Source of the DNA: Tritonibacter litoralis
Lineage (GTDB): Bacteria; Pseudomonadota; Alphaproteobacteria; Rhodobacterales; Rhodobacteraceae
Length of the DNA stretch: 64,000 nt
Direction of reading: 5' to 3'
NCBI RefSeq assembly: GCF_009496005.1
Contig: NZ_WIBF01000004.1
Coordinates: 124,001 to 188,000, forward strand
Both the position numbers and the translations under genes were made by a program. The notes under the pieces were generated by a model. It was not told where the DNA came from. It worked only from the letters and a program-made list of their open reading frames with translations, and did no database searches. Below are positions 1 through 64,000 of this stretch, one piece after another; the first letter of the stretch is position 1; each line of letters opens with the position of its first letter.

Positions 1-35
1 CTTGGGGGGCCAATCGGCAGGCAAAGGCAGAGCAA

Positions 36-1601
36 ATGGTAGCAGCGTCCGAACTGACATATGATACCTCTGCAACCGCAGAGCAGTTGGCACAGACGAT
101 CTTTGGCGATGGCGTTTCCGTTGAAAGCGCAAGCTATACAGGGGATCCCCTGTCTTCGGCGATCTATTCTGGCGGAGATGCATTGGCGCGGGACGCGACA
201 CCGTCGGACACCGGCGTGATCTTCTCCACCGGGCGGGCGGCGGATTACACCAATTCGACGGGTGATGCGAACCAGTCCGCGTCGCGCACCACCAACACCG
301 GCGGCCCCAATGATGTGGCCGAGTTTAACGCAGCAGCAGGCACACGCACCTTTGATGCGTCATTTCTGGACGTCGAATTCATCCCGACCGGCGACACGCT
401 GACGATGCAGTTTGTCTTTGCCTCGGATGAATACCCGGAATTTCAGGACTCGGTGTTTCAGGATTTTGTCGGCGTCTGGGTCAATGACGAGTTTGTCGAA
501 CTGGGCATCGGCACTGGCGACACGGATCCCGGCAATATCAATGATGGCGAGAACCAGAACCTTTACCTCGACAATTCGGACAGTGATTTCAACACTGAAA
601 TGGACGGGCTGACCGTCACACTGACGCTTAAGGTGGATGTGAACCCGGATCAGATCAACACGATCCGGATCGGCATCGCGGATGTGTCAGACGCCGCCTT
701 TGACAGCAGTTTGCTGATTGCGGCCGATTCTGTTCAGACCTCATTGGTGGCCAATCAGGACATTGTGCATGTGGACCCGGACGGCAGCAAAACTGTTGAT
801 GTTCTGGCCAATGATGAAAGTTCCAGCGGCAATGTGCTGACGATCACCCATATCAATGGGCAGCGCATCGAGGTTGGGGAGACCATCACCCTTGGCACTG
901 GTCAGGATGTGATGCTGAACGAGGACGGCACCCTGACGCTGGTGGGCGATGGCGATGCTGAGGATTTCAATTTCACCTACACGGTGGCAGATGGCGACAA
1001 TACGGACATCGGCTTTGTCGAAGCCAGCACCATTCCCTGTTTTGTGGCAGGCACGTTGATTGAAACGCCAAACGGGCTGCGCCGGGTCGAAGATCTGGCG
1101 GTGGGCGATCTGGTCAGGACCCGCGATCACGGCGATCAACCCATTCGCTGGGCAGGCAACCGCACTGTCACCGCCCAGGGGCGCATGGCTCCGATCCGCA
1201 TTGCCAAAGGCGCGCTGGGCAATACCCGCGATCTGTGGTTGTCCCCGCAACATCGGGTGGTTCTGTCGGATGCGCGGGCCGAACTGCTGTTTGGGGAAGA
1301 CGAAGTGTTGATCCCAGCCAAAGCGCTGTTGAATGACCAAACGGTCACACGGCGGCCCGGCGGTTGGGTGACCTATGTCCATCTTATGTTTGATGACCAC
1401 CAGATTATTTTTGCCAATGGTCTGGCTAGCGAAAGCTTTCTGCCCGGTGATCAGACCAGCCGCCTGTTTGACCCAGCGGTGTTGGAAGAGATCTGCGCGA
1501 TTTTCCCGGAACTGGACCCCAAAACCGGCGCAGGCTATGGCAGCGCTGCGCGCAGGGTGCTGCGTGGCTATGAAGGCCGTGTTGTGACAGCGGTGGCTTA
1601 G
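36..1601 (+). CDS. Secreted choice-of-anchor L / Hint-domain protein
   Basis: A 521-residue protein of the kind common in Rhodobacterales. Residues about 10-245 match the choice-of-anchor L fold (start TAEQLAQTIFGDGVSV, then ASYTGD and FSTGRAADY, with the FASDEYPEF segment). About 245-330 is a cadherin-like/VCBS-type Ig module (VDVLANDESS, LNEDGTLTL, FNFTYTVADG). From 335 a Hint (hedgehog/intein) domain begins with the nucleophilic Cys335 in the CFVAGT motif and contains His406 in LSPQHRV. Hint domains self-cleave or splice, so the protein may be processed at Cys335; no N-terminal signal peptide is seen, which suits a C-terminal type I export signal. The ATG at 36 matches the usual family start, but the frame is open to the window edge. 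It is followed after 3 bases by another Hint-like gene, probably co-transcribed. Confidence 0.85.
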   Translation: MVAASELTYDTSATAEQLAQTIFGDGVSVESASYTGDPLSSAIYSGGDALARDATPSDTGVIFSTGRAADYTNSTGDANQSASRTTNTGGPNDVAEFNAAAGTRTFDASFLDVEFIPTGDTLTMQFVFASDEYPEFQDSVFQDFVGVWVNDEFVELGIGTGDTDPGNINDGENQNLYLDNSDSDFNTEMDGLTVTLTLKVDVNPDQINTIRIGIADVSDAAFDSSLLIAADSVQTSLVANQDIVHVDPDGSKTVDVLANDESSSGNVLTITHINGQRIEVGETITLGTGQDVMLNEDGTLTLVGDGDAEDFNFTYTVADGDNTDIGFVEASTIPCFVAGTLIETPNGLRRVEDLAVGDLVRTRDHGDQPIRWAGNRTVTAQGRMAPIRIAKGALGNTRDLWLSPQHRVVLSDARAELLFGEDEVLIPAKALLNDQTVTRRPGGWVTYVHLMFDDHQIIFANGLASESFLPGDQTSRLFDPAVLEEICAIFPELDPKTGAGYGSAARRVLRGYEGRVVTAVA

Positions 1602-1604
1602 CGG

Positions 1605-2678
1605 ATGACCTGGCTGGCGCTTTGGGATCGGGCTTCGGGGTTTGTGCCGTTGAGTGATCCCGAGCAGTTGACCACCGAAGGTGACCGGCTGTTGGCACAG
1701 GGGTCGCTGATGGTGGAATTCCAACTGCCCGACGGGCCAAGCCCGCGTCCATTGCTTGCCTTCGCGCAATCTGGCATCTGGCCGCTTCGTTTGGCGCTGA
1801 CAGTATTGCCCAATGGCGCTGTTTCCTTTGTGCTTGATCAACTGGGGCAGGTGGCCCACCATGTGTTTGCGGGCTGTGACACATCGCGGATAGAGACACT
1901 GCGGTTGGTCTATGCCTGGGATGCGCCCTGTGGTTGGGGGCGGATCTCTCTGGAATGCCTCAGTACAGGTCGGATGCAGACACAGCCTGTTGCCAGGCCA
2001 AAGCCATGGCGGGTGGCAGATCTGTTGGCGGTTTTGCGTCCAAATAACGCTTGCAGGTCACGTCGTGAGGTGTCGCTACTAGGTCTTTCGGATCGACCGG
2101 AACCCATCGGTCCGCAGCCTGGGCTGCCCGGAGATCTGAAGGTCAGCACATCTGAGGGCGACCGCCCCATATGTGATCTGCGCCCCGGCGACAAAATCTT
2201 GACCGAAGATGGGCGAGACGTGCCTTTGATTGCCGCCGTCAGCCATAGGGTTCTTATGGCGGGGACGGCCCATCCCATTCAGCTGCGCGCGCCGTACCTT
2301 GGGGCCCGGCAAAACGTGACCCTAAGCGCCGCTCAAAGGCTTCTGGTCCACGGGGCTGAGGTCACGTATTTGTTTGGGACATCAGCCGCGTTGGTCCGCG
2401 CCGGCGATTTGCCAATGCCATTTGCGGTACAGGGTATTGCTGCTCCCAAAGTCGACCGTCTATGGCAATTGGTGCTGCCAATGGGTGAACCTTTCCAAGC
2501 CGCAGGGCTGTGGATACCCAGCCTGACCTTTGCCGCGCTGCGTCATGCGCCGGAGCAGATCGCGGCCAGCCTGGCTGCCAAACTGCCGACAAGCCAAATC
2601 AGGCGGCAGAACAGCGCGTCTTACCCCTGTTTGGGTGCCTTTGACGCAGAGACACTCTTGCAGGCGCGGGTCGCTTAA
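1605..2678 (+). CDS. Hint-like protein with degenerate catalytic residues
   Basis: A 357-residue protein whose ATG lies 3 bases after the stop of the preceding Hint gene. Residues 1-170 form a beta-rich region without a family I can name with confidence. Residues about 173-300 align with a Hint domain: the ICDLRPGDKILTEDG block corresponds to RRVEDLAVGDLVRTRD of its neighbour. An ungapped alignment from that block puts Gly173 where the neighbour has the nucleophile Cys335, and Gln244 (LSAAQRLL) where it has His406. Both residues needed for self-cleavage are thus missing, so this looks like a non-catalytic Hint fold. Whether it works as a partner of the upstream protein is inference. Confidence is high for a coding gene and for homology, low for function. 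Confidence 0.75.
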   Translation: MTWLALWDRASGFVPLSDPEQLTTEGDRLLAQGSLMVEFQLPDGPSPRPLLAFAQSGIWPLRLALTVLPNGAVSFVLDQLGQVAHHVFAGCDTSRIETLRLVYAWDAPCGWGRISLECLSTGRMQTQPVARPKPWRVADLLAVLRPNNACRSRREVSLLGLSDRPEPIGPQPGLPGDLKVSTSEGDRPICDLRPGDKILTEDGRDVPLIAAVSHRVLMAGTAHPIQLRAPYLGARQNVTLSAAQRLLVHGAEVTYLFGTSAALVRAGDLPMPFAVQGIAAPKVDRLWQLVLPMGEPFQAAGLWIPSLTFAALRHAPEQIAASLAAKLPTSQIRRQNSASYPCLGAFDAETLLQARVA

Positions 2679-2745
2679 TTTCTTGCTTGAACGCGCGCCT
2701 GCCCCTAATCATGCGCCGACATATTCTTTGTGAGAGAGAGCCTCC

Positions 2746-3801
2746 TTGACCCGAACGCGTGCATTTTTGTTTTTGGTGCTTCTGCATCTGGCAGGCGCAG
2801 CCTGGAGCCAATCTCTGATTGTGGACACCGTCACGCGCCCGCCGTTTTCGATGGTGGAAAACGGGCGTGATGCCGGGTTTTCCATGGATCTTGTCGCTGC
2901 ATTGTTGAAGCGGATGGACCAGCCCTTCGAAGTGCGCCGAAACGACAGTTTTGGCGAGATGCTTCTGAATGTAAGCGAAGGTGAAACGGATATGGCCGCG
3001 GCCAATATTTCGGTCACTTCAGCACGCGAAGTTCATATGGACTTTAGCCACCCGATTTTCGAAAGCGGTTTGCAAATCATGGTGAAAACCGAAGATTTGC
3101 GGCAACCTTCCCTGGTTCGGGCGCTGTTTTCCAAAGACTTGGCGATTGCTATCGGGGTCGCATTCCTGCTTTTGGCGGGCGGGGGCATGTTGATGTGGGC
3201 CGTCGAGCGGCGTGCGCAACCCTATTTTGACCGCCCCCTCAAAGAGGCCTGGTTCCCATCTTTTTGGTGGGCCCTCAATCTGGTGGTCAACGGCGGCTTT
3301 GAAGAGCGGGTCCCGCGCACCCCCGTGGGGCGCGTTTTTGGCGTGTTGTTGGTGATCTCATCCCTGTTTATTGTGTCGGTTTTTGTGGCCAAAATCACGG
3401 CCGTTATGACGGTCGAGGCCATCAGCGGCAGCGTGAATTCAGTCAATGACCTTTATGGCAAACGGGTGGGTACCCTGTCGGGGTCTACCGCGGCTGGATT
3501 TCTGGACCGAAGAGAGGTGGATTTCCGCGGTTTTGGGGATCTCCAAGAGCTACTCGCCGCCTTTGAACGCGACGACGTGCAGATCGTGGTCTTTGATGCA
3601 CCGGTGCTGAATTACTACACAAACCATTCCGGGCGCGGAATTGGTCAGACGGTGGGGCAGGTGTTTCTTCAGGAAAGCTACGGCATTGCATTGCCACAGG
3701 GCTCCCCTTTGAAAGAGGAGGTCAATCGGGTACTCTTGGAGCTGCGCGAAGACGGGACCTATGACCGGATCTATGCCAAATGGTTTGGGCGCATAAACTA
3801 A
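2746..3801 (+). CDS. GluR0-like ionotropic glutamate receptor homologue
   Basis: A 351-residue protein with the layout of prokaryotic glutamate-gated channels: signal peptide (1-22, ending AAWSQS), first half of a periplasmic binding domain (23-125), TM1 (131-153), a re-entrant pore loop (168-190), TM2 (194-222) and the second half of the binding domain (223-351, ending YDRIYAKWFG as in solute-binding family 3 proteins). The pore helix and post-filter part (SFWWA, VPRTPVGR) match K+ channels, but the filter position TVGYGD reads NGGFEE (182-187). It probably senses an amino acid or similar ligand in the periplasm; the ligand is unknown. The start is TTG after a GAGAGAG ribosome-binding stretch; no ATG fits the signal peptide. 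It is not beside ABC transporter genes, which argues against a simple binding protein. Confidence 0.8.
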   Translation: MTRTRAFLFLVLLHLAGAAWSQSLIVDTVTRPPFSMVENGRDAGFSMDLVAALLKRMDQPFEVRRNDSFGEMLLNVSEGETDMAAANISVTSAREVHMDFSHPIFESGLQIMVKTEDLRQPSLVRALFSKDLAIAIGVAFLLLAGGGMLMWAVERRAQPYFDRPLKEAWFPSFWWALNLVVNGGFEERVPRTPVGRVFGVLLVISSLFIVSVFVAKITAVMTVEAISGSVNSVNDLYGKRVGTLSGSTAAGFLDRREVDFRGFGDLQELLAAFERDDVQIVVFDAPVLNYYTNHSGRGIGQTVGQVFLQESYGIALPQGSPLKEEVNRVLLELREDGTYDRIYAKWFGRIN

Positions 3802-3813
3802 CTGGGCGAGCCG

Positions 3814-4164
3814 TTAGTGCAGCGTATCTGGTGTGTCATCGTCAAAATAGGGCGTCATCTGCGCCACGATAACCGCATTTTCATCCTTTGCCCGCTGCAT
3901 CAGTTCGCGTTCTTCCTGGCTGATGTCATGGCCCGCAGCTTCGCGTTCGGCCACCGAACCATATCCGGTCACGTCCAGCGGAGCCGTGTCTGCTTGTTTT
4001 AGGATCGCCACGGTCTCACGGACCGCTTCGGCTTCGTCAATACCTGACGCAAAGACCATCAACGCGGCCCCAGTTGCGTCTTTGGGTAGGCCATCCCCTT
4101 CCTTGCGCCCGATTTGGACCAGAAGGGTATAGATTTGTTGGCGGGATTTCTTTTTCTCGGACAT
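3814..4164 (-). CDS. Conserved hypothetical protein, 116 aa
   Basis: A small, soluble, charged protein with no signal peptide or membrane segment. It starts MSEKKKSRQQIYTLLVQIGR and has an acidic C-terminal half with an SQEERELMQRAKDENAVIVAQ helix. I do not recognise a named domain. The reading frame has codon use like its neighbours and a clear ATG at 4164, though the upstream ribosome-binding site is weak. It lies on the same strand as dapD, separated from it by a large inverted repeat, and is convergent with the channel gene, with only 12 bases between their ends. No function is proposed. Confidence 0.6.
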   Translation of the reverse strand: MSEKKKSRQQIYTLLVQIGRKEGDGLPKDATGAALMVFASGIDEAEAVRETVAILKQADTAPLDVTGYGSVAEREAAGHDISQEERELMQRAKDENAVIVAQMTPYFDDDTPDTLH

Positions 4165-4240
4165 GGGGCAAGCATGTGCCGGGAAAACCGGCTGGGGTCA
4201 AATGGTAAAACCGGGCAGTGTAACTTGCGCGGTCAGTTGA

Positions 4241-4353
4241 GGGGCTCTGCCCCCGCCGCTCACGCGGCTCCCCCGAAGTATTTATCAAAAAGGCGAAAAG
4301 GCAGCGCGTCTTTCATCTTTTTCCAAATACTTCGGGGTTTGGGGCAGAGCCCC
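4241..4353. repeat. Compound inverted repeat, intergenic
   Basis: Two 13-base blocks on the left recur as reverse complements on the right. GGGGCTCTGCCCC (4241-4253) pairs with GGGGCAGAGCCCC (4341-4353), and CCCCGAAGTATTT (4271-4283) pairs with AAATACTTCGGGG (4325-4337). The outer blocks are also hairpins by themselves (GGGGC stem, 3-base loop). The whole sits between dapD and the hypothetical gene at 3814. A partial further copy of the inner part is found at 27056-27080, so this is a dispersed intergenic element rather than a plain terminator, although it may also end dapD transcription. Confidence 0.8.
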
Positions 4354-4363
4354 AAGAAAAGAC

Positions 4364-5191
4364 TTAATCGCGCAGCAATTCGTTGATGCCGGTTTTGGAG
4401 CGGGTTTTCTCATCCACGCGTTTCACGATGACCGCGCAATAGAGGTTGATACCGTTTTTCGACGGCATGGAGCCTGCAACAACCACCGAATAGGGCGGTA
4501 CTTCGCCATAGAAGACTTCGCCTGTTTCACGGTCCACGATTTTGGTTGACTGGCCGATGAAAACACCCATGCCCAGAACCGAACCTTCGCGGATGATACA
4601 GCCTTCGACCACTTCGGAGCGCGCGCCGATGAAGCAATTGTCTTCAATGATGGTGGGGCCTGCCTGCATGGGTTCCAGAACGCCACCAATACCAACGCCG
4701 CCGGAGAGGTGCACGTTTTTGCCGATCTGAGCGCAGCTGCCGACGGTGGCCCAAGTGTCCACCATGGTGCCGGTGTCCACAAAGGCGCCGAGGTTCACAA
4801 AAGATGGCATCAGCACCACGCCCGGTGCGATATAGGCTGATTTGCGGACCACGGCATTTGGCACGGCGCGAAAACCTGCGTCTTTCCACTGGGTCTCGCC
4901 CCAGCCTTTGAACTTGCTGTCGACCTTGTCCCACCAGCCAGAGCCTTGGGCGCCACCGGACTGTTCTTCCATATCTTTGATGCGGAAGCCCAAAAGCACG
5001 GCTTTTTTGGCCCATTGGTTCACATGCCAATCGCCATTGTCCAGCTTTTCGGCCACGCGCAATGTGCCGCCGTCGAGCGCGTTCAGCGTGTCTTCGATGG
5101 CGTCGCGGGTTTCGCCCGTAGTGGCCGGAGTGATTGTGTCGCGCGCCTCCCAGGCGGCTTCGATTGCGGCTTCCAGCTGCGCATTGGACAT
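4364..5191 (-). CDS. dapD: 2,3,4,5-tetrahydropyridine-2,6-dicarboxylate N-succinyltransferase
   Basis: DapD transfers succinyl from succinyl-CoA to tetrahydrodipicolinate in the succinylase branch of lysine/diaminopimelate synthesis, in the cytoplasm. The 275-residue product has the family's usual length. It starts [18 protein letters not shown] and carries left-handed beta-helix hexapeptide repeats in the middle ([18 protein letters not shown], then [15 protein letters not shown] and the [15 protein letters not shown] block). The start at 5191 is preferred over an upstream in-frame codon because GGAGAACTCTT stands just before this ATG and the family begins here. It is a single gene followed by a compound inverted repeat; a GntR-family gene lies upstream on the same strand. 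Confidence 0.96.
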
Positions 5192-5283
5192 AAGAGTTCT
5201 CCAAGGATCAAAATTCTTCGGCGTTACATAGCGGGAAAATGCACAGAGGTCATGCCTCAATCTGCACGGGCAGATGGGGATAT

Positions 5284-5883
5284 TTATCGCACCCGTCGCA
5301 AATGGCGGCGCATCACGTCGCAGGCCCCGGCTGCGTCGCGGCGGTCAATGGCCTCCACCAGCGCGGCGTGATCCGAATCACGTCGCGGTTTCCAGGTGTC
5401 GCGCCAATGGGCGAACAGGTGGCGGGCGGCAGCCAGTTCCAGATCGGCAATTGTATCCAGCAGGCGGGGCATGGCGCAGGGCGTCAAGAGCGCCATGTGA
5501 AAGGCCCGGTTGGCCCGGTCCCAGGTCACCATATCGGTCGCTGCGTCGCAGGCGTCAAAGGCGGTGCGGATCGCGGTGACATCTTTTTCGCGCATGCGCG
5601 GCACCGCATGCGACAGAGCCAGCACTTCCAGGGCGACGCGCATTTCCACCACTTCGCGGATTTCCTGGGGATCAAGCGCGCTGACACGCATGCCGCGGCG
5701 GGGAATGGATGTGGCCAGCCCATGGGCCTCCAGCCGCAACAGGGCCTCGCGCACTGGGACGTGGCTTGCATCAAACTCGCGGGCGATGTGATCCTGACGC
5801 AGTTTTTCGTCTGCCGCCAATTCTCCGGTGACAATACGCTCGCGCAGCAGAAGGTAGATTTTATCGGCGATCGTTTGGGTCAT
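5284..5883 (-). CDS. GntR-family transcriptional regulator, FCD subgroup
   Basis: A 199-residue regulator. Residues 1-70 form the GntR winged helix ([20 protein letters not shown], then [20 protein letters not shown] and [17 protein letters not shown]). Residues 80-199 are the all-helical FCD ligand domain, with FHMALL and an H in [10 protein letters not shown] as metal-ligand candidates. FCD regulators usually respond to carboxylic acids. It lies between dapD (same strand, 92 bases away) and a divergently transcribed LOG-family gene, so either could be a target, but no operator of the TNGTNNNACNA type is obvious in the 185-base divergent region. The ligand cannot be told from the sequence. 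Confidence 0.88.
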
Positions 5884-6068
5884 CTGGCTTCAATGTTGAT
5901 ATCGCAGCTGCTGATCTTGCAGGCGCACAAGTTGCGACAACCTAGGAAAAAACCACGTCGGCTGCAATTCATCACATTGAAATCCATCTTTGGTCTGTGT
6001 GGGGCTGGCCTCCATTGCGACACGTGGATAGGGTTGAGTTCTAACGGAATTAACGAGGTCTTATTTCC

Positions 6069-6917
6069 ATGACCGAAGAACGCCATAGCCGATTTCCCGA
6101 CGCGCATTCTGACCGGGATCGCGCAGAACATGTGCCCCTGACACCCCAGACAGCGTCCCCGGCCTATGCGCTGGCATTTGCGGATGAAGAGTTTCTGTGC
6201 CGGGATGAATTGCGGCCGGTGCGTTTGCAGCTGGAATTGCTGAAACCTCAGCTGATGCTGGACGAGCAAGGGGTGGAAAGCACCATTGTGATGTTTGGCG
6301 GCGCGCGTATCCCTGCGCCCGCACAGAAGGGAAAGGCACGCACGCAGACCCTGGCAGATCTGTCGCATTTCTATGATGAGGCGCAGGAGTTTGCGCGTCT
6401 GATGACGTTGAAGTCGATGGAAACGGGCGGGCGCGAGAATGTGGTGGTCACCGGCGGTGGCCCCGGCGTGATGGAGGCCGGAAACAAAGGTGCGATTGAG
6501 GCAGGCGGGCGCTCGGTCGGGCTGAGTATTGTGTTGCCGCATGAGCAGGCGCCCAATGAATTTGTGACCCCTTCGCTCAGCTTCAACTTCCACTACTTCG
6601 CGATCCGCAAGATGCATTTCCTGATGCGCGCGCGGGCGATCACTGTGTTTCCCGGTGGGTTTGGAACCTTGGACGAGCTGTTTGAGAGCCTGACGCTTAT
6701 TCAGACCGGGCGTATGGAGCGGGTGCCATTTATCCTGTTTGGGCGTGAATTCTGGGAGCGGATCATCAATTGGGATGCGCTGTCGGATGCGGGCACCATT
6801 TCCGCAGACGATCTGAACCTCTTTAAGTTCGCCGAAAGCGCACAAGAGGCGATGGAGATCTTTGAAGCTTGGGAAAGTGCGCCGCCGCGGGATAATTTGC
6901 CCGGCCGCGAGCGCTGA
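6069..6917 (+). CDS. LOG-family protein (TIGR00730-like nucleotide phosphoribohydrolase)
   Basis: A 282-residue Rossmann-fold protein of the LOG/lysine decarboxylase-like family. Known members cleave nucleoside 5'-monophosphates, for example cytokinin riboside monophosphate or AMP, to free base and ribose phosphate. The two signature motifs are present: GGGPGVMEAGNKG (129-141) and PGGFGTLDE (195-203), whose Glu203 is catalytic. An N-terminal extension of about 70 residues is longer than in the short 190-residue plant-type form. It starts at ATG 6069 with GAGG about 10 bases upstream. It is divergent from the GntR gene and convergent with rlmN, sharing a bidirectional terminator. The substrate is not predictable from the sequence. 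Confidence 0.88.
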   Translation: MTEERHSRFPDAHSDRDRAEHVPLTPQTASPAYALAFADEEFLCRDELRPVRLQLELLKPQLMLDEQGVESTIVMFGGARIPAPAQKGKARTQTLADLSHFYDEAQEFARLMTLKSMETGGRENVVVTGGGPGVMEAGNKGAIEAGGRSVGLSIVLPHEQAPNEFVTPSLSFNFHYFAIRKMHFLMRARAITVFPGGFGTLDELFESLTLIQTGRMERVPFILFGREFWERIINWDALSDAGTISADDLNLFKFAESAQEAMEIFEAWESAPPRDNLPGRER

Positions 6918-6920
6918 TAC

Positions 6921-6950
6921 AAAAAAGCCCGGCCAATGGCCGGGCGTTTT
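6921..6950. terminator. Bidirectional intrinsic terminator (LOG gene / rlmN)
   Basis: A perfect 8-bp stem GCCCGGCC/GGCCGGGC with an AAT loop (6927-6945) is flanked by six A on the left and GTTTTCTT on the right. It can therefore stop transcription from the LOG gene (plus) and from rlmN (minus). Confidence 0.9.
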
Positions 6951-6951
6951 C

Positions 6952-8145
6952 TTATCCGTTGTTCATACCGGCTTCGGCTTCGATCTGCTTGCGCGACTTG
7001 CGGGCGCGTTCGGTGGCAGACTTCAGCTGGCCGCAGGCTGCCATAATATCCTCACCCCGCGTCTTGCGGATCGGTGAGGCATAGCCCGCTTGATAGATAA
7101 TATTGGCAAAGGCCCGGATCCGGTTGTTTGAGGACCGCTTGTAGGGCGCGCCGGGCCATTCATTAAACGGGATCAGGTTGATCTTGGCCGGGATGTTGTA
7201 GCGTTTGATGTGGTCAATCAGGCGGTGTGCGTCTTCGTCGGTATCATTGACACCATCCAGCATCACATATTCAAAGGTAATCCGTTCAGAGTTCGATACC
7301 TTCGGGTAATCGGCCAGCGACTGCAGCAGCTGATCAATATTCCAGCGTTTGTTGATTGGAACCAGCACATCACGGGTGTCGTTGGTCGTCGCATGGAAGG
7401 AAATCGCCAGCAAACAACCGATTTCCTCGGCGGTGCGGGCAATTTCCGGCACCACGCCCGAGGTCGACAGGGTGATACGACGGCGCGACAGGGAGATCCC
7501 TTCGGGGTCCATGGCAATTTTCATCGCGTCGCGAACGTTCTCGAAGTTATAGAGTGGCTCCCCCATGCCCATCAGAACGATGTTGGACAGAAGGCGTGTC
7601 TCGTCCTTCGGCGCGCCAGGTACTGGCCATTCCTCCAGATCGTCACGGGCCATCATGACCTGACCGACAATCTCAGCCGGGGTCAGGTTGCGCACCAGCT
7701 TTTGGGTGCCAGTGTGGCAGAAGGAACAGGTCAAGGTGCAGCCCACCTGTGACGAGATACAGAGCGTGCCCCGATCGTCTTCGGGAATATACACGACCTC
7801 GACCTCGTGGCCGCCGTTGATGCGCACCAGATATTTGCGGGTGCCATCGGTGGAGACCTGTTTGCTGACCACTTCCGGAATGCGGATTTCGAATTTCTCT
7901 TCCAGATCCGCGCGATAGGCCTTGGCCAGGTTGGTCATTTCGGCAAAATCGCGTTTGCCCCATTGATAGATCCACTGCCAAATCTGGCCGACACGCATTT
8001 TGGCCTGCTTTTCCGGCGTGCCATTGGCAATTAGCACGTCCCGCATTTGCGGACGGGTCAGGCCAACAAGATTGATCTTGTCGCCTTCCGCGTCTTTGCG
8101 GGGCAGGGTCAGAACGTCTTGCGTGATCGGCGCTTTGGCGGTCAT
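6952..8145 (-). CDS. rlmN: 23S rRNA (A2503-C2) / tRNA (A37-C2) methyltransferase, radical SAM
   Basis: RlmN methylates C2 of adenosine 2503 in 23S rRNA and A37 in some tRNAs. The 397-residue product has the radical-SAM cluster motif CxxxCxxC as Cys136, Cys140 and Cys143 (GCTLTCSFCHTGTQ), the MGMGEPLYNFENV SAM region, and the C-terminal methyl-carrying Cys near residue 371 in RGEDIMAACGQL. The start at 8145 (MTAKAPITQDV) gives the usual family length; the frame stays open further upstream but that part has no family similarity. The gene follows ialB on the same strand, with a terminator between them. Confidence 0.95.
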   Translation of the reverse strand: MTAKAPITQDVLTLPRKDAEGDKINLVGLTRPQMRDVLIANGTPEKQAKMRVGQIWQWIYQWGKRDFAEMTNLAKAYRADLEEKFEIRIPEVVSKQVSTDGTRKYLVRINGGHEVEVVYIPEDDRGTLCISSQVGCTLTCSFCHTGTQKLVRNLTPAEIVGQVMMARDDLEEWPVPGAPKDETRLLSNIVLMGMGEPLYNFENVRDAMKIAMDPEGISLSRRRITLSTSGVVPEIARTAEEIGCLLAISFHATTNDTRDVLVPINKRWNIDQLLQSLADYPKVSNSERITFEYVMLDGVNDTDEDAHRLIDHIKRYNIPAKINLIPFNEWPGAPYKRSSNNRIRAFANIIYQAGYASPIRKTRGEDIMAACGQLKSATERARKSRKQIEAEAGMNNG

Positions 8146-8260
8146 GGCTTGGGACTCGGCGGCTGTGATGGGATTGAAGGCGGTTCTATAGAGGAAAAAG
8201 CCGGTTCTGCCAAACGAAAGATGCGCACAGCCTACCGCATATCCGTTATGCGTCATGGCA

Positions 8261-8294
8261 AAAGAAAAAGACCGCCCAAACGGAGCGGCCTTTG
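8261..8294 (-). terminator. Intrinsic terminator of ialB
   Basis: Read on the minus strand, AGGCCGC pairs with GCGGTCT (one G-U pair) around a CC-rich loop, and is followed by TTTTTCTTT. It lies 25 bases past the ialB stop and before rlmN. Confidence 0.7.
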
Positions 8295-8318
8295 AATACT
8301 GTACTGGATCGCGGTGGA

Positions 8319-8885
8319 TCAGCTGCCGCAGCGCTTTTCCGCGTCTTCTACAGCGGCGGTGAACCCAAGCAAAGAGAACGTGTCTTTGGTTTGGGTGCCA
8401 CGTGCGGAACGGGCGGTCAAAACGGCCTGCGCCCCACGTTTCATCGCCGCTACGATCTTGGCGTCCTCGGCGGGGGTGGACGGCCAGGCCCATTCGCGAT
8501 CATCGCCGGGTGTGTTCGGATCATCCTTTGCGACGGTGAACAGCTGAAACACTTCATCCCCAATCGCCATGCTGACTGTCGAAGACGGTGCAAAAGGGTA
8601 GCCGCCGGTAAAGGACACCGAGGGATTGGACCCTGCACCCAGATTATAGGTGACAAACAGCTGAATTTGGCTGCGCCGGACCGAGACGACACGGCCATCG
8701 CGCGTGTTCACCGTCTCTTTTGGGGCGGAAACCCCCCAGCATTCCTTGGGGCTGTCCCCTTGAAACACGCTCCAATCGACATTGGCGCCGACGCGATTAT
8801 CTGTTGTTGCTTGTTGTGCCACGGCCATGCTGGCAACGCAGGCCACGCTCAGTCCCGCAATTATGCGGACGAGTTTCGATGCCAT
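8319..8885 (-). CDS. Invasion-associated locus B (IalB) family protein
   Basis: A 188-residue exported protein of the IalB family, widespread in alphaproteobacteria and first known from Bartonella erythrocyte invasion; its role in free-living bacteria is not settled. It has a signal peptide (MASKLVRIIAGLSVACVASM, cleaving near AVAQQ) and the family core: a CWGVSAPKETVN segment, a SIQLFVTYN-like strand (QIQLFVTYN), FTGGYPFAPSS, and an AMKRGAQAVLTARSARGT segment. Two Cys (in ECWG and at the end in EKRCGS) may form a disulfide. The start at 8885 is chosen because the signal peptide begins there. It is divergent from the asparaginase gene across 169 bases. Confidence 0.85.
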   Translation of the reverse strand: MASKLVRIIAGLSVACVASMAVAQQATTDNRVGANVDWSVFQGDSPKECWGVSAPKETVNTRDGRVVSVRRSQIQLFVTYNLGAGSNPSVSFTGGYPFAPSSTVSMAIGDEVFQLFTVAKDDPNTPGDDREWAWPSTPAEDAKIVAAMKRGAQAVLTARSARGTQTKDTFSLLGFTAAVEDAEKRCGS

Positions 8886-8991
8886 TTGTCCCGACTCCAA
8901 AGACTGTCTTCTACCTCAATTGCGCTGGGGTCTTGCGGCGTTGTTGCACCGTCTTCGTCCCTGTCCCGCGCTTGCGTCACTCAAACATATT

Positions 8992-9006
8992 AGCGTATCA
9001 GACGCT
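8992..9006. promoter_or_regulatory. Short inverted repeat, possible operator
   Basis: AGCGT and ACGCT are separated by 5 bases in the ialB/asparaginase divergent region, about 50 bases before the asparaginase start. A 5-bp dyad can occur by chance; no regulator is linked to it. Confidence 0.25.
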
Positions 9007-9054
9007 ATGGTTGAAAGGGAGTTTGGCGGGAAATCGCCAAGAAAAGAGGTCAAA

Positions 9055-10053
9055 ATGACAAACCCGGTTCCTTTGGTAGAAGTTTGGCGCGGTGATCTAC
9101 TGGAATCGTTTCATTTCGGCCACGCTGTGGTCTGTGATGGCGACGGTCAGATTGTCGAGGCCTGGGGCGATCCAGATGCGGTTGTCTATCCCCGCAGCTC
9201 GGCCAAGATGATCCAGGCTTTGCCCTTGGTGACCTCTGGTGCGGCTGAAAAATACGGCCTTGGCCCGCAGCAGCTGGCGTTGGCCTCAGCCTCTCACAGC
9301 GGCGCTGATCTGCATGTGACCGCCGTACAGAACTGGGTTGAGAAACTGGGCCTGGGTGAGGCTGATTTTTGCTGTGGTCCGCAAACTCCAAAAGACCGGG
9401 CGGAACGGGAACGGCTGATCCGCGCGGATCAGAAACCCAGCCAGTTTCACAACAATTGCTCGGGCAAACACGCAGGGTTCCTGACGCTGAACCAATATCT
9501 GGGTGGCGATGCCGATTACACTGCGGTGGATCATCCCGTACAGCAGACGGTCCGTGCGACTTTTGATGCGCTGACCGGTGAAACCTCGCAGCATGTTGGG
9601 CTGGATGGCTGTTCTGCGCCGAATTTCTCCTGCTCGATGCGGGGCATGGCGCGGGCAATGGCCTGGTTTGCCACGGCACATCACCGGGAGGATGCGCAAT
9701 CCTTGGCGGCGGTGCAGATCCGCGATGCGATGATGGCGCATCCTGAACTGGTGGCGGGCGAAGGTCGTGCCTGCACACGTCTGATGCGGGCGATGGACGG
9801 CAAGGGAGCGGTGAAAACCGGGGCTGAGGCCTATTTTATTGCGATCTTGCCTGAGATTGAAAAGGGCGTCGCGCTCAAGATCACGGATGGTGGCACCCGC
9901 GCGGCGGAATCTGCGATTGCAGCGATTCTCGTACGGTTGGGCGTGTTGCACGCCGATCATCCTGACGCCCAGGCCTTTGTCCAGGCGCCCATCACAAATT
10001 GGCGTGGGCTCAAATGCGGCGAGATGCGTCCCGCCGCAGCATTGTTAAGCTAA
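9055..10053 (+). CDS. L-asparaginase, rhizobial class 3 type
   Basis: A 332-residue asparaginase of the Rhizobium etli AnsA/ReAV kind, unrelated to E. coli AnsA/AnsB. It hydrolyses asparagine to aspartate and ammonia in the cytoplasm. The residues described for this class are all present at close to the published positions: Ser48 and Lys51 (RSSAK, an SxxK arrangement like serine beta-lactamases), Ser80 (ASASHSG), Cys135 and Lys138 (NNCSGKH), and Cys186 (LDGCSAPN); the Cys and Lys bind zinc in the known structure. The start at 9055 follows AGAGGTCAAA; the longer open frame upstream overlaps the ialB promoter region and has no homology. It is convergent with the YCII gene, 6 bases apart. Confidence 0.9.
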   Translation: MTNPVPLVEVWRGDLLESFHFGHAVVCDGDGQIVEAWGDPDAVVYPRSSAKMIQALPLVTSGAAEKYGLGPQQLALASASHSGADLHVTAVQNWVEKLGLGEADFCCGPQTPKDRAERERLIRADQKPSQFHNNCSGKHAGFLTLNQYLGGDADYTAVDHPVQQTVRATFDALTGETSQHVGLDGCSAPNFSCSMRGMARAMAWFATAHHREDAQSLAAVQIRDAMMAHPELVAGEGRACTRLMRAMDGKGAVKTGAEAYFIAILPEIEKGVALKITDGGTRAAESAIAAILVRLGVLHADHPDAQAFVQAPITNWRGLKCGEMRPAAALLS

Positions 10054-10059
10054 GAGCTG

Positions 10060-10380
10060 TTACATCTCTAATTCAATGATTTCGGCAACTTCAACGGTGC
10101 CGGAGTCATCTTTGACAATCGGGCATCCCGCGGCCATGGCACAGGCGGCTTCGATTGTGTCTGCGTTGACGACAGTAAACCCCGACAGGGGGTTTGCCCC
10201 GCCGTTGTCGACCACGCCGGAACCTGTGACCGTTTTCGACAGCCCAACCGGATTGCCCGGGATGGCCACGGCCTCTCCCATGTCGTTGAACCATGTCATC
10301 CAGGCTGCCATTTCCTGTTCACCTTCCTCAGGTGTTTCAGGTGTTTTGCCGCCATGATAGGCGAAAATATATTGAGGCAT
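10060..10380 (-). CDS. YCII-related domain protein
   Basis: A 106-residue protein starting MPQYIFAYHGGKTPETPEE, with the YCII/DGPF dimeric alpha-beta barrel pattern (MTWFNDMGEAVAIPGNPVG, LSGFTVVNADTIEAACAMA, then GCPIV and a terminal beta strand VEVAEIIEL). Members of this group are small enzymes or stress proteins of unclear activity, sometimes fused to sigma factors. The start at 10380 is chosen over one three codons upstream because the family begins MPQY. It is alone on its strand, convergent with the asparaginase gene, with the permease gene starting upstream. Confidence 0.8.
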   Translation of the reverse strand: MPQYIFAYHGGKTPETPEEGEQEMAAWMTWFNDMGEAVAIPGNPVGLSKTVTGSGVVDNGGANPLSGFTVVNADTIEAACAMAAGCPIVKDDSGTVEVAEIIELEM

Positions 10381-10443
10381 TGGGACCATCCTTTACCGAT
10401 TATGCACATTGGGAATGCGGTGCAGTCTATCAGAAAAGGCGCG

Positions 10444-11202
10444 TCAAAACATCTCCCACAGCAGCTTGGCCGCAAGAATAAGTGATGTCGCCACCAACAG
10501 AGGTTTGATCAATCGCGCGCCGATCTTTTGAGCCAGTGCAGCGCCACATTGGGCCCCGGCGATCTGTGCGGCGGCCATGGCCAGACCGGTCATCCACCAG
10601 GGTGTTGCAACCAGCGCAAAGACGGTCAAACCACCTAAGTTCGAGGCAAAATTCAACAGCTTTGTATGCGCCGTCGCCTTGAGGATCCCATAACCCGCGA
10701 GCGATACGAAACTCAGCATATAAAAACTGCCTGCGCCCGGTCCCAACACGCCATCATAGGCAGCACACAGCGGCACCGCCGTGGCGGCAAAGAGCGCGGG
10801 CGACAACCGTTGCTGCCGGTCGCCATCGCCCAGGCCTTTCTTGGTCGCGAAAAAGATCGCGATGCCGATCAAAAGAATTGGCAGGAACAAACGGATGGCG
10901 TCGGTTGGCAATACTGTCACCAGCAATGCGCCGGCCATCGCAGCACCAAAGGCGATGGTTGCGGGCCACAGTTGCCGACGCAGCTTGACATGGCCGCCAC
11001 GAGCGTAAGACACCGCTGCGGTGCCTGCGCCGAAAACGCCTTGAACCTTGTTAGTGGCCAGAGCCGTTACGGGATCGGCGCCCGCCAGCAACAGTGTTGG
11101 AACGGTGATCAGCCCGCCTCCACCGGCCACGGCGTCGATAAAGCCCGCCAGAAATCCGGCTGCAATCAGCAGGACCAGCAGGTCAAAGCTGACTTCGAAC
11201 AT
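10444..11202 (-). CDS. Sulfite exporter TauE/SafE family membrane protein
   Basis: A 252-residue inner-membrane protein with about seven or eight hydrophobic helices and the two-fold repeated TauE/SafE signature: AGFIDAVAGGGGLITVPTLL near the N-terminus and YDGVLGPGAGSFYMLSFV near residue 150. Family members export sulfite, sulfoacetate or other organosulfur anions, or are uncharacterised. Its ATG shares the A of the TGA stop of serB (TGATG), so translation is coupled to serB. The substrate is unknown; a link with serine metabolism is suggested only by that coupling. Confidence 0.85.
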   Translation of the reverse strand: MFEVSFDLLVLLIAAGFLAGFIDAVAGGGGLITVPTLLLAGADPVTALATNKVQGVFGAGTAAVSYARGGHVKLRRQLWPATIAFGAAMAGALLVTVLPTDAIRLFLPILLIGIAIFFATKKGLGDGDRQQRLSPALFAATAVPLCAAYDGVLGPGAGSFYMLSFVSLAGYGILKATAHTKLLNFASNLGGLTVFALVATPWWMTGLAMAAAQIAGAQCGAALAQKIGARLIKPLLVATSLILAAKLLWEMF

Positions 11203-12077
11203 CAGGCGACAAAGTCGTCTTGGGCATAGCCTTGGATATACAGAAGCGCCGAGAGGTCGCCATGGTTGATGCGGATATCACATTGCGCCGCAACCGAGGG
11301 TTTGGCGTGCAGAGCGACGCCTGCGCCCGCACGTCCCAGCATGCCCAGATCATTGGCCCCGTCGCCCACCGCAATAACGTCAGTGTCCAACAGGCCAAGG
11401 CGTTGGGTGATCTGTTCCAAGGCCTCGACTTTGGCCTCGCGCCCCAGAATCGGGCGGCCCACGTCGCCGGTCAGCGTACCGTTTTCCACCAGCAACGTAT
11501 TGGCGCGGTTTTCATCAAAGCCCAGTTCCGCCGCAACCTTGGCCGTAAAGGCAGTGAACCCGCCCGAGACCAGCGCCGCATAGGCTCCGTTGGCCTTCAT
11601 CGTGGCAAGCAGTGCTTTGCCGCCGGGCATAAAGGTAATGCGGGTGGACAGCACCTGCGCGATCACCTCTTCGGGCAGACCTTTCAACAGGCCAACCCGT
11701 TCGGTTAGCGCGCCTTCGAAATCCAATTCGCCATTCATGGCGCGCGCAGTGATCTCTTTGACCCGTTCGCCGACGCCCGCTTCATCGGCCAGCTCGTCAA
11801 TGCATTCCTGCTGGATCATGGTGGAATCCATATCCGCCAACAGCATCTTTTTCTGACGACCTTCAAGGGGTTGAAGGACCAGATCGACGCCGATCTTCTG
11901 CAGGTCTTCCCAAACGTCCCAGCGGTTTTCGGGCATCTCTGGCAGCGTGAATTCGGCAGCGATACCAGGGGCCAGCCACCGGAGCTCACCGCCGCCCCAG
12001 GCATTGCGCAGCGAGTCGGCGAGGGCCGGTTCCAGGGTCGGAGATGCGGGGTTGCACAGCAGGGTGGTGACAAACAT
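11202..12077 (-). CDS. serB: Phosphoserine phosphatase
   Basis: SerB dephosphorylates phosphoserine, the last step of serine synthesis. The 291-residue product is a HAD-family enzyme with motif I ADMDSTMIQQE (DxDST, the first Asp being the nucleophile), motif II in ALVSGGFTAF, and motif III VGDGANDLGML; an N-terminal ACT-like region of about 80 residues precedes them, as in other SerB proteins. The start at 12077 (MFVTTLLCNPASP) is chosen because the next in-frame start upstream is within the divergent promoter region. It is divergent from serC-serA, so the whole pathway lies in one locus, and it overlaps the TauE/SafE gene by one base. Confidence 0.95.
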   Translation of the reverse strand: MFVTTLLCNPASPTLEPALADSLRNAWGGGELRWLAPGIAAEFTLPEMPENRWDVWEDLQKIGVDLVLQPLEGRQKKMLLADMDSTMIQQECIDELADEAGVGERVKEITARAMNGELDFEGALTERVGLLKGLPEEVIAQVLSTRITFMPGGKALLATMKANGAYAALVSGGFTAFTAKVAAELGFDENRANTLLVENGTLTGDVGRPILGREAKVEALEQITQRLGLLDTDVIAVGDGANDLGMLGRAGAGVALHAKPSVAAQCDIRINHGDLSALLYIQGYAQDDFVA

Positions 12078-12279
12078 GGGGCGCGCGTCCTTTGCAGTGA
12101 TTCCCGGCAACTCATAGCGAGGCGCGCGCAGCGAAACCACCCCTCATCCGTGTTTCCACAAAGCGACCGCAGAGGGGCAAAAGTTTCCGAAAGGCGAAAT
12201 TTATGGTCGCAATTGGAATCAGAAAGGCCGGTATTGGGCGATTTTGACGGTTGCTCAAATTTGCGGCGCTCTCTATTCC

Positions 12280-12334
12280 GGTCTGTGGGACACCTCTCCC
12301 CAACGAGAGGCATTTATCTGGAAGGGTAGCATTG
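12280..12334 (+). ncRNA. Leader of serC, candidate serC RNA motif
   Basis: The leader just before serC contains a 6-bp hairpin CCTCTC/GAGAGG (12293-12298 and 12305-12310, loop CCCAAC), preceded by GTCTGTGGGAC and followed by a GGAAGGG ribosome-binding site. A conserved element known as the serC RNA motif is described upstream of serC in alphaproteobacteria, and both location and the hairpin next to the ribosome-binding site fit. I cannot check it against the covariance model, so the call is provisional. Confidence 0.55.
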
Positions 12335-13480
12335 ATGGCTATTTCTCAACCGGCAACGCGGCCGGCGAACCCGCGTTTCTCCTCTGGCCCTTGTGCCAAA
12401 CCCCCCGTTTTTGAATTGTCCAAACTTGCCGACGCGCCTCTTGGCCGTTCGCACCGCGCAGCTGTTGGTAAAGCCAAGCTGAAGGACGCCATCGAAGGCA
12501 CCCGCGAAGTTCTGGGCATCCCCGCTGATTACAAAATCGGCATCGTTCCCGCATCTGACACCGGTGCGGTCGAAATGGCCCTGTGGAACCTTCTGGGTGA
12601 GCGCAAGGTTGAGATGCTGGCCTGGGAAAGCTTTGGCGCGGGCTGGGTCACGGATGTTGTGAAACAGCTGAAAATCGAAGCTGAGGTCAAAACCGCCGAA
12701 TATGGTGAGATCGTTGATCTGGCGACTGTTGATCCCAAGAATGATGTTGTCTTCACGTGGAACGGCACCACCTCGGGCGTCAAAGTTCCCAATGGTGACT
12801 GGATTGCGGATGACCGCGAAGGTCTGACCATCTGTGATGCGACCTCTGCGGCGTTTGCGCAGGATCTGCCCTGGGACAAGCTGGATGTGACCACCTTCTC
12901 CTGGCAGAAGGTTCTGGGCGGCGAAGCGGCCCACGGCATGCTGATCCTGTCGCCGCGTGCGGTTGAACGTTTGGAAAGCTATACGCCTGCGTGGCCGCTG
13001 CCGAAAATCTTCCGCCTGACCAAAGGTGGCAAACTGATCGACGGTATCTTTACCGGTGCCACCATCAACACGCCCTCCATGCTGGCGGTTGAGGACTATC
13101 TGGTCGCACTGGACTGGGCGCGGTCTGTTGGTGGGTTCGAGGGTCTCAAGGCTCGCGCCGATGCAAACGCCAAGGTCGTGTTCGACTTCTGTGACGCCAA
13201 TGATTGGATCGCCAATCTGGCCGTGGACGGTGCAACCCGCTCCAACACTTCGGTTTGCCTGAAATTCACCGATGACCGCATCCAAGACGGCGCAGCCTTT
13301 GCCAAGGCGGTTGCCAAGCGTCTGGAAGCCGAAGATGTGGCGCTGGATGTTGGTGCCTATCGTGACGCGCCGGCCGGTCTGCGCATCTGGTGTGGCGGCA
13401 CGGTTGAGACTTCCGATCTGGAAGCCATGCTGCCTTGGCTCACCTGGGCCTTTGAGGCCGAAATCGAAGCGCAAGCTTAA
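12335..13480 (+). CDS. serC: Phosphoserine aminotransferase
   Basis: SerC converts 3-phosphohydroxypyruvate and glutamate to phosphoserine, with PLP as cofactor. The 381-residue product belongs to the alphaproteobacterial/Methanosarcina-type subgroup. It begins [20 protein letters not shown], and the PLP-binding lysine is in [21 protein letters not shown]-like [11 protein letters not shown] and [11 protein letters not shown] are further family blocks. The start at 12335 has GGAAGGG upstream and lies at the end of the leader hairpin; the longer frame would translate the leader. serA follows after 69 bases on the same strand, with its own ribosome-binding site. Confidence 0.96.
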
Positions 13481-13549
13481 CTCCAATTGATCTGGGCGCG
13501 CACCAAACTGCGCGCCCTCCCGCACCCCATATTTGAAGGACCCAAACCC

Positions 13550-15145
13550 ATGGCTCCCAAAGTACTCGTATCCGACAAACTGTCTGAAACCGCCGTCCAA
13601 ATCTTCCGTGATCGTGGCATCGACGTTGATTTCATGCCCGACCTTGGCAAAGACAAAGAGAAGCTGGCCGAAGTGATTGGCCAATATGATGGTCTGGCGA
13701 TCCGCTCTGCGACCAAAGTGACCCCGACCATCCTGGAAGCGGCAACCAACCTGAAAGTTGTTGGCCGCGCAGGTATCGGCACCGACAACGTGGACAAAGA
13801 AGCGTCGTCCAAAAAAGGCGTGATCGTCATGAACACGCCGTTCGGCAACATGATCACCACCGCCGAGCACGCGATCGCGATGATGTTCGCTGTTGCGCGT
13901 CAGATCCCGGAAGCCTCTGCCTCCACCCATGCCGGTAAATGGGAAAAGTCCAAGTTCATGGGCGTTGAGCTGACGAACAAGACCCTGGGCGTGATCGGCG
14001 CGGGTAACATCGGTGGCATCGTTTGCGACCGCGCGCGTGGTCTGAAAATGAAAGTTGTGGCTTATGACCCCTTCCTGTCGGAAGAGAAGGCCGAAAAGAT
14101 GCAGGTCGAGAAAGTCGAGTTGGACGAGTTGCTGACCCGCGCGGATTTCATCACCCTGCACGTGCCGCTGACCGAAGGCACCAAGAACATCCTGTCTGCT
14201 GAAAACCTGGCCAAGACCAAAAAAGGCGTGCGCATCATCAACTGTGCCCGCGGTGGTCTGGTGGATGAGGCCGCGCTGGCTGAATTGCTCAAATCCGGCC
14301 ATGTCGCAGGTGCGGCGTTCGACGTCTTCTCCGAAGAGCCGGCCAAGGAAAACGCGCTTTTCAACCTGCCGAATGTGGTCTGCACCCCGCACCTGGGCGC
14401 GGCGACCACCGAGGCACAGGAAAACGTGGCGCTGCAAGTGGCCGAGCAGATGTCCAACTACCTGCTGACCGGTGCAGTTGAAAACGCGCTGAACATGCCA
14501 TCTGTGACGGCTGAAGAAGCCAAGGTTATGGGTCCGTGGATCAAACTGGCGGATCACCTGGGTGCTTTTGCCGGTCAGATGTCGGATGAACCGATCGAAG
14601 CCATCAACATTTGCTATGATGGTATCGTTGCCGATATGAACCTGGATGCGTTGAACTGTGCGGTCATCGCAGGCATCATGAAAAAGGCCAACCCGGATGT
14701 GAACATGGTCTCTGCTCCGGTTATCGCCAAAGAGCGCGGTATCCAGATCTCGACCACCACGCAGGACAAAACCGGTTCTTTTGATGGCTACGTCAAAGTG
14801 ACCATCGTGACCTCCAAGCGTGAGCGTTCGGTTGCGGGCACCGTCTTCTCGGACGGCAAGCCGCGTTTCATCCAGATCAAAGGCATCAACATCGATGCCG
14901 AAGTTGGCGAACATATGCTCTATACCACCAACAAAGACGTGCCGGGCATCATCGGCGCGCTGGGTAAAACCATGGGTGATATGAACGTGAACATCGCGAA
15001 CTTTACCCTGGGCCGCAGCGATGCGGGTGGTGAAGCGATTGCCCTGCTATATGTCGACGCTCCGGTTCCGGCCGAAGCGCGCGCAAAACTGGCAGAACTG
15101 GATTTGTTCACTCAGATCAAGCCGCTGGTCTTTGACGTCGCCTAA
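13550..15145 (+). CDS. serA: D-3-phosphoglycerate dehydrogenase, long form
   Basis: SerA oxidises 3-phosphoglycerate to 3-phosphohydroxypyruvate and commits carbon to serine. At 531 residues it is the long form: catalytic and NAD domains (1-310; GVIGAGNIGG nucleotide loop, ARGGLVDE and PHLGAATTEA catalytic blocks), an intervening ASB domain (about 320-450) and a C-terminal ACT domain (DVPGIIGALGKTMGDMNVNI) that usually gives serine feedback. The start at 13550 (MAPKVLVSDKL) has GAAGGA nine bases or so upstream. It is second in the serC-serA unit and is closed by a strong terminator. Antisense open frames across serC-serA are shadows. Confidence 0.97.
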   Translation: MAPKVLVSDKLSETAVQIFRDRGIDVDFMPDLGKDKEKLAEVIGQYDGLAIRSATKVTPTILEAATNLKVVGRAGIGTDNVDKEASSKKGVIVMNTPFGNMITTAEHAIAMMFAVARQIPEASASTHAGKWEKSKFMGVELTNKTLGVIGAGNIGGIVCDRARGLKMKVVAYDPFLSEEKAEKMQVEKVELDELLTRADFITLHVPLTEGTKNILSAENLAKTKKGVRIINCARGGLVDEAALAELLKSGHVAGAAFDVFSEEPAKENALFNLPNVVCTPHLGAATTEAQENVALQVAEQMSNYLLTGAVENALNMPSVTAEEAKVMGPWIKLADHLGAFAGQMSDEPIEAINICYDGIVADMNLDALNCAVIAGIMKKANPDVNMVSAPVIAKERGIQISTTTQDKTGSFDGYVKVTIVTSKRERSVAGTVFSDGKPRFIQIKGINIDAEVGEHMLYTTNKDVPGIIGALGKTMGDMNVNIANFTLGRSDAGGEAIALLYVDAPVPAEARAKLAELDLFTQIKPLVFDVA

Positions 15146-15174
15146 GGCGATCCGCAAATGCAACAATTGAAAAA

Positions 15175-15200
15175 GGTCGCCCCAATGGGCGGCCTTTTTT
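15175..15200 (+). terminator. Intrinsic terminator of serC-serA
   Basis: An 8-bp stem GGTCGCCC/GGGCGGCC (15175-15182 and 15187-15194, one T-G pair) with a CAAT loop is followed by six T, 30 bases after the serA stop. Confidence 0.92.
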
Positions 15201-15278
15201 GTTGAGAACGTTACACAGCCCCATCATGTTGGCGCTGACATTTTCCCCGGTGAAGCCGCCCAAAGGAGGGATCGTCCC

Positions 15279-16028
15279 ATGACTCAACCCACGTATGCGA
15301 TTGGCGATATTCATGGCCAGATCGACCACTTGCATCAGGCGCTTGAGCTGATCGAGGCGGATGGCGGCCAAGACGCCAAGATTGTATTTCTGGGTGATTA
15401 TGTGGACCGTGGCCCCGACAGCCGCGGGGTGATTGAACTGCTTAGCACAGGGATCGCCGCAGGGCGCAACTGGACCGCGCTTTTGGGCAATCACGACCGG
15501 ATGTTCAAATGGTTCCTGGAAGACACGCCGCGCCATGATCCGCATATGAAAGTCGGCTATCACTGGCTACACCCCAAGCTGGGCGGGATAGAGACGCTGG
15601 AATCCTACGGTGTGATCCTCAATGAGACGGATCGCTTGGAGCAAGTGCATAAGGCGGCGCTGGCCAAAGTACCAGGCAGCCACATCGCGTTTCTCAACAG
15701 TCTGCCGACCTATCACTTGGCAGAGCCCTGTCTCTTTGTGCACGCAGGCATCCGTCCCGGAAAGAACCTCGGCGCCCAGCATGAGAACGATCTGGTCTGG
15801 ATCCGTGACCCCTTTTTGACTCACACGGAGCCCTTTCCCTGGTTGGTCATCCACGGGCACACCGCGCTGCAGCACGCCACCCATTTTGGGAACCGCGTGG
15901 ATCTGGATGGGGGCACCGGGTTTGGTCGTCCCTTGCATCCAGCAGTGGTTGAAGGGCGTGAAGTGCAGTTGCTGACGCCCAGCGGACGTCAGCCGGTTCC
16001 AATGTCACCGGATTGCGTGCCAGCTTAA
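15279..16028 (+). CDS. PPP-type metallophosphatase (serine/threonine or nucleotide phosphatase)
   Basis: A 249-residue cytoplasmic phosphatase with the PPP-family metal motifs in order: GDIHG (9-13), GDYVDRGPDS (42-51) and GNHD (74-77), with a later HAGIRPG and HGHTALQ supplying the remaining ligands. Bacterial relatives are called serine/threonine phosphatases or ApaH-like. The residues between motifs are closer to the protein phosphatase group than to ApaH, but the substrate is unknown. The start at 15279 has AAAGGAGGGATC upstream. It stands alone between the serA terminator and the convergent tdh gene. Confidence 0.85.
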   Translation: MTQPTYAIGDIHGQIDHLHQALELIEADGGQDAKIVFLGDYVDRGPDSRGVIELLSTGIAAGRNWTALLGNHDRMFKWFLEDTPRHDPHMKVGYHWLHPKLGGIETLESYGVILNETDRLEQVHKAALAKVPGSHIAFLNSLPTYHLAEPCLFVHAGIRPGKNLGAQHENDLVWIRDPFLTHTEPFPWLVIHGHTALQHATHFGNRVDLDGGTGFGRPLHPAVVEGREVQLLTPSGRQPVPMSPDCVPA

Positions 16029-16087
16029 CCCAACCGGTTCGGCGACCCTGCGCAGCCCCTGCATCGGGCGTAGGCTGCGCATTTTGA

Positions 16088-17134
16088 TCAGGCGTTCCAG
16101 TCCAAAACAACCTTGCCGCTTTTGCCGGATTTCATCGCGGCAAAGCCGTCGGCAAAGGCGTCCACCGGGAACTGATGGGTGATCACCCGGCTGACATCCA
16201 GACCGTTTTGCAACATCGCGATCATTTTGTACCATGTCTCAAACATCTCGCGGCCGTAGACCCCTTTGAGGGTGATGGCCTTGAACACGATGCGGGACCA
16301 ATCCACCGGTGATTTGCCTGGCGGGATGCCCAACAGCGCGATTTTGCCGCCCATGACCAGTGCCTCAATCATCTGATCCAGCGCCATTTGATTGCCCGAC
16401 ATCTCAAGCCCGACATCAAACCCCTGGCTCAGACCCAGTTCATGGATCACATCGTTCAGATCTTCGGTTGCGACATTCACCGGGCGCACCGTCGGGGCCA
16501 CATGTTCGGCCAGCGACAGGCGGTCGGGGTTTACATCGGTGATTACCACATTGCGCGCGCCCGCGTGGCGGGCAACTGCGGCGGCCATAATCCCGATGGG
16601 ACCGGCCCCGGTGATCAAAACATCTTCGCCCAGCAGATCAAAGCTGAGCGCTGTATGAACCGCATTGCCCAAGGGATCCAGGATCGCGCCGATCTCATCC
16701 GGGATGTCATCGGGCAGGGGCACCACATTAAACGCGGGCAAGCGCAGATACTGGGCAAAGGCCCCCTGTACATTCACGCCAATGCCGCGGGTGCCCGGAT
16801 CCAGGTGAAACTTGCCGGCCCGTGACTGTCGGCTGTCGTGTTCAATCAAATGCCCTTCGCCCGAACAGCGTTGGCCGATTTCAAGCCCGGTGACGTCTTT
16901 GCCGATCTCAACGATTTCACCGGCAAACTCATGCCCGGTGATCATCGGCACGGGCACGGTGGCTGCTGCCCAGTCATCCCAGTTCCAGATGTGAATATCG
17001 GTGCCGCAGATCCCGGTTTTGTTGACCTTGATCAAGACTTCATCGGGGCCAATTTCCGGAACCGGTGCTTGCACCATCCACAGGCCTTCTTGGGGTTTGG
17101 ATTTCTCCAGTGCTTTCATCGTGTTGGGTCGCAT
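16088..17134 (-). CDS. tdh: L-threonine 3-dehydrogenase
   Basis: Tdh oxidises threonine to 2-amino-3-ketobutyrate with NAD, feeding Kbl. It is a 348-residue zinc-dependent MDR enzyme: catalytic zinc Cys in [12 protein letters not shown], the [10 protein letters not shown] block, and the NAD loop in [13 protein letters not shown]. Most members start MKALEKSK-like (here at 17119), but GGAG stands 7 bases before the ATG at 17134 and 22 before 17119, so I take 17134. That ATG overlaps the TGA stop of kbl (TGATG), so the two are translationally coupled. The structural zinc site of four Cys seen in longer enzymes appears incomplete here (RCSGEGHL only). Confidence 0.95.
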
Positions 17135-18318
17135 CAGATCACTCCACAGGCCTTGCCAGCCACTTCAAACGCCTTGAGGGCACGATCCAGTTCTTCACGG
17201 GTCAGAGCCGCATTCATTTGCGTGCGGATCCGGGCCTGGCCGCGCGGCACCACGGGGAAGAAAAAGCCTGAGACATAGACGCCTTCTTCAAACAGACGGT
17301 TGGCCATATCCTGCGCCAATTGCGCTTCGCCCAGCATCACGGGGATGATCGGATGCTCCCCTGGCAAAAGCTCAAACCCCAGTTTTTCCAATCCCGCGCG
17401 CCAATAGGCGGCGTTTTCAAACAGCTGCGCGCGCCGGTCTGCGCCTTCCTCCACCAAACGCAGGGCTTCGATCCCAGCCGCGACAATTGCGGGCGGCAGT
17501 GAGTTAGAGAACAGATAGGGGCGGGCGCGTTGGCGCAGCAGGTCAATCACCGGCTGTGGACCCGCGATATAGCCGCCAATTGCACCGCCAAGCGCCTTGC
17601 CCAATGTGCCGGTCAGAATGTCGACATCCACGCCAAAATGATCCGGTGTGCCAGCCCCGCGTGGTCCCATAAACCCGGTGGCGTGGCAGTCATCCACCAT
17701 CATCACCGCGTCATATTGATCGGCGAGGGCGCGAATGGCGGGCAGATTGGCCAGATAGCCATCCATGGAAAACACGCCATCTGTGGCAATCATGATGTGA
17801 CGCGCGCCCTTTTCGCGGGCCTCCTTCAGCTTGGCTTCCAGATCGTCCATATCGTTGTTCGCATAGCGGTAGCGCTGAGCCTTACACAGGCGGATGCCAT
17901 CGATGATGGAGGCGTGGTTCAAACTGTCTGAGATAATCGCGTCTTCGGCAGTCAACAGCGGTTCAAACAACCCACCATTGGCGTCAAAACAGGCCGCAAA
18001 CAGGATCGAATCGTCTTTGCCCAGAAACTGCGCCAGCTTCTGTTCCAGGTCCCGGTGGATGTCCTGCGTGCCGCAGATAAACCGGACCGAGGCCATGCCA
18101 AACCCTTTGGGCTCCATCGCGCCTTTGGCGGCGGCGATCAGGTCGGGATGGTCCGCCAGACCCAAATAATTGTTTGCACAAAGGTTGATAACACTGCGCG
18201 CACCAACCTGGATTTCCCCCGCCTGCGGGGAGGTGATCATGCGCTCACGTTTATAAAGCCCATCCGCTTCGATCTGGGAGAGGGTGTCGGACAGGTGGGA
18301 ATAGAAGGCTTGGGACAT
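17134..18318 (-). CDS. kbl: Glycine C-acetyltransferase (2-amino-3-ketobutyrate CoA ligase)
   Basis: Kbl is a PLP enzyme that cleaves 2-amino-3-ketobutyrate with CoA to glycine and acetyl-CoA. The 394-residue product has the alpha-oxoamine synthase blocks: [36 protein letters not shown], the DDCHATGF cofactor block, and the PLP lysine in [12 protein letters not shown]. It is first in the kbl-tdh pair, and its start codon lies at the end of an 11-bp perfect inverted repeat (18317-18352) that may control translation. An XRE-cupin regulator gene ends 143 bases upstream on the same strand. Confidence 0.96.
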
Positions 18319-18352
18319 GACAGAACTCCGCTTGTTGCAGAAGTTCTGTCAT
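18317..18352 (-). promoter_or_regulatory. 11-bp hairpin over the kbl start codon
   Basis: ATGACAGAACT (18317-18327) and AGTTCTGTCAT (18342-18352) are perfect reverse complements with a 14-base spacer. In kbl mRNA the 3' arm contains the AU of the start codon and half of the GGAG ribosome-binding site. It could hide the start, or at DNA level be an operator for the XRE-cupin protein. Confidence 0.6.
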
Positions 18353-18461
18353 ATTGGATATACGTCCGTAAAGGGGGAATTTTGAAATAGTGGAAAACTA
18401 TCCGTGATAGCGGACAATCGACGCAGACTGACGTTACGGTTCAGCGACGGTGTTTTTTGGG

Positions 18462-19028
18462 TTAGCCGTTTTTGACGATCAAGAAGACCCGCGCCGCATC
18501 CCCTTGGGCGGCGATGGAATGGGGCACGTCGGCAGCATATCGGCCGGTGTCCCCGGCGTGCAGGATCTCCTCCGCGCCGCCCGAGGTCAGGCGGACAGTG
18601 CCGTCCAACACAGTCAGCTGCTCTTGGGTTCCGACCGTATGAGGTTGGCTGATCAAAGCGCCATCGGGGGACAGTTGGATATCATAAACCTCATGCCCGC
18701 CAGCATCTTCGGGTGGGGATAAGATGCTGATTTTGCAACCTTGTCCCATGTTTTGAATGATTGGCACATCACTGGCGCGCAACACATCCACGCGATCCTG
18801 TTTGGCGCTGGCTTCCAGGAGCCCTGCAAAATCGACCTGCAAGGCGCGGGTCAGGTTCCAAAGCGTGGCAATGGTCGGGCTGGATTCGCCGCGCTCGATC
18901 TGGCTGACCATAGAGCGGCTGACACCCGACAGGTTTGCCACCGCCTCCAAGGACAGACCCTGGGCCCGGCGCGCCTCTTTCAGGCGGGCGGGGAGGAGGT
19001 TCAGGATATCGTCGGTGTGTTCCGTCAT
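18462..19028 (-). CDS. XRE-family regulator with C-terminal cupin domain
   Basis: A 188-residue regulator: an N-terminal helix-turn-helix of the XRE type (LKEARRAQGLSLEAVANLSG, then VSRSMVSQIERGESSPTIATLWNL, residues about 16-62) and a C-terminal cupin beta-barrel (115-185, with HEVYDIQLSPDG and HTVGTQEQLTVLDGTVRL, and GDTGRYAADVPHSI). Such XRE-cupin proteins commonly bind a small metabolite and control a neighbouring catabolic operon; here kbl-tdh is 143 bases downstream on the same strand. The start at 19028 (MTEHTDDILNLL) is where homology starts; the frame is open 27 codons further into the ubiB end region. Confidence 0.85.
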   Translation of the reverse strand: MTEHTDDILNLLPARLKEARRAQGLSLEAVANLSGVSRSMVSQIERGESSPTIATLWNLTRALQVDFAGLLEASAKQDRVDVLRASDVPIIQNMGQGCKISILSPPEDAGGHEVYDIQLSPDGALISQPHTVGTQEQLTVLDGTVRLTSGGAEEILHAGDTGRYAADVPHSIAAQGDAARVFLIVKNG

Positions 19029-19081
19029 GCTGGAAACTCTGGTCGCCTTTGCGGAAATTGTCAAACTGCGGCTGGCAGACC

Positions 19082-20611
19082 TCAGGTCAGATAGGTCACG
19101 CCGAGGCACAGCAACACGCCCAGGCCCAATCCCACCGCCCCCGGAACAAGCCAGTCCATTTTGCGGTCTGACCGCTGCGGAGCGGGTTTGGATTGATCGA
19201 TCAGCGCCCGTTCGACCAAGGCAGGCAGACGCGGTCCAAAGCGGGCCAGCACTTTGGCGGTTTTGGCCAGATCCGACGCAACGGCCTTGGGCCCGATCGA
19301 AGACTTGATGTAATCCTCCACCACCGGATGGGCGGATTCCCAGATGTTCATATGCGGATCAAGCGAGCGTGCAACGCCCTCCACCACAACCATCGTACGC
19401 TGCAACAGGATCAGCTCGGTCCGGGTCTCCATGCCAAAGCGTTCGGTGACCTCAAACAGATAATTCAGCAGCCGCCCCATCGAGATATGGGCCGCATCCA
19501 TGCCAAAAATTGGCTCACCAACGGCGCGCAGGGCACGGGCGAATTCATCGACATCCTGATCGGCGGGGACATAACCGGCCTCAAAATGGACCTCGGCCAC
19601 ACGTTTGTAGTCGCGTTTGATAAAGCCATAGAGGATCTCGGCGTAGACCCGGCGGGTGTATTCGTCGATATGCCCCATGATGCCAAAGTCATAGGCGATG
19701 ATATCGCCATTGGCGGCGACCTTCAGGTTGCCCTGATGCATATCGGCGTGGAAAAACCCATCGCGCAATGCGTGGCGCAGAAACAGCGACAGCACGCGTT
19801 CTGCCAGCACCCGGCGGTCATGACCCGCCGCATCCAAGGCCGCGTTGTCGCCCAAAGCTGTGCCATCAGCCCAGCCCAGGGTCATCACCCGGCGCCCGGA
19901 GTAGTTCCACAGAACCTGCGGCAGCTGGAACCCCTCGTCATTGACCGTATTGGCGGCAAACTCGGACGCAGCAGCGCTTTCGAGACGCAGGTCCAGTTCA
20001 CCTTGGACCACACCGTCGAAATGTTTGATCACATCCATCGGCCGCAACCGGCGTGCGCCCGGGGCAAAAAGGTCTGCGATCCGCGCTGCCAGGTAAAACG
20101 CATCCACATCACGGTTAAAGGCACGTTCGATACCGGGGCGCAGCACTTTGACAGCCACCTCCTGGCCGCTGTCGACCAGACGCGCTTTGTGTACCTGCGC
20201 GATAGAGGCCGCCGCAATGGGTTCGCTGAACTCAGAGAAGACCTCACCCATCGGGCGACCCAATTCCTGTTCCACTTGCTGAATGGCCTCAGAACGCGAA
20301 AACGGCGGCAGCTTGTCCTGCAGCACCCGCAATTGTCGCGCCAGATCATTGCCGACCACATCGGGGCGCGTCGACAGAACCTGACCAAATTTGATGTAGG
20401 CCGGTCCCAGCGCCGTCAGCGCGCGGGTGGCGGCGGGCATTTCCTCGTCGCCTTTGTAGCCCATCCATTGAAACGGCCAGCCCAGGGTATAGGCCACAGC
20501 ACGCAAAGGGCGCGGGGCTTCAAACGCATCCAGAACGGCGTTCATGGCACCCGTGCGCACCATCGTTGCGCCTGTTCGGATCAGGCGGACAATATTGTGA
20601 GGACCGCGCAT
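19082..20611 (-). CDS. ubiB: Ubiquinone biosynthesis protein UbiB (ABC1/ADCK family)
   Basis: UbiB is an atypical kinase/ATPase needed for ubiquinone synthesis at the membrane. The 509-residue product has the KxGQ motif (YIKFGQVLSTRPD), the nucleotide-binding AAASIAQVHKA and VAVKVLRPGI blocks, the catalytic FFHADMHQGNLKV and YDFGIMG metal site, and one or two C-terminal membrane helices (WLVPGAVGLGLGVLLCLGVT). It starts at 20611, one base after a 3-base gap from ubiE, so the two form an operon. The XRE-cupin gene lies just downstream. Confidence 0.95.
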   Translation of the reverse strand: MRGPHNIVRLIRTGATMVRTGAMNAVLDAFEAPRPLRAVAYTLGWPFQWMGYKGDEEMPAATRALTALGPAYIKFGQVLSTRPDVVGNDLARQLRVLQDKLPPFSRSEAIQQVEQELGRPMGEVFSEFSEPIAAASIAQVHKARLVDSGQEVAVKVLRPGIERAFNRDVDAFYLAARIADLFAPGARRLRPMDVIKHFDGVVQGELDLRLESAAASEFAANTVNDEGFQLPQVLWNYSGRRVMTLGWADGTALGDNAALDAAGHDRRVLAERVLSLFLRHALRDGFFHADMHQGNLKVAANGDIIAYDFGIMGHIDEYTRRVYAEILYGFIKRDYKRVAEVHFEAGYVPADQDVDEFARALRAVGEPIFGMDAAHISMGRLLNYLFEVTERFGMETRTELILLQRTMVVVEGVARSLDPHMNIWESAHPVVEDYIKSSIGPKAVASDLAKTAKVLARFGPRLPALVERALIDQSKPAPQRSDRKMDWLVPGAVGLGLGVLLCLGVTYLT

Positions 20612-20614
20612 AAA

Positions 20615-21367
20615 TCAGATCTTCCAGCCAGAGTGCAGGGCCGCGATACCCATGGACAGGTTGCGGTATTTGGCGTTTTCAAACCCAGCTTCACGCAGCA
20701 TATCCAAGAAGGTCTCTTGATCCGGGAATTTGCGGATTGATTCCACCAGATACTGATAGCTGTCATAGTCATCGGCAATCAGCTGACCCATACGTGGGAT
20801 CACGTTGAAGGAATACAGGTCATAAAGCTTCTGCAACCCGTCATTGGGGAGCTGGCTGAATTCCAGAACCATCAAACGGCCACCCGGTTTTAACACGCGG
20901 TACGCTTCTTTGAGCGCCTCCAGCGGGCGGGTCACGTTCCGGATCCCAAATGAGATGGTGTAGACGTCAAACGTGTTGTCCTGAAACGGCAGCGCCATGG
21001 CGTCGCCGGTGACCCAATCCAGGCTGTCGGCCATCCGTTCCGCGTCTGCGCGTTTGCGCCCCTCTTCCAACATCGGGCGGGTCAGGTCCAGAACAGTCGA
21101 ATGACCGTAGCCCGCGCGCTTCAGAAAGCGGAACGAGATGTCGCCGGTTCCACCGGCCACATCCAACAGCTTTTGCCCTGGACGGGGCGCCAGCCAATCC
21201 ATCATCGCGTCTTTCCAGACTCGGTGAATACCCATGCTCATGACATCATTCATGATGTCATATTTTGAGGCGACCGAGTTAAAGACCCCCTGCACACGGC
21301 CCGCTTTTTCGTGTTCGGGCACGGTTTCAAATCCAAAATGGGTGGTGTTGTCCTGAGTATCGGTCAT
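20615..21367 (-). CDS. ubiE: Ubiquinone/menaquinone C-methyltransferase
   Basis: UbiE is a SAM-dependent methyltransferase that adds the C2 methyl group of the ubiquinone ring. The 250-residue product has the family signatures [17 protein letters not shown] and [15 protein letters not shown] and the SAM loop [13 protein letters not shown] (about 68-80). It is first in the ubiE-ubiB operon and divergent from mutM across 93 bases, an arrangement usual in alphaproteobacteria. Confidence 0.97.
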
Positions 21368-21460
21368 TCGGCTTGCCGTTTCCTGTGGTTCGCCCCAGTT
21401 ATAGAGCGCAAATTGGGCGGCACAATGCGGCCCACCGTCATCTGTTGCAGGAGCGATGTA

Positions 21461-22312
21461 ATGCCTGAACTGCCCGAGGTCGAGACCGTGATGCGAGGTT
21501 TAGCCCCGTCAATGGAAGGCGCGGTGATTACCCATGCGCAGGTGAACCGACCGGATCTGCGCTGGCCCTTCCCTGAAAACATGGCAGATCGGCTGACGGG
21601 CGCGCGTATTTTGGGGCTGCGACGGCGGTCGAAATACATCCTTGCCGCGCTGGACCGGGGTGAGACGTTGTTGGTGCATTTGGGCATGTCCGGGCGGATG
21701 ACGGTGTCCGGTGACCCGTTGGGACAGTTCGTTCACGACCACCCGGCCCATCAGAAACACGATCATGTTATCTTTGACATGGAGAACGGCGCGCGCATCA
21801 CCTTTAACGACCCGCGCAGGTTTGGGGCGATGGATCTGATCGCGACCGATCAGCTGGAGGCGCACAAGCTGTTGTCGGTTCTAGGGCCAGAGCCATTGGG
21901 CAATGAATTTGATGAAACCTATCTGATTGAGGCCTTTAAAGGGCGCAATACACCGGTGAAATCCGCCTTGTTGGATCAGGGAATCATCGCAGGTCTCGGC
22001 AATATTTATGTGTGCGAGACGTTGTTCCGTTGCGGAATTTCGCCAAAACGTAAGGCGGGTCAGATAGCGCCATCACGGGTTGCAAGCCTGGTTCCGGCCA
22101 TTCGCGAAGTATTGCAAGATGCAATAAATGCCGGCGGCTCTTCGCTCAAGGATTTCCGCCAAGCCAATGGAGAACTTGGATATTTTCAACACAGCTTTGA
22201 TGTTTATGGCCGTGAAGGAGAGCCTTGCCGACGTGGGGGATGTGGGGGAAAAGTGGCCCGAATTACCCAATCTGGACGGTCCACTTTCTATTGCAGTCAA
22301 TGTCAAAGATAA
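21461..22312 (+). CDS. mutM: Formamidopyrimidine-DNA glycosylase
   Basis: MutM (Fpg) removes 8-oxoguanine and ring-opened purines and nicks the abasic site. The 283-residue product starts [14 protein letters not shown], with Pro2 as the catalytic N-terminal residue and Glu3. It has Lys in SKYILAAL, the helix-two-turn-helix [13 protein letters not shown], and a C-terminal zinc finger with four Cys ([11 protein letters not shown] and FYCSQCQR). The ATG at 21461 has AGGAG seven bases upstream; the frame is open 50 codons further but into the ubiE start. Divergent from ubiE and followed by the enoyl-CoA hydratase gene after 65 bases. Confidence 0.97.
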
Positions 22313-22377
22313 CTTGATCCGAGGCACGCGCATGGTAAGGAATCTGTCCTAAAGGGAACAACCGAAAGCAAAACCTT

Positions 22378-23154
22378 ATGGCATTTGAGACGATTAACGT
22401 CGACGTGCAGGACCATGTTTGCCTCATTAAACTGAACCGCCCGGAGGCGTTGAACGCGCTCAACACCGAATTGTTGTCGGAACTTGCGACAGCATTGGAG
22501 GACGCAGATGCCAGCGACAAAGTGCGCTGCATTATTGTGACCGGCTCGGAAAAGGCATTTGCCGCCGGCGCTGACATCAAAGAGATGTCGGAAAAGAGCT
22601 TTGTTGATGTCTACAGCGAAGATCTTTTTGCCAAGGTCAGCAACCGTATCATTGGCATTCGCAAACCCATTATCGCGGCTGTGTCCGGTTATGCCTTGGG
22701 CGGCGGGTGCGAGCTGGCGATGATGTGCGATTTTATCATCGCCTCTGACACGGCCAAATTTGGCCAGCCTGAAATCAACCTGGGTGTGATGCCTGGCATG
22801 GGCGGCAGCCAGCGCTTGACCCGGTTTATTGGCAAATCCAAGGCGATGGATATGAACCTGACGGGCCGGTTTATGGAAGCCGAAGAAGCCGAGCGCGCAG
22901 GTCTTGTGTCGCGCGTGGTTCCGGCCAAGAAACTGATGGATGAAGCAACCGGCGCGGCGCAGAAGATTGCCGAAAAATCCCAGCTGAGCGTTATGGCCAC
23001 CAAGGAAGCGGTGAACCGCAGCTATGAAGTTCCGCTGGCGGAAGGCCTGTTGTACGAACGTCGGCTGTTCCATTCGCTGTTTGCGACCGAAGACCAGAAA
23101 GAGGGCATGGGCGCGTTCCTGGAAAAGCGTGAAGCGCAGTTCCGCGACAAGTAA
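22378..23154 (+). CDS. Enoyl-CoA hydratase
   Basis: A 258-residue crotonase-superfamily protein resembling short-chain enoyl-CoA hydratase, which hydrates trans-2-enoyl-CoA in beta-oxidation. The oxyanion-hole blocks [15 protein letters not shown] and [16 protein letters not shown] are present, as are the two catalytic Glu positions: one in CELAMM and one in [16 protein letters not shown]. It lies between mutM and rpsT, a typical location in this group, and ends in a terminator. The pathway (fatty acid, amino acid or other acyl-CoA) is not resolved by the sequence. Confidence 0.93.
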
Positions 23155-23200
23155 GCCGATCCCTTTTGCGCAAGCCCTAGGGTAATCACTTAAGTAAGAA

Positions 23201-23224
23201 AGCCAGCCACACGGCTGGCTTTTT
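23201..23224 (+). terminator. Intrinsic terminator after enoyl-CoA hydratase
   Basis: Stem AGCCAGCC/GGCTGGCT (8 bp, perfect) with loop ACAC, followed by TTTT, 46 bases after the stop. Confidence 0.9.
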
Positions 23225-23386
23225 CCTCTTTGTGAACAGCGCTTGCATTCTGCGGCTGATCTGGATAAACACCGCCGTCATACATGCGCGTGCAGCCCGC
23301 CTAGGCTAGAATCACACCGGCGATCGGACCCGGGGTTGGTTGGCATTGCGCCTATTCGAACACAAACCCTGTAGAGGTCCATCCAA

Positions 23387-23650
23387 ATGGCAAATTCGCC
23401 CCAGGCCAAAAAACGCGCACGTCAGAACGAAAAGCGTTTTGCAGTCAACAAAGCCCGTCGTTCGCGCATCCGCACCTTCCTGCGTAACGTCGAAGAAGCA
23501 ATCGAATCCGGCGACAAAGAAGCCGCAACCGCTGCTCTGCGTGCCGCTCAGCCTGAGCTGATGCGCGGCGTCACCAAAGGTGTTTACCACAAGAACACTG
23601 CGTCCCGTAAGGTGTCCCGCCTGTCGGCACGTGTCAAAGCGCTGGGTTGA
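23387..23650 (+). CDS. rpsT: 30S ribosomal protein S20
   Basis: An 87-residue, very basic protein starting [20 protein letters not shown], the family signature, and ending [15 protein letters not shown]20 binds 16S rRNA early in 30S assembly. It stands alone between two terminators: the region 23225-23386 upstream must carry its promoter (a CTTGCAT and a GATAAAC are visible there), and a strong terminator follows. The rpsT-dnaA neighbourhood is conserved in alphaproteobacteria. Confidence 0.98.
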
Positions 23651-23697
23651 TTCTTTAACCCCTCTTTGACGGTGGAGTTCTACCACCACAAAATTGT

Positions 23698-23730
23698 GAG
23701 GCGCTGCGATTTGCGGCGTCTCTTTTTTTT
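23698..23730 (+). terminator. Intrinsic terminator of rpsT
   Basis: Stem GAGGCGCTGC/GCGGCGTCTC (10 bp with two G-T pairs) around GATTT, followed by eight or more T, 48 bases after the stop. Confidence 0.9.
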
Positions 23731-24202
23731 TCCACAAGGACAAAACCTTATCCTGATCGGAAGAGATTCTTTGTGACCAAAGACAGAGTCAACATCATAG
23801 TTTCGTTGCTGCTGCCCATACGAAATTGCTACTAATATACAGCGATTCATGCGCTGGGGGGAACTGGCTGCCACAGGTGGTTCCACTGAGATCTTGAAAA
23901 TTGAAGACGAGAGACTGGTGCGGTTGCAAAGTGGCCGTGAACTGTTTTGTTGACCAACTTTTCTGTGAGTTGGCCTGTCGTTTCTGAGATTTTCGATTCT
24001 CACATCATGAATTGTTGCATGGTGATGATTATCACCGATTGCTTGAAAAATTGATGGGAAAGAGGGGCGTGCCCTATGGCTGGCAAAGAAATGTCTTTTC
24101 GGCCACCGGGTTCTTTTTCCTTTAATATAAGCTCTGAAATGAGCACGGGACGAAACAATAGGCCCAAAGAGGCCACGCACGTGGGGACGCGAGAGGCGAG
24201 TA
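23731..24202 (+). promoter_or_regulatory. Long dnaA upstream region with GANTC cluster
   Basis: No gene is seen in these 470 bases. They contain four GANTC sites (23765-23769, 23786-23790, 23844-23848, 23995-23999), the target of the cell-cycle methylase CcrM in alphaproteobacteria. One consensus DnaA box TTTTCCACA overlaps the left edge (23728-23736). Two dyads are visible: CCAACT/AGTTGG (23954-23959, 23968-23973) and GGTGAT/ATCACC (24021-24026, 24031-24036). A ribosome-binding site GAGAGGCGAG precedes dnaA. I cannot place the promoter with confidence. One DnaA box is not enough to call an origin. Confidence 0.55.
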
Positions 24203-25663
24203 ATGACGAACGATAAATGGGGCAGTGTACGGCAGAGACTGCTAAAAACCGTCGGGCAAAACAATTTCACAACGTGGATTGAACCACTGGAATTGCAAAA
24301 CTTGGACGACGGGATCGCCGTTTTTAATGTGCCCACAAATTTTATGGGCAATTACGTTGGCCAGAACTTTTCCGATTTGATTCTGCATGAATTGAATATG
24401 TCTGGCGAGCACGTCCAACGTTTGGCGTTTAACGTTGCGGTGAATTCCCCCAGTCGCCCAGCAGCCAAATCCGGGCAGCCCCTGTTTGAGGTTGTTCAAA
24501 ACGCGCCAGCTGCCGAAGTTGAGCCCGAGGACGTTCCCGCAACGCCTGCCGATGTGGTTGCACAACCCAAAGCGTCTTCTTTTGTGGAAACCAGTGGAAA
24601 CGGAAAAGATACGTTGGAAGCGTTACAGGCTGCCCCTCTGGATCCGCGTTTTACCTTTGACACTTTTGTCGTGGGCAAGCCGAACGAGCTGGCACATGCC
24701 GCCGCCCGTCGTGTGGGTGAAGCTGGCCCCGTGACGTTCAATCCGCTGGTGCTTTATGGCGGCGTTGGCTTGGGTAAAACCCACCTGATGCACGCGATTG
24801 CATGGGAGCTGAAACGCTCCAAGCCGGATCTGAATGTGCTGTATCTGTCTGCCGAGCAGTTCATGTACCGTTTTGTGCAAGCCCTGCGTGAGCGCAAAAT
24901 GATGGATTTCAAACATCTGTTCCGCTCTGTTGACGTGTTGATGGTTGATGACGTCCAGTTCATCGCCGGCAAGGACTCCACACAGGAGGAGTTCTTCCAC
25001 ACGTTTAACGCTTTGGTGGATCAAAACAAACAGATCATCATCTCGGCCGACCGTGCACCGGGTGAGATCAAAGAGCTGGAAGAGCGGGTGAAATCCCGCC
25101 TGCAATGTGGCCTTGTGGTGGATCTGCACCCGACTGATTACGAATTGCGTCTGGGCATTTTGCAGACCAAAGTGCAGCAGCACCGTCAGACCTTTCCAGA
25201 TCTGCAAATCGCTGATGGCGTGCTGGAGTTTTTGGCCCATCGTATTTCGACCAACGTGCGCGTGCTGGAAGGCGCTCTGACCCGCCTGTTTGCTTTTGCA
25301 TCCTTGGTCGGGCGCGAGATCGACATGGAGCTGACCCAGGACTGTCTGGCGGATGTTCTGCGGGCGTCAGAGCGAAAGATTACCGTCGAGGAAATCCAGC
25401 GCAAGGTTTCGGAATACTACAACATCCGCATGTCCGATATTATCGGCCCCAAACGTCTGCGCTCTTATGCGCGCCCGCGTCAGGTGGCGATGTATCTGAG
25501 CAAGCAGCTGACCAGCCGCTCGTTGCCTGAAATTGGCCGCCGGTTTGGGGGGCGCGACCACACTACAGTGATGCATGGGGTCAAGCGAATTGAAGAGCTG
25601 CGATTGATTGACGGCCAGATTGCAGAAGATGTGGAAATGCTGCGGCGCGCGCTGGAAGCGTAA
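24203..25663 (+). CDS. dnaA: Chromosomal replication initiator protein
   Basis: DnaA binds DnaA boxes at the origin and opens the DNA. The 486-residue product has an N-terminal DnaB-contact domain (1-85), a variable linker rich in Ala and Pro (85-145), the AAA+ domain with Walker A GGVGLGKT (186-193) and Walker B VDVLMVDDVQF, and the C-terminal DNA-binding domain with SLPEIGRRFGGRDHTTVMH. The ATG at 24203 follows GAGAGGCGAG. A strong terminator separates it from dnaN, so dnaN is probably also driven by a promoter of its own. Confidence 0.98.
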   Translation: MTNDKWGSVRQRLLKTVGQNNFTTWIEPLELQNLDDGIAVFNVPTNFMGNYVGQNFSDLILHELNMSGEHVQRLAFNVAVNSPSRPAAKSGQPLFEVVQNAPAAEVEPEDVPATPADVVAQPKASSFVETSGNGKDTLEALQAAPLDPRFTFDTFVVGKPNELAHAAARRVGEAGPVTFNPLVLYGGVGLGKTHLMHAIAWELKRSKPDLNVLYLSAEQFMYRFVQALRERKMMDFKHLFRSVDVLMVDDVQFIAGKDSTQEEFFHTFNALVDQNKQIIISADRAPGEIKELEERVKSRLQCGLVVDLHPTDYELRLGILQTKVQQHRQTFPDLQIADGVLEFLAHRISTNVRVLEGALTRLFAFASLVGREIDMELTQDCLADVLRASERKITVEEIQRKVSEYYNIRMSDIIGPKRLRSYARPRQVAMYLSKQLTSRSLPEIGRRFGGRDHTTVMHGVKRIEELRLIDGQIAEDVEMLRRALEA

Positions 25664-25685
25664 GCTGCAACTGGAGCGAATTTGG

Positions 25686-25719
25686 AAACGGTCGCGCCCC
25701 CGGGGCGCGGCCGTTTTTT
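25686..25719 (+). terminator. Intrinsic terminator of dnaA
   Basis: A near-perfect stem from AAACGGTCGCGC to GCGCGGCCGTTT around a GC-rich tip, followed by TTTT, about 22 bases past the dnaA stop. One of the strongest hairpins in the window. Confidence 0.93.
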
Positions 25720-25908
25720 ACGTAAAGACACAGCCAGAAAGCAACGTTTCACGGGCTTCTGTGAAATAGCGCCCTTTGGCCTCTTGACGCTGGTCACCTA
25801 CAATTGGAGAAATCGAATAAAGTCTTGTCTTGGGGGCTGAAAAGGTTACCGTGGCCTCCCGGCTTGGCGCCCGGTTGCTGGTGAAGCCAGACGAAAGGAA
25901 TGAGGGAT

Positions 25909-27030
25909 ATGAAGATCAGTATCGAACGCGGCACCCTTCTCAAAGCTGTGGCGCAAGCCCAGTCGGTTGTGGAGCGTCGCAACACCATTCCGATCCTGGC
26001 CAACGTGTTGATCGAAGCCGAAGGCGATACCGTACAGTTCCGGGCAACTGACCTGGATATTGAGGTCGTCGACAAAGCCAATGCCCAAGTGGAACGCGCC
26101 GGCGCCACAACGGTCGCCGCCACCACCCTGCATGAGATTGTGCGCAAACTGCCCGATGGTGCCTTGGTGACCCTGACCGCCGATGCCGCCACTGGTCGTC
26201 TGACGGTTGAGGCGGGGCGTTCGAACTTCTCATTGGCGACCCTGCCGCGCGAAGATTTCCCGGTGATGGCCTCGTCCGAGTATCAGTCGAATTTCGCCGC
26301 CAATGGCGCGGTCCTACGCCGTCTGTTTGATAAATCGAAATTTGCCATTTCCACCGAAGAGACGCGGTATTACCTGAACGGTGTCTACATGCATGTGTCC
26401 GACGGCAGCACCGGTGGACGGGTTCTGCGCTGTGTCGCAACCGACGGCCACCGTCTGGCCCGCATCGACGCGGATGTCCCGCCGGGTGCAGAAGACATGC
26501 CGGGTGTAATTGTTCCGCGCAAGACAGTGGGTGAGCTGCGCAAGCTGTTGGATGATGATGAGATGGACATCGCTGTCTCGGTCTCGGAAACCAAGGTACG
26601 CTTTGCGACGCCAAACATCACCCTGACCTCCAAGGTCATCGATGGCACCTTCCCGGATTACACGCGTGTTATTCCAGTGGGCAACACCCGCCGTCTGGAA
26701 GTGGATGCCAGCGAGTTTGCTCAGGCTGTGGACCGTGTGGCCACCGTGTCATCAGAGCGGTCGCGGGCCGTCAAGCTGCAGCTGGGCGAGGATCGTCTGG
26801 TTCTGTCGGTCAATGCGCCGGACAGCGGCGCCGCCGAGGAAGAGCTGGCCGTCGCCTATAACGACGAACATCTGGACATTGGGTTTAACGCCAAATACCT
26901 GCTGGAAATCGCCAATCAGGTGGATCGCGAAAACGCGGTGTTCATGTTCAACTCATCCGGGGATCCAACCCTGATGCGCGAAGGCGGCGATGAAAGCGCG
27001 GTTTACGTCGTGATGCCCATGCGGGTTTGA
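25909..27030 (+). CDS. dnaN: DNA polymerase III subunit beta (sliding clamp)
   Basis: The beta clamp encircles DNA and tethers polymerase III. The 373-residue product begins MKISIERGTLLKAVAQAQSV and contains the ERRNTIPILANVLIEA block, LRCVATDGHRLA and the C-terminal MPMRV typical of the family. I choose the ATG at 25909 over 25900 because AAGGA is 9 bases from the former but touches the latter. It is third in the chromosomal order rpsT-dnaA-dnaN-recF. A dyad TTTCAC/GTGAAA (25747-25766) lies in its 245-base upstream gap. Confidence 0.98.
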   Translation: MKISIERGTLLKAVAQAQSVVERRNTIPILANVLIEAEGDTVQFRATDLDIEVVDKANAQVERAGATTVAATTLHEIVRKLPDGALVTLTADAATGRLTVEAGRSNFSLATLPREDFPVMASSEYQSNFAANGAVLRRLFDKSKFAISTEETRYYLNGVYMHVSDGSTGGRVLRCVATDGHRLARIDADVPPGAEDMPGVIVPRKTVGELRKLLDDDEMDIAVSVSETKVRFATPNITLTSKVIDGTFPDYTRVIPVGNTRRLEVDASEFAQAVDRVATVSSERSRAVKLQLGEDRLVLSVNAPDSGAAEEELAVAYNDEHLDIGFNAKYLLEIANQVDRENAVFMFNSSGDPTLMREGGDESAVYVVMPMRV

Positions 27031-27055
27031 TGTGCCTGACGGCACAGCCTCCGGC

Positions 27056-27080
27056 GGAAGTATTTCGGAAAAGATGAAAG
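27056..27080 (+). repeat. Partial copy of the 4.3-kb dispersed repeat
   Basis: These 25 bases between dnaN and recF agree at 22 positions with the reverse complement of 4310-4334, part of the compound repeat downstream of dapD. They share GAAGTATTT and AAAGATGAAAG. The GC-rich outer blocks of the full element are absent here apart from CCTCCGGCGG. Confidence 0.65.
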
Positions 27081-27093
27081 CGAGGGCGGTCCC

Positions 27094-28191
27094 ATGCGCG
27101 CACTGACCTCTTTGACGCTGTCGCATTTTCGCTCGCATCTGCGGGCGGATCTGGAATTGGATGGTCGTCCGGTGGCGCTGTTTGGCAACAATGGCGCTGG
27201 CAAAACCAATGTGTTGGAAGCCGTGTCGCTGTTTTCGCCGGGCCGTGGCATTCGCCGTGCCAGTGCGTCGGATATGGCGCGCAAACCCGAGGCTTTGGGC
27301 TGGAAGCTGAGCGGGGTTCTGGCCAGTGGCGGTCAGGATTTCGAGGTGGAGACCTGGTCCGAAGCCGGGGCCGCGCGGCAGGTGCGGATCGACAATAAGG
27401 CCAGTAATCAGATCGCGTTGGGGAAAATCGCGCGGGTGGTCTGGCTGGTGCCCGCAATGGATCGTCTGTGGATCGAAAGCGCCGAAGGGCGCCGGCGGTT
27501 TCTGGACCGGGTTGCGCTCAGTTTTGCACCGGATCACGCCGAAGCCACGCTGATCTATGAAAAAGCCATGCGGGAGCGCAACAAGCTGTTGAAGCAGGAA
27601 ATCCGCGATGCGGTCTGGTATCGCGCGGTTGAACAGCAGATGGCAGAGGCCGGGCACCGCATCCATCAGGCGCGGGTTCAAGCCGTGGATTACCTGCATC
27701 AGGCGCAGTCCAACGCCGAGACGGCCTTTCCCACGGCTGAGCTTGAGTTGCTGCAGACCGATGGCGATATGCCCGACAGTGCTGCGGATCTGCAGGCCGC
27801 CTTGGAGGAAAGCCGGTTTCGCGATCTGGTAGCGGGGCGTACCTTGATCGGGCCCCACCGCACGGATCTTTTGGGGACCTATCGCGCGAAATCCCTGCCG
27901 GCCAAGGATTGTTCAACCGGTGAGCAGAAGGCGCTTTTGATCTCGTTGATCCTGGCCAATGCGCGCGCGCTGATGGAGCAGGGAAGCGGCCCGCCGATCC
28001 TGTTGCTGGACGAGGTTGCGGCGCATTTGGACAGCACACGTCGCGCCGCGCTTTATGATGAGATTTGCGCGCTTGGTGTGCAGGCCTGGATGACGGGCAC
28101 GGGGCCTGAGCTCTTTGGTGAGCTTGGTGATCGGGCGCAAAGGGTTGAGGTGCGCGAAGACGATGGGCAATCAACCCTCGTTACGGGCTGA
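27094..28191 (+). CDS. recF: DNA replication and repair protein RecF
   Basis: RecF binds gapped DNA and loads RecA with RecO and RecR. The 365-residue SMC-like ATPase has Walker A GNNGAGKT (31-38), the signature STGEQKALLISLILANA and Walker B PILLLDEVAAHLD. The ATG at 27094 has GAGGG seven bases or so upstream. It lies 63 bases after dnaN. Its last 11 bases overlap the 3' end of the convergent TetR gene. Confidence 0.96.
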   Translation: MRALTSLTLSHFRSHLRADLELDGRPVALFGNNGAGKTNVLEAVSLFSPGRGIRRASASDMARKPEALGWKLSGVLASGGQDFEVETWSEAGAARQVRIDNKASNQIALGKIARVVWLVPAMDRLWIESAEGRRRFLDRVALSFAPDHAEATLIYEKAMRERNKLLKQEIRDAVWYRAVEQQMAEAGHRIHQARVQAVDYLHQAQSNAETAFPTAELELLQTDGDMPDSAADLQAALEESRFRDLVAGRTLIGPHRTDLLGTYRAKSLPAKDCSTGEQKALLISLILANARALMEQGSGPPILLLDEVAAHLDSTRRAALYDEICALGVQAWMTGTGPELFGELGDRAQRVEVREDDGQSTLVTG

Positions 28192-28765
28192 GCCAGGCGT
28201 GTAAAAAGGGGGGAAGCGCAGCTTTAGGGTCGCGCAGCTCATGTTCCATGCAAAAGCTGATGGCGAGGACATGGGCAAGAAAGGCCTCGATCCCTTCAGC
28301 CAGAAATTCAGGGTCCAGCCCCGTGCGCACTGTGCCTGCAGTCTGCATCTGGGAAATCCACCCTGTGACAAGGTCGCAGCGTCGGGTGAAGGATGCTGCT
28401 ACAACCTCATTGGTCTCGGACCCTGTGGCGCCGGAATAGCGCAGCAGGATGTCAAAGATCATCCGATCCTTGGCGACAAAATCCACGTGAACAAACAGGC
28501 GCTCGGTCAAGTCGTGGATTGATTCGGGGCTGCCAAGGCCATGGATCTGGTCCAGCTGGCCCATGACTTCGCCACCGATCAGCACCGCAAGCAGCCCGTC
28601 CTTGTCGCCAAAATGGGAAAACAGCGTGCCCTTGGCCACGCCTGCACGGGCAACGACATCTTCGACCCGCAAGCCGCTGTAGCCCTGTTCGGACACGATT
28701 TCCTGTGCGACCAAAAGCAGTTTGGCGCGGGTTTCCAAGCGGCGTTTCTGGGGCGCGCGTGACAT
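28181..28765 (-). CDS. TetR-family transcriptional regulator
   Basis: A 194-residue regulator with the TetR helix-turn-helix at residues about 10-56 (TRAKLLLVAQEIVSEQGYSG, then VEDVVARAGVAKGTLFSHFGDK) and a helical ligand domain without clear family assignment. I choose the start at 28765 because GGAGACCTC precedes that ATG and the frame upstream covers the operators. It is divergent from an NAD(P)H oxidoreductase gene, and three TGACCNNGGTCA dyads lie between the two starts, so it very likely represses both. The inducer is unknown; such pairs often answer to quinones or electrophiles. Confidence 0.88.
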   Translation of the reverse strand: MSRAPQKRRLETRAKLLLVAQEIVSEQGYSGLRVEDVVARAGVAKGTLFSHFGDKDGLLAVLIGGEVMGQLDQIHGLGSPESIHDLTERLFVHVDFVAKDRMIFDILLRYSGATGSETNEVVAASFTRRCDLVTGWISQMQTAGTVRTGLDPEFLAEGIEAFLAHVLAISFCMEHELRDPKAALPPFLHAWLSP

Positions 28766-28782
28766 GAGGTCTCCATTAAATG

Positions 28783-28845
28783 TGACCATGGTCAAAAAAA
28801 AATTGACCTTGGTCATTTTTGTGAGTCATAAACTGACCAAGGTCA
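28783..28845. promoter_or_regulatory. Three-site operator between tetR and oxidoreductase genes
   Basis: Three 12-bp dyads fit TGACCNNGGTCA: TGACCATGGTCA (28783-28794), TGACCTTGGTCA (28804-28815) and TGACCAAGGTCA (28834-28845). Their starts are 21 and 30 bases apart, that is two and three helical turns. They lie between the divergent start codons and are the probable binding sites of the adjacent TetR protein. Confidence 0.88.
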
Positions 28846-28867
28846 ATTTAGCAATCTGGAGCCCGTC

Positions 28868-29461
28868 ATGTCCACCAGGAAGATCATCCTCATCAATGGC
28901 CACCCCGGTCAGTCGTCGCTGAATAAATCCTTGGCGGAAACCTACCGTCAAAGCGCTGAGGCGCGTGGGCATGAGGTGCGCTATCACGATATCTCTGCCA
29001 TGGAGTTTGACATGGATTACGGGGAAGGGGGCTATGCCAATCCCAAGCCGCTGGAGCCGGTGCTAGAGGCGCTATTGTCCGATCTGGAGTGGGCGGACCA
29101 TGTGGTTTTGACCTCGCCGCTGTGGTGGGGTGCGATGCCTGCCAAGCTCAAGGGGGCCTTGGATCGGGCGCTGAAGCCGGGCCGCGCGTTTGACACCCGC
29201 AACACAACGGCCGTTGGGTTTCCAAAGCCGATGCTCAAAGGCAAAACCGCGCGTGTCCTGATGACATCGGATACCCCGGCGGTTCTGTTGTGGTTGATGT
29301 ACGGCAATGCGATCAAGAAGATCTTTGCCCGTCAGATCTTTGGATTTGTCGGCATTCATCCCACCCGTTTCACCTGGTTTGCTCCGGCCTCTCATGCCGA
29401 TGAGAAAACGGTGCAAAGCTGGCGTCAAAAAGTTGCGCAGCTTGGCGCTGACGCCGCCTGA
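28868..29461 (+). CDS. NAD(P)H-dependent oxidoreductase, flavodoxin-like fold
   Basis: A 197-residue protein of the NQO1/MdaB/KefF-like family, which reduces quinones or other electrophiles with FMN or FAD. It begins KIILINGHPGQSSLNKSLA, the phosphate-binding part of the flavodoxin fold, and has the flavin site SPLWWGAMPAKLKGALDRA (about 84-102). A Trp- and Phe-rich C-terminal part follows. It is divergent from the TetR gene and almost certainly controlled by it through the operator triplet. The real substrate is unknown. Confidence 0.85.
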   Translation: MSTRKIILINGHPGQSSLNKSLAETYRQSAEARGHEVRYHDISAMEFDMDYGEGGYANPKPLEPVLEALLSDLEWADHVVLTSPLWWGAMPAKLKGALDRALKPGRAFDTRNTTAVGFPKPMLKGKTARVLMTSDTPAVLLWLMYGNAIKKIFARQIFGFVGIHPTRFTWFAPASHADEKTVQSWRQKVAQLGADAA

Positions 29462-29489
29462 TTCGAGCCCCGATTCTGGCAAGAAAAAA

Positions 29490-29514
29490 GGGGGCTTGCG
29501 CGTGACAAGCCCCC
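29490..29514. terminator. Strong hairpin upstream of gyrB
   Basis: GGGGGCTTG and CAAGCCCCC form a perfect 9-bp stem with a 7-base loop, 29 bases after the oxidoreductase stop. The A-tract lies on the left, so a U-tail would be made only on the minus strand, where no gene needs it. It may still stop or stabilise the upstream transcript. Confidence 0.55.
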
Positions 29515-29540
29515 GCTTTCAGCGTATAAAATCTGAAAGC
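29502..29540 (+). promoter_or_regulatory. Predicted gyrB promoter nested in inverted repeats
   Basis: GTGACA (29502-29507) and TATAAA (29525-29530) are 17 bases apart, a good housekeeping promoter. The -35 lies in the right arm of the hairpin at 29490-29514, and the -10 sits in the 10-base loop of a second dyad, GCTTTCAG/CTGAAAGC (29515-29522, 29533-29540). The gyrB start is 29 bases past the -10. Confidence 0.7.
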
Positions 29541-29558
29541 TAAAGCAGGAAAATGTGA

Positions 29559-31976
<2,418 letters not shown>

Positions 31977-31980
31977 TACC

Positions 31981-32010
31981 AATCCCCGGCTTTCAAGCCG
32001 GGGATTTTCA
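31981..32010. terminator. Bidirectional intrinsic terminator of gyrB / pstB-like gene
   Basis: AATCCCCGGCTT pairs with AAGCCGGGGATT (31981-31992, 31995-32006), followed by TT and preceded by AC-CA; 4 bases after the gyrB stop. Confidence 0.85.
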
Positions 32011-32021
32011 TTTGCGCAGAT

Positions 32022-32837
32022 CTATCCGAACTCACCACCCACAAAAGCGCGGGTTTTGGCGTTTTGTGCATGATCAAAGATCATCTGAGTCGGGCCGATC
32101 TCTAACAGTTTGCCCATGTGGAAATAGGCGACACGGTCAGCGATGCGGCGGGCTTCCATCATAGAATGGGTCACCACCACAATGGCGTGGTTGGATTTGA
32201 GCTCCACCATCAGCTCTTCGAGCTTGGCCGTTGCGATCGGGTCGATCGAGCCGGTGGGCTCATCCATCAACAGAACGTCTGGCTGCGTGGCCAAGGCTCG
32301 GGCCACACACAGACGTTGTTGTTGGCCGCCGGACAGGTCGGTGCCTTGTTTCTTGTGCAGATGGTCCTTGACCTCATCCCACAGGAACGCGCGGCGCAGG
32401 CAGTCTTCGACATGGGCCTCCATATCCGCCGAGGTGTTCATCAGCCCGTGGATCCGCGCGCCATAGGCGACGTTTTGCCAAATGGAGCTTGGAAACGGGT
32501 TCGGCTTTTGCGCCACCCAACCAAACCGACGCCGGTACAGCGGCGGGTCAATATCGGGATGGTGAATGTCACGCCCATCCATTTCAATACTGCCTTCGAT
32601 CCGCACGCCACGGGTGCCGTCATGCATTCGGTTCAGGCATTTCAAGGCAGTGGTCTTGCCGCAGCCGGACGGGCCGATAAAGGCAAGGATCTCGCGCGGG
32701 AAAAGGTCAAAACTGACGTCCTCCAGCGCCTGTTTGGCTCCATAAAACAGGGACAGGTCACGCACTTGCATCAGTGGCGCGCTATTGTGGTTTAAAACTT
32801 GGGCAATCGGGGTCTTGAGAAAGGCTTGATCCAACAT
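32022..32837 (-). CDS. PstB-like phosphate ABC transporter ATPase (orphan)
   Basis: A 271-residue ABC ATPase most like PstB, the phosphate-import ATPase: Walker A IGPSGCGKTT, the PstB-typical VAQKPNPFPSSIWQNVAYG and WDEVKDHLHK, signature LSGGQQQRLCVARALA, and Walker B LLMDEPTGSIDP. The D-loop reads GSIDP where PstB usually has SALDP. There are no pstS, pstC, pstA or phoU genes nearby, so it is an orphan, and its partner permease and substrate are unclear. The start at 32837 has GGAGGCCACG before it; the longer frame runs through a terminator. Confidence 0.82.
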   Translation of the reverse strand: MLDQAFLKTPIAQVLNHNSAPLMQVRDLSLFYGAKQALEDVSFDLFPREILAFIGPSGCGKTTALKCLNRMHDGTRGVRIEGSIEMDGRDIHHPDIDPPLYRRRFGWVAQKPNPFPSSIWQNVAYGARIHGLMNTSADMEAHVEDCLRRAFLWDEVKDHLHKKQGTDLSGGQQQRLCVARALATQPDVLLMDEPTGSIDPIATAKLEELMVELKSNHAIVVVTHSMMEARRIADRVAYFHMGKLLEIGPTQMIFDHAQNAKTRAFVGGEFG

Positions 32838-32946
32838 CGTGGCCTCCTTTGGGTTCCGCGCCCTCCAAGTGCCATGATTCCCGCCACCGTGAATTGATCT
32901 GCGACAAACCTCTGTTTGAAACTTGGTGAACACAGCACCAACGCAC

Positions 32947-32974
32947 AAAAAGCCCGCAACCATCGGTGCGGGCT
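32947..32974 (-). terminator. Intrinsic terminator of trhO
   Basis: On the minus strand AGCCCGCA/TGCGGGCT (8 bp, 8-base loop) is followed by TTTTT. It lies downstream of trhO and upstream of the PstB-like start, so the two genes are not one operon. Confidence 0.85.
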
Positions 32975-33039
32975 CGTCGGAACAGCACTAAATGGGCTGC
33001 TTTGAGAGGGGTTTTACAGGGCGGTCTTGCAGGCAGGTC

Positions 33040-33951
33040 TTACAGGGGATTGCCCGCATAGGTCTTGTCCCCGCGTTCCCGGGCCAGACGGATCTGTTTC
33101 TGCCGTTCGCGGAACCGCGCCTTGTCCGCCTCTGACGTTTCATGGGCGCAATGGTGGCAGGAGACACCCAGTTCAAATTCCGGGCGCTTCATATCCTCGG
33201 GCAAGATCGGGCGGCGGCAACCGTGGCACAACAAATGCGGCCCTTCTTCCAGCCCGTGACCGACGGAGACGCGGTTGTCGAAGACAAAGCATTCGCCCTG
33301 CCAGGTGCTGTCTTCGGCGGGCATTTCTTCCAAGTAGCGCAGAATGCCACCTTTTAGGTGATAGACATCCTCAACCCCTTGCCCCAGCAAGTAGTTCGTT
33401 GATTTTTCGCAACGAATCCCTCCGGTGCAGAACATTGCCACACGTTTGTTGTGGAATCGCGCTTGGTTTTCCTCCCACCAGTCCGGGAATTCACCAAAGC
33501 TCACGGTTTTCGGGTCGATTGCGCCCTCAAACGTGCCAATCGCCACCTCGTAATCGTTGCGGGTGTCGATCACCACAACATCGTCCTGACGGATCAGATC
33601 GTTCCACTCCTGTGGCTCGACATAGTTGCCAACCTTGGCGCGGGGATCGACGTCGGGTTGGCCCATGGTGACGATCTCTTTCTTCAGGCGTACCTTCATC
33701 TTGCCAAACGGCGGATGATCACTGGTCGCCTCTTTCCACTCCAGATCGGCACAACCCGGTAGGGCTTTGATATGGTTCAAAACCGCATCAATGCCGACAC
33801 GGGGACCGGCGATGGTCCCGTTGATGCCTTCCTTGGCCAGCAGCAGCGAGCCTTTGACCTCTTGCGCCTGACACAGGTCCAGCAACGCAGGCTTGATGTC
33901 AGCCGGGTTTTCAAATCGGGTGAAGTGATAGAGAGCAGCGATTGTGTACAT
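33040..33951 (-). CDS. trhO: tRNA uridine(34) hydroxylase, rhodanese family
   Basis: TrhO (formerly YceA/UPF0176) hydroxylates U34 of certain tRNAs with oxygen, toward 5-carboxymethoxyuridine. The 303-residue product has an N-terminal acylphosphatase-like part (IAALYHFTRF and KGSLLLAKEGINGTIAG), a rhodanese domain (120-220) with the active Cys in MFCTGGIRCEKS, and a C-terminal Cys-rich tail (HLLCHGCRRPI and GVSCHHCAHE) that probably binds zinc. It is divergent from pncA across 194 AT-rich bases and ends at a terminator. Confidence 0.93.
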   Translation of the reverse strand: MYTIAALYHFTRFENPADIKPALLDLCQAQEVKGSLLLAKEGINGTIAGPRVGIDAVLNHIKALPGCADLEWKEATSDHPPFGKMKVRLKKEIVTMGQPDVDPRAKVGNYVEPQEWNDLIRQDDVVVIDTRNDYEVAIGTFEGAIDPKTVSFGEFPDWWEENQARFHNKRVAMFCTGGIRCEKSTNYLLGQGVEDVYHLKGGILRYLEEMPAEDSTWQGECFVFDNRVSVGHGLEEGPHLLCHGCRRPILPEDMKRPEFELGVSCHHCAHETSEADKARFRERQKQIRLARERGDKTYAGNPL

Positions 33952-34145
33952 GCCTCGCCCTTAAATCGACACGCGCCGTAATTCAAGCGCAGGAAACACG
34001 CGCCAGACGCAGTATTTGCTGGGTTTGTGTTCCAAAAATAACATATCGTAAATATATTATTAACGCTTGCGTGATGCGCAGAGACAGGCAAAGTTTTGAT
34101 AACGACAAAAAGAAGACCAGGCCAAAAGTCGAGGAGAGCAAACAA

Positions 34146-34742
34146 ATGACCGCAGCATTACTTGTCATCGACGTGCAGAATGACTTTTGCCCGGGCGGTG
34201 CTCTTGCTGTGCCCGCAGGGGACGAGGTTGTCGCGCCGATCAATGCGATGATGGATGTGTTTGATACCGTCATTCTGACACAGGACTGGCACCCAGCGGG
34301 GCACCAATCCTTTGCCAGCGCCCATCCGGGCAAAGCGCCCTATGAGACAGTGACCCTGCCTTATGGGCCGCAGGTCCTGTGGCCCGACCACTGTGTGCAG
34401 GGCACCGAAGGTGCCGCGTTTCACCCGGAATTGCGCACGGACGGGGATCTGATTATCCGCAAAGGATTTCGCAGCGCCATCGACAGCTATTCCGCGTTTT
34501 TTGAAAACGACCAAGAGACGGTCACAGGTTTGCACGGCTATCTCAGCGAACGCGGAATAACCCAGCTGACGCTTGTGGGTTTGGCCACAGATTTCTGCGT
34601 ATCTTATTCCGCTTTGGATGCCCGAAAGCTGGGATATGAGGTCACAGTGGGGCTGTCTGCCTGTCGCGGTATCGATCTGGACGGCTCGTTAGAGGCGTCA
34701 TTGACTTACATGCGGGGCTCTGGCGTGACGCTAAAGAGTTAA
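34146..34742 (+). CDS. pncA: Nicotinamidase
   Basis: PncA deamidates nicotinamide to nicotinate in NAD salvage. The 198-residue isochorismatase-fold protein has the catalytic Asp in LVIDVQNDFCPGG, metal ligands in LTQDWHPAGHQSFA, and the nucleophilic Cys in GLATDFCVSYSALDA. I choose ATG 34146 with GAGGAGAG upstream; the open frame extends 68 codons further through the divergent region without homology. It is the first gene of a unit with a hybrid kinase and pncB. Confidence 0.95.
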   Translation: MTAALLVIDVQNDFCPGGALAVPAGDEVVAPINAMMDVFDTVILTQDWHPAGHQSFASAHPGKAPYETVTLPYGPQVLWPDHCVQGTEGAAFHPELRTDGDLIIRKGFRSAIDSYSAFFENDQETVTGLHGYLSERGITQLTLVGLATDFCVSYSALDARKLGYEVTVGLSACRGIDLDGSLEASLTYMRGSGVTLKS

Positions 34743-34814
34743 ACTACCAAAAAATAACCCTTAGTAGATAGAATCTCTAGTCAAAGGGATGTGCTCACAG
34801 GGAAGTTCTGTTCA

Positions 34815-37109
34815 ATGTCTCCAGCCACCTGTCCGGTCGCCAAACATGAAAGAAGATACAGCCCTGTTGGCCTGCTGCAACGCTATGCCGGTCACAAGGT
34901 AGACCATCTTAATACGCGGCTTTTGTTTGCCGTCGGGTGGTGCAGTTTTGTTGCTGTCATGGCGTCTTTTGAAATCGCGATGATTTGTCTGGCGCTTGTC
35001 GTCGCGGGAGATCTGGTCGAGACGTATTTTATGCGCCGTTTGTCCGCAGCTCGCATTGACGAGATTGATGAACAGCGCGCAAAGCGTATCAGCATAGCTG
35101 CAGGCACGTTTGACGCTGTTTGCTTTGTTATTGCTGCCAGTTTGCCGACTTACCTTTGCTGTCTAGAGCCCGAGTATGGGCACGCGCATTGGAAGCCTAT
35201 TTTCTCTATCTATTTGTTGATGGGCGCCGGGATCGCACATTTGATGTTTGTGCCGCTGAATCCCATAGGTGTTATCATTCGTGCGGTTATCTATTTTGTC
35301 GTACCCTTGGGGATTTTGGTATCCGGTGGGCCCCATCATGAATTTGGGTATTACGCCCACGAGTTGGATATTGGCGGGGTTGTTATTTTTGCCCTCACGT
35401 CCATTTGGATCGCCCGGCTGGTACAATCCCGCCACGTCCGCCGCCTCCAGACCGAGCTCAAGCAGGCCCGCCAACAACGTGAGCTACAAAACGCTTATGC
35501 GCAGATGTATTCGCAACAAGTTGAAGCCCGCCGGTTGGCATTGGTTGCCGAGAGCGCCAATGACAGTGTGATGATCATCAACCGAGATTTTCGGATCACA
35601 TGGGTGAACGAAAGCTTTACACGCATAACGGGATACACGGCAAAGGACGCAATCGGCCAACGACCGGCGGATTTGTTAAATTGTGATGAAACCGACCTGG
35701 ATGAGGTCGCTGATATGAACGCGCGGCTTATCAAAGGTGATACGGTTCGAACCGTGCTGTTCAGCCGCCGTAAAGATGGCCGGAGGATCTGGCTCGAAAC
35801 CAGCCAAGTGCCAATGCTGAACGCCGCAGGTGAGCTGGAGACGCTTATTGCCGTCGAGCGGGACATCACAGCCACCAAAGAGCATGAAAAAGAGCTTGAG
35901 GAAGCCCGCCGCGCCGCCGAAGAAGGGGCCCGAACCAAGGCCGAATTCCTGGCCACGATGAGCCATGAGATCCGCACGCCGTTGAACGGTGTCATTGGCA
36001 TGACCCAGCTGCTGGAACATACGCAGCTTGACGAAGACCAGCGAAAATACGCGGAAACCATCCACAGCTCTGCACGGTCGTTGCTGGCGCTGATCAATGA
36101 CGTTTTGGAATTGTCCAAGATGGATGCGCGCGATGTCACCCTGACGCCGACCAATTTTGATGTGCGGCGCTGTTTTGAAAATACGATCGACCTGCTGAAA
36201 CCTCTGGCGCAGGAGAAATCAATTTACTTCGAGCTCGATGTGGCTTCGGATGTGCCAGAGGTTCTGCATGGCGATGACCGCCGCATCACTCAGATATTGA
36301 TGAATGTGGTTGGTAATGCACTAAAGTTCACGGCCAAAGGTGGCGTACGGGTGGTTGTGGATGTCAGTGGTACGCCCAAAGCTCCAAAGTTGAACTTCCA
36401 TGTGTTTGATACCGGCATCGGCATCCCCGAAGAGCTGCAGGCCCGGATTTTTGAACGGTTTTCCCAAGCCGACACGGCGATTTCCCGCAAATTTGGCGGC
36501 ACCGGACTGGGGCTGACGATCTCACAACGGTTGGCACATGCGATGGGGGGAACAATAACCGTGTCCTCGGCCGAAGGGCAGGGCTCCTGTTTCACCACTC
36601 AGCTGCAACTGGCCCCGGCCTGTCAGCTTGCTGAGGTGCCCGAAAAAAGAAGCCCGCAGGAGGTCGACCTCAATGGCGCGCGGATCCTGGTTGCAGATGA
36701 TAATCAGGTGAACCGGCTCTTGGTTCAGAAATTCCTCAAAGGCACAGGGGCGCAGCTGTGTTTCGCTGTGGACGGGCAAGAGGCCATTGACCGCACAATC
36801 GAGCTGGAACCGCAGGTGATATTGATGGATTTGTCGATGCCGAATGTGAGCGGGCTTGAGGCGACGCAGAGCATTCGCCAATCCAGCGTGCCCCAGCCTT
36901 ATATCATTGCGGTCACAGCCAATGCCTTTGACGAAGATCGGGACGCCTGTTTGAAGGCGGGCATGGATGAGTTCCTGTCTAAACCCGTGAGCCGACAACA
37001 ACTTGTCGAGAGCTTGGTGCTGGCCTTTTCCCAGCATGACCTCGGCACACCCCTTTCTCTTTGCGCCGAACCCGGAGCTGCCTTACAAACGGAGAAAACG
37101 GTCAGGTAG
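34815..37109 (+). CDS. Membrane hybrid sensor histidine kinase (PAS-HisKA-HATPase-REC)
   Basis: A 764-residue sensor. Residues 37-202 hold five or six hydrophobic helices, 205-240 a coiled coil, 240-355 a PAS domain (ESANDSVMIINRDFRITWVN), 375-445 the HisKA dimerisation helix with His384 ([12 protein letters not shown]), 485-600 the ATPase ([27 protein letters not shown]), and 622-740 a receiver with Asp672 (ILMDLSMPN). ATG 34815 is preferred to GTG 34791, whose Shine-Dalgarno is too close. pncB begins 6 bases after the stop, and pncA ends 72 bases before the start, so it is part of the NAD salvage unit. Signal and target are unknown; no separate response regulator is adjacent. Confidence 0.88.
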   Translation: MSPATCPVAKHERRYSPVGLLQRYAGHKVDHLNTRLLFAVGWCSFVAVMASFEIAMICLALVVAGDLVETYFMRRLSAARIDEIDEQRAKRISIAAGTFDAVCFVIAASLPTYLCCLEPEYGHAHWKPIFSIYLLMGAGIAHLMFVPLNPIGVIIRAVIYFVVPLGILVSGGPHHEFGYYAHELDIGGVVIFALTSIWIARLVQSRHVRRLQTELKQARQQRELQNAYAQMYSQQVEARRLALVAESANDSVMIINRDFRITWVNESFTRITGYTAKDAIGQRPADLLNCDETDLDEVADMNARLIKGDTVRTVLFSRRKDGRRIWLETSQVPMLNAAGELETLIAVERDITATKEHEKELEEARRAAEEGARTKAEFLATMSHEIRTPLNGVIGMTQLLEHTQLDEDQRKYAETIHSSARSLLALINDVLELSKMDARDVTLTPTNFDVRRCFENTIDLLKPLAQEKSIYFELDVASDVPEVLHGDDRRITQILMNVVGNALKFTAKGGVRVVVDVSGTPKAPKLNFHVFDTGIGIPEELQARIFERFSQADTAISRKFGGTGLGLTISQRLAHAMGGTITVSSAEGQGSCFTTQLQLAPACQLAEVPEKRSPQEVDLNGARILVADDNQVNRLLVQKFLKGTGAQLCFAVDGQEAIDRTIELEPQVILMDLSMPNVSGLEATQSIRQSSVPQPYIIAVTANAFDEDRDACLKAGMDEFLSKPVSRQQLVESLVLAFSQHDLGTPLSLCAEPGAALQTEKTVR

Positions 37110-37115
37110 GGCGAC

Positions 37116-38408
37116 ATGGTGGATATCGCGACACGGGTCTACAATCACAAATGGAAGATCGATCCGATTGTCCGATCCTTGATCGACACGGATTTCTACA
37201 AACTTCTGATGTGTCAGTCGGTGTTTCGCAACCGACCAGACGCACAGGTGCGGTTCTCGCTGATCAACCGATCGCAGGATGTGCCGCTGGCCCAGTTGAT
37301 CGACGAAGGTGAACTGCGTGAACAGCTGGACCATATCCGCTCTCTGTCCTTGTCACGCGGCGAAAGCACCTGGCTGCGCGGCAATACGTTTTATGGCAAA
37401 CGCCAGATGTTCCGCTCTGATTTTATGGAGTGGTTTGAGAACCTGCGGCTGCCCCCTTACGAGTTGGAGCGCAAGGGCGACCAATACGAGCTGACCTTTG
37501 AAGGCAAATGGCACGAGGTCATGTTGTGGGAAATCCCGGCACTGGCAGTGCTGATGGAACTGCGCTCGCGTGCGGTGCTGGACCAGATGGGCCGGTTTGA
37601 ACTGCAGGTGCTGTATGCGCGCGCAATGACCCGGGTTTGGGAGAAAATCGAGCGTCTGCGTCAGATTGATGGACTGTCGGTTGCAGATTTCGGCACCCGC
37701 CGCCGTCACGGGTTCCTGTGGCAGGACTGGTGCGTACAAGCGATGATCGAAGGGTTGGGGCCGCGGTTTACCGGCACATCAAATTGTTTGATCGCCATGC
37801 GTCGCGAAGTTGAGGCGATCGGCACCAATGCCCATGAGTTGCCAATGGTTTATTCGGCGTTGGCAGCGGATGACGCCGCCCTGGCAAAGGCCCCTTATGA
37901 GGTTCTGTCGGATTGGCATGAGGAACACGACGGCAACCTGCGTATTATTCTGCCGGATACTTACGGCACCCAAGGATTCCTGGATCGGGCACCGGGCTGG
38001 TTGGCCGGGTGGACAGGCATTCGCATTGACAGTGGTGACCCGGCATCAGGAGCCGAGACCGCGATCCGCTGGTGGATCGAACGGGGGGAGGATCCAACGC
38101 AGAAACGGGTCATTTTCTCGGATGGGTTGGATGTGACCAAAATGGAAGAGTTACACGCCCAGTTTGCGGGCCGTGTGCAGGTCTCGTTTGGCTGGGGCAC
38201 ATTGTTGACCAATGATTTCCGCGGTCTAGTTCCTGATGATCGCCTCGCGCCGTTCTCGCTGGTCTGCAAAGCAGTGTCCGCCAATGGCAAACCCACGGTC
38301 AAGCTGTCGGACAATCCACAAAAGGCGATGGGCCCCGCAGATGAAATCGCGCGCTACAAACGTGTGTTCAACGTCGGACGCCAAGACAGTTTTGAGGTGG
38401 TTGTTTAA
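37116..38408 (+). CDS. pncB: Nicotinate phosphoribosyltransferase
   Basis: PncB makes nicotinate mononucleotide from nicotinate and PRPP, the step after PncA. The 430-residue product has the family blocks SLIDTDFYKLLMCQSVF, DFGTRRRHGFLWQDW, FTGTSNCLIAMR, IGTNAHELPM with the likely phosphorylated His, and IRIDSGDP for PRPP. The ATG at 37116 overlaps the tail of the kinase by position only, with a 6-base gap. Downstream is the structured repeat at 38429. Confidence 0.95.
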   Translation: MVDIATRVYNHKWKIDPIVRSLIDTDFYKLLMCQSVFRNRPDAQVRFSLINRSQDVPLAQLIDEGELREQLDHIRSLSLSRGESTWLRGNTFYGKRQMFRSDFMEWFENLRLPPYELERKGDQYELTFEGKWHEVMLWEIPALAVLMELRSRAVLDQMGRFELQVLYARAMTRVWEKIERLRQIDGLSVADFGTRRRHGFLWQDWCVQAMIEGLGPRFTGTSNCLIAMRREVEAIGTNAHELPMVYSALAADDAALAKAPYEVLSDWHEEHDGNLRIILPDTYGTQGFLDRAPGWLAGWTGIRIDSGDPASGAETAIRWWIERGEDPTQKRVIFSDGLDVTKMEELHAQFAGRVQVSFGWGTLLTNDFRGLVPDDRLAPFSLVCKAVSANGKPTVKLSDNPQKAMGPADEIARYKRVFNVGRQDSFEVVV

Positions 38409-38428
38409 CCGCAGCCGGGCAAGGGGGA

Positions 38429-38509
38429 GCTCCCGCGCGTCTGGTCTGCATTAAAAATGCATCCCCATCCTCTTGGGCCAGGCAGGCCGCGCCGAAGGCG
38501 CGGCCTGCC
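38429..38509 (+). repeat. Structured dispersed element, copy A
   Basis: In order: GCTCCCGCGCGTC, an AT-rich hairpin TGCATT-AAA-AATGCA (38447-38461), the block TTGGGCCAGGCAG, and a perfect 13-bp GC-rich hairpin (38481-38493 with 38497-38509, loop GAA). A second copy with the same order stands at 46090-46164. It lies between the 3' ends of pncB and the GNAT gene. No T-tract follows, so it is not a standard terminator. Confidence 0.8.
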
Positions 38510-38553
38510 CCCCGGCGACGCGCATCGCGCGGCGCAAAACCTCTGACCTTGTA

Positions 38554-39114
38554 TCAGGTGATACCGGGCTTAACGCAAAAGCTGAAGCTCTTGCTTTGAC
38601 GGCTGGTAAATGGCGCGCCGGTGGCCACATTCTCCACATTGGCAAGCGAACTCAGGCAGGTGCCCCAAAAGGCTGCCGCGGCCAGGGACGTGCTGGATAC
38701 GCCCATTCGCCAGCGCCCCGGAAACCGTGCAAACAGATGGCGCGCAGCCCGTTGGCCATACCCGTGGCGGCGGTGCTCCGGAAATATGGTGAAATCCGAC
38801 AATTCGTGTTGCCCTTCGGGAAGGTGCAAAACCACGGCAAACCCGATCTCGCGCCCGGCATGGAGCAGCCAGAACGCGTCATGATCGGCGCGGTTCAAGG
38901 CGCGTTTGCTTTTCTTGATCGCATCAGAAACGGTCTGAGGATCGCTTTCCCCAAGATAGCGTGAAAACAGCGGCAGGAACCGCAAGGCCTCTTGTGGTGC
39001 GATGGGCCGCAGAACCAAACCGTCAACAGGCGATCGATCTGCCTGCACGCCCGTCGGAGTGTGCTGGAGAGACGTCAGATGCGTCGGTGCGGTCGTCGGT
39101 GGGCTGCTGCGCAA
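38554..39114 (-). CDS. GNAT-family N-acetyltransferase
   Basis: A protein of up to 186 residues with the GNAT fold: LHAGREIGFAVVLHLPEG, the motif A region DFTIFPEHRRHGYGQRA that binds the acetyl-CoA pyrophosphate, and a C-terminal strand containing AAFWGTCLSSLANVE. The first 30 residues are Thr- and Pro-rich and probably not conserved. The frame's first start is TTG at 39114 with no clear ribosome-binding site, and other TTG or GTG codons up to about 39020 are possible, so the 5' end is uncertain. Substrate unknown. Convergent with pncB. Confidence 0.7.
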   Translation of the reverse strand: MRSSPPTTAPTHLTSLQHTPTGVQADRSPVDGLVLRPIAPQEALRFLPLFSRYLGESDPQTVSDAIKKSKRALNRADHDAFWLLHAGREIGFAVVLHLPEGQHELSDFTIFPEHRRHGYGQRAARHLFARFPGRWRMGVSSTSLAAAAFWGTCLSSLANVENVATGAPFTSRQSKSFSFCVKPGIT

Positions 39115-39247
39115 GTCTATGGACCCGGTGTTAAATGTCGAATCGTCGGCTCACAGTGCCGATAGCGCATTGGAGCCTAAGGCAAAGTGATTAACTCCGG
39201 CTGTAAAAGCAGTTTGGATCACGACGCGCTCGGGTTAGATCCAGACT

Positions 39248-40366
39248 ATGCTTCATGATCCGCTCTTTATCGGCCACGATATTTACCGCCTCTCCAGCTA
39301 TGGCAAAAGCCACCCTTTGCGCGTGCCACGGGTGTCGTCGGTGATGGACTTGTCCCGCGCCTTGGGCTGGCTGCCGCCCTCGGCCTTTCGGCGCGCGCCG
39401 CGGGCAAAACCCCGTGCGTTGGAGGCCTGGCATCACCCGGACTATATCGCTGCGCTGGTGGCCGCCGAACAGGCGCAACAGGTCACAGAAGACACCCGCA
39501 AGCGGCATCAGCTGGGCACCCATTCCAACCCCGTCTTTGCCGAGATGTTCCGCCGCCCGGCCACCTCAGCCGGGGCGTCCATTCTGGCGGGTGAGCTTTT
39601 GGCCCGGGGGGGGCAGGTCTATAACCCCGCGGGCGGGACCCACCACGGGATGCCGGACCGGGCCAATGGGTTCTGCTATTTGAACGATCCGGTCTTGGCG
39701 ATTTTGTCCTTGCGCCATCAAGGTGTGCGCCGGGTGGTCTATGTGGACATCGACGCACATCACCCGGATGGGGTGGAGGTGGGTTTTCAAGGGGATCCGG
39801 AGGTTCTTATGATCTCCATCCACGAAGACAATCTGTGGCCACGGACCGGCGGCGTGCAGGAGACTGCAGGCGGATCGGCGGTCAACTTGCCGGTGCCACG
39901 TGGGTTCAACGACAGCGAAATGGCCCTGGCGCGGGAGGCTTTGGTTTTACCCCTGGTACAGCGGTTCGAGCCAGAGGCGATTATCCTGCAATGCGGAGCG
40001 GACGCGGTGGTTGAAGATCCGCTGGCGCATCTTGCCCTGTCCAACAATGCGCATTGGGCGTTTCTGGACCATCTGATGGGGGTGGCCCCCCGCCTGCTGG
40101 TTCTGGGTGGCGGCGGCTATAACCCCTGGTCGGTGGCACGACTGTGGACGGGAATTTGGGGCACGCTCAACGGGTTTGATATCCCAGCCCTATTGCCCGA
40201 ACCAGCCCAGGCTGTTTTGCGGCAGCTGCGGTTTGATGGCCACCGGCTGGGGCGCAATCCGCCAGAGCATTGGTTTACAACGCTGCGGGACGCGCCGCGC
40301 AATGGGCCGATCAGCGACGAGGTCGCCGAGCGAATTGCGTTTTTGCAGGCCCGCCACCAGCTGTGA
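39248..40366 (+). CDS. Histone deacetylase-like amidohydrolase
   Basis: A 372-residue member of the arginase/deacetylase superfamily (HDAC, AcuC, acetylpolyamine amidohydrolase). The catalytic and zinc blocks are present: GGTHHGMPDRANGFCYLND (the His pair), YVDIDAHHPDGVE (zinc Asp and His), LQCGADAV (zinc Asp) and the terminal GGGGYN. The usual DAHHGDG reads DAHHPDG. Substrates may be acetylated proteins, polyamines or small molecules; context gives no hint. It starts at ATG 39248 with a weak ribosome-binding site and ends before a strong terminator. Confidence 0.88.
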   Translation: MLHDPLFIGHDIYRLSSYGKSHPLRVPRVSSVMDLSRALGWLPPSAFRRAPRAKPRALEAWHHPDYIAALVAAEQAQQVTEDTRKRHQLGTHSNPVFAEMFRRPATSAGASILAGELLARGGQVYNPAGGTHHGMPDRANGFCYLNDPVLAILSLRHQGVRRVVYVDIDAHHPDGVEVGFQGDPEVLMISIHEDNLWPRTGGVQETAGGSAVNLPVPRGFNDSEMALAREALVLPLVQRFEPEAIILQCGADAVVEDPLAHLALSNNAHWAFLDHLMGVAPRLLVLGGGGYNPWSVARLWTGIWGTLNGFDIPALLPEPAQAVLRQLRFDGHRLGRNPPEHWFTTLRDAPRNGPISDEVAERIAFLQARHQL

Positions 40367-40448
40367 TCACAGGAAAAGGCGTCATTTGACGCAACGCCCC
40401 GTATTTTTACGGAACCCTTTGAAGGTGCGGCCAAAGGGCTCAAATCAG

Positions 40449-40492
40449 AAAAGCCCACAGCGGGTAAACCCCTGTTTGGGTGGGGCTTTTTT
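40449..40492. terminator. Intrinsic terminator after HDAC-like gene
   Basis: Outer stem AAAAGCCC/GGGCTTTT (40449-40456, 40483-40490) with further pairing inside (ACAG to CTGT), followed by T. The A-rich left side makes it usable on both strands. It lies 83 bases after the stop and separates the gene from panB. Confidence 0.82.
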
Positions 40493-40620
40493 ATGAGCCG
40501 CGATCAAACGGTCGGGTAACAATCTTGCGCTGCAGCGCAGCGGGGCGGCGTTTGAACCACTGGAATCTCCTGTCCAAAATTGATAGGTCACCCCAACCGC
40601 AGCCGACTGGAGGACCGCCA

Positions 40621-41463
40621 ATGAGCGCGACGGCCCGCAAAAAAGCACCAAATGCTGATGACATTCGAGCCCGCAAAGGGGGGGAGCCCCTGGTCTGCTT
40701 GACCGCCTATACCACGCCAATGGCGGGTTTGATGGATCCTCATTGCGACATTGTTCTGGTTGGAGACAGCGTTGGTATGGTGTTGCATGGTCTGCCTTCG
40801 ACCCTGGCTGTGACGATGGAGATGATGATCATGCACGGGCAGGCGGTTGCCCGCGGCATTGAGAGATCCATGTTGGTGATCGACATGCCCTTTGCCTCAT
40901 ACGAGGAAGGACCGGCCCAGGCCTTTCGCAATGCGGCGCGTTTGATGGCGGAAACCGGCGCAGCGGCGGTCAAGCTGGAAGGTGGCGTCCATATGGAAGA
41001 GACCATCCGCTTCCTGACTCAGCGCGGCATTCCTGTGATGGCCCATATTGGTTTGACACCACAATCTGTGAACACATTGGGCGGATACAAGGTGCAGGGC
41101 CGGGATGCAGCCGCGGAACAGGTTCTGGCCGATGCCAAGGCGATTGAAGCGGCGGGGGCCTTTTCTGTTGTTCTGGAAAAACTGCCCGCTTCGCTTTCGG
41201 ATCGGATCACTGCTGAAATCGCGATCCCGACCATTGGGATTGGAGCTTCTGTAGGCTGTGACGGGCAGATCCTTGTGGTGGATGACATGCTGGGCTTTTT
41301 CACCGCCTTTAAGCCGAAATTTGTGAAACGCTATGCAGATCTTGGCCCGGCAGCCGAAGCGGCGATTGCGGAATATGCAGCCGAAGTGCGCGCGCGAAGC
41401 TTCCCGGCCCCTGAACATGTCTTTGCAGATCAGGCCCCTGCCAAAAAAGGGACAGCCTCATGA
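40621..41463 (+). CDS. panB: 3-methyl-2-oxobutanoate hydroxymethyltransferase
   Basis: PanB makes ketopantoate from alpha-ketoisovalerate and methylene-tetrahydrofolate, the first committed step to pantothenate and CoA. The 280-residue TIM barrel has [14 protein letters not shown], the metal site [36 protein letters not shown] and [15 protein letters not shown]. The ATG at 40621 has GGAGGACCGCC before it; the frame is open upstream into the terminator. Its TGA stop overlaps the panC ATG (ATGA). Confidence 0.97.
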
Positions 41464-42311
41464 GCGCGCCAATTGTGCGCGCCCTTGCGGATCTGCGGGC
41501 GCAATATCAAACTTGGGTGCGAGCAGGTGAAACTGTGGGTGTTGTGCCCACAATGGGCGCGCTGCACCAAGGTCATCTGTCGCTGGTCCAAGCCGCCAAA
41601 GCGGCCTGTGACCGGGTGATTGTTACCATCTTCGTGAACCCCAAACAGTTCAACAGCCCGGAAGACCTGGCAAAATACCCCCGAACCGAAGACCAGGATG
41701 CGGCCAAGCTGGCGCCCTTTGATGTGGATGTGGTCTTTGTCCCCAACGCGGATGAGATCTATCCTGAGGGCTATGCAACCACGGTGTCTGTAACCGGAGT
41801 CAGCGACACATTGGAAGGGGCCTTCCGTCCCGGCCATTTTGACGGGGTGGCAACGGTGGTGGCCAAGCTGTTCCTGATGACCGGCGCGCACAAGGCGTTT
41901 TTTGGCGAGAAGGATTATCAGCAGCTGATGTTGGTGCGTCAGATGGCGCGGGATCTGAACATCCCGATCGAGGTGGTCGGCTGTCCCACTGTGCGCGAAG
42001 CCTCGGGCCTTGCGATGTCCTCACGCAATCTGCGCCTTGGTGATGCGGCCAAGGCCAAAGCCTGTGTTCTGTATCAACTGATGACCGCTGCAACGGCGCA
42101 ATTGGCGGAAGGCATGAATTGGGAAGAGGTTCAGAAATCCGCACTCACCGAACTGGCACAGGCCGGGTTTGGCGAGGTTGAGTATTTTGAACTGCGCTGC
42201 GCGGACACCTTGCAACCTGTGTCCGACCTTACAAAACCCGCGCGTCTTTTGGCGGCGGCCTGGCTGGATGGGGTTCGGCTGATCGACAATATTGCGGTGG
42301 CCTCTGCGTAA
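41460..42311 (+). CDS. panC: Pantothenate synthetase
   Basis: PanC joins pantoate and beta-alanine with ATP to pantothenate. The 283-residue product has the nucleotidyltransferase HIGH-like block [14 protein letters not shown], the IFVNPKQFN and [12 protein letters not shown] blocks, [11 protein letters not shown], and FGEKDYQQL. Its start overlaps the panB stop by 4 bases, so the two are coupled. panD is not in the window. Confidence 0.97.
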
Positions 42312-42323
42312 ACGCGCGGCCGC

Positions 42324-42854
42324 TCAGATCTTGAGATCTGGGCCAAAAATCACATCGGCATAATCCGCCAAATAGATCTTGAGCCAGGGCGTGAAACGTT
42401 CCGGGTGGCGCGCGATCTCGGCCTGCAGGTCGTGATAATCCACCCAGCGGGTTTCCATAACTTCTTCGGGATTTGGCGTGACATTGATCACCCGGTGGGC
42501 GTGGGCCAGAAACACATCGACCTCTTCATGCTCGATCATGCCATTGCCGACATCTGCGCGGTATTCCAGCCGGTGCCGAAATTCGGGATAAAGGCCCCGA
42601 ATGCCCAGTTCTTCGCGCAGCCGCCGCATGGCGCAGGCCACGGGTTCCTCATCCCATTTGGGATGGGTGCAGCAGCTGTTCGCCCACAGACCGGGCGTGT
42701 GATATTTGCTGAGCGCGCGCCGCTGCATCAGGATTGCGCCGGATTTCACCACAAACACCGACACGGCTTTGTGGCGCAGACCCTTCTCATGGGCTGCGAC
42801 CTTGTCGACGGGTTGTAATTCTCCATTTACCCAAGCCGGGATGAGATGGCTCAT
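42324..42854 (-). CDS. idi: Isopentenyl-diphosphate delta-isomerase, type I
   Basis: Idi interconverts isopentenyl and dimethylallyl diphosphate. The 176-residue Nudix-fold enzyme has the catalytic Cys in NSCCTHPKWDEEP and the Glu-rich EHEEVDVFLAH block, with HKAVSVFVVKSGAILMQRR earlier. The start at 42854 (MSHLIPAWVNGE) fits the usual family beginning; the frame opens 12 codons earlier from a TTG. It is convergent with panC and does not share an operon with other isoprenoid genes here. Confidence 0.93.
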   Translation of the reverse strand: MSHLIPAWVNGELQPVDKVAAHEKGLRHKAVSVFVVKSGAILMQRRALSKYHTPGLWANSCCTHPKWDEEPVACAMRRLREELGIRGLYPEFRHRLEYRADVGNGMIEHEEVDVFLAHAHRVINVTPNPEEVMETRWVDYHDLQAEIARHPERFTPWLKIYLADYADVIFGPDLKI

Positions 42855-42940
42855 GTGCAGACGGGATCCAGAAGGGTTGCGCGTGCCCAAATGGGCAGGG
42901 TGAGGAGAAAAGGATAGCAGGAGAACAAGGCCCTCGGCAC

Positions 42941-42971
42941 AAGAAAAGCCGCGGCCCGTGGTCGCGGCTTT
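42941..42971 (-). terminator. Intrinsic terminator of the cytochrome c gene
   Basis: On the minus strand AAAGCCGCG pairs with CGCGGCTTT (9 bp) around a 9-base loop, then TTCTT. It lies 44 bases after the cytochrome stop and before idi. Confidence 0.85.
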
Positions 42972-43014
42972 GAGAAAATCACAGAACCCGCGTCATCCAA
43001 GCGGGTGGTCGGCC

Positions 43015-43428
43015 TTATTCGGCGGCGACACTTTCCAGATAGGCGTAAACATCCTCAGCGCCATTTTTCAGGCGGAAGGACATTTTGGATTTGGCTTTTG
43101 AATCGCCAGTTGCCTCTTTCAGATACCCATTGGGATCTGCGGTGAACGCCGCAAAGGACTCCATGTCCCAGGCCTGACCAGCTTCACCCGCCGCAATCAT
43201 CGACTTGCTGTATTTAAAGCCTTCTGCGGTGCCCAATGTACGTCCTGCAACGCCATAAAGGTTCGGACCGGTTTTGCCACCTTTGACGATGGTTTCACCT
43301 GCGTCCGAAACGATCATGTGGCAGGCTTTGCACTTCTTGAACCCTTTTTCGCCTTTGGCTGCATCTCCCGCATGTGCGGCAGAGCTGGCGAGCATGATCA
43401 GTCCAGCGACTGTTAAAATTCGTTTCAT
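43015..43428 (-). CDS. Periplasmic class I cytochrome c (c2/c550 type)
   Basis: A 137-residue electron carrier with a signal peptide (1-20, ending AAHA) and the haem motif CKACH (Cys33, Cys36, His37); Met116 in KSKMSFRL is the likely sixth ligand. NLYGVAGRTLG and FKYSKSM are conserved in c2/c550 cytochromes that carry electrons between bc1 complex and terminal oxidases or denitrification enzymes. A good promoter and ribosome-binding site (GGAG) precede it, and a terminator follows, so it is a single-gene unit. Confidence 0.92.
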   Translation of the reverse strand: MKRILTVAGLIMLASSAAHAGDAAKGEKGFKKCKACHMIVSDAGETIVKGGKTGPNLYGVAGRTLGTAEGFKYSKSMIAAGEAGQAWDMESFAAFTADPNGYLKEATGDSKAKSKMSFRLKNGAEDVYAYLESVAAE

Positions 43429-43460
43429 TTCAGCTTGCTCCAGTATATCCGGCTAGCTTC

Positions 43461-43489
43461 TATAAGGTCTGCAGGGGCATCAGAGTCAA
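43461..43489 (-). promoter_or_regulatory. Predicted promoter of the cytochrome c gene
   Basis: On the minus strand TTGACT (43489-43484) and CTTATA (43466-43461) are 17 bases apart, 32 bases upstream of the start codon. Confidence 0.65.
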
Positions 43490-43540
43490 CGCGACGTTGG
43501 TCGTGAAACCGTCACAACGGGGCAATTGGGACAATCTGTC

Positions 43541-44581
43541 CTAGCGGCCTGCGGCGTTTTCCTGCCAACAGGGCAACAGATCGTCATCTTCTGGTTGAGC
43601 GTGGTATATCCCCCGCGCAATGGCGCGGCTCAGGCACAATGCAGCGGCATGGCAGAGGTCAGGCAAGATCGCCTCCCCATCGCTTGAGTCGTTTGTATTG
43701 GTCGACACCGCAAAGACGAGATCCCCATCCATGGGCGTATGGGCCGGTACAACAGCGCGGCCAATACCGTCATGGGCCGCAATGGCCAGACGTTGGCTTT
43801 GCGCCTTGGTCAAATCAGCATCTGTGGCCACAATGGCGATGGTGGTATTGGCGCGCTCCCCCAGCGCTGCATCTGGTGACCCCATAATTTTACGCATCGC
43901 GCGCAGCTTGGCGCTGTCAAGATCGCGGCCCAAACCCGCCCGTGGGTCTGGCCCAAGCCCGCCAAATTCGTCCTCAATCTCAAAAGGGGCCGCCCAGAAA
44001 TGATGTGTGCCAGCGGTGGTCACCGACCCCATCGGATTGGCTGCAACCAGAGCCGCGACGGTGACGCCATTGTCCAGAACAAGCGACGCAGAGCCCAGCC
44101 CCCCTTTGAGCGATGCGGTTGTTGCACCGGTGCCCGCGCCGTGGCTGCCCAATGCAAACTCGGGTGCCGCAGCTGCCAATGCTGCGCGTCCCAGCTCCAA
44201 ATAGGGGTTGGTGGTCCAGGATTTGTCACCACCGTTGAGCAGATCAAACAGGATTGCACCGGGGACAATGGGGATGATCGCAGGGCCCAATGTGAACCCG
44301 CGCCCTTGGGCGCGCAGCCCCTCGGACACGCCTGAACAGGCATCCAACCCAAAGGCAGAGCCGCCGGACAAAACCAGCGCGTCGACTTTGGCCACAGATT
44401 TATCCGGCGCCAAAAGATCGGTTTCCCGCGTGCCGGGCGCACCCCCCATCACATGGACTGCGGCGGTAAACGGCTCTGCGCCGATCAACACCGTAGTGCC
44501 GGATTTCAGGGCCGGATTCTTGGCATTTCCGACCTGCAAGCCCGGCACATCGGTGATCAGATTTCGGGGACCTGGCTGCAT
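43541..44581 (-). CDS. P1-family peptidase (DmpA/BapA-like, S58)
   Basis: A 346-residue N-terminal nucleophile hydrolase of the P1 family; known members are beta-aminopeptidases and D-aminopeptidases that self-cleave into two chains. The cleavage block is ERANTTIAIVATDA, with Thr246 as the probable nucleophile after Asn245. LSGGSAFGLDACSGVSEGL and HGAGTGATTASLKGG are further conserved parts. No signal peptide. Start ATG 44581 has AAGGAG 7 bases upstream. arfB ends 24 bases upstream on the same strand, so the two may be co-transcribed. Natural substrate unknown. Confidence 0.9.
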   Translation of the reverse strand: MQPGPRNLITDVPGLQVGNAKNPALKSGTTVLIGAEPFTAAVHVMGGAPGTRETDLLAPDKSVAKVDALVLSGGSAFGLDACSGVSEGLRAQGRGFTLGPAIIPIVPGAILFDLLNGGDKSWTTNPYLELGRAALAAAAPEFALGSHGAGTGATTASLKGGLGSASLVLDNGVTVAALVAANPMGSVTTAGTHHFWAAPFEIEDEFGGLGPDPRAGLGRDLDSAKLRAMRKIMGSPDAALGERANTTIAIVATDADLTKAQSQRLAIAAHDGIGRAVVPAHTPMDGDLVFAVSTNTNDSSDGEAILPDLCHAAALCLSRAIARGIYHAQPEDDDLLPCWQENAAGR

Positions 44582-44605
44582 AGGGGGCTCCTTTTGGGGG
44601 AATGT

Positions 44606-45025
44606 TCAGTCGTCCTGCACCCGGCCACGCAGGGATTTGACCTCTCCACGCTGTTTTTTGGCAGAGAGACGACGTTGGACGGACCCGCGTGTGGGTTTGG
44701 TTGCAATCCTGCGCTTGGGCACTACGGTGGCCTGTTGGATCAGGGCAGCCAGACGTTCCCGCGCCAGATCCCGGTTGCGGGCCTGACTGCGGGTTTCGTC
44801 GCAAAACAGAATAATCGCCCCTTCTTTGGTCCAGCGACGCCCCGCCAGACGGCGCAGGCGTTTCTTGACCGCAGGTGTCAAAGAGGGGGAGCGTTCAGCC
44901 TCAAACCGCAGTTCGACGGCTGTGGACACTTTGTTCACATTCTGACCGCCAGGGCCAGAGGCGCGGATAAACTGTTCGGTCAGTTCCCAATCTTGCAAAG
45001 TGATGGTGTCAGAGATGCGCAGCAT
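44606..45025 (-). CDS. arfB: Alternative ribosome-rescue factor / peptidyl-tRNA hydrolase ArfB
   Basis: ArfB (YaeJ, ICT1-like) enters ribosomes stalled at mRNA ends and hydrolyses the peptidyl-tRNA. The 139-residue product has the GGQ motif (GPGGQNVNKVST, residues 24-28 for GPGGQ) and the long basic C-terminal tail (KPTRGSVQRRLSAKKQRG) that senses the empty mRNA channel. The start at 45025 has AGAAGGATC before it; the frame is open 35 codons upstream without homology. It is preceded on this strand by a terminator at 45131. Confidence 0.94.
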   Translation of the reverse strand: MLRISDTITLQDWELTEQFIRASGPGGQNVNKVSTAVELRFEAERSPSLTPAVKKRLRRLAGRRWTKEGAIILFCDETRSQARNRDLARERLAALIQQATVVPKRRIATKPTRGSVQRRLSAKKQRGEVKSLRGRVQDD

Positions 45026-45126
45026 GAACGAGATCCTTCTGACCGGTTTATGCCGCGATTTGACCGTCAGGTTAAGAGGGGACAGCGTCGGGGTCCGATT
45101 TTGAGACACAACAGCTGTTTGAAACA

Positions 45127-45165
45127 ACAAAAGGGCTGTTCGATTTTGCGCAACGAACAGCCCTT
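45127..45165 (-). terminator. Strong intrinsic terminator of the short transcript
   Basis: A perfect 12-bp stem AAGGGCTGTTCG/CGAACAGCCCTT (45131-45142, 45154-45165) with an 11-base loop; on the minus strand TTTTGTTGTTTC follows. It closes the unit containing the 18-codon ORF and separates it from arfB. Confidence 0.88.
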
Positions 45166-45233
45166 CTTGAGTATTCGGAGGTGCGCCGGTTAGGCGGTCA
45201 CCAATTCAGGGTTAAACTCAGCTAAGGGCTGCC

Positions 45234-45290
45234 CTAGCCTTGCGCCTCCCGAACTGTTCCGACACCGATCTCCAAGTTCTCAATAGACAC
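45234..45290 (-). CDS. Candidate 18-residue small protein or leader peptide
   Basis: A GTG codon at 45290 opens an 18-codon frame ending TAG, translating to MSIENLEIGVGTVREAQG. The ribosome-binding site AGAAAGGAGGTG lies 6 bases before it and is complementary over 12 bases to the CACCTCCTTTCT end usual for 16S rRNA. A TTGACA stands at 45354-45349 on this strand, with no clear -10, and a strong terminator lies 69 bases past the stop. The downstream segment GCACCTCC could pair with the ribosome-binding site (45177-45184 with 45295-45302). It might be a small protein, a leader or part of a regulatory RNA. I recognise no family. The rest of the 336-base gap holds nothing else I can see. Confidence 0.4.
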   Translation of the reverse strand: MSIENLEIGVGTVREAQG

Positions 45291-45361
45291 TAGAGCACCT
45301 CCTTTCTGAATGTTACGCGTAAGGGTAGCGTGCCACAGAATTGAGAGATGTCAAAACAAAA

Positions 45362-45991
45362 TCATGTGGTCTGTGCGCCAAACCGCCCCACGATGATGCG
45401 GAAGGGCACAAGGGCCAGCAGCGCAAGGGCGAGTTTTACGCACCAATCGGCAAAGGCAAGCGAGACCCAAAGCGGCACCACAGCGCCTGCGCCCATAAAG
45501 GGAACACCCTCCCAGGACCAGTTGATGGCAGCGTCCGCATCTGCCCCAAAGAAAGGGATCGCGGCTGAAAAGGCGATGGTGAAAAAGAGAGCCGTGTCCA
45601 GCGCCGAGCCCACAAGGGTCGAGATCAAAGGCGCGCGCCACCAACGGCCGGATTTGAAGCGATCAAAAATCGCCACATCACACATCTGCGCCACCAGGAA
45701 AGCGGTGCCAGAGGCAACGGCAATCCGCAAGGGCACCGCGGGGCCAAATTCCAGCATGATCTGGCTGCCGATCAACGAGCAGATGACGCCGGTGACAAAG
45801 CCTGCGAACACGACCTTGCGCGCGGCGGCCATGCCATAGATGCGGTTCATCACATCGGTGACCAGAAAGGCCAGCGGATAGGTGAACGCGCCCCAGGTGA
45901 GCCATTGGCCGAAGAGGAATTGAACAAGAATATTGGACGCCACAACAATGGCGGCCATGGCGGCAATGCCGGGCAGATGTATACGTGTCAT
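45362..45991 (-). CDS. Queuosine precursor transporter, YhhQ/VUT family
   Basis: A 209-residue inner-membrane protein with about six helices and the family blocks ASNILVQFLFGQWLTWGAFTYPL, FLVTDVMNRIYGMAAARKVVF, and the LVGSALDTALFFTIAF block in the C-terminal half. YhhQ imports preQ0 or preQ1 for tRNA queuosine synthesis. The start at 45991 (MTRIHLPG) is preferred over a TTG seven codons upstream. No queuosine genes are adjacent. The short-ORF unit begins right after its stop. Confidence 0.88.
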   Translation of the reverse strand: MTRIHLPGIAAMAAIVVASNILVQFLFGQWLTWGAFTYPLAFLVTDVMNRIYGMAAARKVVFAGFVTGVICSLIGSQIMLEFGPAVPLRIAVASGTAFLVAQMCDVAIFDRFKSGRWWRAPLISTLVGSALDTALFFTIAFSAAIPFFGADADAAINWSWEGVPFMGAGAVVPLWVSLAFADWCVKLALALLALVPFRIIVGRFGAQTT

Positions 45992-46089
45992 CAATAGGAT
46001 CCGTTTTAACAAGGTCGCGGAGACTTGGGCCGCCGTGTGCGGCCGAAGCCGTGCCTTTAGCGCCTGTTGGGGATAAAATCAACCGGTGC

Positions 46090-46164
46090 GCTCCCGCCCG
46101 TCGCTGGGTGTTTTGGCAAAACACCGCTCCCGTTGGGCCAGGCAGCGCGCCAGGGGCGCGCTGC
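46090..46164 (+). repeat. Structured dispersed element, copy B
   Basis: Same order as copy A at 38429: GCTCCCGCCCGTC, an AT-rich hairpin GTGTTTT-GGC-AAAACAC (46108-46124), TTGGGCCAGGCAG, and a 10-bp GC-rich hairpin GCAGCGCGCC-AGG-GGCGCGCTGC (46142-46164). The stems differ in sequence from copy A but stay fully paired. It sits between the 5' end of the YhhQ gene and the 3' end of the phytase-like gene. Confidence 0.8.
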
Positions 46165-46171
46165 GGTTGCG

Positions 46172-47083
46172 TCAGTTGGGCAGGTGGTATTCCACCAATT
46201 CACTGCGTTGAAAGGGCATGAAATTGTCGTCCGAGACCATAGTGGCGCGCAGCCCGCCGGTGGCGGTGCGCCAGACGGAGAGCCCTTCGAGGTTGTCATG
46301 GGCGGCGAGGCCGGTGCGCAGCAGCTCGGTTTCATTGGTCAGCCCCTCTTCTGAGAGATCCCAACGCCGCAAGCGGCTGCGAAACCCGATCCAGACGAAT
46401 TTACGTTCCAAGAGGTAGAACCGCCCGTCGGGGCCAATATCAAGACCGACGGGCAGGTAGCCATCGTATTTTGAGATGGAAAACGGCTGTTCCCACCGCG
46501 CCCCATCCCAGCGCCAGACCGGGAATTGGTCGCCGGGGCTGTTTTCGGGCACGGTATAAAGCTGCCCATGGCTGTCGATCCCCAGCGCTTCGAGGGCCTT
46601 GTTGTCTTCGTAGACACGAAACGCCTTGGGGCGGGGCAGATCCTGTGCGGCGGAGCGGTGGCTGTTGTAGCGGCTCACACGTGCCTGGCCTTCAAAAGAG
46701 ACAAACAATGCCCCATCCGGTGCAAGCGCGAGCCCTTCGCTGTCCACAGAGTCGCGCCCGCTGGTCATGGTTTGCCCCTTGCGGTTGCGCAGTTGGTTGT
46801 GGCTGTGCACCAAAAGGCCGGAAATCCTGTCAGCTTGCCGCTCAATCACCCCTTCCAGCAGGTGAGAGCGATCGGTGAGCAGGACCACCTTTTGACCATC
46901 GGCCGCCACCGATATCGCGGAAAAGCCGCCAAACCATTGCGGTTTGGCGCGCAGCTCAAGACTGCTGAGGAACCGTGCCGGGCCGGGATCCACCTCGTTG
47001 CGGCCCGCGGCATAGCCGGCCACTGCCAGGCTGGCGCCTAACAGGAGGGGAACAATTACCTTGATTGCAAAACGGCGGCGCAT
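46172..47083 (-). CDS. Esterase-like activity of phytase family protein
   Basis: A 303-residue exported protein with a signal peptide (RRRFAIKVIVPLLLGASLAV, cleaving near AGYAAG) and a beta-propeller of the phytase-like (esterase-like activity of phytase) family: WFGGFSAISVAADGQKVVLL, DSEGLALAPDGALFVSFEG, GLDIGPDGRFYLLERKF and AHDNLEGLSVWR. True activity is unknown for most members. Its start overlaps the 3' end of mepA by 28 bases, so it is the third gene of an MFS-mepA-phytase-like unit. Confidence 0.82.
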   Translation of the reverse strand: MRRRFAIKVIVPLLLGASLAVAGYAAGRNEVDPGPARFLSSLELRAKPQWFGGFSAISVAADGQKVVLLTDRSHLLEGVIERQADRISGLLVHSHNQLRNRKGQTMTSGRDSVDSEGLALAPDGALFVSFEGQARVSRYNSHRSAAQDLPRPKAFRVYEDNKALEALGIDSHGQLYTVPENSPGDQFPVWRWDGARWEQPFSISKYDGYLPVGLDIGPDGRFYLLERKFVWIGFRSRLRRWDLSEEGLTNETELLRTGLAAHDNLEGLSVWRTATGGLRATMVSDDNFMPFQRSELVEYHLPN

Positions 47084-47925
47084 TGTTGAGGAAGATCCGA
47101 AAGAGTGAAATCGCGTCTGGGTTTAGGCTTTGGCGCTTTGGGGTCGACTGGTTTTGGCGCAGGAGGGTTTAAAATGTCCCTAACCCAGCGTTCTGCATCC
47201 GCGCAGCCGTCGCCTTTTGGCGGCGCAGCCTGATCCACGCAGCCTTTTGCGCCACGTGGGCAGTTCAGCCGGACATGAAAATGATAGTGGTGCCCCCACC
47301 AGGGACGGATTTTACGCAGCCAGCGGCGATCTCCTTTGGCCTCCTTGCACATTTGCACTTTGGCCCCGGGAAAGACAAAGATCCGCGCCACACGTTTGTC
47401 CTTGGCGGCAGCGCGCAGGATGGCATGGTGCTGGGGGCTCCAGTTGCTGTTGACATAAGCGCCCCCCGCGCGACGCAATGAGATCGAAGAGATGTTTTCC
47501 CGCGCGTTGCGGGACAGACGCAGTTGATCCGCCGGGCGCATCCAGATGTCGATATCCAGACCAATCTGGTGACTGCGGTGCCCGGACAGCATCGGCCCAC
47601 CTCGCGGTTGGCTGATATCCCCGATATAAAGCCCGTTCCAGCCGGGCTGTTTGGCCGCAAACCGGCTGAGATCCTGGACAAAATCAATTGCTGAGGGATG
47701 ACCCCAGTTCCGGTTGCGCGACAAACGCATCGCTTGCCATGTCGGCCCGGTTTCCGGCAGTTCCACGGCACCGGCCACGCAGCCCTTGGCATAAGAGCCA
47801 AATGGAGCCGGGCGTTGGGCCGAGCCTTCCGCCTTGGCTCCGAACAGCTGTTTCGCCGGCGGGGCCGCAGCGGCTGGAGTGATTAAACTGAGGACAATGA
47901 AAAACGTGGCACAAAACAGTCTCAA
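47056..47925 (-). CDS. mepA: Penicillin-insensitive murein endopeptidase
   Basis: MepA cuts D-Ala-mDAP crosslinks of peptidoglycan in the periplasm. The 289-residue product has a signal peptide (FFIVLSLITPAAA), then the LAS-metallopeptidase zinc motifs GHRSHQIGLDIDIW and WWGHHYHFHVRL, with Cys pairs that may form disulfides. I place the start at TTG 47925: AGGAG lies 7 bases upstream, the signal peptide begins right there, and the TTG overlaps the TGA stop of the MFS gene (TTGA). The longer open frame upstream of this is only a shadow of the MFS gene. Confidence 0.9.
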   Translation of the reverse strand: MRLFCATFFIVLSLITPAAAAPPAKQLFGAKAEGSAQRPAPFGSYAKGCVAGAVELPETGPTWQAMRLSRNRNWGHPSAIDFVQDLSRFAAKQPGWNGLYIGDISQPRGGPMLSGHRSHQIGLDIDIWMRPADQLRLSRNARENISSISLRRAGGAYVNSNWSPQHHAILRAAAKDKRVARIFVFPGAKVQMCKEAKGDRRWLRKIRPWWGHHYHFHVRLNCPRGAKGCVDQAAPPKGDGCADAERWVRDILNPPAPKPVDPKAPKPKPRRDFTLSDLPQQCAAVLQSR

Positions 47926-49286
47926 CCCTGATCTCCTTCTGCTCGGACCCACCCTAGCAGAAGAAGCCCAAGGACAAAGAGGACAATGAGCGGTGCCATT
48001 CCCAAACGCGCGCTTTCGCTTATGGTTGTGGCAATCCCAATCAACAGGGGCGCCAGAAACGCCGTTGCGCGCCCCGACAGCCCATAAAGGCCAAAGCTTT
48101 CGGCGGCGGCATGTGATGCCGTATGGCGCACCATCAAGGTGCGGCTGGCGGCCTGCAAAATACCGCCAAATCCGCCGATCAGAACACCACAGATGAAAAA
48201 CACTGCGTCCGGTACAGGCGAACCCGCCGCCAGCGGGATGCCAAAAAGCTGTTCGCGCGACATGCCAACCACGACGGCACAAACGGCCATCAGAACCAGG
48301 ATCGCAGTGACAATAACGGGTTTCGGACCAAATCTGCGGTCGGCAATCCCGCCCAGCCAGCTGAAGGCCGCGGCGGAAATGGCGGCGATTATGCCAAACA
48401 CCCCGATTTGGGTGATCTCCCACTCCAGCACCAGCCGCGCATAGACCCCGCCAAACGCATAAAGCCCGTTCAGCGCATCGCGATACAGCATCGAGCCGGC
48501 TAGGAAGGCAGCCAGGCTTTTGCGGTGGCGCAGGGCCTTGACCGATTGCACTACACGCCCAACGGCCTGACCAGGGCTCAGCCTGCGTCCGGACACCGCG
48601 GGATCGCGCACCCACAGCGCATAAGGCAGCATAAAGATCACAAACCAAAGCGCCACAATGGGTCCCACCGCACGGGTGCCTTCGCGCGCGGCGGCGTCCA
48701 GGCCAAAGATCGGGTCCAGCCCGATCAGCGTCTTGCCATTGGCCTGTTCCACGAACAGCAACAGCATGATGAACAGCGATAAAACCCCGCCCAAATAACC
48801 AAAGGCAAAGCCCGAGCCCGAGATCGCGCCAACCGCGTCTCGCTTGCCCAGCGATGGCAGCTGCGCGTTGACAAAAATCGCAGCAAATTCGGCACCAATG
48901 AAGCCCACGCCAAAGCTGATCAGCATCAGATAGAGGTTGCTGCCGCCCGGATCCATGAACCACAGACCCAAGGCCCCCAGGACATAAAGCGCGGAAAACC
49001 CACCGATCCACGGCAGCTTGCGCCCCGACCCGTCCGCCATGGCCCCAACAAAGGGCGCCAAAAGACCGATGGTCAGGCCTGTGAGGGTCAGACATCTGGA
49101 CCACAGGGTCTGCGCCTCGGCCTTGGCCGCCTCAGCACCAGCGCCCAGAGCCATAAAATGATCGGCGGCGACCGCTGCAAAAAACGGGCTGAACACAAAG
49201 GTCACCAGCAAAGTATGATAGGGCTGGCTGGCCCAATCAAAAAACCACCATCCCCAAATACGCTTGCGCGCTGAAACCTGCACCAT
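47922..49286 (-). CDS. MFS transporter, UMF1/Atg22-like
   Basis: A 454-residue inner-membrane protein with about twelve hydrophobic helices. It begins RIWGWWFFDWASQPYHTLL, a start pattern seen in UMF1-type (Atg22-related) transporters, and has the loop ADGSGRKLPWIGG after helix 2 and ADRRFGPKPVI in the second half. Atg22 exports amino acids in yeast; the substrate of bacterial members is not known. Its stop overlaps the mepA start, so a link with peptidoglycan turnover products is possible but unproven. Confidence 0.88.
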   Translation of the reverse strand: MVQVSARKRIWGWWFFDWASQPYHTLLVTFVFSPFFAAVAADHFMALGAGAEAAKAEAQTLWSRCLTLTGLTIGLLAPFVGAMADGSGRKLPWIGGFSALYVLGALGLWFMDPGGSNLYLMLISFGVGFIGAEFAAIFVNAQLPSLGKRDAVGAISGSGFAFGYLGGVLSLFIMLLLFVEQANGKTLIGLDPIFGLDAAAREGTRAVGPIVALWFVIFMLPYALWVRDPAVSGRRLSPGQAVGRVVQSVKALRHRKSLAAFLAGSMLYRDALNGLYAFGGVYARLVLEWEITQIGVFGIIAAISAAAFSWLGGIADRRFGPKPVIVTAILVLMAVCAVVVGMSREQLFGIPLAAGSPVPDAVFFICGVLIGGFGGILQAASRTLMVRHTASHAAAESFGLYGLSGRATAFLAPLLIGIATTISESARLGMAPLIVLFVLGLLLLGWVRAEGDQG

Positions 49287-49330
49287 GTCACTGCCTTCTG
49301 GTTAACCCAAGGGAACTTATGAAGGTGGCC

Positions 49331-49894
49331 CTATGGGCTGGCAACCCCGTCTTGTGCATCTTGGCGCTGCGGGGGCCAGGGACGCAGGTGATCTGCCGCA
49401 CACCAGGCCTTGACCCAATCGGGCAGCTCGGGTGCGGGCCCCGTGGCCCCCAATGCCGCCAATAATTTGGACGGCGCCACGATCCCATGGGCATCGGTCA
49501 CAGCCGTGCGCAACAGCGCGTGATTGGCGCAGTCGCCATTGGCTTTCCACATGCTCTGTTCCAAATAGATGAATTTGTCATCCCAGCCCACACAGACCGA
49601 CCGCATCTCGATCCGCTCAAACAGGCGGATGCGTTTGCGAAACCGGACCGAGCTGCCGGCCACGGTGACGGACCAGCGTTTCTGTCGCAGAACCCGGATC
49701 AAACCAACCCGCCAAGACAGCATGGTGCGGCCCAGATCAAACAGGGTCATGGTGCGCCCGTTGTTCAGCTCCAGCCAGATATCCAGATCCCAGGGCCAGC
49801 AGATGTGAAAAGACCGGTGCTCCTCGAGCAGGTTCAGCTGGGGTTGGCGGGACGCGAGACAGAGATCCTTGACCATGCGCAGGACCGGGTACAT
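49331..49894 (-). CDS. Acyl-CoA thioesterase-like protein (hotdog fold)
   Basis: A 187-residue hotdog-fold protein. HICWPWDLDIWLELNNGRTM with the preceding block matches the 4HBT/THEM6-like family (W-x-D-D-x-N type arrangement with Asp and Asn), followed by FRKRIRLFERIEMRSVCVGW and FIYLEQSMW strands. It probably cleaves acyl-CoA or acyl-ACP thioesters; the chain is unknown. The start at 49894 (MYPVLRMVKDL) has AAGGAGTGTC before it. It precedes the MFS unit by 44 bases on the same strand and is divergent from yggT. Confidence 0.8.
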   Translation of the reverse strand: MYPVLRMVKDLCLASRQPQLNLLEEHRSFHICWPWDLDIWLELNNGRTMTLFDLGRTMLSWRVGLIRVLRQKRWSVTVAGSSVRFRKRIRLFERIEMRSVCVGWDDKFIYLEQSMWKANGDCANHALLRTAVTDAHGIVAPSKLLAALGATGPAPELPDWVKAWCAADHLRPWPPQRQDAQDGVASP

Positions 49895-50038
49895 ATGACA
49901 CTCCTTCATATGGGCCTTCAATGGGACTGTGCCTGTGATGCCATGGGTTTACCGCTCGTCAACCGCGACCTCGCGGAAGCCTTGCGTATTTGGATCGGGA
50001 TGCATACCTATTGAGCCGTTGCAACAAAGGGAAAAGAC

Positions 50039-50326
50039 ATGCAGTCGTTGTTTCAAATCTTGATGCTGATCCTAGATGTCGTCTGGTTCTTCATCATTGC
50101 CCATGTGATCATGAGCTGGTTGATCAACTTCCAGGTCTTGAACCTGCATCAGCAGTTTGTCGGCCAGATCTGGTATGGCCTTAACCGCATTCTTGAGCCG
50201 ATCTATGGTCCGGTGCGCCGTGTGCTGCCCAATATGTCGGGCATTGATATCGCGCCGCTGGTGGTGCTGATCGGCGTCTATGCGCTGCGGATTGTCCTGC
50301 AAAACAATATTGCGGCCTTCTATTAA
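50039..50326 (+). CDS. YggT family integral membrane protein
   Basis: A 95-residue protein with two hydrophobic helices (LFQILMLILDVVWFFIIAHV near the start and APLVVLIGVYALRIVLQ near the end) and the family's ILEPIYGPVRRVLPN loop. YggT proteins are linked to osmotic and cell division functions but lack a defined activity. It starts at ATG 50039 with a weak AAAGGGAAAAG ribosome-binding site and lies upstream of recQ by 110 bases. Confidence 0.9.
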   Translation: MQSLFQILMLILDVVWFFIIAHVIMSWLINFQVLNLHQQFVGQIWYGLNRILEPIYGPVRRVLPNMSGIDIAPLVVLIGVYALRIVLQNNIAAFY

Positions 50327-50436
50327 AGCGCTCCAATAAAACTTGTGGCAACGGCGCGGCGGCCTCTTGCCGCCCGATTCGCCTTGTGAGATTGTGGCTG
50401 CCACACGAGCAGCAGTCATAACAGCACGAGGCCCGC

Positions 50437-52485
50437 ATGACCGGCCCCACCGCCGCCACTCCGCTTTTGCGGGATATCTTTGGATTCGATGGGTTTCGTC
50501 CGGGTCAGGAGGAAATCGTCGATGCGGTGGCTGCGGGGGAAAATGTCCTTGCCATCATGCCCACCGGTGGCGGCAAATCGCTGTGTTTTCAACTTCCTGC
50601 GCTGATGCGCGAGGGTATTACCGTTGTCATTTCACCGCTGATTGCCTTGATGCGCGATCAGGTGCGCGCCCTGCAGGAGGCGGGTGTGTCGGCCGGGGCG
50701 CTGACCTCGGGCAACACAGAAGAAGAGACCGAAGCGGTTTGGGAAGCCATCGAACAGGGGCAGCTGAAGCTTTTGTACATGGCACCGGAACGTCTGGCCT
50801 CGGGCGCGGCGCTGGGCACGCTCAGACGGATCGGCGTCAGCCTGATCGCGGTGGACGAGGCCCATTGCGTGAGCCAATGGGGCCATGATTTCCGCCCTGA
50901 CTACTTGCGAATTGGGGAATTGCGCCGCGCGCTGGATGTGCCTTTGGCAGCCTTTACAGCAACCGCGGATCAGGAAACCCGTGAAGAGATTGTTCAAAAG
51001 CTCTTTGACGGGGAAGCGCCGCGCAGTTTCTTGCGGGGGTTTGATCGTCCTAACATCCACTTGGCTTTTGCAGCCAAAGACGGCCCGCGTCGCCAGATTC
51101 TGGACTTTGCCGACGCACGCAAAGGGCAGTCCGGCATTGTTTATTGCGGAACACGAGCCAAGACGGAGGGGCTTGCACAGGCTTTACGGGAAGCGGGACA
51201 TTCTGCCTGCCATTATCACGGTGGGATGGAGGCCGAGGATCGCCGTATTGTCGAAACCCGGTTTGCCCGCGAAGACGGGTTGATTGTGGTGGCCACCGTG
51301 GCCTTTGGCATGGGCATCGACAAGCCTGACATCCGTTGGGTGGCCCATGCGGATCTGCCCAAATCGATTGAATCCTATTATCAGGAAATCGGCCGCGCCG
51401 GTCGCGATGGTGCCCCGGCGGAGACGCTGACCCTGTTTGGCGCTGATGATATCCGCCTGCGCCGGTCGCAGATCGACGAAGGTCTGGCCCCGCCGGAACG
51501 CCGCGCCGCGGATCACGCGCGGCTGAATGCGCTGCTGGGCCTGTCCGAGGCGCTGAAATGTCGTCGCCAGACCCTGTTGGCCTATTTTGGCGAAGTTGCC
51601 GAACCCTGCGGGCATTGTGATCTGTGTGACAGCCCGGTGGATGTGTTTGATGGTACCACAGCGGTGCGCAAAGCGCTGTCAGCCATTTTGCGCACGGATG
51701 AGACCTATGGCAGTGGTCACCTGATTGATATTCTGACCGGCCAGCAGACCGACCGGATCCGCGAACGGCGCCATGACGAACTCTCGGTCTATGCCTGTGG
51801 TCAGGAATACAACAAACGCGAATGGCAGGCGGTGTTTCGCCAGATGATGGGCCATGATCTGGTGCGACCTGATCCGGAACGCCATGGGGCGCTGCGCATG
51901 ACCGAAGCGGCGCTGCCGATCCTGAAAGGGCAGGCCTCGATTGAGTTGCGGCGCGACAGTATTGCCAAGGCAACCCGTCGTCCGGCGGTCAAAGCGCTGG
52001 TGTCTGAAGAGGATGCACCGCTGTTGTCGGCGCTCAAGGCCAAGCGGCGCGGGCTGGCCGAGGCGCAGAAAGTCCCGGCCTATGTGATTTTCCCGGACCG
52101 CACATTGATCGAAATGGCCGAGAAACGGCCGCAAACGCTGGATGACATGGCGCGGATCAACGGGGTGGGGGCCAAGAAGCTGGATCGCTATGGCGATGCG
52201 TTTCTGTCGGTCATCACAGGCGAGGCAGAACAGTTGCACCCTGCCCGGCGCAAGCTGGCCAGCGTGGGGGCAGGGGATGTTTATGATGCGCTTTTGGAAG
52301 CGCAGGCGCGGCTGGCCCGGGGTGAGACCGGGCTGGACAAACCGCTGAGCTGTTCGGCGTCGATGTTGGCCAAAGTGGCGCAGCTGCGCCCGGATGATGA
52401 ATTTGGCGTGAACAAACTGCTGGGGGAGCGCCGCGCGCAACGTTTCGCGGCGGCGTTTCTGGACGTTCTGCGCGGCGTGAGCTAG
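50437..52485 (+). CDS. recQ: ATP-dependent DNA helicase RecQ
   Basis: RecQ unwinds DNA 3' to 5' in recombination and fork repair. The 682-residue product has helicase motifs in order: motif 0 FRPGQEEIVDA, I MPTGGGKSLCFQLP, II VDEAHCVSQWGHDFRPDY, III FTATAD, and V-VI ATVAFGMGIDKPD and YQEIGRAGRDG. A zinc-binding region of four Cys (CRRQTLL, EPCGHCDLCD), an RQC-like winged part and an HRDC domain (LIEMAEKRPQTLDDMARING) follow. A further 80-residue tail is present beyond the HRDC, as in other alphaproteobacteria. Confidence 0.96.
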   Translation: MTGPTAATPLLRDIFGFDGFRPGQEEIVDAVAAGENVLAIMPTGGGKSLCFQLPALMREGITVVISPLIALMRDQVRALQEAGVSAGALTSGNTEEETEAVWEAIEQGQLKLLYMAPERLASGAALGTLRRIGVSLIAVDEAHCVSQWGHDFRPDYLRIGELRRALDVPLAAFTATADQETREEIVQKLFDGEAPRSFLRGFDRPNIHLAFAAKDGPRRQILDFADARKGQSGIVYCGTRAKTEGLAQALREAGHSACHYHGGMEAEDRRIVETRFAREDGLIVVATVAFGMGIDKPDIRWVAHADLPKSIESYYQEIGRAGRDGAPAETLTLFGADDIRLRRSQIDEGLAPPERRAADHARLNALLGLSEALKCRRQTLLAYFGEVAEPCGHCDLCDSPVDVFDGTTAVRKALSAILRTDETYGSGHLIDILTGQQTDRIRERRHDELSVYACGQEYNKREWQAVFRQMMGHDLVRPDPERHGALRMTEAALPILKGQASIELRRDSIAKATRRPAVKALVSEEDAPLLSALKAKRRGLAEAQKVPAYVIFPDRTLIEMAEKRPQTLDDMARINGVGAKKLDRYGDAFLSVITGEAEQLHPARRKLASVGAGDVYDALLEAQARLARGETGLDKPLSCSASMLAKVAQLRPDDEFGVNKLLGERRAQRFAAAFLDVLRGVS

Positions 52486-52517
52486 GTCAGGTCAAGGATC
52501 AAAGGGAACAAGACGCG

Positions 52518-53288
52518 ATGTTGGTGGTTGTATCTCCGGCCAAGAAGCTGGATTGGGCGGAACATGCAGGTGAGATGACGACGCCTGCGTTTCAGGATGA
52601 CGCCATTGCATTGGCCGAAGTGGCCCGTGGCCTGAGTGTGGCGGATTTGCAGAAGCTGATGCATATCAGTGAAGCCCTGGCCCAGTTGAACCACGACCGG
52701 TTCCGCAGCTTTGCGCCGGCGCCGGATGAGACCGAGCTGCGCCACGCGGTCTTTGCCTTTGCGGGCGATACCTATCAGGGTCTGGAAGCTGCCTCGCTGG
52801 AGGCCGACGAACTGGACTGGGCGCAGCGCCATTTCCGTATTCTGTCAGGCCTTTACGGGCTGTTGCGCCCCCTGGACGGCATGCAGCCTTATCGGTTGGA
52901 GATGGGATCGCGGCTGAAAAACCCGCGCGGCAAGAATTTATATGACTATTGGGGGCGCCAGATTTCGGATGCGCTGAATGTACAGGCGGCTGAGGCCGGG
53001 GCACGCATGTTGGTGAACTGTGCAAGCCAAGAGTATTTCGGTGCTGTGGATCTGGACGCGCTGGAGATCCCGGTGGTCACGCCCGTCTTTATGGAAGATA
53101 AGGAGGGCACGCCCAAGATCGTGAGCTTTTACGCCAAACGGGCCCGCGGGGCGATGGCGCGCTTTGTGATCCAAAACCGGCTGACAGAGGCCAAAAGCCT
53201 GCTGGATTTTGACCTTGGCGGATATGCGTATCAGCCGAGCCTTTCGACCCCGGAAAAACCGGTGTTTCTGCGCAGCGGCGCGCGTTAA
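52518..53288 (+). CDS. yaaA: Peroxide stress protein YaaA (DUF328/UPF0246)
   Basis: A 256-residue protein with the family start [13 protein letters not shown] and the conserved blocks [36 protein letters not shown] and YDYWGRQI, with [10 protein letters not shown]. coli YaaA lowers DNA damage from peroxide by limiting free iron; structures suggest DNA binding. It lies 32 bases after recQ, so the two may be a repair unit. Its TAA stop overlaps the stop of the convergent kinase gene in the tetranucleotide TTAA. Confidence 0.93.
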
Positions 53289-55537
53289 CCCCGCAGCGGC
53301 TGTGCGCCCGTTGGCAGATGGGCGTCAATCCGTTCATGGATGAGGTTTTTGCGCAGCGGTTTGGTCAGATAAAAATCGAGACCCGCTGCCAGAATGCCAT
53401 CGCTGTCGCCGGTCATCGCATGCGCCGTAAGCGCGACAATTGGCACGTGTTTTCCGGTGGTGGATTCGATCCGCCGGATTTCGCTTGTGGCCTGTTTGCC
53501 GTCCATGATGGGCATGGAGATATCCATGAAAATCAGATCCGGTTTGAAGTCCTGATAACCTTCGACCGCCTCCACCCCATTGTTGGCAAACTTCAGATCT
53601 ATGTTCAGCTCTTTGACCATCTTGCGGAAGACCAATTGGTTGGTCTTGTTGTCTTCGGCCGCCAGAACGCGCATCTTTGGCGCGCCTGAGACAGCCACAT
53701 GGGCCAAATCATCGCCAGCCTGAACCTCGACCGAGACGGTTTTTTCAGCCGGTGCCTGCGCCGCTGGGGCCGCCTGTGCCGCCGGGGCTGCCTGTGCCAC
53801 GGGAGGGGCACCATTGGCGATTTCATTGAGCTTCTTGAACAATTCCAGACGGGGCACCGGCTTGGCGACGACTGCATTTGTCACCTGCTGCACGGTTTCA
53901 TTGCTCACCACACCGGGTGAGGCGCTGAGCGCCAGGATGGGCACCTGTGGACCCAGGGCCGTGCGCAATTCCTGGGCCAGGGCCACACCATCGGTGCCAG
54001 CCATGTCACAGTCGCAGATCACCAGATCGGCCGGCGGCTGCAGCTTTTGCAGCACCTCTTCCCGGTTTGTTGCGCGTTCAATGGTCAGCCCCAGCTGCAG
54101 CAGCTGTTTTTCCACGATCTCGCGGCTGGCGTCCTGGTCGTCAATCAGCAGAACCCGTTTCAGCGTATCAGGCAGCTTGGGCACGTCCACTGTTTTGGGG
54201 TCGCCCACTGGCAGCACCAGACGGAAGCCGAAACAGGATCCCTTGCCCTCGTCACTTTCGACCCAGATCTCACCGCCCATCATTTCAATCAGACGTTTGG
54301 TGATCGCAAGACCCAGGCCGGTGCCTTCGAACTTGCGGTTGCGCTCATCCTCGACCTGATTGAATTCGCCGAAGATATGGCCCAGCTTTTCTTCGGGGAT
54401 GCCGATGCCGGTGTCTTCGACGGTGATGTGAATGGCGCAGCTGTTTTCCTTGTGGGTGGGAACCCCGGTGGCGCGCAGCGCGACATGACCGGATTTGGTG
54501 AACTTCACCGCATTGCCCACAAGATTGGTCAGGATCTGCCGGAACCGGCCCGGATCGCCCACAAAGGTCGACGGCAGGAACAGATCGTAATCCACCATCA
54601 TCGACAGACCTTTGTCCCGCGCTGATGGCTGCAGCAGCATCACCACCTCGTGGATGCTCTGTTCCAGATTGAACGGTTCCGGATGCAGGATCAGCTTCTC
54701 CGCCTCGATCTTGGAATAATCAAGCACGTCATTGATGATCACCAACAGCGCTTCGCCCGAGTTCTTGATCGTATTGGCATAAAGAGCCTGTTCCGAAGTC
54801 AGGCTGGTGTCGTTCAGCAGCTCAGCCATGCCCACAACACCGTTCATGGGCGTTCGGATCTCATGGCTCATATTGGCCAGGAAGGCGGATTTGGCGCGGT
54901 TTGCCGCCTCGGCGCGTTCCCGAGCGGTGCGCAGCTCTTCTTCGTATTGGACGGTGGTGGTGATATCCAGCGCCAGGCTGACCATATCGCCGCCATGGCC
55001 CCGCTGGTCCAACAGTTTCAGATACCGATCGTCCCACAGCCGCACCACAACCGGTTCGGGGGACGCCGACATCCAGCGTTCTGTCATCATCTTACGCCAG
55101 GCATCCATCGGCATGTCGCCGGTGTTGATCAACCCTTCGTCGGTCAACAGCTGCAGAATGCGGATATAGGAAATGCCGGGCACAACCTCTTCAAGACCGT
55201 CAAAGATATTGAGATAGGCCGCATTGGCGCCAATCAGATTGCTGTCATTGTCAAAAAACGCAAAGCCATCCTGGAACGCCTGAATGGAATGCCACAGCCG
55301 TTGTTCCGCCTGAACAACCTTCTCATGGGCTTGGCTGAGGTCGTTTTTAACCTTCTCGTTTTCCACACGGACGGTTTTGACTTCGGCCTGTGTGGCGCCA
55401 ATTTGTTTGGTCAGGGCCAGCGCGTGGCGGCCCAATTTTCGGTTCGCGGCCGTCAACTCCGCCTGCTTGAGTTCAAGCAAACGCTCGGCCGCCAAACGCG
55501 CGCGCCGTTCTTCCGCTAACCGGTTTGCAAGGCTCAT
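53285..55537 (-). CDS. Soluble hybrid sensor histidine kinase with two receiver domains
   Basis: A 750-residue kinase without membrane helices. Residues 1-80 are a long coiled coil ([20 protein letters not shown] and onward), 85-195 a PAS-like sensor, 215-285 HisKA with His225 ([12 protein letters not shown]), 325-445 the ATPase, 460-570 a first receiver with Asp509 (ICDCDMAG), an Ala/Pro/Gln-rich linker (580-598, repeated PAAQAA), and 622-740 a second receiver with Asp672 ([11 protein letters not shown]). I choose 55537 because the coiled coil begins there; the frame opens 47 codons earlier. It is divergent from the alpha-2-macroglobulin gene. Signal and output are unknown. Confidence 0.9.
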
Positions 55538-55689
55538 CCCTGCTCTACTCCAACAAAATGCGACCGTGGGGAAGACCACCCACCTGGTACCAAAGCCAAA
55601 ATGTGACCTAAACTGAACTAGTGTTAAGGTGGAAATACTTGCTATGGCGTTAAGCACGTGCGAGCCTTTGGCCAACACAGGAGAGATTT

Positions 55690-58600
55690 ATGCGGCGTTG
55701 GATTGTTGCCGGTTTTCTGGCCCTGAATTTGCCTTTGTCTGCGCCATTTGCAGCAGCCCAAGAGGTGGTTCCAGCATTTCGGTTTCAGGGATTTGAGAAT
55801 ACAGATTTTTATGGCGCGGATCTTCAGCCGCTTTTTGATTCGGATTTAAAATCCTGCATTCGTTTGTGCGAAGGCGATGCAAATTGCACTGGGTTTGTTT
55901 TTAATCGCAATTCCAATGCGTGCTTTCCAAAAGCGGAAATGGAAACGCCTTCTGTTTACGATGGTGCGTTTTCTGCATTGAAACGCCCGATATCCGATGC
56001 GCTGCGGGCGCAGGGGCAGGCGCGGGCGCAGGTCTTGTCGTTTCTGTCAGAGCAGGATCTGACACGCGCCGGAGCTCTTGCGCGGGATCTGGGGCTGGAT
56101 GTGGCCTGGCCAGACCAACCGGTTGAGGTGCTGGTCCAGCAGGCGCGCCGGTTGTGGCGCGCGGATCAACCTAATCAGGCCGCTCAGATCATGGCGCAGG
56201 CCGTGCTGGCCAGTGATCGCGCGGATCTGTGGAGCGAATACGCCCGTTACTTGCGCAAGGATACGTCCGGCTCCGGCGACGTTTTGCAGGCCCGTCAAGC
56301 GCGGACCCTATCGGCTGCGGTGAACGGTTTCCTGCGGGCGCCTGAGACAGGTGGGCAGGCCAGTGCGCTGATGCAGGTGGCCTTGGCCTTGGAAGCGTTG
56401 AATCGCGGCCGCGACATGATCCCGACCCTGCGGTTGGCACAGGATCTGGAACCGCGTCAGGCAGCGGCGGATCTTTTGGACACTGCGATTGGAAAATATG
56501 GGTTCCGTGTCACCGGAAGCGATGTGCAGACCGATACCGCCCAGCCCGAAATCTGCGTGACCTTCAGCGAAAAACTCCATGGCGAAGCGCAGGATTACGA
56601 GGCCTTTGTCCGCCTGCCCAGCCCGGATCTGGTGGTGCGCAGCCGGGGCCAGCAGCTGTGTATCGACGGCGTGGAATTTGGCGTGCGATACGCCTTTACT
56701 CTGCGTCGCGGATTGCCGGCCGCCAGCGGGGAGCTGCTGCACAAGGATGTGACGCTGACCCATTATGTCCGCGACCGCGCGCCGTCTGTGCGCTTTCCCG
56801 GTCGGGCCTATGTTTTGGCGCGCACGGGCGATGCAGCCCTGCCCATTGAAACCGTGAACCTCGATGCTGTGGATTTGCGCCTGCGCCGGGTCAGCGACCG
56901 CAACCTGCTGCGCGCGATGCAGGAGGACTTCTTTGCCCGGCCCCTGTCCTATTGGCAGGAACAAAGCTTTGACGGTGACATCGCCCAAGAGGTCTGGCGC
57001 GGCACGGCTGAGGTTGATCAGAGCCTGAACAAGGACGTCACCAACCGATTGCCGCTAGACACTGCGCTTCAGGACCAGCCGGTGGGGATTTACGCGCTGT
57101 CGGCTGCGATCCCAGGGGCCGATCCCTATGACAATCCGGCGGCCACGCAATGGTTTGTGCTGACGGATTTGGGGCTATCTACAGTATCCGGCAGCGATGG
57201 CTTACATGTGCAGGTTCTGGGCCTCGGCGATGCCCGCCCGCGCGATGGGATCGATGTGACGTTGATCTCGGCGGCCAACGGTGTTCTGGGCCGCGCGTCA
57301 ACGGATGCCACTGGCTATGCACGATTTGAACCGGGTCTGACCCGTGGGCAGGGCGGCGGGGCCCCGGCCTTGGTGCTGGCACGTCAGGGTGCGGATGATT
57401 TTGCCTTTTTGTCGCTGCAGGACGCGGCGTTTGACCTGTCAGATCGTGGCGTTGAAGGGCGCGCGCCCGCTGGTCCCATTGATGCGTTTTTGGCCACGGA
57501 CCGTGGGGCCTATCGCGCTGGTGAAAGCATCCAGACCACCGTGTTGTTGCGCAATGACAAGGCTCAAGCGTTAGAGGGCGTGCCTGTCACCGCCGTCCTG
57601 ACACGACCGGATGGGGTGGAATACAGCCGCCATATCTCGGACGCGGGCCAATTGGGCGGCCATCATTTTACCCTGCCCATCGCAGCCTCGGCCCCGCGCG
57701 GCACGTGGCGATTGACGGTTCATGTGGACCCAAACGCACCGCCGCTGGCCTCGAAATCCGTGCTGGTCGAGGATTTCCAACCAGAGCGCATCGATTTCAC
57801 GCAGACCCTCGCGGCTGAGACGCTGACCTTTGGCCAACCCACCGCTTTGTCGGTGGATGCCCGTTACCTCTTTGGCGCACCGGGGGCGGATCTGACGGTC
57901 CAAAGCGATATGATCCTGCGCAGCAGTGCGCAATTGCCGGATTGGCCTGGCTATCACTTTGGCCGCCACGACCAACCGGATGAAACGCGCCGCATCACCC
58001 TCAGCGCACCCAATACGGATGCCGCCGGGCAAACGCGCCTGCCTGTCACCCTGCCAGAGCTGCGCTCCACCGGCCGACCAATTTCGGCTGAGATACTGAC
58101 CCGTGTCAGCGATGGCGCTGCCCGCCCGGTGGAGCGCAGCCTGACCGTGCCCGTGCGCAGCGACACGCCGATGATTGGCATCAAACGCGGTTTTGACGAT
58201 GTAGTTGCACAGGGCACCGAAGCCCGGTTTGACGTGATAGCGGTGACCGGCGACCAGCGCCCCACGCCCATGCCGGTGCGCTGGCGTCTGAACCGGATCG
58301 AGACCCGGTATCAGTGGTATCAGCTTTATGGCAACTGGAACTGGGAAGCGACCGAGCGTCGCCACCGCGTGGCCTCAGGCCAGAGCCTGCTGGCAGATAA
58401 GCCCCTGACCTTGGATCTGCCTGTTGATTGGGGTGAATATGAACTGGAGATCGAGCGGGATGGCGGCGCATATCTGTCGGCCTCTTACCGGTTTTATGCC
58501 GGCTGGTATGTCGACGACGACAACGGTGCGACGCCGGATCGGTTGGACATGTCGCTGGACCGTCCGGACTATGCCCCCGGTGACACGGCTCAGCTGCGCA

Positions 58601-61119
58601 TTGTGTCTGCCACCGGCGGCACCGCTTTGGTTTCAGTCCTGTCCAATCGTCTGATCGAACGTCACGCGGTTGATGTTCAGCCCGGCGAAACCTTGGTCCC
58701 CCTCACGGTGTCAGACGCCTGGGGCAGCGGCGCTTATGTCATGGCGCAGGTGTTGCAGCCCTTGCAGGACAAACCAGAACATGCGCCAACACGGGCCTTG
58801 GGCATTGCCCATGCCAGCGTTGTCCAGCCCGGTCAGACGCTTGCGGTGACCATCGATGCGCCGGATCTGCTGCGCCCAGGTGGCCCGCGCGAGATCCGGT
58901 TGCAGGTCGCGGGCGCAGAACCCGGCGAGGAGGTCTTTGTCTCGGTGGCGGCGGTGGATCAGGGGATCCTGAACCTCACCGGGTTTGAAACACCCGATCC
59001 CAGCGCGCATTACTATGGCCAGCGCCGTTTGGGAGTCGAACTCCGCGATCTCTATGGGCGGCTGATTGATCCGGGCAATGGAGCTTTGGGGCGGATCCGC
59101 TCGGGCGGGGATGCGGGCAACGGGATGAACATGAAGTCGCCGCCCCCAACCCAAGAGCTGATGGCGCGCAGTTCCGGCGTGTTGCAGGTTGGCCCCGATG
59201 GTACGGTGCGTTTCCCGTTTGATATCCCGGCCTTTAACGGTGAAATCCGCGTGATGGCTATGGCCTGGAGCGCATCTGCCTTGGGGCAGGCCGAGGCTGA
59301 GATCCCGGTGCGCGACCCCATTGTTGTGGCCGCCAGCCTGCCGCAGTTCCTGGCACCTGGCGATCAAAGCCGCGTGCTTCTGGACATAACCCAGGTTGAA
59401 GACGGCGAAGGTCCGGTGGCGCTTTCTGTCACAACAGGCGGTGAGGGCCTCAGCATTGGTCCGGTTCCTCAGACGCTGGATCTGGAGCAGGGCCGCAAAC
59501 TGTCGCTGCAGATCCCGGTGGCGGCTGGCACGCAGACCGGGGACAATCAGATTACCGTCACCCTGACCACTGCGGATGGCCGCACTTTGGAACAGGATCT
59601 GGCGCTGGCAGTGGTTGCCAATGATCCAGAAGTTGCCACAACCCAGCGTATCCAATTGGCGGCGGGCAGCCCGTTCCGGTTTTCCGATGATGTCTTTGCA
59701 AATCTCAAACCCGGTTCGGGCCGCGCGCTCTTGTCCGCCGGACCTGTGGCACGGTTTGACGTGCCGGGGCTTTTGACCCAACTGGATCGCTACCCTTATG
59801 GTTGCACAGAGCAGGTCACATCGCGCGCTTTGCCGCTGTTGTATCTCTCGTCTGTGGCCGAGCAATCTGGTCTGGGCAGCCAACCGGACCTGGACCTGCG
59901 CGTTGCCGAGGCGATTGATACCATCTTGTCGCGACAAACCCGCAGCGGCGGATTTGGACTGTGGCGGGCCTCTGGGACGGAACAATGGCTGGATGCCTAT
60001 GTGACTGATTTCCTGGCCCGCGCCCGTGATCAGGGACATGCCGTGCCCCAACGAGCCTTTGACCAGGCTTTGGACAATCTGCAAAACCGCGTGAACTATG
60101 CGCCGGACTTTGATCAGGGCGGCGAAGCCATCGCCTATGCGCTGCTGGTACTGGCCCGCGAAGGCGCGGCGGCTCTGGGCGATCTGCGCTATTATGCCGA
60201 TGTCAAAGCAGAGGCCTTTGCCACGCCGATGGCCGTGGCACAGCTGGGCGCTGCTCTGGCCACCTATGGCGATCAGACGCGGGCGGATGCGCTTTTTGCG
60301 CAAGCCGGGCAAATGCTGGCGACACAAAACAATGAAACCCCCATGTGGCGCGCGGATTTCGGCACGTATCGCCGCGACACTGCTGCTGTTTTGACGCTGG
60401 CGGCTGAGGTCGGATCCAACGCGGTGGACCATGACGCGTTGAGCCGCCGGGTGGCGCAGGGCGGCGATCATTCCACGCAAGAGGCCGTCTGGCAGCTGCT
60501 GGCCGCACAGGCACTGTTGGAACGTCCCGAACAATCCGGTCTGCGGATCAATGGCGTGGCGGTCACTGGCCCCTTTGTCGAACTGCGCGAAGCAGGGGGC
60601 GCGGAACAGATCGTGACCGCTGCCGAAGGTCAGCTGGTCGATCTCACCCTGACCACCTTTGGCGTGCCCCTGACCCCGCCCGAGGCACGCGGATATGGCT
60701 ACCGGATCGAACGCAACCACTATGGGATGGATGGCACGCCCTTGCTGCTTTCGGAACTGGAAGTCGGGACACGGTTTGTGACCGTGGTGCGGGTGGTGCC
60801 CGCCAATAGCCAGGGCGCGCGGTTGATGATCAATGATCCGCTGCCTGCCGGGGTCGAAATCGACAATCCCAACCTGTTGCGCAGCGGAGACCTGCGCGAT
60901 TTTGACTGGCTGAATATCTCGGACGTGGAACAGGCTGAATTCCGCAGTGATCGCTTTCTGGCCGCCGTGGACAGCAACGGTGGCGGTGCCATCACGCTGG
61001 CCTATGTGGCGCGCGCGGTTTCTCCGGGCGTGTTCCACCTGCCTGCAGCCACGGTCGAGGATATGTATCGCCCGATCTATCGCGCCAATACCGCCGCCGG
61101 TCAGGTCTCCATTCGATGA
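55690..61119 (+). CDS. Alpha-2-macroglobulin family protein
   Basis: An 1809-residue exported protein of the bacterial alpha-2-macroglobulin family, thought to trap proteases in the periplasm. It has a signal peptide (1-23, ending AAAQE), a Cys-rich PAN/apple-like module (about 30-95, with CIRLCEGDANCTGFVFN), macroglobulin-like repeats, a bait region near GNGMNMKSPPPTQELMARSS, and the thioester motif CTEQ at 1372-1375 within YPYGCTEQV. The helical thioester domain and C-terminal part follow. pbpC overlaps its stop (ATGA), the classic coupling of this family with penicillin-binding protein 1C. The 152-base upstream gap contains only the shared divergent promoter region. Confidence 0.92.
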   Translation: MRRWIVAGFLALNLPLSAPFAAAQEVVPAFRFQGFENTDFYGADLQPLFDSDLKSCIRLCEGDANCTGFVFNRNSNACFPKAEMETPSVYDGAFSALKRPISDALRAQGQARAQVLSFLSEQDLTRAGALARDLGLDVAWPDQPVEVLVQQARRLWRADQPNQAAQIMAQAVLASDRADLWSEYARYLRKDTSGSGDVLQARQARTLSAAVNGFLRAPETGGQASALMQVALALEALNRGRDMIPTLRLAQDLEPRQAAADLLDTAIGKYGFRVTGSDVQTDTAQPEICVTFSEKLHGEAQDYEAFVRLPSPDLVVRSRGQQLCIDGVEFGVRYAFTLRRGLPAASGELLHKDVTLTHYVRDRAPSVRFPGRAYVLARTGDAALPIETVNLDAVDLRLRRVSDRNLLRAMQEDFFARPLSYWQEQSFDGDIAQEVWRGTAEVDQSLNKDVTNRLPLDTALQDQPVGIYALSAAIPGADPYDNPAATQWFVLTDLGLSTVSGSDGLHVQVLGLGDARPRDGIDVTLISAANGVLGRASTDATGYARFEPGLTRGQGGGAPALVLARQGADDFAFLSLQDAAFDLSDRGVEGRAPAGPIDAFLATDRGAYRAGESIQTTVLLRNDKAQALEGVPVTAVLTRPDGVEYSRHISDAGQLGGHHFTLPIAASAPRGTWRLTVHVDPNAPPLASKSVLVEDFQPERIDFTQTLAAETLTFGQPTALSVDARYLFGAPGADLTVQSDMILRSSAQLPDWPGYHFGRHDQPDETRRITLSAPNTDAAGQTRLPVTLPELRSTGRPISAEILTRVSDGAARPVERSLTVPVRSDTPMIGIKRGFDDVVAQGTEARFDVIAVTGDQRPTPMPVRWRLNRIETRYQWYQLYGNWNWEATERRHRVASGQSLLADKPLTLDLPVDWGEYELEIERDGGAYLSASYRFYAGWYVDDDNGATPDRLDMSLDRPDYAPGDTAQLRIVSATGGTALVSVLSNRLIERHAVDVQPGETLVPLTVSDAWGSGAYVMAQVLQPLQDKPEHAPTRALGIAHASVVQPGQTLAVTIDAPDLLRPGGPREIRLQVAGAEPGEEVFVSVAAVDQGILNLTGFETPDPSAHYYGQRRLGVELRDLYGRLIDPGNGALGRIRSGGDAGNGMNMKSPPPTQELMARSSGVLQVGPDGTVRFPFDIPAFNGEIRVMAMAWSASALGQAEAEIPVRDPIVVAASLPQFLAPGDQSRVLLDITQVEDGEGPVALSVTTGGEGLSIGPVPQTLDLEQGRKLSLQIPVAAGTQTGDNQITVTLTTADGRTLEQDLALAVVANDPEVATTQRIQLAAGSPFRFSDDVFANLKPGSGRALLSAGPVARFDVPGLLTQLDRYPYGCTEQVTSRALPLLYLSSVAEQSGLGSQPDLDLRVAEAIDTILSRQTRSGGFGLWRASGTEQWLDAYVTDFLARARDQGHAVPQRAFDQALDNLQNRVNYAPDFDQGGEAIAYALLVLAREGAAALGDLRYYADVKAEAFATPMAVAQLGAALATYGDQTRADALFAQAGQMLATQNNETPMWRADFGTYRRDTAAVLTLAAEVGSNAVDHDALSRRVAQGGDHSTQEAVWQLLAAQALLERPEQSGLRINGVAVTGPFVELREAGGAEQIVTAAEGQLVDLTLTTFGVPLTPPEARGYGYRIERNHYGMDGTPLLLSELEVGTRFVTVVRVVPANSQGARLMINDPLPAGVEIDNPNLLRSGDLRDFDWLNISDVEQAEFRSDRFLAAVDSNGGGAITLAYVARAVSPGVFHLPAATVEDMYRPIYRANTAAGQVSIR

Positions 61120-63146
61120 TCCACCGCCGCCCCATTCTGGCGCTGGGGGTTGGGATCTTCCTGTGGGTCGGCGTGTTGCTGCTGGACCGCTGGGTGGAGC
61201 AGACCGATCTGCCGCCCCTGCTGGCCGAGACCTCGGTTGAGGTGCGCGACCGCCGGGGGGCGTTGCTGCGCGCCTATCCCGTGGCAGATGGGATCTGGCG
61301 GCTGCGGGTTACGCCGGACCAGGTGGATCCACGCTTTCTTCAGATGTTGATCCGCTACGAGGACAAGCGGTTTTACGAACACTCCGGTATTGATCCGCGT
61401 GCATTGATGCGGGCCGCAGCGCAGGCAGTCTGGAACCGACGTGCGGTGTCTGGTGGCTCGACCCTGACAATGCAGGTGGCACGGCTGTTGGAGGATGGCA
61501 CAACCGGGCGCTGGCCCGGCAAGCTGCGCCAGATCCGACTGGCCTTGGCGCTGGAACGCCATCTGACCAAGGATGAGATCCTGACGCTGTACCTGACCCA
61601 TGCCCCCTATGGCGGCAATCTTGAAGGGGTGCGCGCCGCCACTCGCGCCTGGTTCGGCAAAGAGCCACGGCGTCTGACCCCGGCCCAATCCGCCCTGCTA
61701 GTCGCCTTGCCCCAGTCGCCCGAAACACGCCGTCCGGATCGCGCCCCTGACCGGGCAGAAGCGGCGCGCAACCGGGTGGCCACGCGCTTGCGCCACGCGG
61801 GGCTGATCTCGGCTGAGGAACAGGCAGAGGTTCACCAGGCAAAAATTCCCACCCGCCAGCATCCCTTTCCCCAGATCGCAGCCCATCTGGCGGATCGGGT
61901 GACCCGCCATAACCCCACGGCCCGGCACCTTGATCTGACGGTGGACAGGGACTTGCAGCAGTCACTGGAACGTCTCGCAGCCGCTGCGGTGCGAGATCAG
62001 GATCCACAGATGTCGGTGGCCATTCTGGTTGCCGATCATCACAGCGGCGCAGTGCTGGCCTCGGTCGGCGCGCCCGCCTATCGCGCAGATCGCGCGGGGT
62101 TTGTGGATATGACGCAGGCCTATCGCTCGCCCGGGTCCACACTGAAACCGCTGGTCTATGGTCTAGCCTTTGACCGGGGGCTGGCCCATCCCGAAACCTT
62201 GATCCATGACGGGCCGGTAGAGTTTGACGGCTATGCGCCGCAGAACTTTGACGGGGTGTTTCGCGGTGACCTGCGCCTGCGCGCGGCGTTGCAGCAGTCG
62301 CTCAATACGCCGGTTGTGCGGCTGACGCAGGCCTTGGGCCCCGCCCGCCTGATGGATGTGATGCGGCGCGGCGGCGTTGCGGGTCAATTGCCCGCAGGGC
62401 GCGCGGGGCTTGCGGTTGCCCTGGGCGGAGTGGGCCTGCGGCTCTCGGATCTGGTGCAGCTTTATGCGGGGATTGCGGCTGGCGGGCAGGGGATGCACCT
62501 GCGGTATCTGCAAGACGCGCCAGAAACAGCGGGCGCACGGATGTTGTCGCCGGTGTCGGCCTGGTATCTGGGTGACATCCTGCGGGATCTGCCACCGCCT
62601 CCCGGCGCGCAACCGCGTCAGCTGGCCTATAAAACCGGCACGTCTTATGGCCACCGGGATGCTTGGGCCATTGGCTGGGATGGGGACCATGTGATTGGTG
62701 TCTGGATGGGCCGCGCGGATGGCACACCAGTGCCCGGCGCCTTTGGCGGCGATCTGGCGGCACCTGTGCTGTTTCAAAGCTTTGGCCGCCTGAAACCGCA
62801 ATTCGCCCCGCTGCCTGCGGCCCCTGCAGCGGCGCTGACAGTGACCACCGATGCCTTGCCGCGCCCCCTGCAGCGGTTCGAAGACCGCGCACCCGTGCGC
62901 CAAAAGGCGGAGGCCCTGCAGCTGTTGTTCCCACCTGATGGCGCGAATTTGGTAGCCTCGGATGCGCTGACCCTCAAGATCCAAGGCGGCGAGGCCCCGT
63001 TTATGGTGCTGCACAATGGCACGCCCGTGCGCAGCCGCATTCACCGCCGCGCGTTTGAGATCCCGATCACCGGACAGGGGTTTTCGCAATTGGTGGTGGT
63101 GGACCGGCTGGGCAACAGCGACCGCGTCGACATCCGCTTGCACTAA
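61116..63146 (+). CDS. pbpC: Penicillin-binding protein 1C
   Basis: A 676-residue bifunctional peptidoglycan synthase: N-terminal membrane anchor (HRRPILALGVGIFLWVGVLL), glycosyltransferase domain with Glu82 in RYEDKRFYEHSGID, transpeptidase domain with Ser341-x-x-Lys344 (SPGSTLKP) and KTGTS starting at Lys506, and a C-terminal BiPBP-type domain (about 590-676). Its ATG overlaps the stop of the alpha-2-macroglobulin gene. The pair is thought to repair peptidoglycan after attack while the macroglobulin blocks proteases. Convergent with the membrane protein gene at the window end. Confidence 0.96.
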   Translation: MIHRRPILALGVGIFLWVGVLLLDRWVEQTDLPPLLAETSVEVRDRRGALLRAYPVADGIWRLRVTPDQVDPRFLQMLIRYEDKRFYEHSGIDPRALMRAAAQAVWNRRAVSGGSTLTMQVARLLEDGTTGRWPGKLRQIRLALALERHLTKDEILTLYLTHAPYGGNLEGVRAATRAWFGKEPRRLTPAQSALLVALPQSPETRRPDRAPDRAEAARNRVATRLRHAGLISAEEQAEVHQAKIPTRQHPFPQIAAHLADRVTRHNPTARHLDLTVDRDLQQSLERLAAAAVRDQDPQMSVAILVADHHSGAVLASVGAPAYRADRAGFVDMTQAYRSPGSTLKPLVYGLAFDRGLAHPETLIHDGPVEFDGYAPQNFDGVFRGDLRLRAALQQSLNTPVVRLTQALGPARLMDVMRRGGVAGQLPAGRAGLAVALGGVGLRLSDLVQLYAGIAAGGQGMHLRYLQDAPETAGARMLSPVSAWYLGDILRDLPPPPGAQPRQLAYKTGTSYGHRDAWAIGWDGDHVIGVWMGRADGTPVPGAFGGDLAAPVLFQSFGRLKPQFAPLPAAPAAALTVTTDALPRPLQRFEDRAPVRQKAEALQLLFPPDGANLVASDALTLKIQGGEAPFMVLHNGTPVRSRIHRRAFEIPITGQGFSQLVVVDRLGNSDRVDIRLH

Positions 63147-63176
63147 AACAACAGGGCGGGGGAGAGGCGGCTGGGA

Positions 63177-64000
63177 TTACCCGCGCCGCCCCTCGCGCAG
63201 CCAGGCCGCCAGAACCAAAATGACGCTCATCAGCAGCAACAGCCAGGACGGCACCAGCGGAGTTTGCCGCACCGCCAGCGTCTCATAGGCGTTGCGCGGT
63301 GTCAGACCAATCCAGCCGCGCCCGGCTGCGGGACGCCCCAGCCGCACATCGCGCAGGCGCGGCAACCCCTCGGCAATGGCCAGATCACCGCCCTGGGCTG
63401 CCTTGATCAACGGAGCAAGCACGGCACCTGTTGCAATCGTCTCTTCAAACTCACGCGGGGCGGCGGGGCCCAGACCAATCACCGCCTCTGCATCGCCTTC
63501 GGCCAGGCGGTACAGCCCGATTTCGGGCCCGGTGAACTGCGCCTCAAACTGTCCGGGAGAGACCTCCTCCATCGGGACTTGGGTCACCACACCGCTGGGG
63601 TCGGTCACCGTGACGTCCCCAACCGAGCCGGTCAGGCTGCGGCGCAGAATGCGCATGGTCTGGCCATTGGCCTCAGCCCACAGCATGTCCTCTTCGAGGT
63701 CGGGTTCCTTCATCATCCAATGGGCCAGCCGTCGCAACAATTCCAACTGCGGCCCGCCCCCCTCATAGCCGCGGCTCCACAGCCAGGCATGGTCCGAGGC
63801 CAACAGCGCCACGCGCCCTTCCTCCACCCGGTTCAGCACCAGCAACGGGCGGTTGTCGACGCCGTTCATCAACACATGACCCTCGGGGGCGTTGAGTTCA
63901 ATCTGACGCAACCAACGCCCCCAGGTTTCGGCGCCGGTCAGATCGGCGGTGACCGGATGGCGCGCCCCCAGATCGGACACGGTGGGGCGATAATGCTCCT
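63177..64000 (-). CDS. 3' part of a large membrane protein (GATase-like fold region)
   Basis: The last part of a gene whose 5' end lies beyond the window. The frame is open from 64000 to the stop at 63177, about 274 codons. Visible are RHPVTADLTG, a NRPLLVLNRVEEGRVALLAS block and LWSRGYEGGGPQLELLRRLA, as in the glutamine-amidotransferase-like region of long Rhodobacterales and Rhizobiales membrane proteins encoded beside MoxR and BatA-like genes. A single hydrophobic helix (SWLLLLMSVILVLAAW) ends the protein. No internal start is likely; function unknown. Confidence 0.7.
   Translation of the reverse strand, partial: EHYRPTVSDLGARHPVTADLTGAETWGRWLRQIELNAPEGHVLMNGVDNRPLLVLNRVEEGRVALLASDHAWLWSRGYEGGGPQLELLRRLAHWMMKEPDLEEDMLWAEANGQTMRILRRSLTGSVGDVTVTDPSGVVTQVPMEEVSPGQFEAQFTGPEIGLYRLAEGDAEAVIGLGPAAPREFEETIATGAVLAPLIKAAQGGDLAIAEGLPRLRDVRLGRPAAGRGWIGLTPRNAYETLAVRQTPLVPSWLLLLMSVILVLAAWLREGRRG

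Follow-up and report, generated by a model that had tools for sequence, protein, structure and literature searches.

The window, the 64,000-nucleotide stretch of Tritonibacter litoralis DNA that was analysed, contains a gene for a protein of the prokaryotic ionotropic glutamate receptor (iGluR) type in which the selectivity filter reads NGGFEE in place of TVGYGD (Table 1). What is new here is this fixed NGGFEE filter, the constraint upon it and its spread. On the strength of the sequence comparisons, the protein is probably a working homotetrameric, amino-acid-gated cation channel that is not selective for K+, a reading in which we place reasonable rather than firm confidence. In broader terms, a functional-looking non-K+ channel of the prokaryotic glutamate-receptor type with a changed ion choice is likely and a dead pore is unlikely.

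Table 1. Features of the receptor gene and its product (positions are those of the window).
Feature	Position	Strand	Basis
Gene, 351-aa prokaryotic iGluR-type protein, TTG start	2746..3801	+	ORF, Pfam, homologue search
Signal-peptide-like N-terminus, residues 1-21	2746..2808	+	Predicted helix 2-19; judged by eye
S1 half of ligand-binding domain, residues 24-115; R94 is the alpha-carboxyl Arg equivalent	2815..3090	+	
M1 helix, residues 130-154	3133..3207	+	AlphaFold2
P-loop lead-in and pore helix, residues 165-181, including SFWWALNLVV	3238..3288	+	AlphaFold2 helix 169-181; conservation
Filter residues 182-187, NGGFEE replacing TVGYGD	3289..3306	+	Alignments, conservation, pN/pS
M2 helix, residues 193-227, equivalent of iGluR M3	3322..3426	+	AlphaFold2, HMM alignment
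S2 half of ligand-binding domain, residues 228-348; D284 is the alpha-amino Asp equivalent	3427..3789	+	

An earlier, sequence-only reading had assigned the protein the layout of a prokaryotic iGluR, and this is borne out by Pfam, AlphaFold2 and fold matches, which reveal a domain of the SBP type split by a two-helix P-loop module. A signal-peptide-like N-terminus, S1, M1, the P-loop, M2 and S2 follow one another along the protein. Four Pfam families match above their cut-offs, namely SBP_bac_3 (residues 30-348, 3e-26), Lig_chan (residues 142-239, 4.8e-11), Lig_chan-Glu_bd (residues 24-116, 7e-9) and Ion_trans_2 (residues 166-222, 7e-5), and the same four are matched at E <= 0.01 in all 37 aligned orthologues (window protein included). 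The AlphaFold2 monomer model built with the 37 aligned orthologues (mean pLDDT 81.9, pTM 0.61) comprises an N-terminal helix, one half of a clamshell, M1, the pore helix, a coil at residues 182-192, M2 and the second clamshell half; confidence around the filter is modest, with a pLDDT of about 65 at residues 181-190. AMPA or kainate receptors account for all of the best 50 PDB fold matches listed, the comparisons with the PDB covering the best 60 rows (best 50 for folds) of longer lists.

The filter had been read as NGGFEE, with the K+ filter lost, and the family alignments show this to be right: the columns that hold residues 182-187 contain TVGYGD or TIGYGD in the K+-filter relatives. In the window protein the Thr, the Val, the Tyr (by Phe), the second Gly and the Asp are all replaced and the first Gly alone is kept. 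Neither the K+ selectivity filter of K+ channels nor the TVGYGD-type filter of the GluR0-like Group 1 receptors is therefore present. When 295 genomes of the same family were searched with the whole protein and no motif seed, 64 copies of at least 47% identity came to light in 63 of the genomes, and the filter could be read in every copy: 61 carry NGGFEE and one each NGSFEE, NGGFEV and SGGFGQ. The match to one copy (G447) is split in two, and a single TGA lies within its second part; nine copies, fetched later, entered the filter reading only. Close homologues with an intact TVGYG would have spoken for a local change; TVGYGD occurs in none of the 64 copies at this threshold among the 63 genomes, and the reading stands. 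Matches of at least 47% identity were found in three of 385 genomes of the class and four of 398 of the phylum (own genome included), all of them from the same family, and of 101 genomes of the order 19 contain a degenerate DNA pattern for VNGGFEER. Named orthologues come from Epibacterium, Tritonibacter, Leisingera, Phaeobacter and Ruegeria, which points to a host of the Roseobacter group; the orthologue of Epibacterium ulvae (L003) is 78% identical. A first homologue set, in which 80 of 80 sequences had NGGFEE, was dropped as evidence of conservation because one of its six search seeds was VVNGGFEE. A pattern search of viral contigs gave 70 matching stretches, none of which encodes a relative.

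Conservation and pN/pS were calculated for 53 clade sequences (52 and the window protein). Mean conservation is 98.4% in the filter columns, 84% in the segment 165-181 and 68% over residues 24-348, and the only six-residue segments that rank above the filter are those starting at residues 173 and 174 (pore helix) and 86 (S1). The pN/pS ratio, taken from uncorrected proportions averaged over pairs, is 0.017 for the filter (pS 0.87) against 0.456 for residues 24-348, a comparison that sets six residues beside far longer segments. Elsewhere the ratio is 0.238 (165-181), 0.324 (M2) and 0.423 (188-196), and it rises to 0.481 (S1), 0.483 (S2) and 0.546 (M1). As synonymous difference is plentiful, the constraint on the filter acts on the protein.

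Because few parts of the protein are under tighter constraint than the filter and the pore helix, the earlier suggestion of a one-time channel reduced to sensing fares poorly. Such a protein would have its pore shut for good and would signal by conformational change or merely hold its ligand; the disappearance of the K+ filter would suit it, as would the widely varying and in part gapped filters of distant relatives. A disused filter should drift, however, and a pore out of use is not expected to show constraint of this kind, so that a vestigial or decayed pore was rejected on conservation and on the filter pN/pS (0.017 versus 0.456). In addition, no cytoplasmic signalling domain is seen with Pfam or AlphaFold2, and the same-strand neighbours are each matched in at most 33 of 80 homologous loci (the window's seven neighbours, flanks of up to 4 kb). 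We consider a sensor-only protein unlikely. The conserved pore loop could alternatively serve assembly, not conduction.

The ligand side is likewise conserved. The nearest solved ligand domain by sequence among the matches listed is that of 2pyy, a bacterial iGluR homologue (142.5 bits with the single sequence, 200 bits with a profile), which we take to be the Nostoc punctiforme protein holding L-glutamate. By analogy with the nearest solved domains, the ligand may be guessed to be glutamate- or glutamine-like. An Arg in S1 and an Asp in S2 for the amino-acid backbone are present as R94 and D284, which are invariant in the 37 aligned orthologues; together with S247 and T248, presumably ligand-contacting positions, each is conserved to at least 98% in the 53 clade sequences. 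In the available part of PMC2950845, the conserved Arg and Asp are given as the glutamate contacts of prokaryotic iGluRs.

In the channel reading that we prefer, the periplasmic S1/S2 clamshell would bind an L-amino acid and the M2 helices would be pulled open as a result. Cations would then cross an inverted P-loop in which NGGFEE would offer no TVGYG carbonyl ladder; the Asn would lie near the loop tip, the two glycines could lend the loop flexibility and E186 and E187 would form a ring of Glu at the cytoplasmic mouth. The changed ion choice proposed from the sequence alone is probable because the K+ filter has been lost. Such a pore would be expected to discriminate weakly between Na+, K+ and, perhaps, Ca2+, in which case the ligand would depolarise the cell and not release K+.

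The two Glu residues could also be likened to the acidic ring of voltage-gated Ca2+ channels, which would make the pore selective for divalent cations (Ca2+). Both are retained in 62 of the 64 copies, the exceptions being NGGFEV and SGGFGQ. In AMPA receptors an acidic +4 site goes with weak selectivity, however, and a Ca2+-selective pore seems to us distinctly improbable, although a Ca2+ channel native to prokaryotes and having a novel filter has been published (PMC7041947, available in part).

By its match scores, the pore of the clade stands midway from K+ channels to AMPA receptors. With the single sequence, the best PDB match among those listed is KvAP (27.2 bits, 3.1e-5), against 18.9 bits (0.012) for GluA2. 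With a profile of 30 clade pores GluA2 comes top at 29.7 bits (4.6e-6), the best K+ channel being a KCNQ2 construct at 27.3 bits, and when the six filter columns are masked the AMPA receptors reach 27.2 bits versus 21.6 bits for the best listed K+ channel. The K+-channel-like flanks described in the sequence-only reading are thus borne out in part: KvAP leads GluA2 with the single sequence, whereas GluA2 or the AMPA receptors lead with the profile and the masked profile, the flanks still coming close to K+ channels. The KvAP match, together with the retention of the first filter Gly (G184) and of an aromatic residue at the Tyr position (F185), might be taken to mean that the channel is still K+-selective by way of an unusual filter. 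None of the 64 copies, however, has kept the Thr, Val or Asp of TVGYGD, and 63 have also lost the second Gly (SGGFGQ retains it); we regard continued K+ selectivity as very improbable. Decay or mis-assembly confined to this one genome can be dismissed as the source of NGGFEE, a local sequencing change being rejected because the filter is common to 61 of the 64 copies in 63 genomes.

As a control, a profile of the K+-filter relatives was compared with the PDB in the same way; unmasked, it matches K+ channels at 57.7 bits and has no iGluR in the best 60 of 509 matches. With the filter masked, it matches plant GLR3.4 at 47.8 bits, GluA2 at 38.5 bits and a K+ channel at 38.2 bits, scores that may be raised by the greater diversity of this profile (mean column identity of 56% versus 75% for the clade profile). 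The profiles hold 30 (A2) and 21 (A3) sequences, and the masked profiles (A4 and A5) the first 18 of each. Since the masked K+-filter relatives also match both kinds of channel, the mixed pore is a general property of prokaryotic receptors. As for the proposal that the protein may be an informative intermediate, the pore does look intermediate, but that the masked K+-filter relatives outscore the NGGFEE clade against eukaryotic receptors counts against the clade as a special intermediate.

In an HMM alignment to GluA2, N182 lines up with the Gln of the Q/R site and E186 with the +4 Asp, while E187 faces a gap; the register of the filter is uncertain by one residue, since alignment on the Pro that follows would shift G183 to the Q/R position and E187 to +4. 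The likeness to GluA2 lies in a polar residue at the Q/R position, an acidic residue at +4 and Pro-Arg after the filter. Unlike AMPA receptors, the window protein has neither an N-terminal domain nor M4, and it has two Glu residues where these have one acidic residue. Its M2 segment reads SVFVAKITAVMTVE, compared with SSYTANLAAFLTVE in GluA2, and the SYTANLAA segment of AMPA receptors, named in the accessible text of PMC3483616, corresponds to SVFVAKIT. A conserved Asp four residues past the Q/R/N site is described as critical for polyamine regulation in the part of PMC12226733 that is available. The likeness to KvAP lies in the pore helix and the post-filter segment, which align without gaps from Trp-Trp-Ala to Thr-Pro; in contrast to K+ channels, the window protein would be oppositely oriented and its filter is not TVGYG. 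It is conceivable, if rather doubtful, that in this clade a minimal two-helix receptor gave up its K+ filter and took on one of the AMPA/NMDA kind (Asn at Q/R/N, acidic +4), either as a surviving form of the pore inherited by eukaryotes or as a parallel invention; depolarising currents gated by amino acids would then occur in common marine bacteria.

The placement of the eukaryotic receptors was assessed in a 67-row tree built without the filter columns, from which L165, L089 and L097 (long branches), rows of fewer than 240 residues and near-copies were omitted. In the best tree the eukaryotic receptors, represented by GLR3.4 and one GluA2 construct only, both on long branches, are not joined to the NGGFEE clade. 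Holding these two eukaryotes with the 19-row NGGFEE clade costs 18.19 log units (AU p of 0.058); the cost is 5.49 (0.293) for a wider clade of 23 rows, 2.14 (0.426) for the main K+-filter clade and 0.77 (0.453) for three other K+-filter rows. Earlier AU tests, with p values of 0.00185 for the eukaryotes with the NGGFEE rows and 0.00427 for the eukaryotes with the main K+-filter rows, were withdrawn because the row sets left out nested rows and so cut through clades.

Outside the clade, the filters in the family alignments vary widely and some are gapped. NASFTI is found in two rows (39-41% identity), DGGP in a relative at 36% and a gapped TQ-AD in a relative at 39%, while TVGYGD is kept from 39% identity downwards, in relatives at 37-39%. 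When a tree was built by a quick method from only the ligand-binding halves (110 rows and 218 columns; near-copies thinned and two L198 pieces omitted for short coverage), 50 NGGFEE-like rows grouped with the SGGFGQ row as a single clade (SH-aLRT 97). A wider set adds the NASFTI, MGGFEK and DGGP rows (SH-aLRT 93, not starred). The K+-filter rows need five changes on this tree, two of which are forced by starred branches. Non-K+ filters of the NGGFEE kind thus cluster and K+ filters occur in more than one place; taken alone, the tree cannot tell gain of a filter from loss.

Several of the more distant sequences have unusual filters. The MGGFEK relative (L176, genome G887; 38% identity) has a look between the K+ type and NGGFEE, and its match contains one TAG. 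Seven rows (L160, L161, L190-L193 and L195) form a separate iGluR-like clade (SH-aLRT 100) with the filters SGRMSR, SGKMAR, SGRMTR, SGRAVN, SGKPSR, SGKVTR and TGKTSH; the basic residue in or near these filters is an unexpected charge for a cation channel. Four iGluR-like matches (L090, L102, L104 and L105) lie close together in one genome (G134, contig C64, 3951-9682), and the filter words LNEAGD, SENVVD and SANIDE in this cluster suggest a local expansion with filter change. A second Ion_trans_2 match above the cut-off in the same genome as the receptor (G000:C53:9189-9386; L001) lies in a 155-aa open frame and is a candidate ordinary K+ channel.

Proteins of this kind were already known, as Group 2 was described in 2010. 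In the available text of Ger et al. (2010; PMC2950845), 22 prokaryotic sequences of the S1-M1-P-M2-S2 layout are divided into Group 1, whose 12 members have a K+ filter, and Group 2, whose 10 members have unrecognised P regions; Group 2 is proposed there to consist of putative ion channels that respond to glutamate and to be nearer than Group 1 to the iGluRs of eukaryotes. As far as that text goes, the window protein has the iGluR topology and the P region unlike known filters by which Group 2 is defined, and it shares with Group 2 the S1-M1-P-M2-S2 layout, the unrecognised P region and the Arg and Asp contacts; the NGGFEE motif is absent from the same text. GluR0 of Synechocystis, a Group 1 receptor, has in common with the window protein a two-helix pore within an S1/S2 clamshell but carries the K+ filter that the NGGFEE clade lacks; the accessible parts of PMC13099474 and PMC12332018 also describe its topology as inverted relative to K+ channels and report that it lets K+-uptake-deficient Escherichia coli grow on low K+. 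Within open-licence PubMed Central, a scope that would miss subscription papers, we found no paper printing NGGFEE and none joining Rhodobacteraceae with 'ionotropic glutamate receptor'. The NGGFEE gene is present in a strain of Ruegeria pomeroyi (L078), the species from which we take the sequence YP_168531.1 to come. This accession is listed as a glutamine ABC transporter protein among the Group 2 sequences (PMC2950845, available in part), and the NGGFEE clade may already lie within Group 2.

It has long been asked how K+ selectivity was lost in glutamate receptors. A fixed non-K+ filter beside relatives with TVGYGD, NASFTI, MGGFEK and DGGP makes this loss directly testable. Should the channel of this clade conduct Na+ or Ca2+, it would provide amino-acid-gated depolarisation in common marine bacteria.

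The neighbourhood was surveyed for the window's own seven neighbours in 80 homologous loci with flanks of up to 4 kb, so that genes lying farther away are undercounted in the numbers that follow. Upstream on the + strand are two adjacent Hint-domain (Hint_2) proteins (36-1601 and 1605-2678), the first of which also carries a bacterial Ig domain (Pfam); they are matched in 33 and 26 of the 80 loci, respectively. A promoter scan of 2600-4400 found none against 0.7 expected, and a terminator scan of the same region found four against 3.0 expected. In all probability the receptor gene is transcribed by itself. The convergent gene that follows it (3814-4164, - strand) encodes 116 residues with no Pfam match at E <= 1; it adjoins the receptor gene in 79 of the 80 loci (72-86% identity), which indicates that the receptor locus is old and in place. 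The next gene (4364-5260, - strand), which reads as a putative dapD in translation, is found in 66 of the 80 loci.
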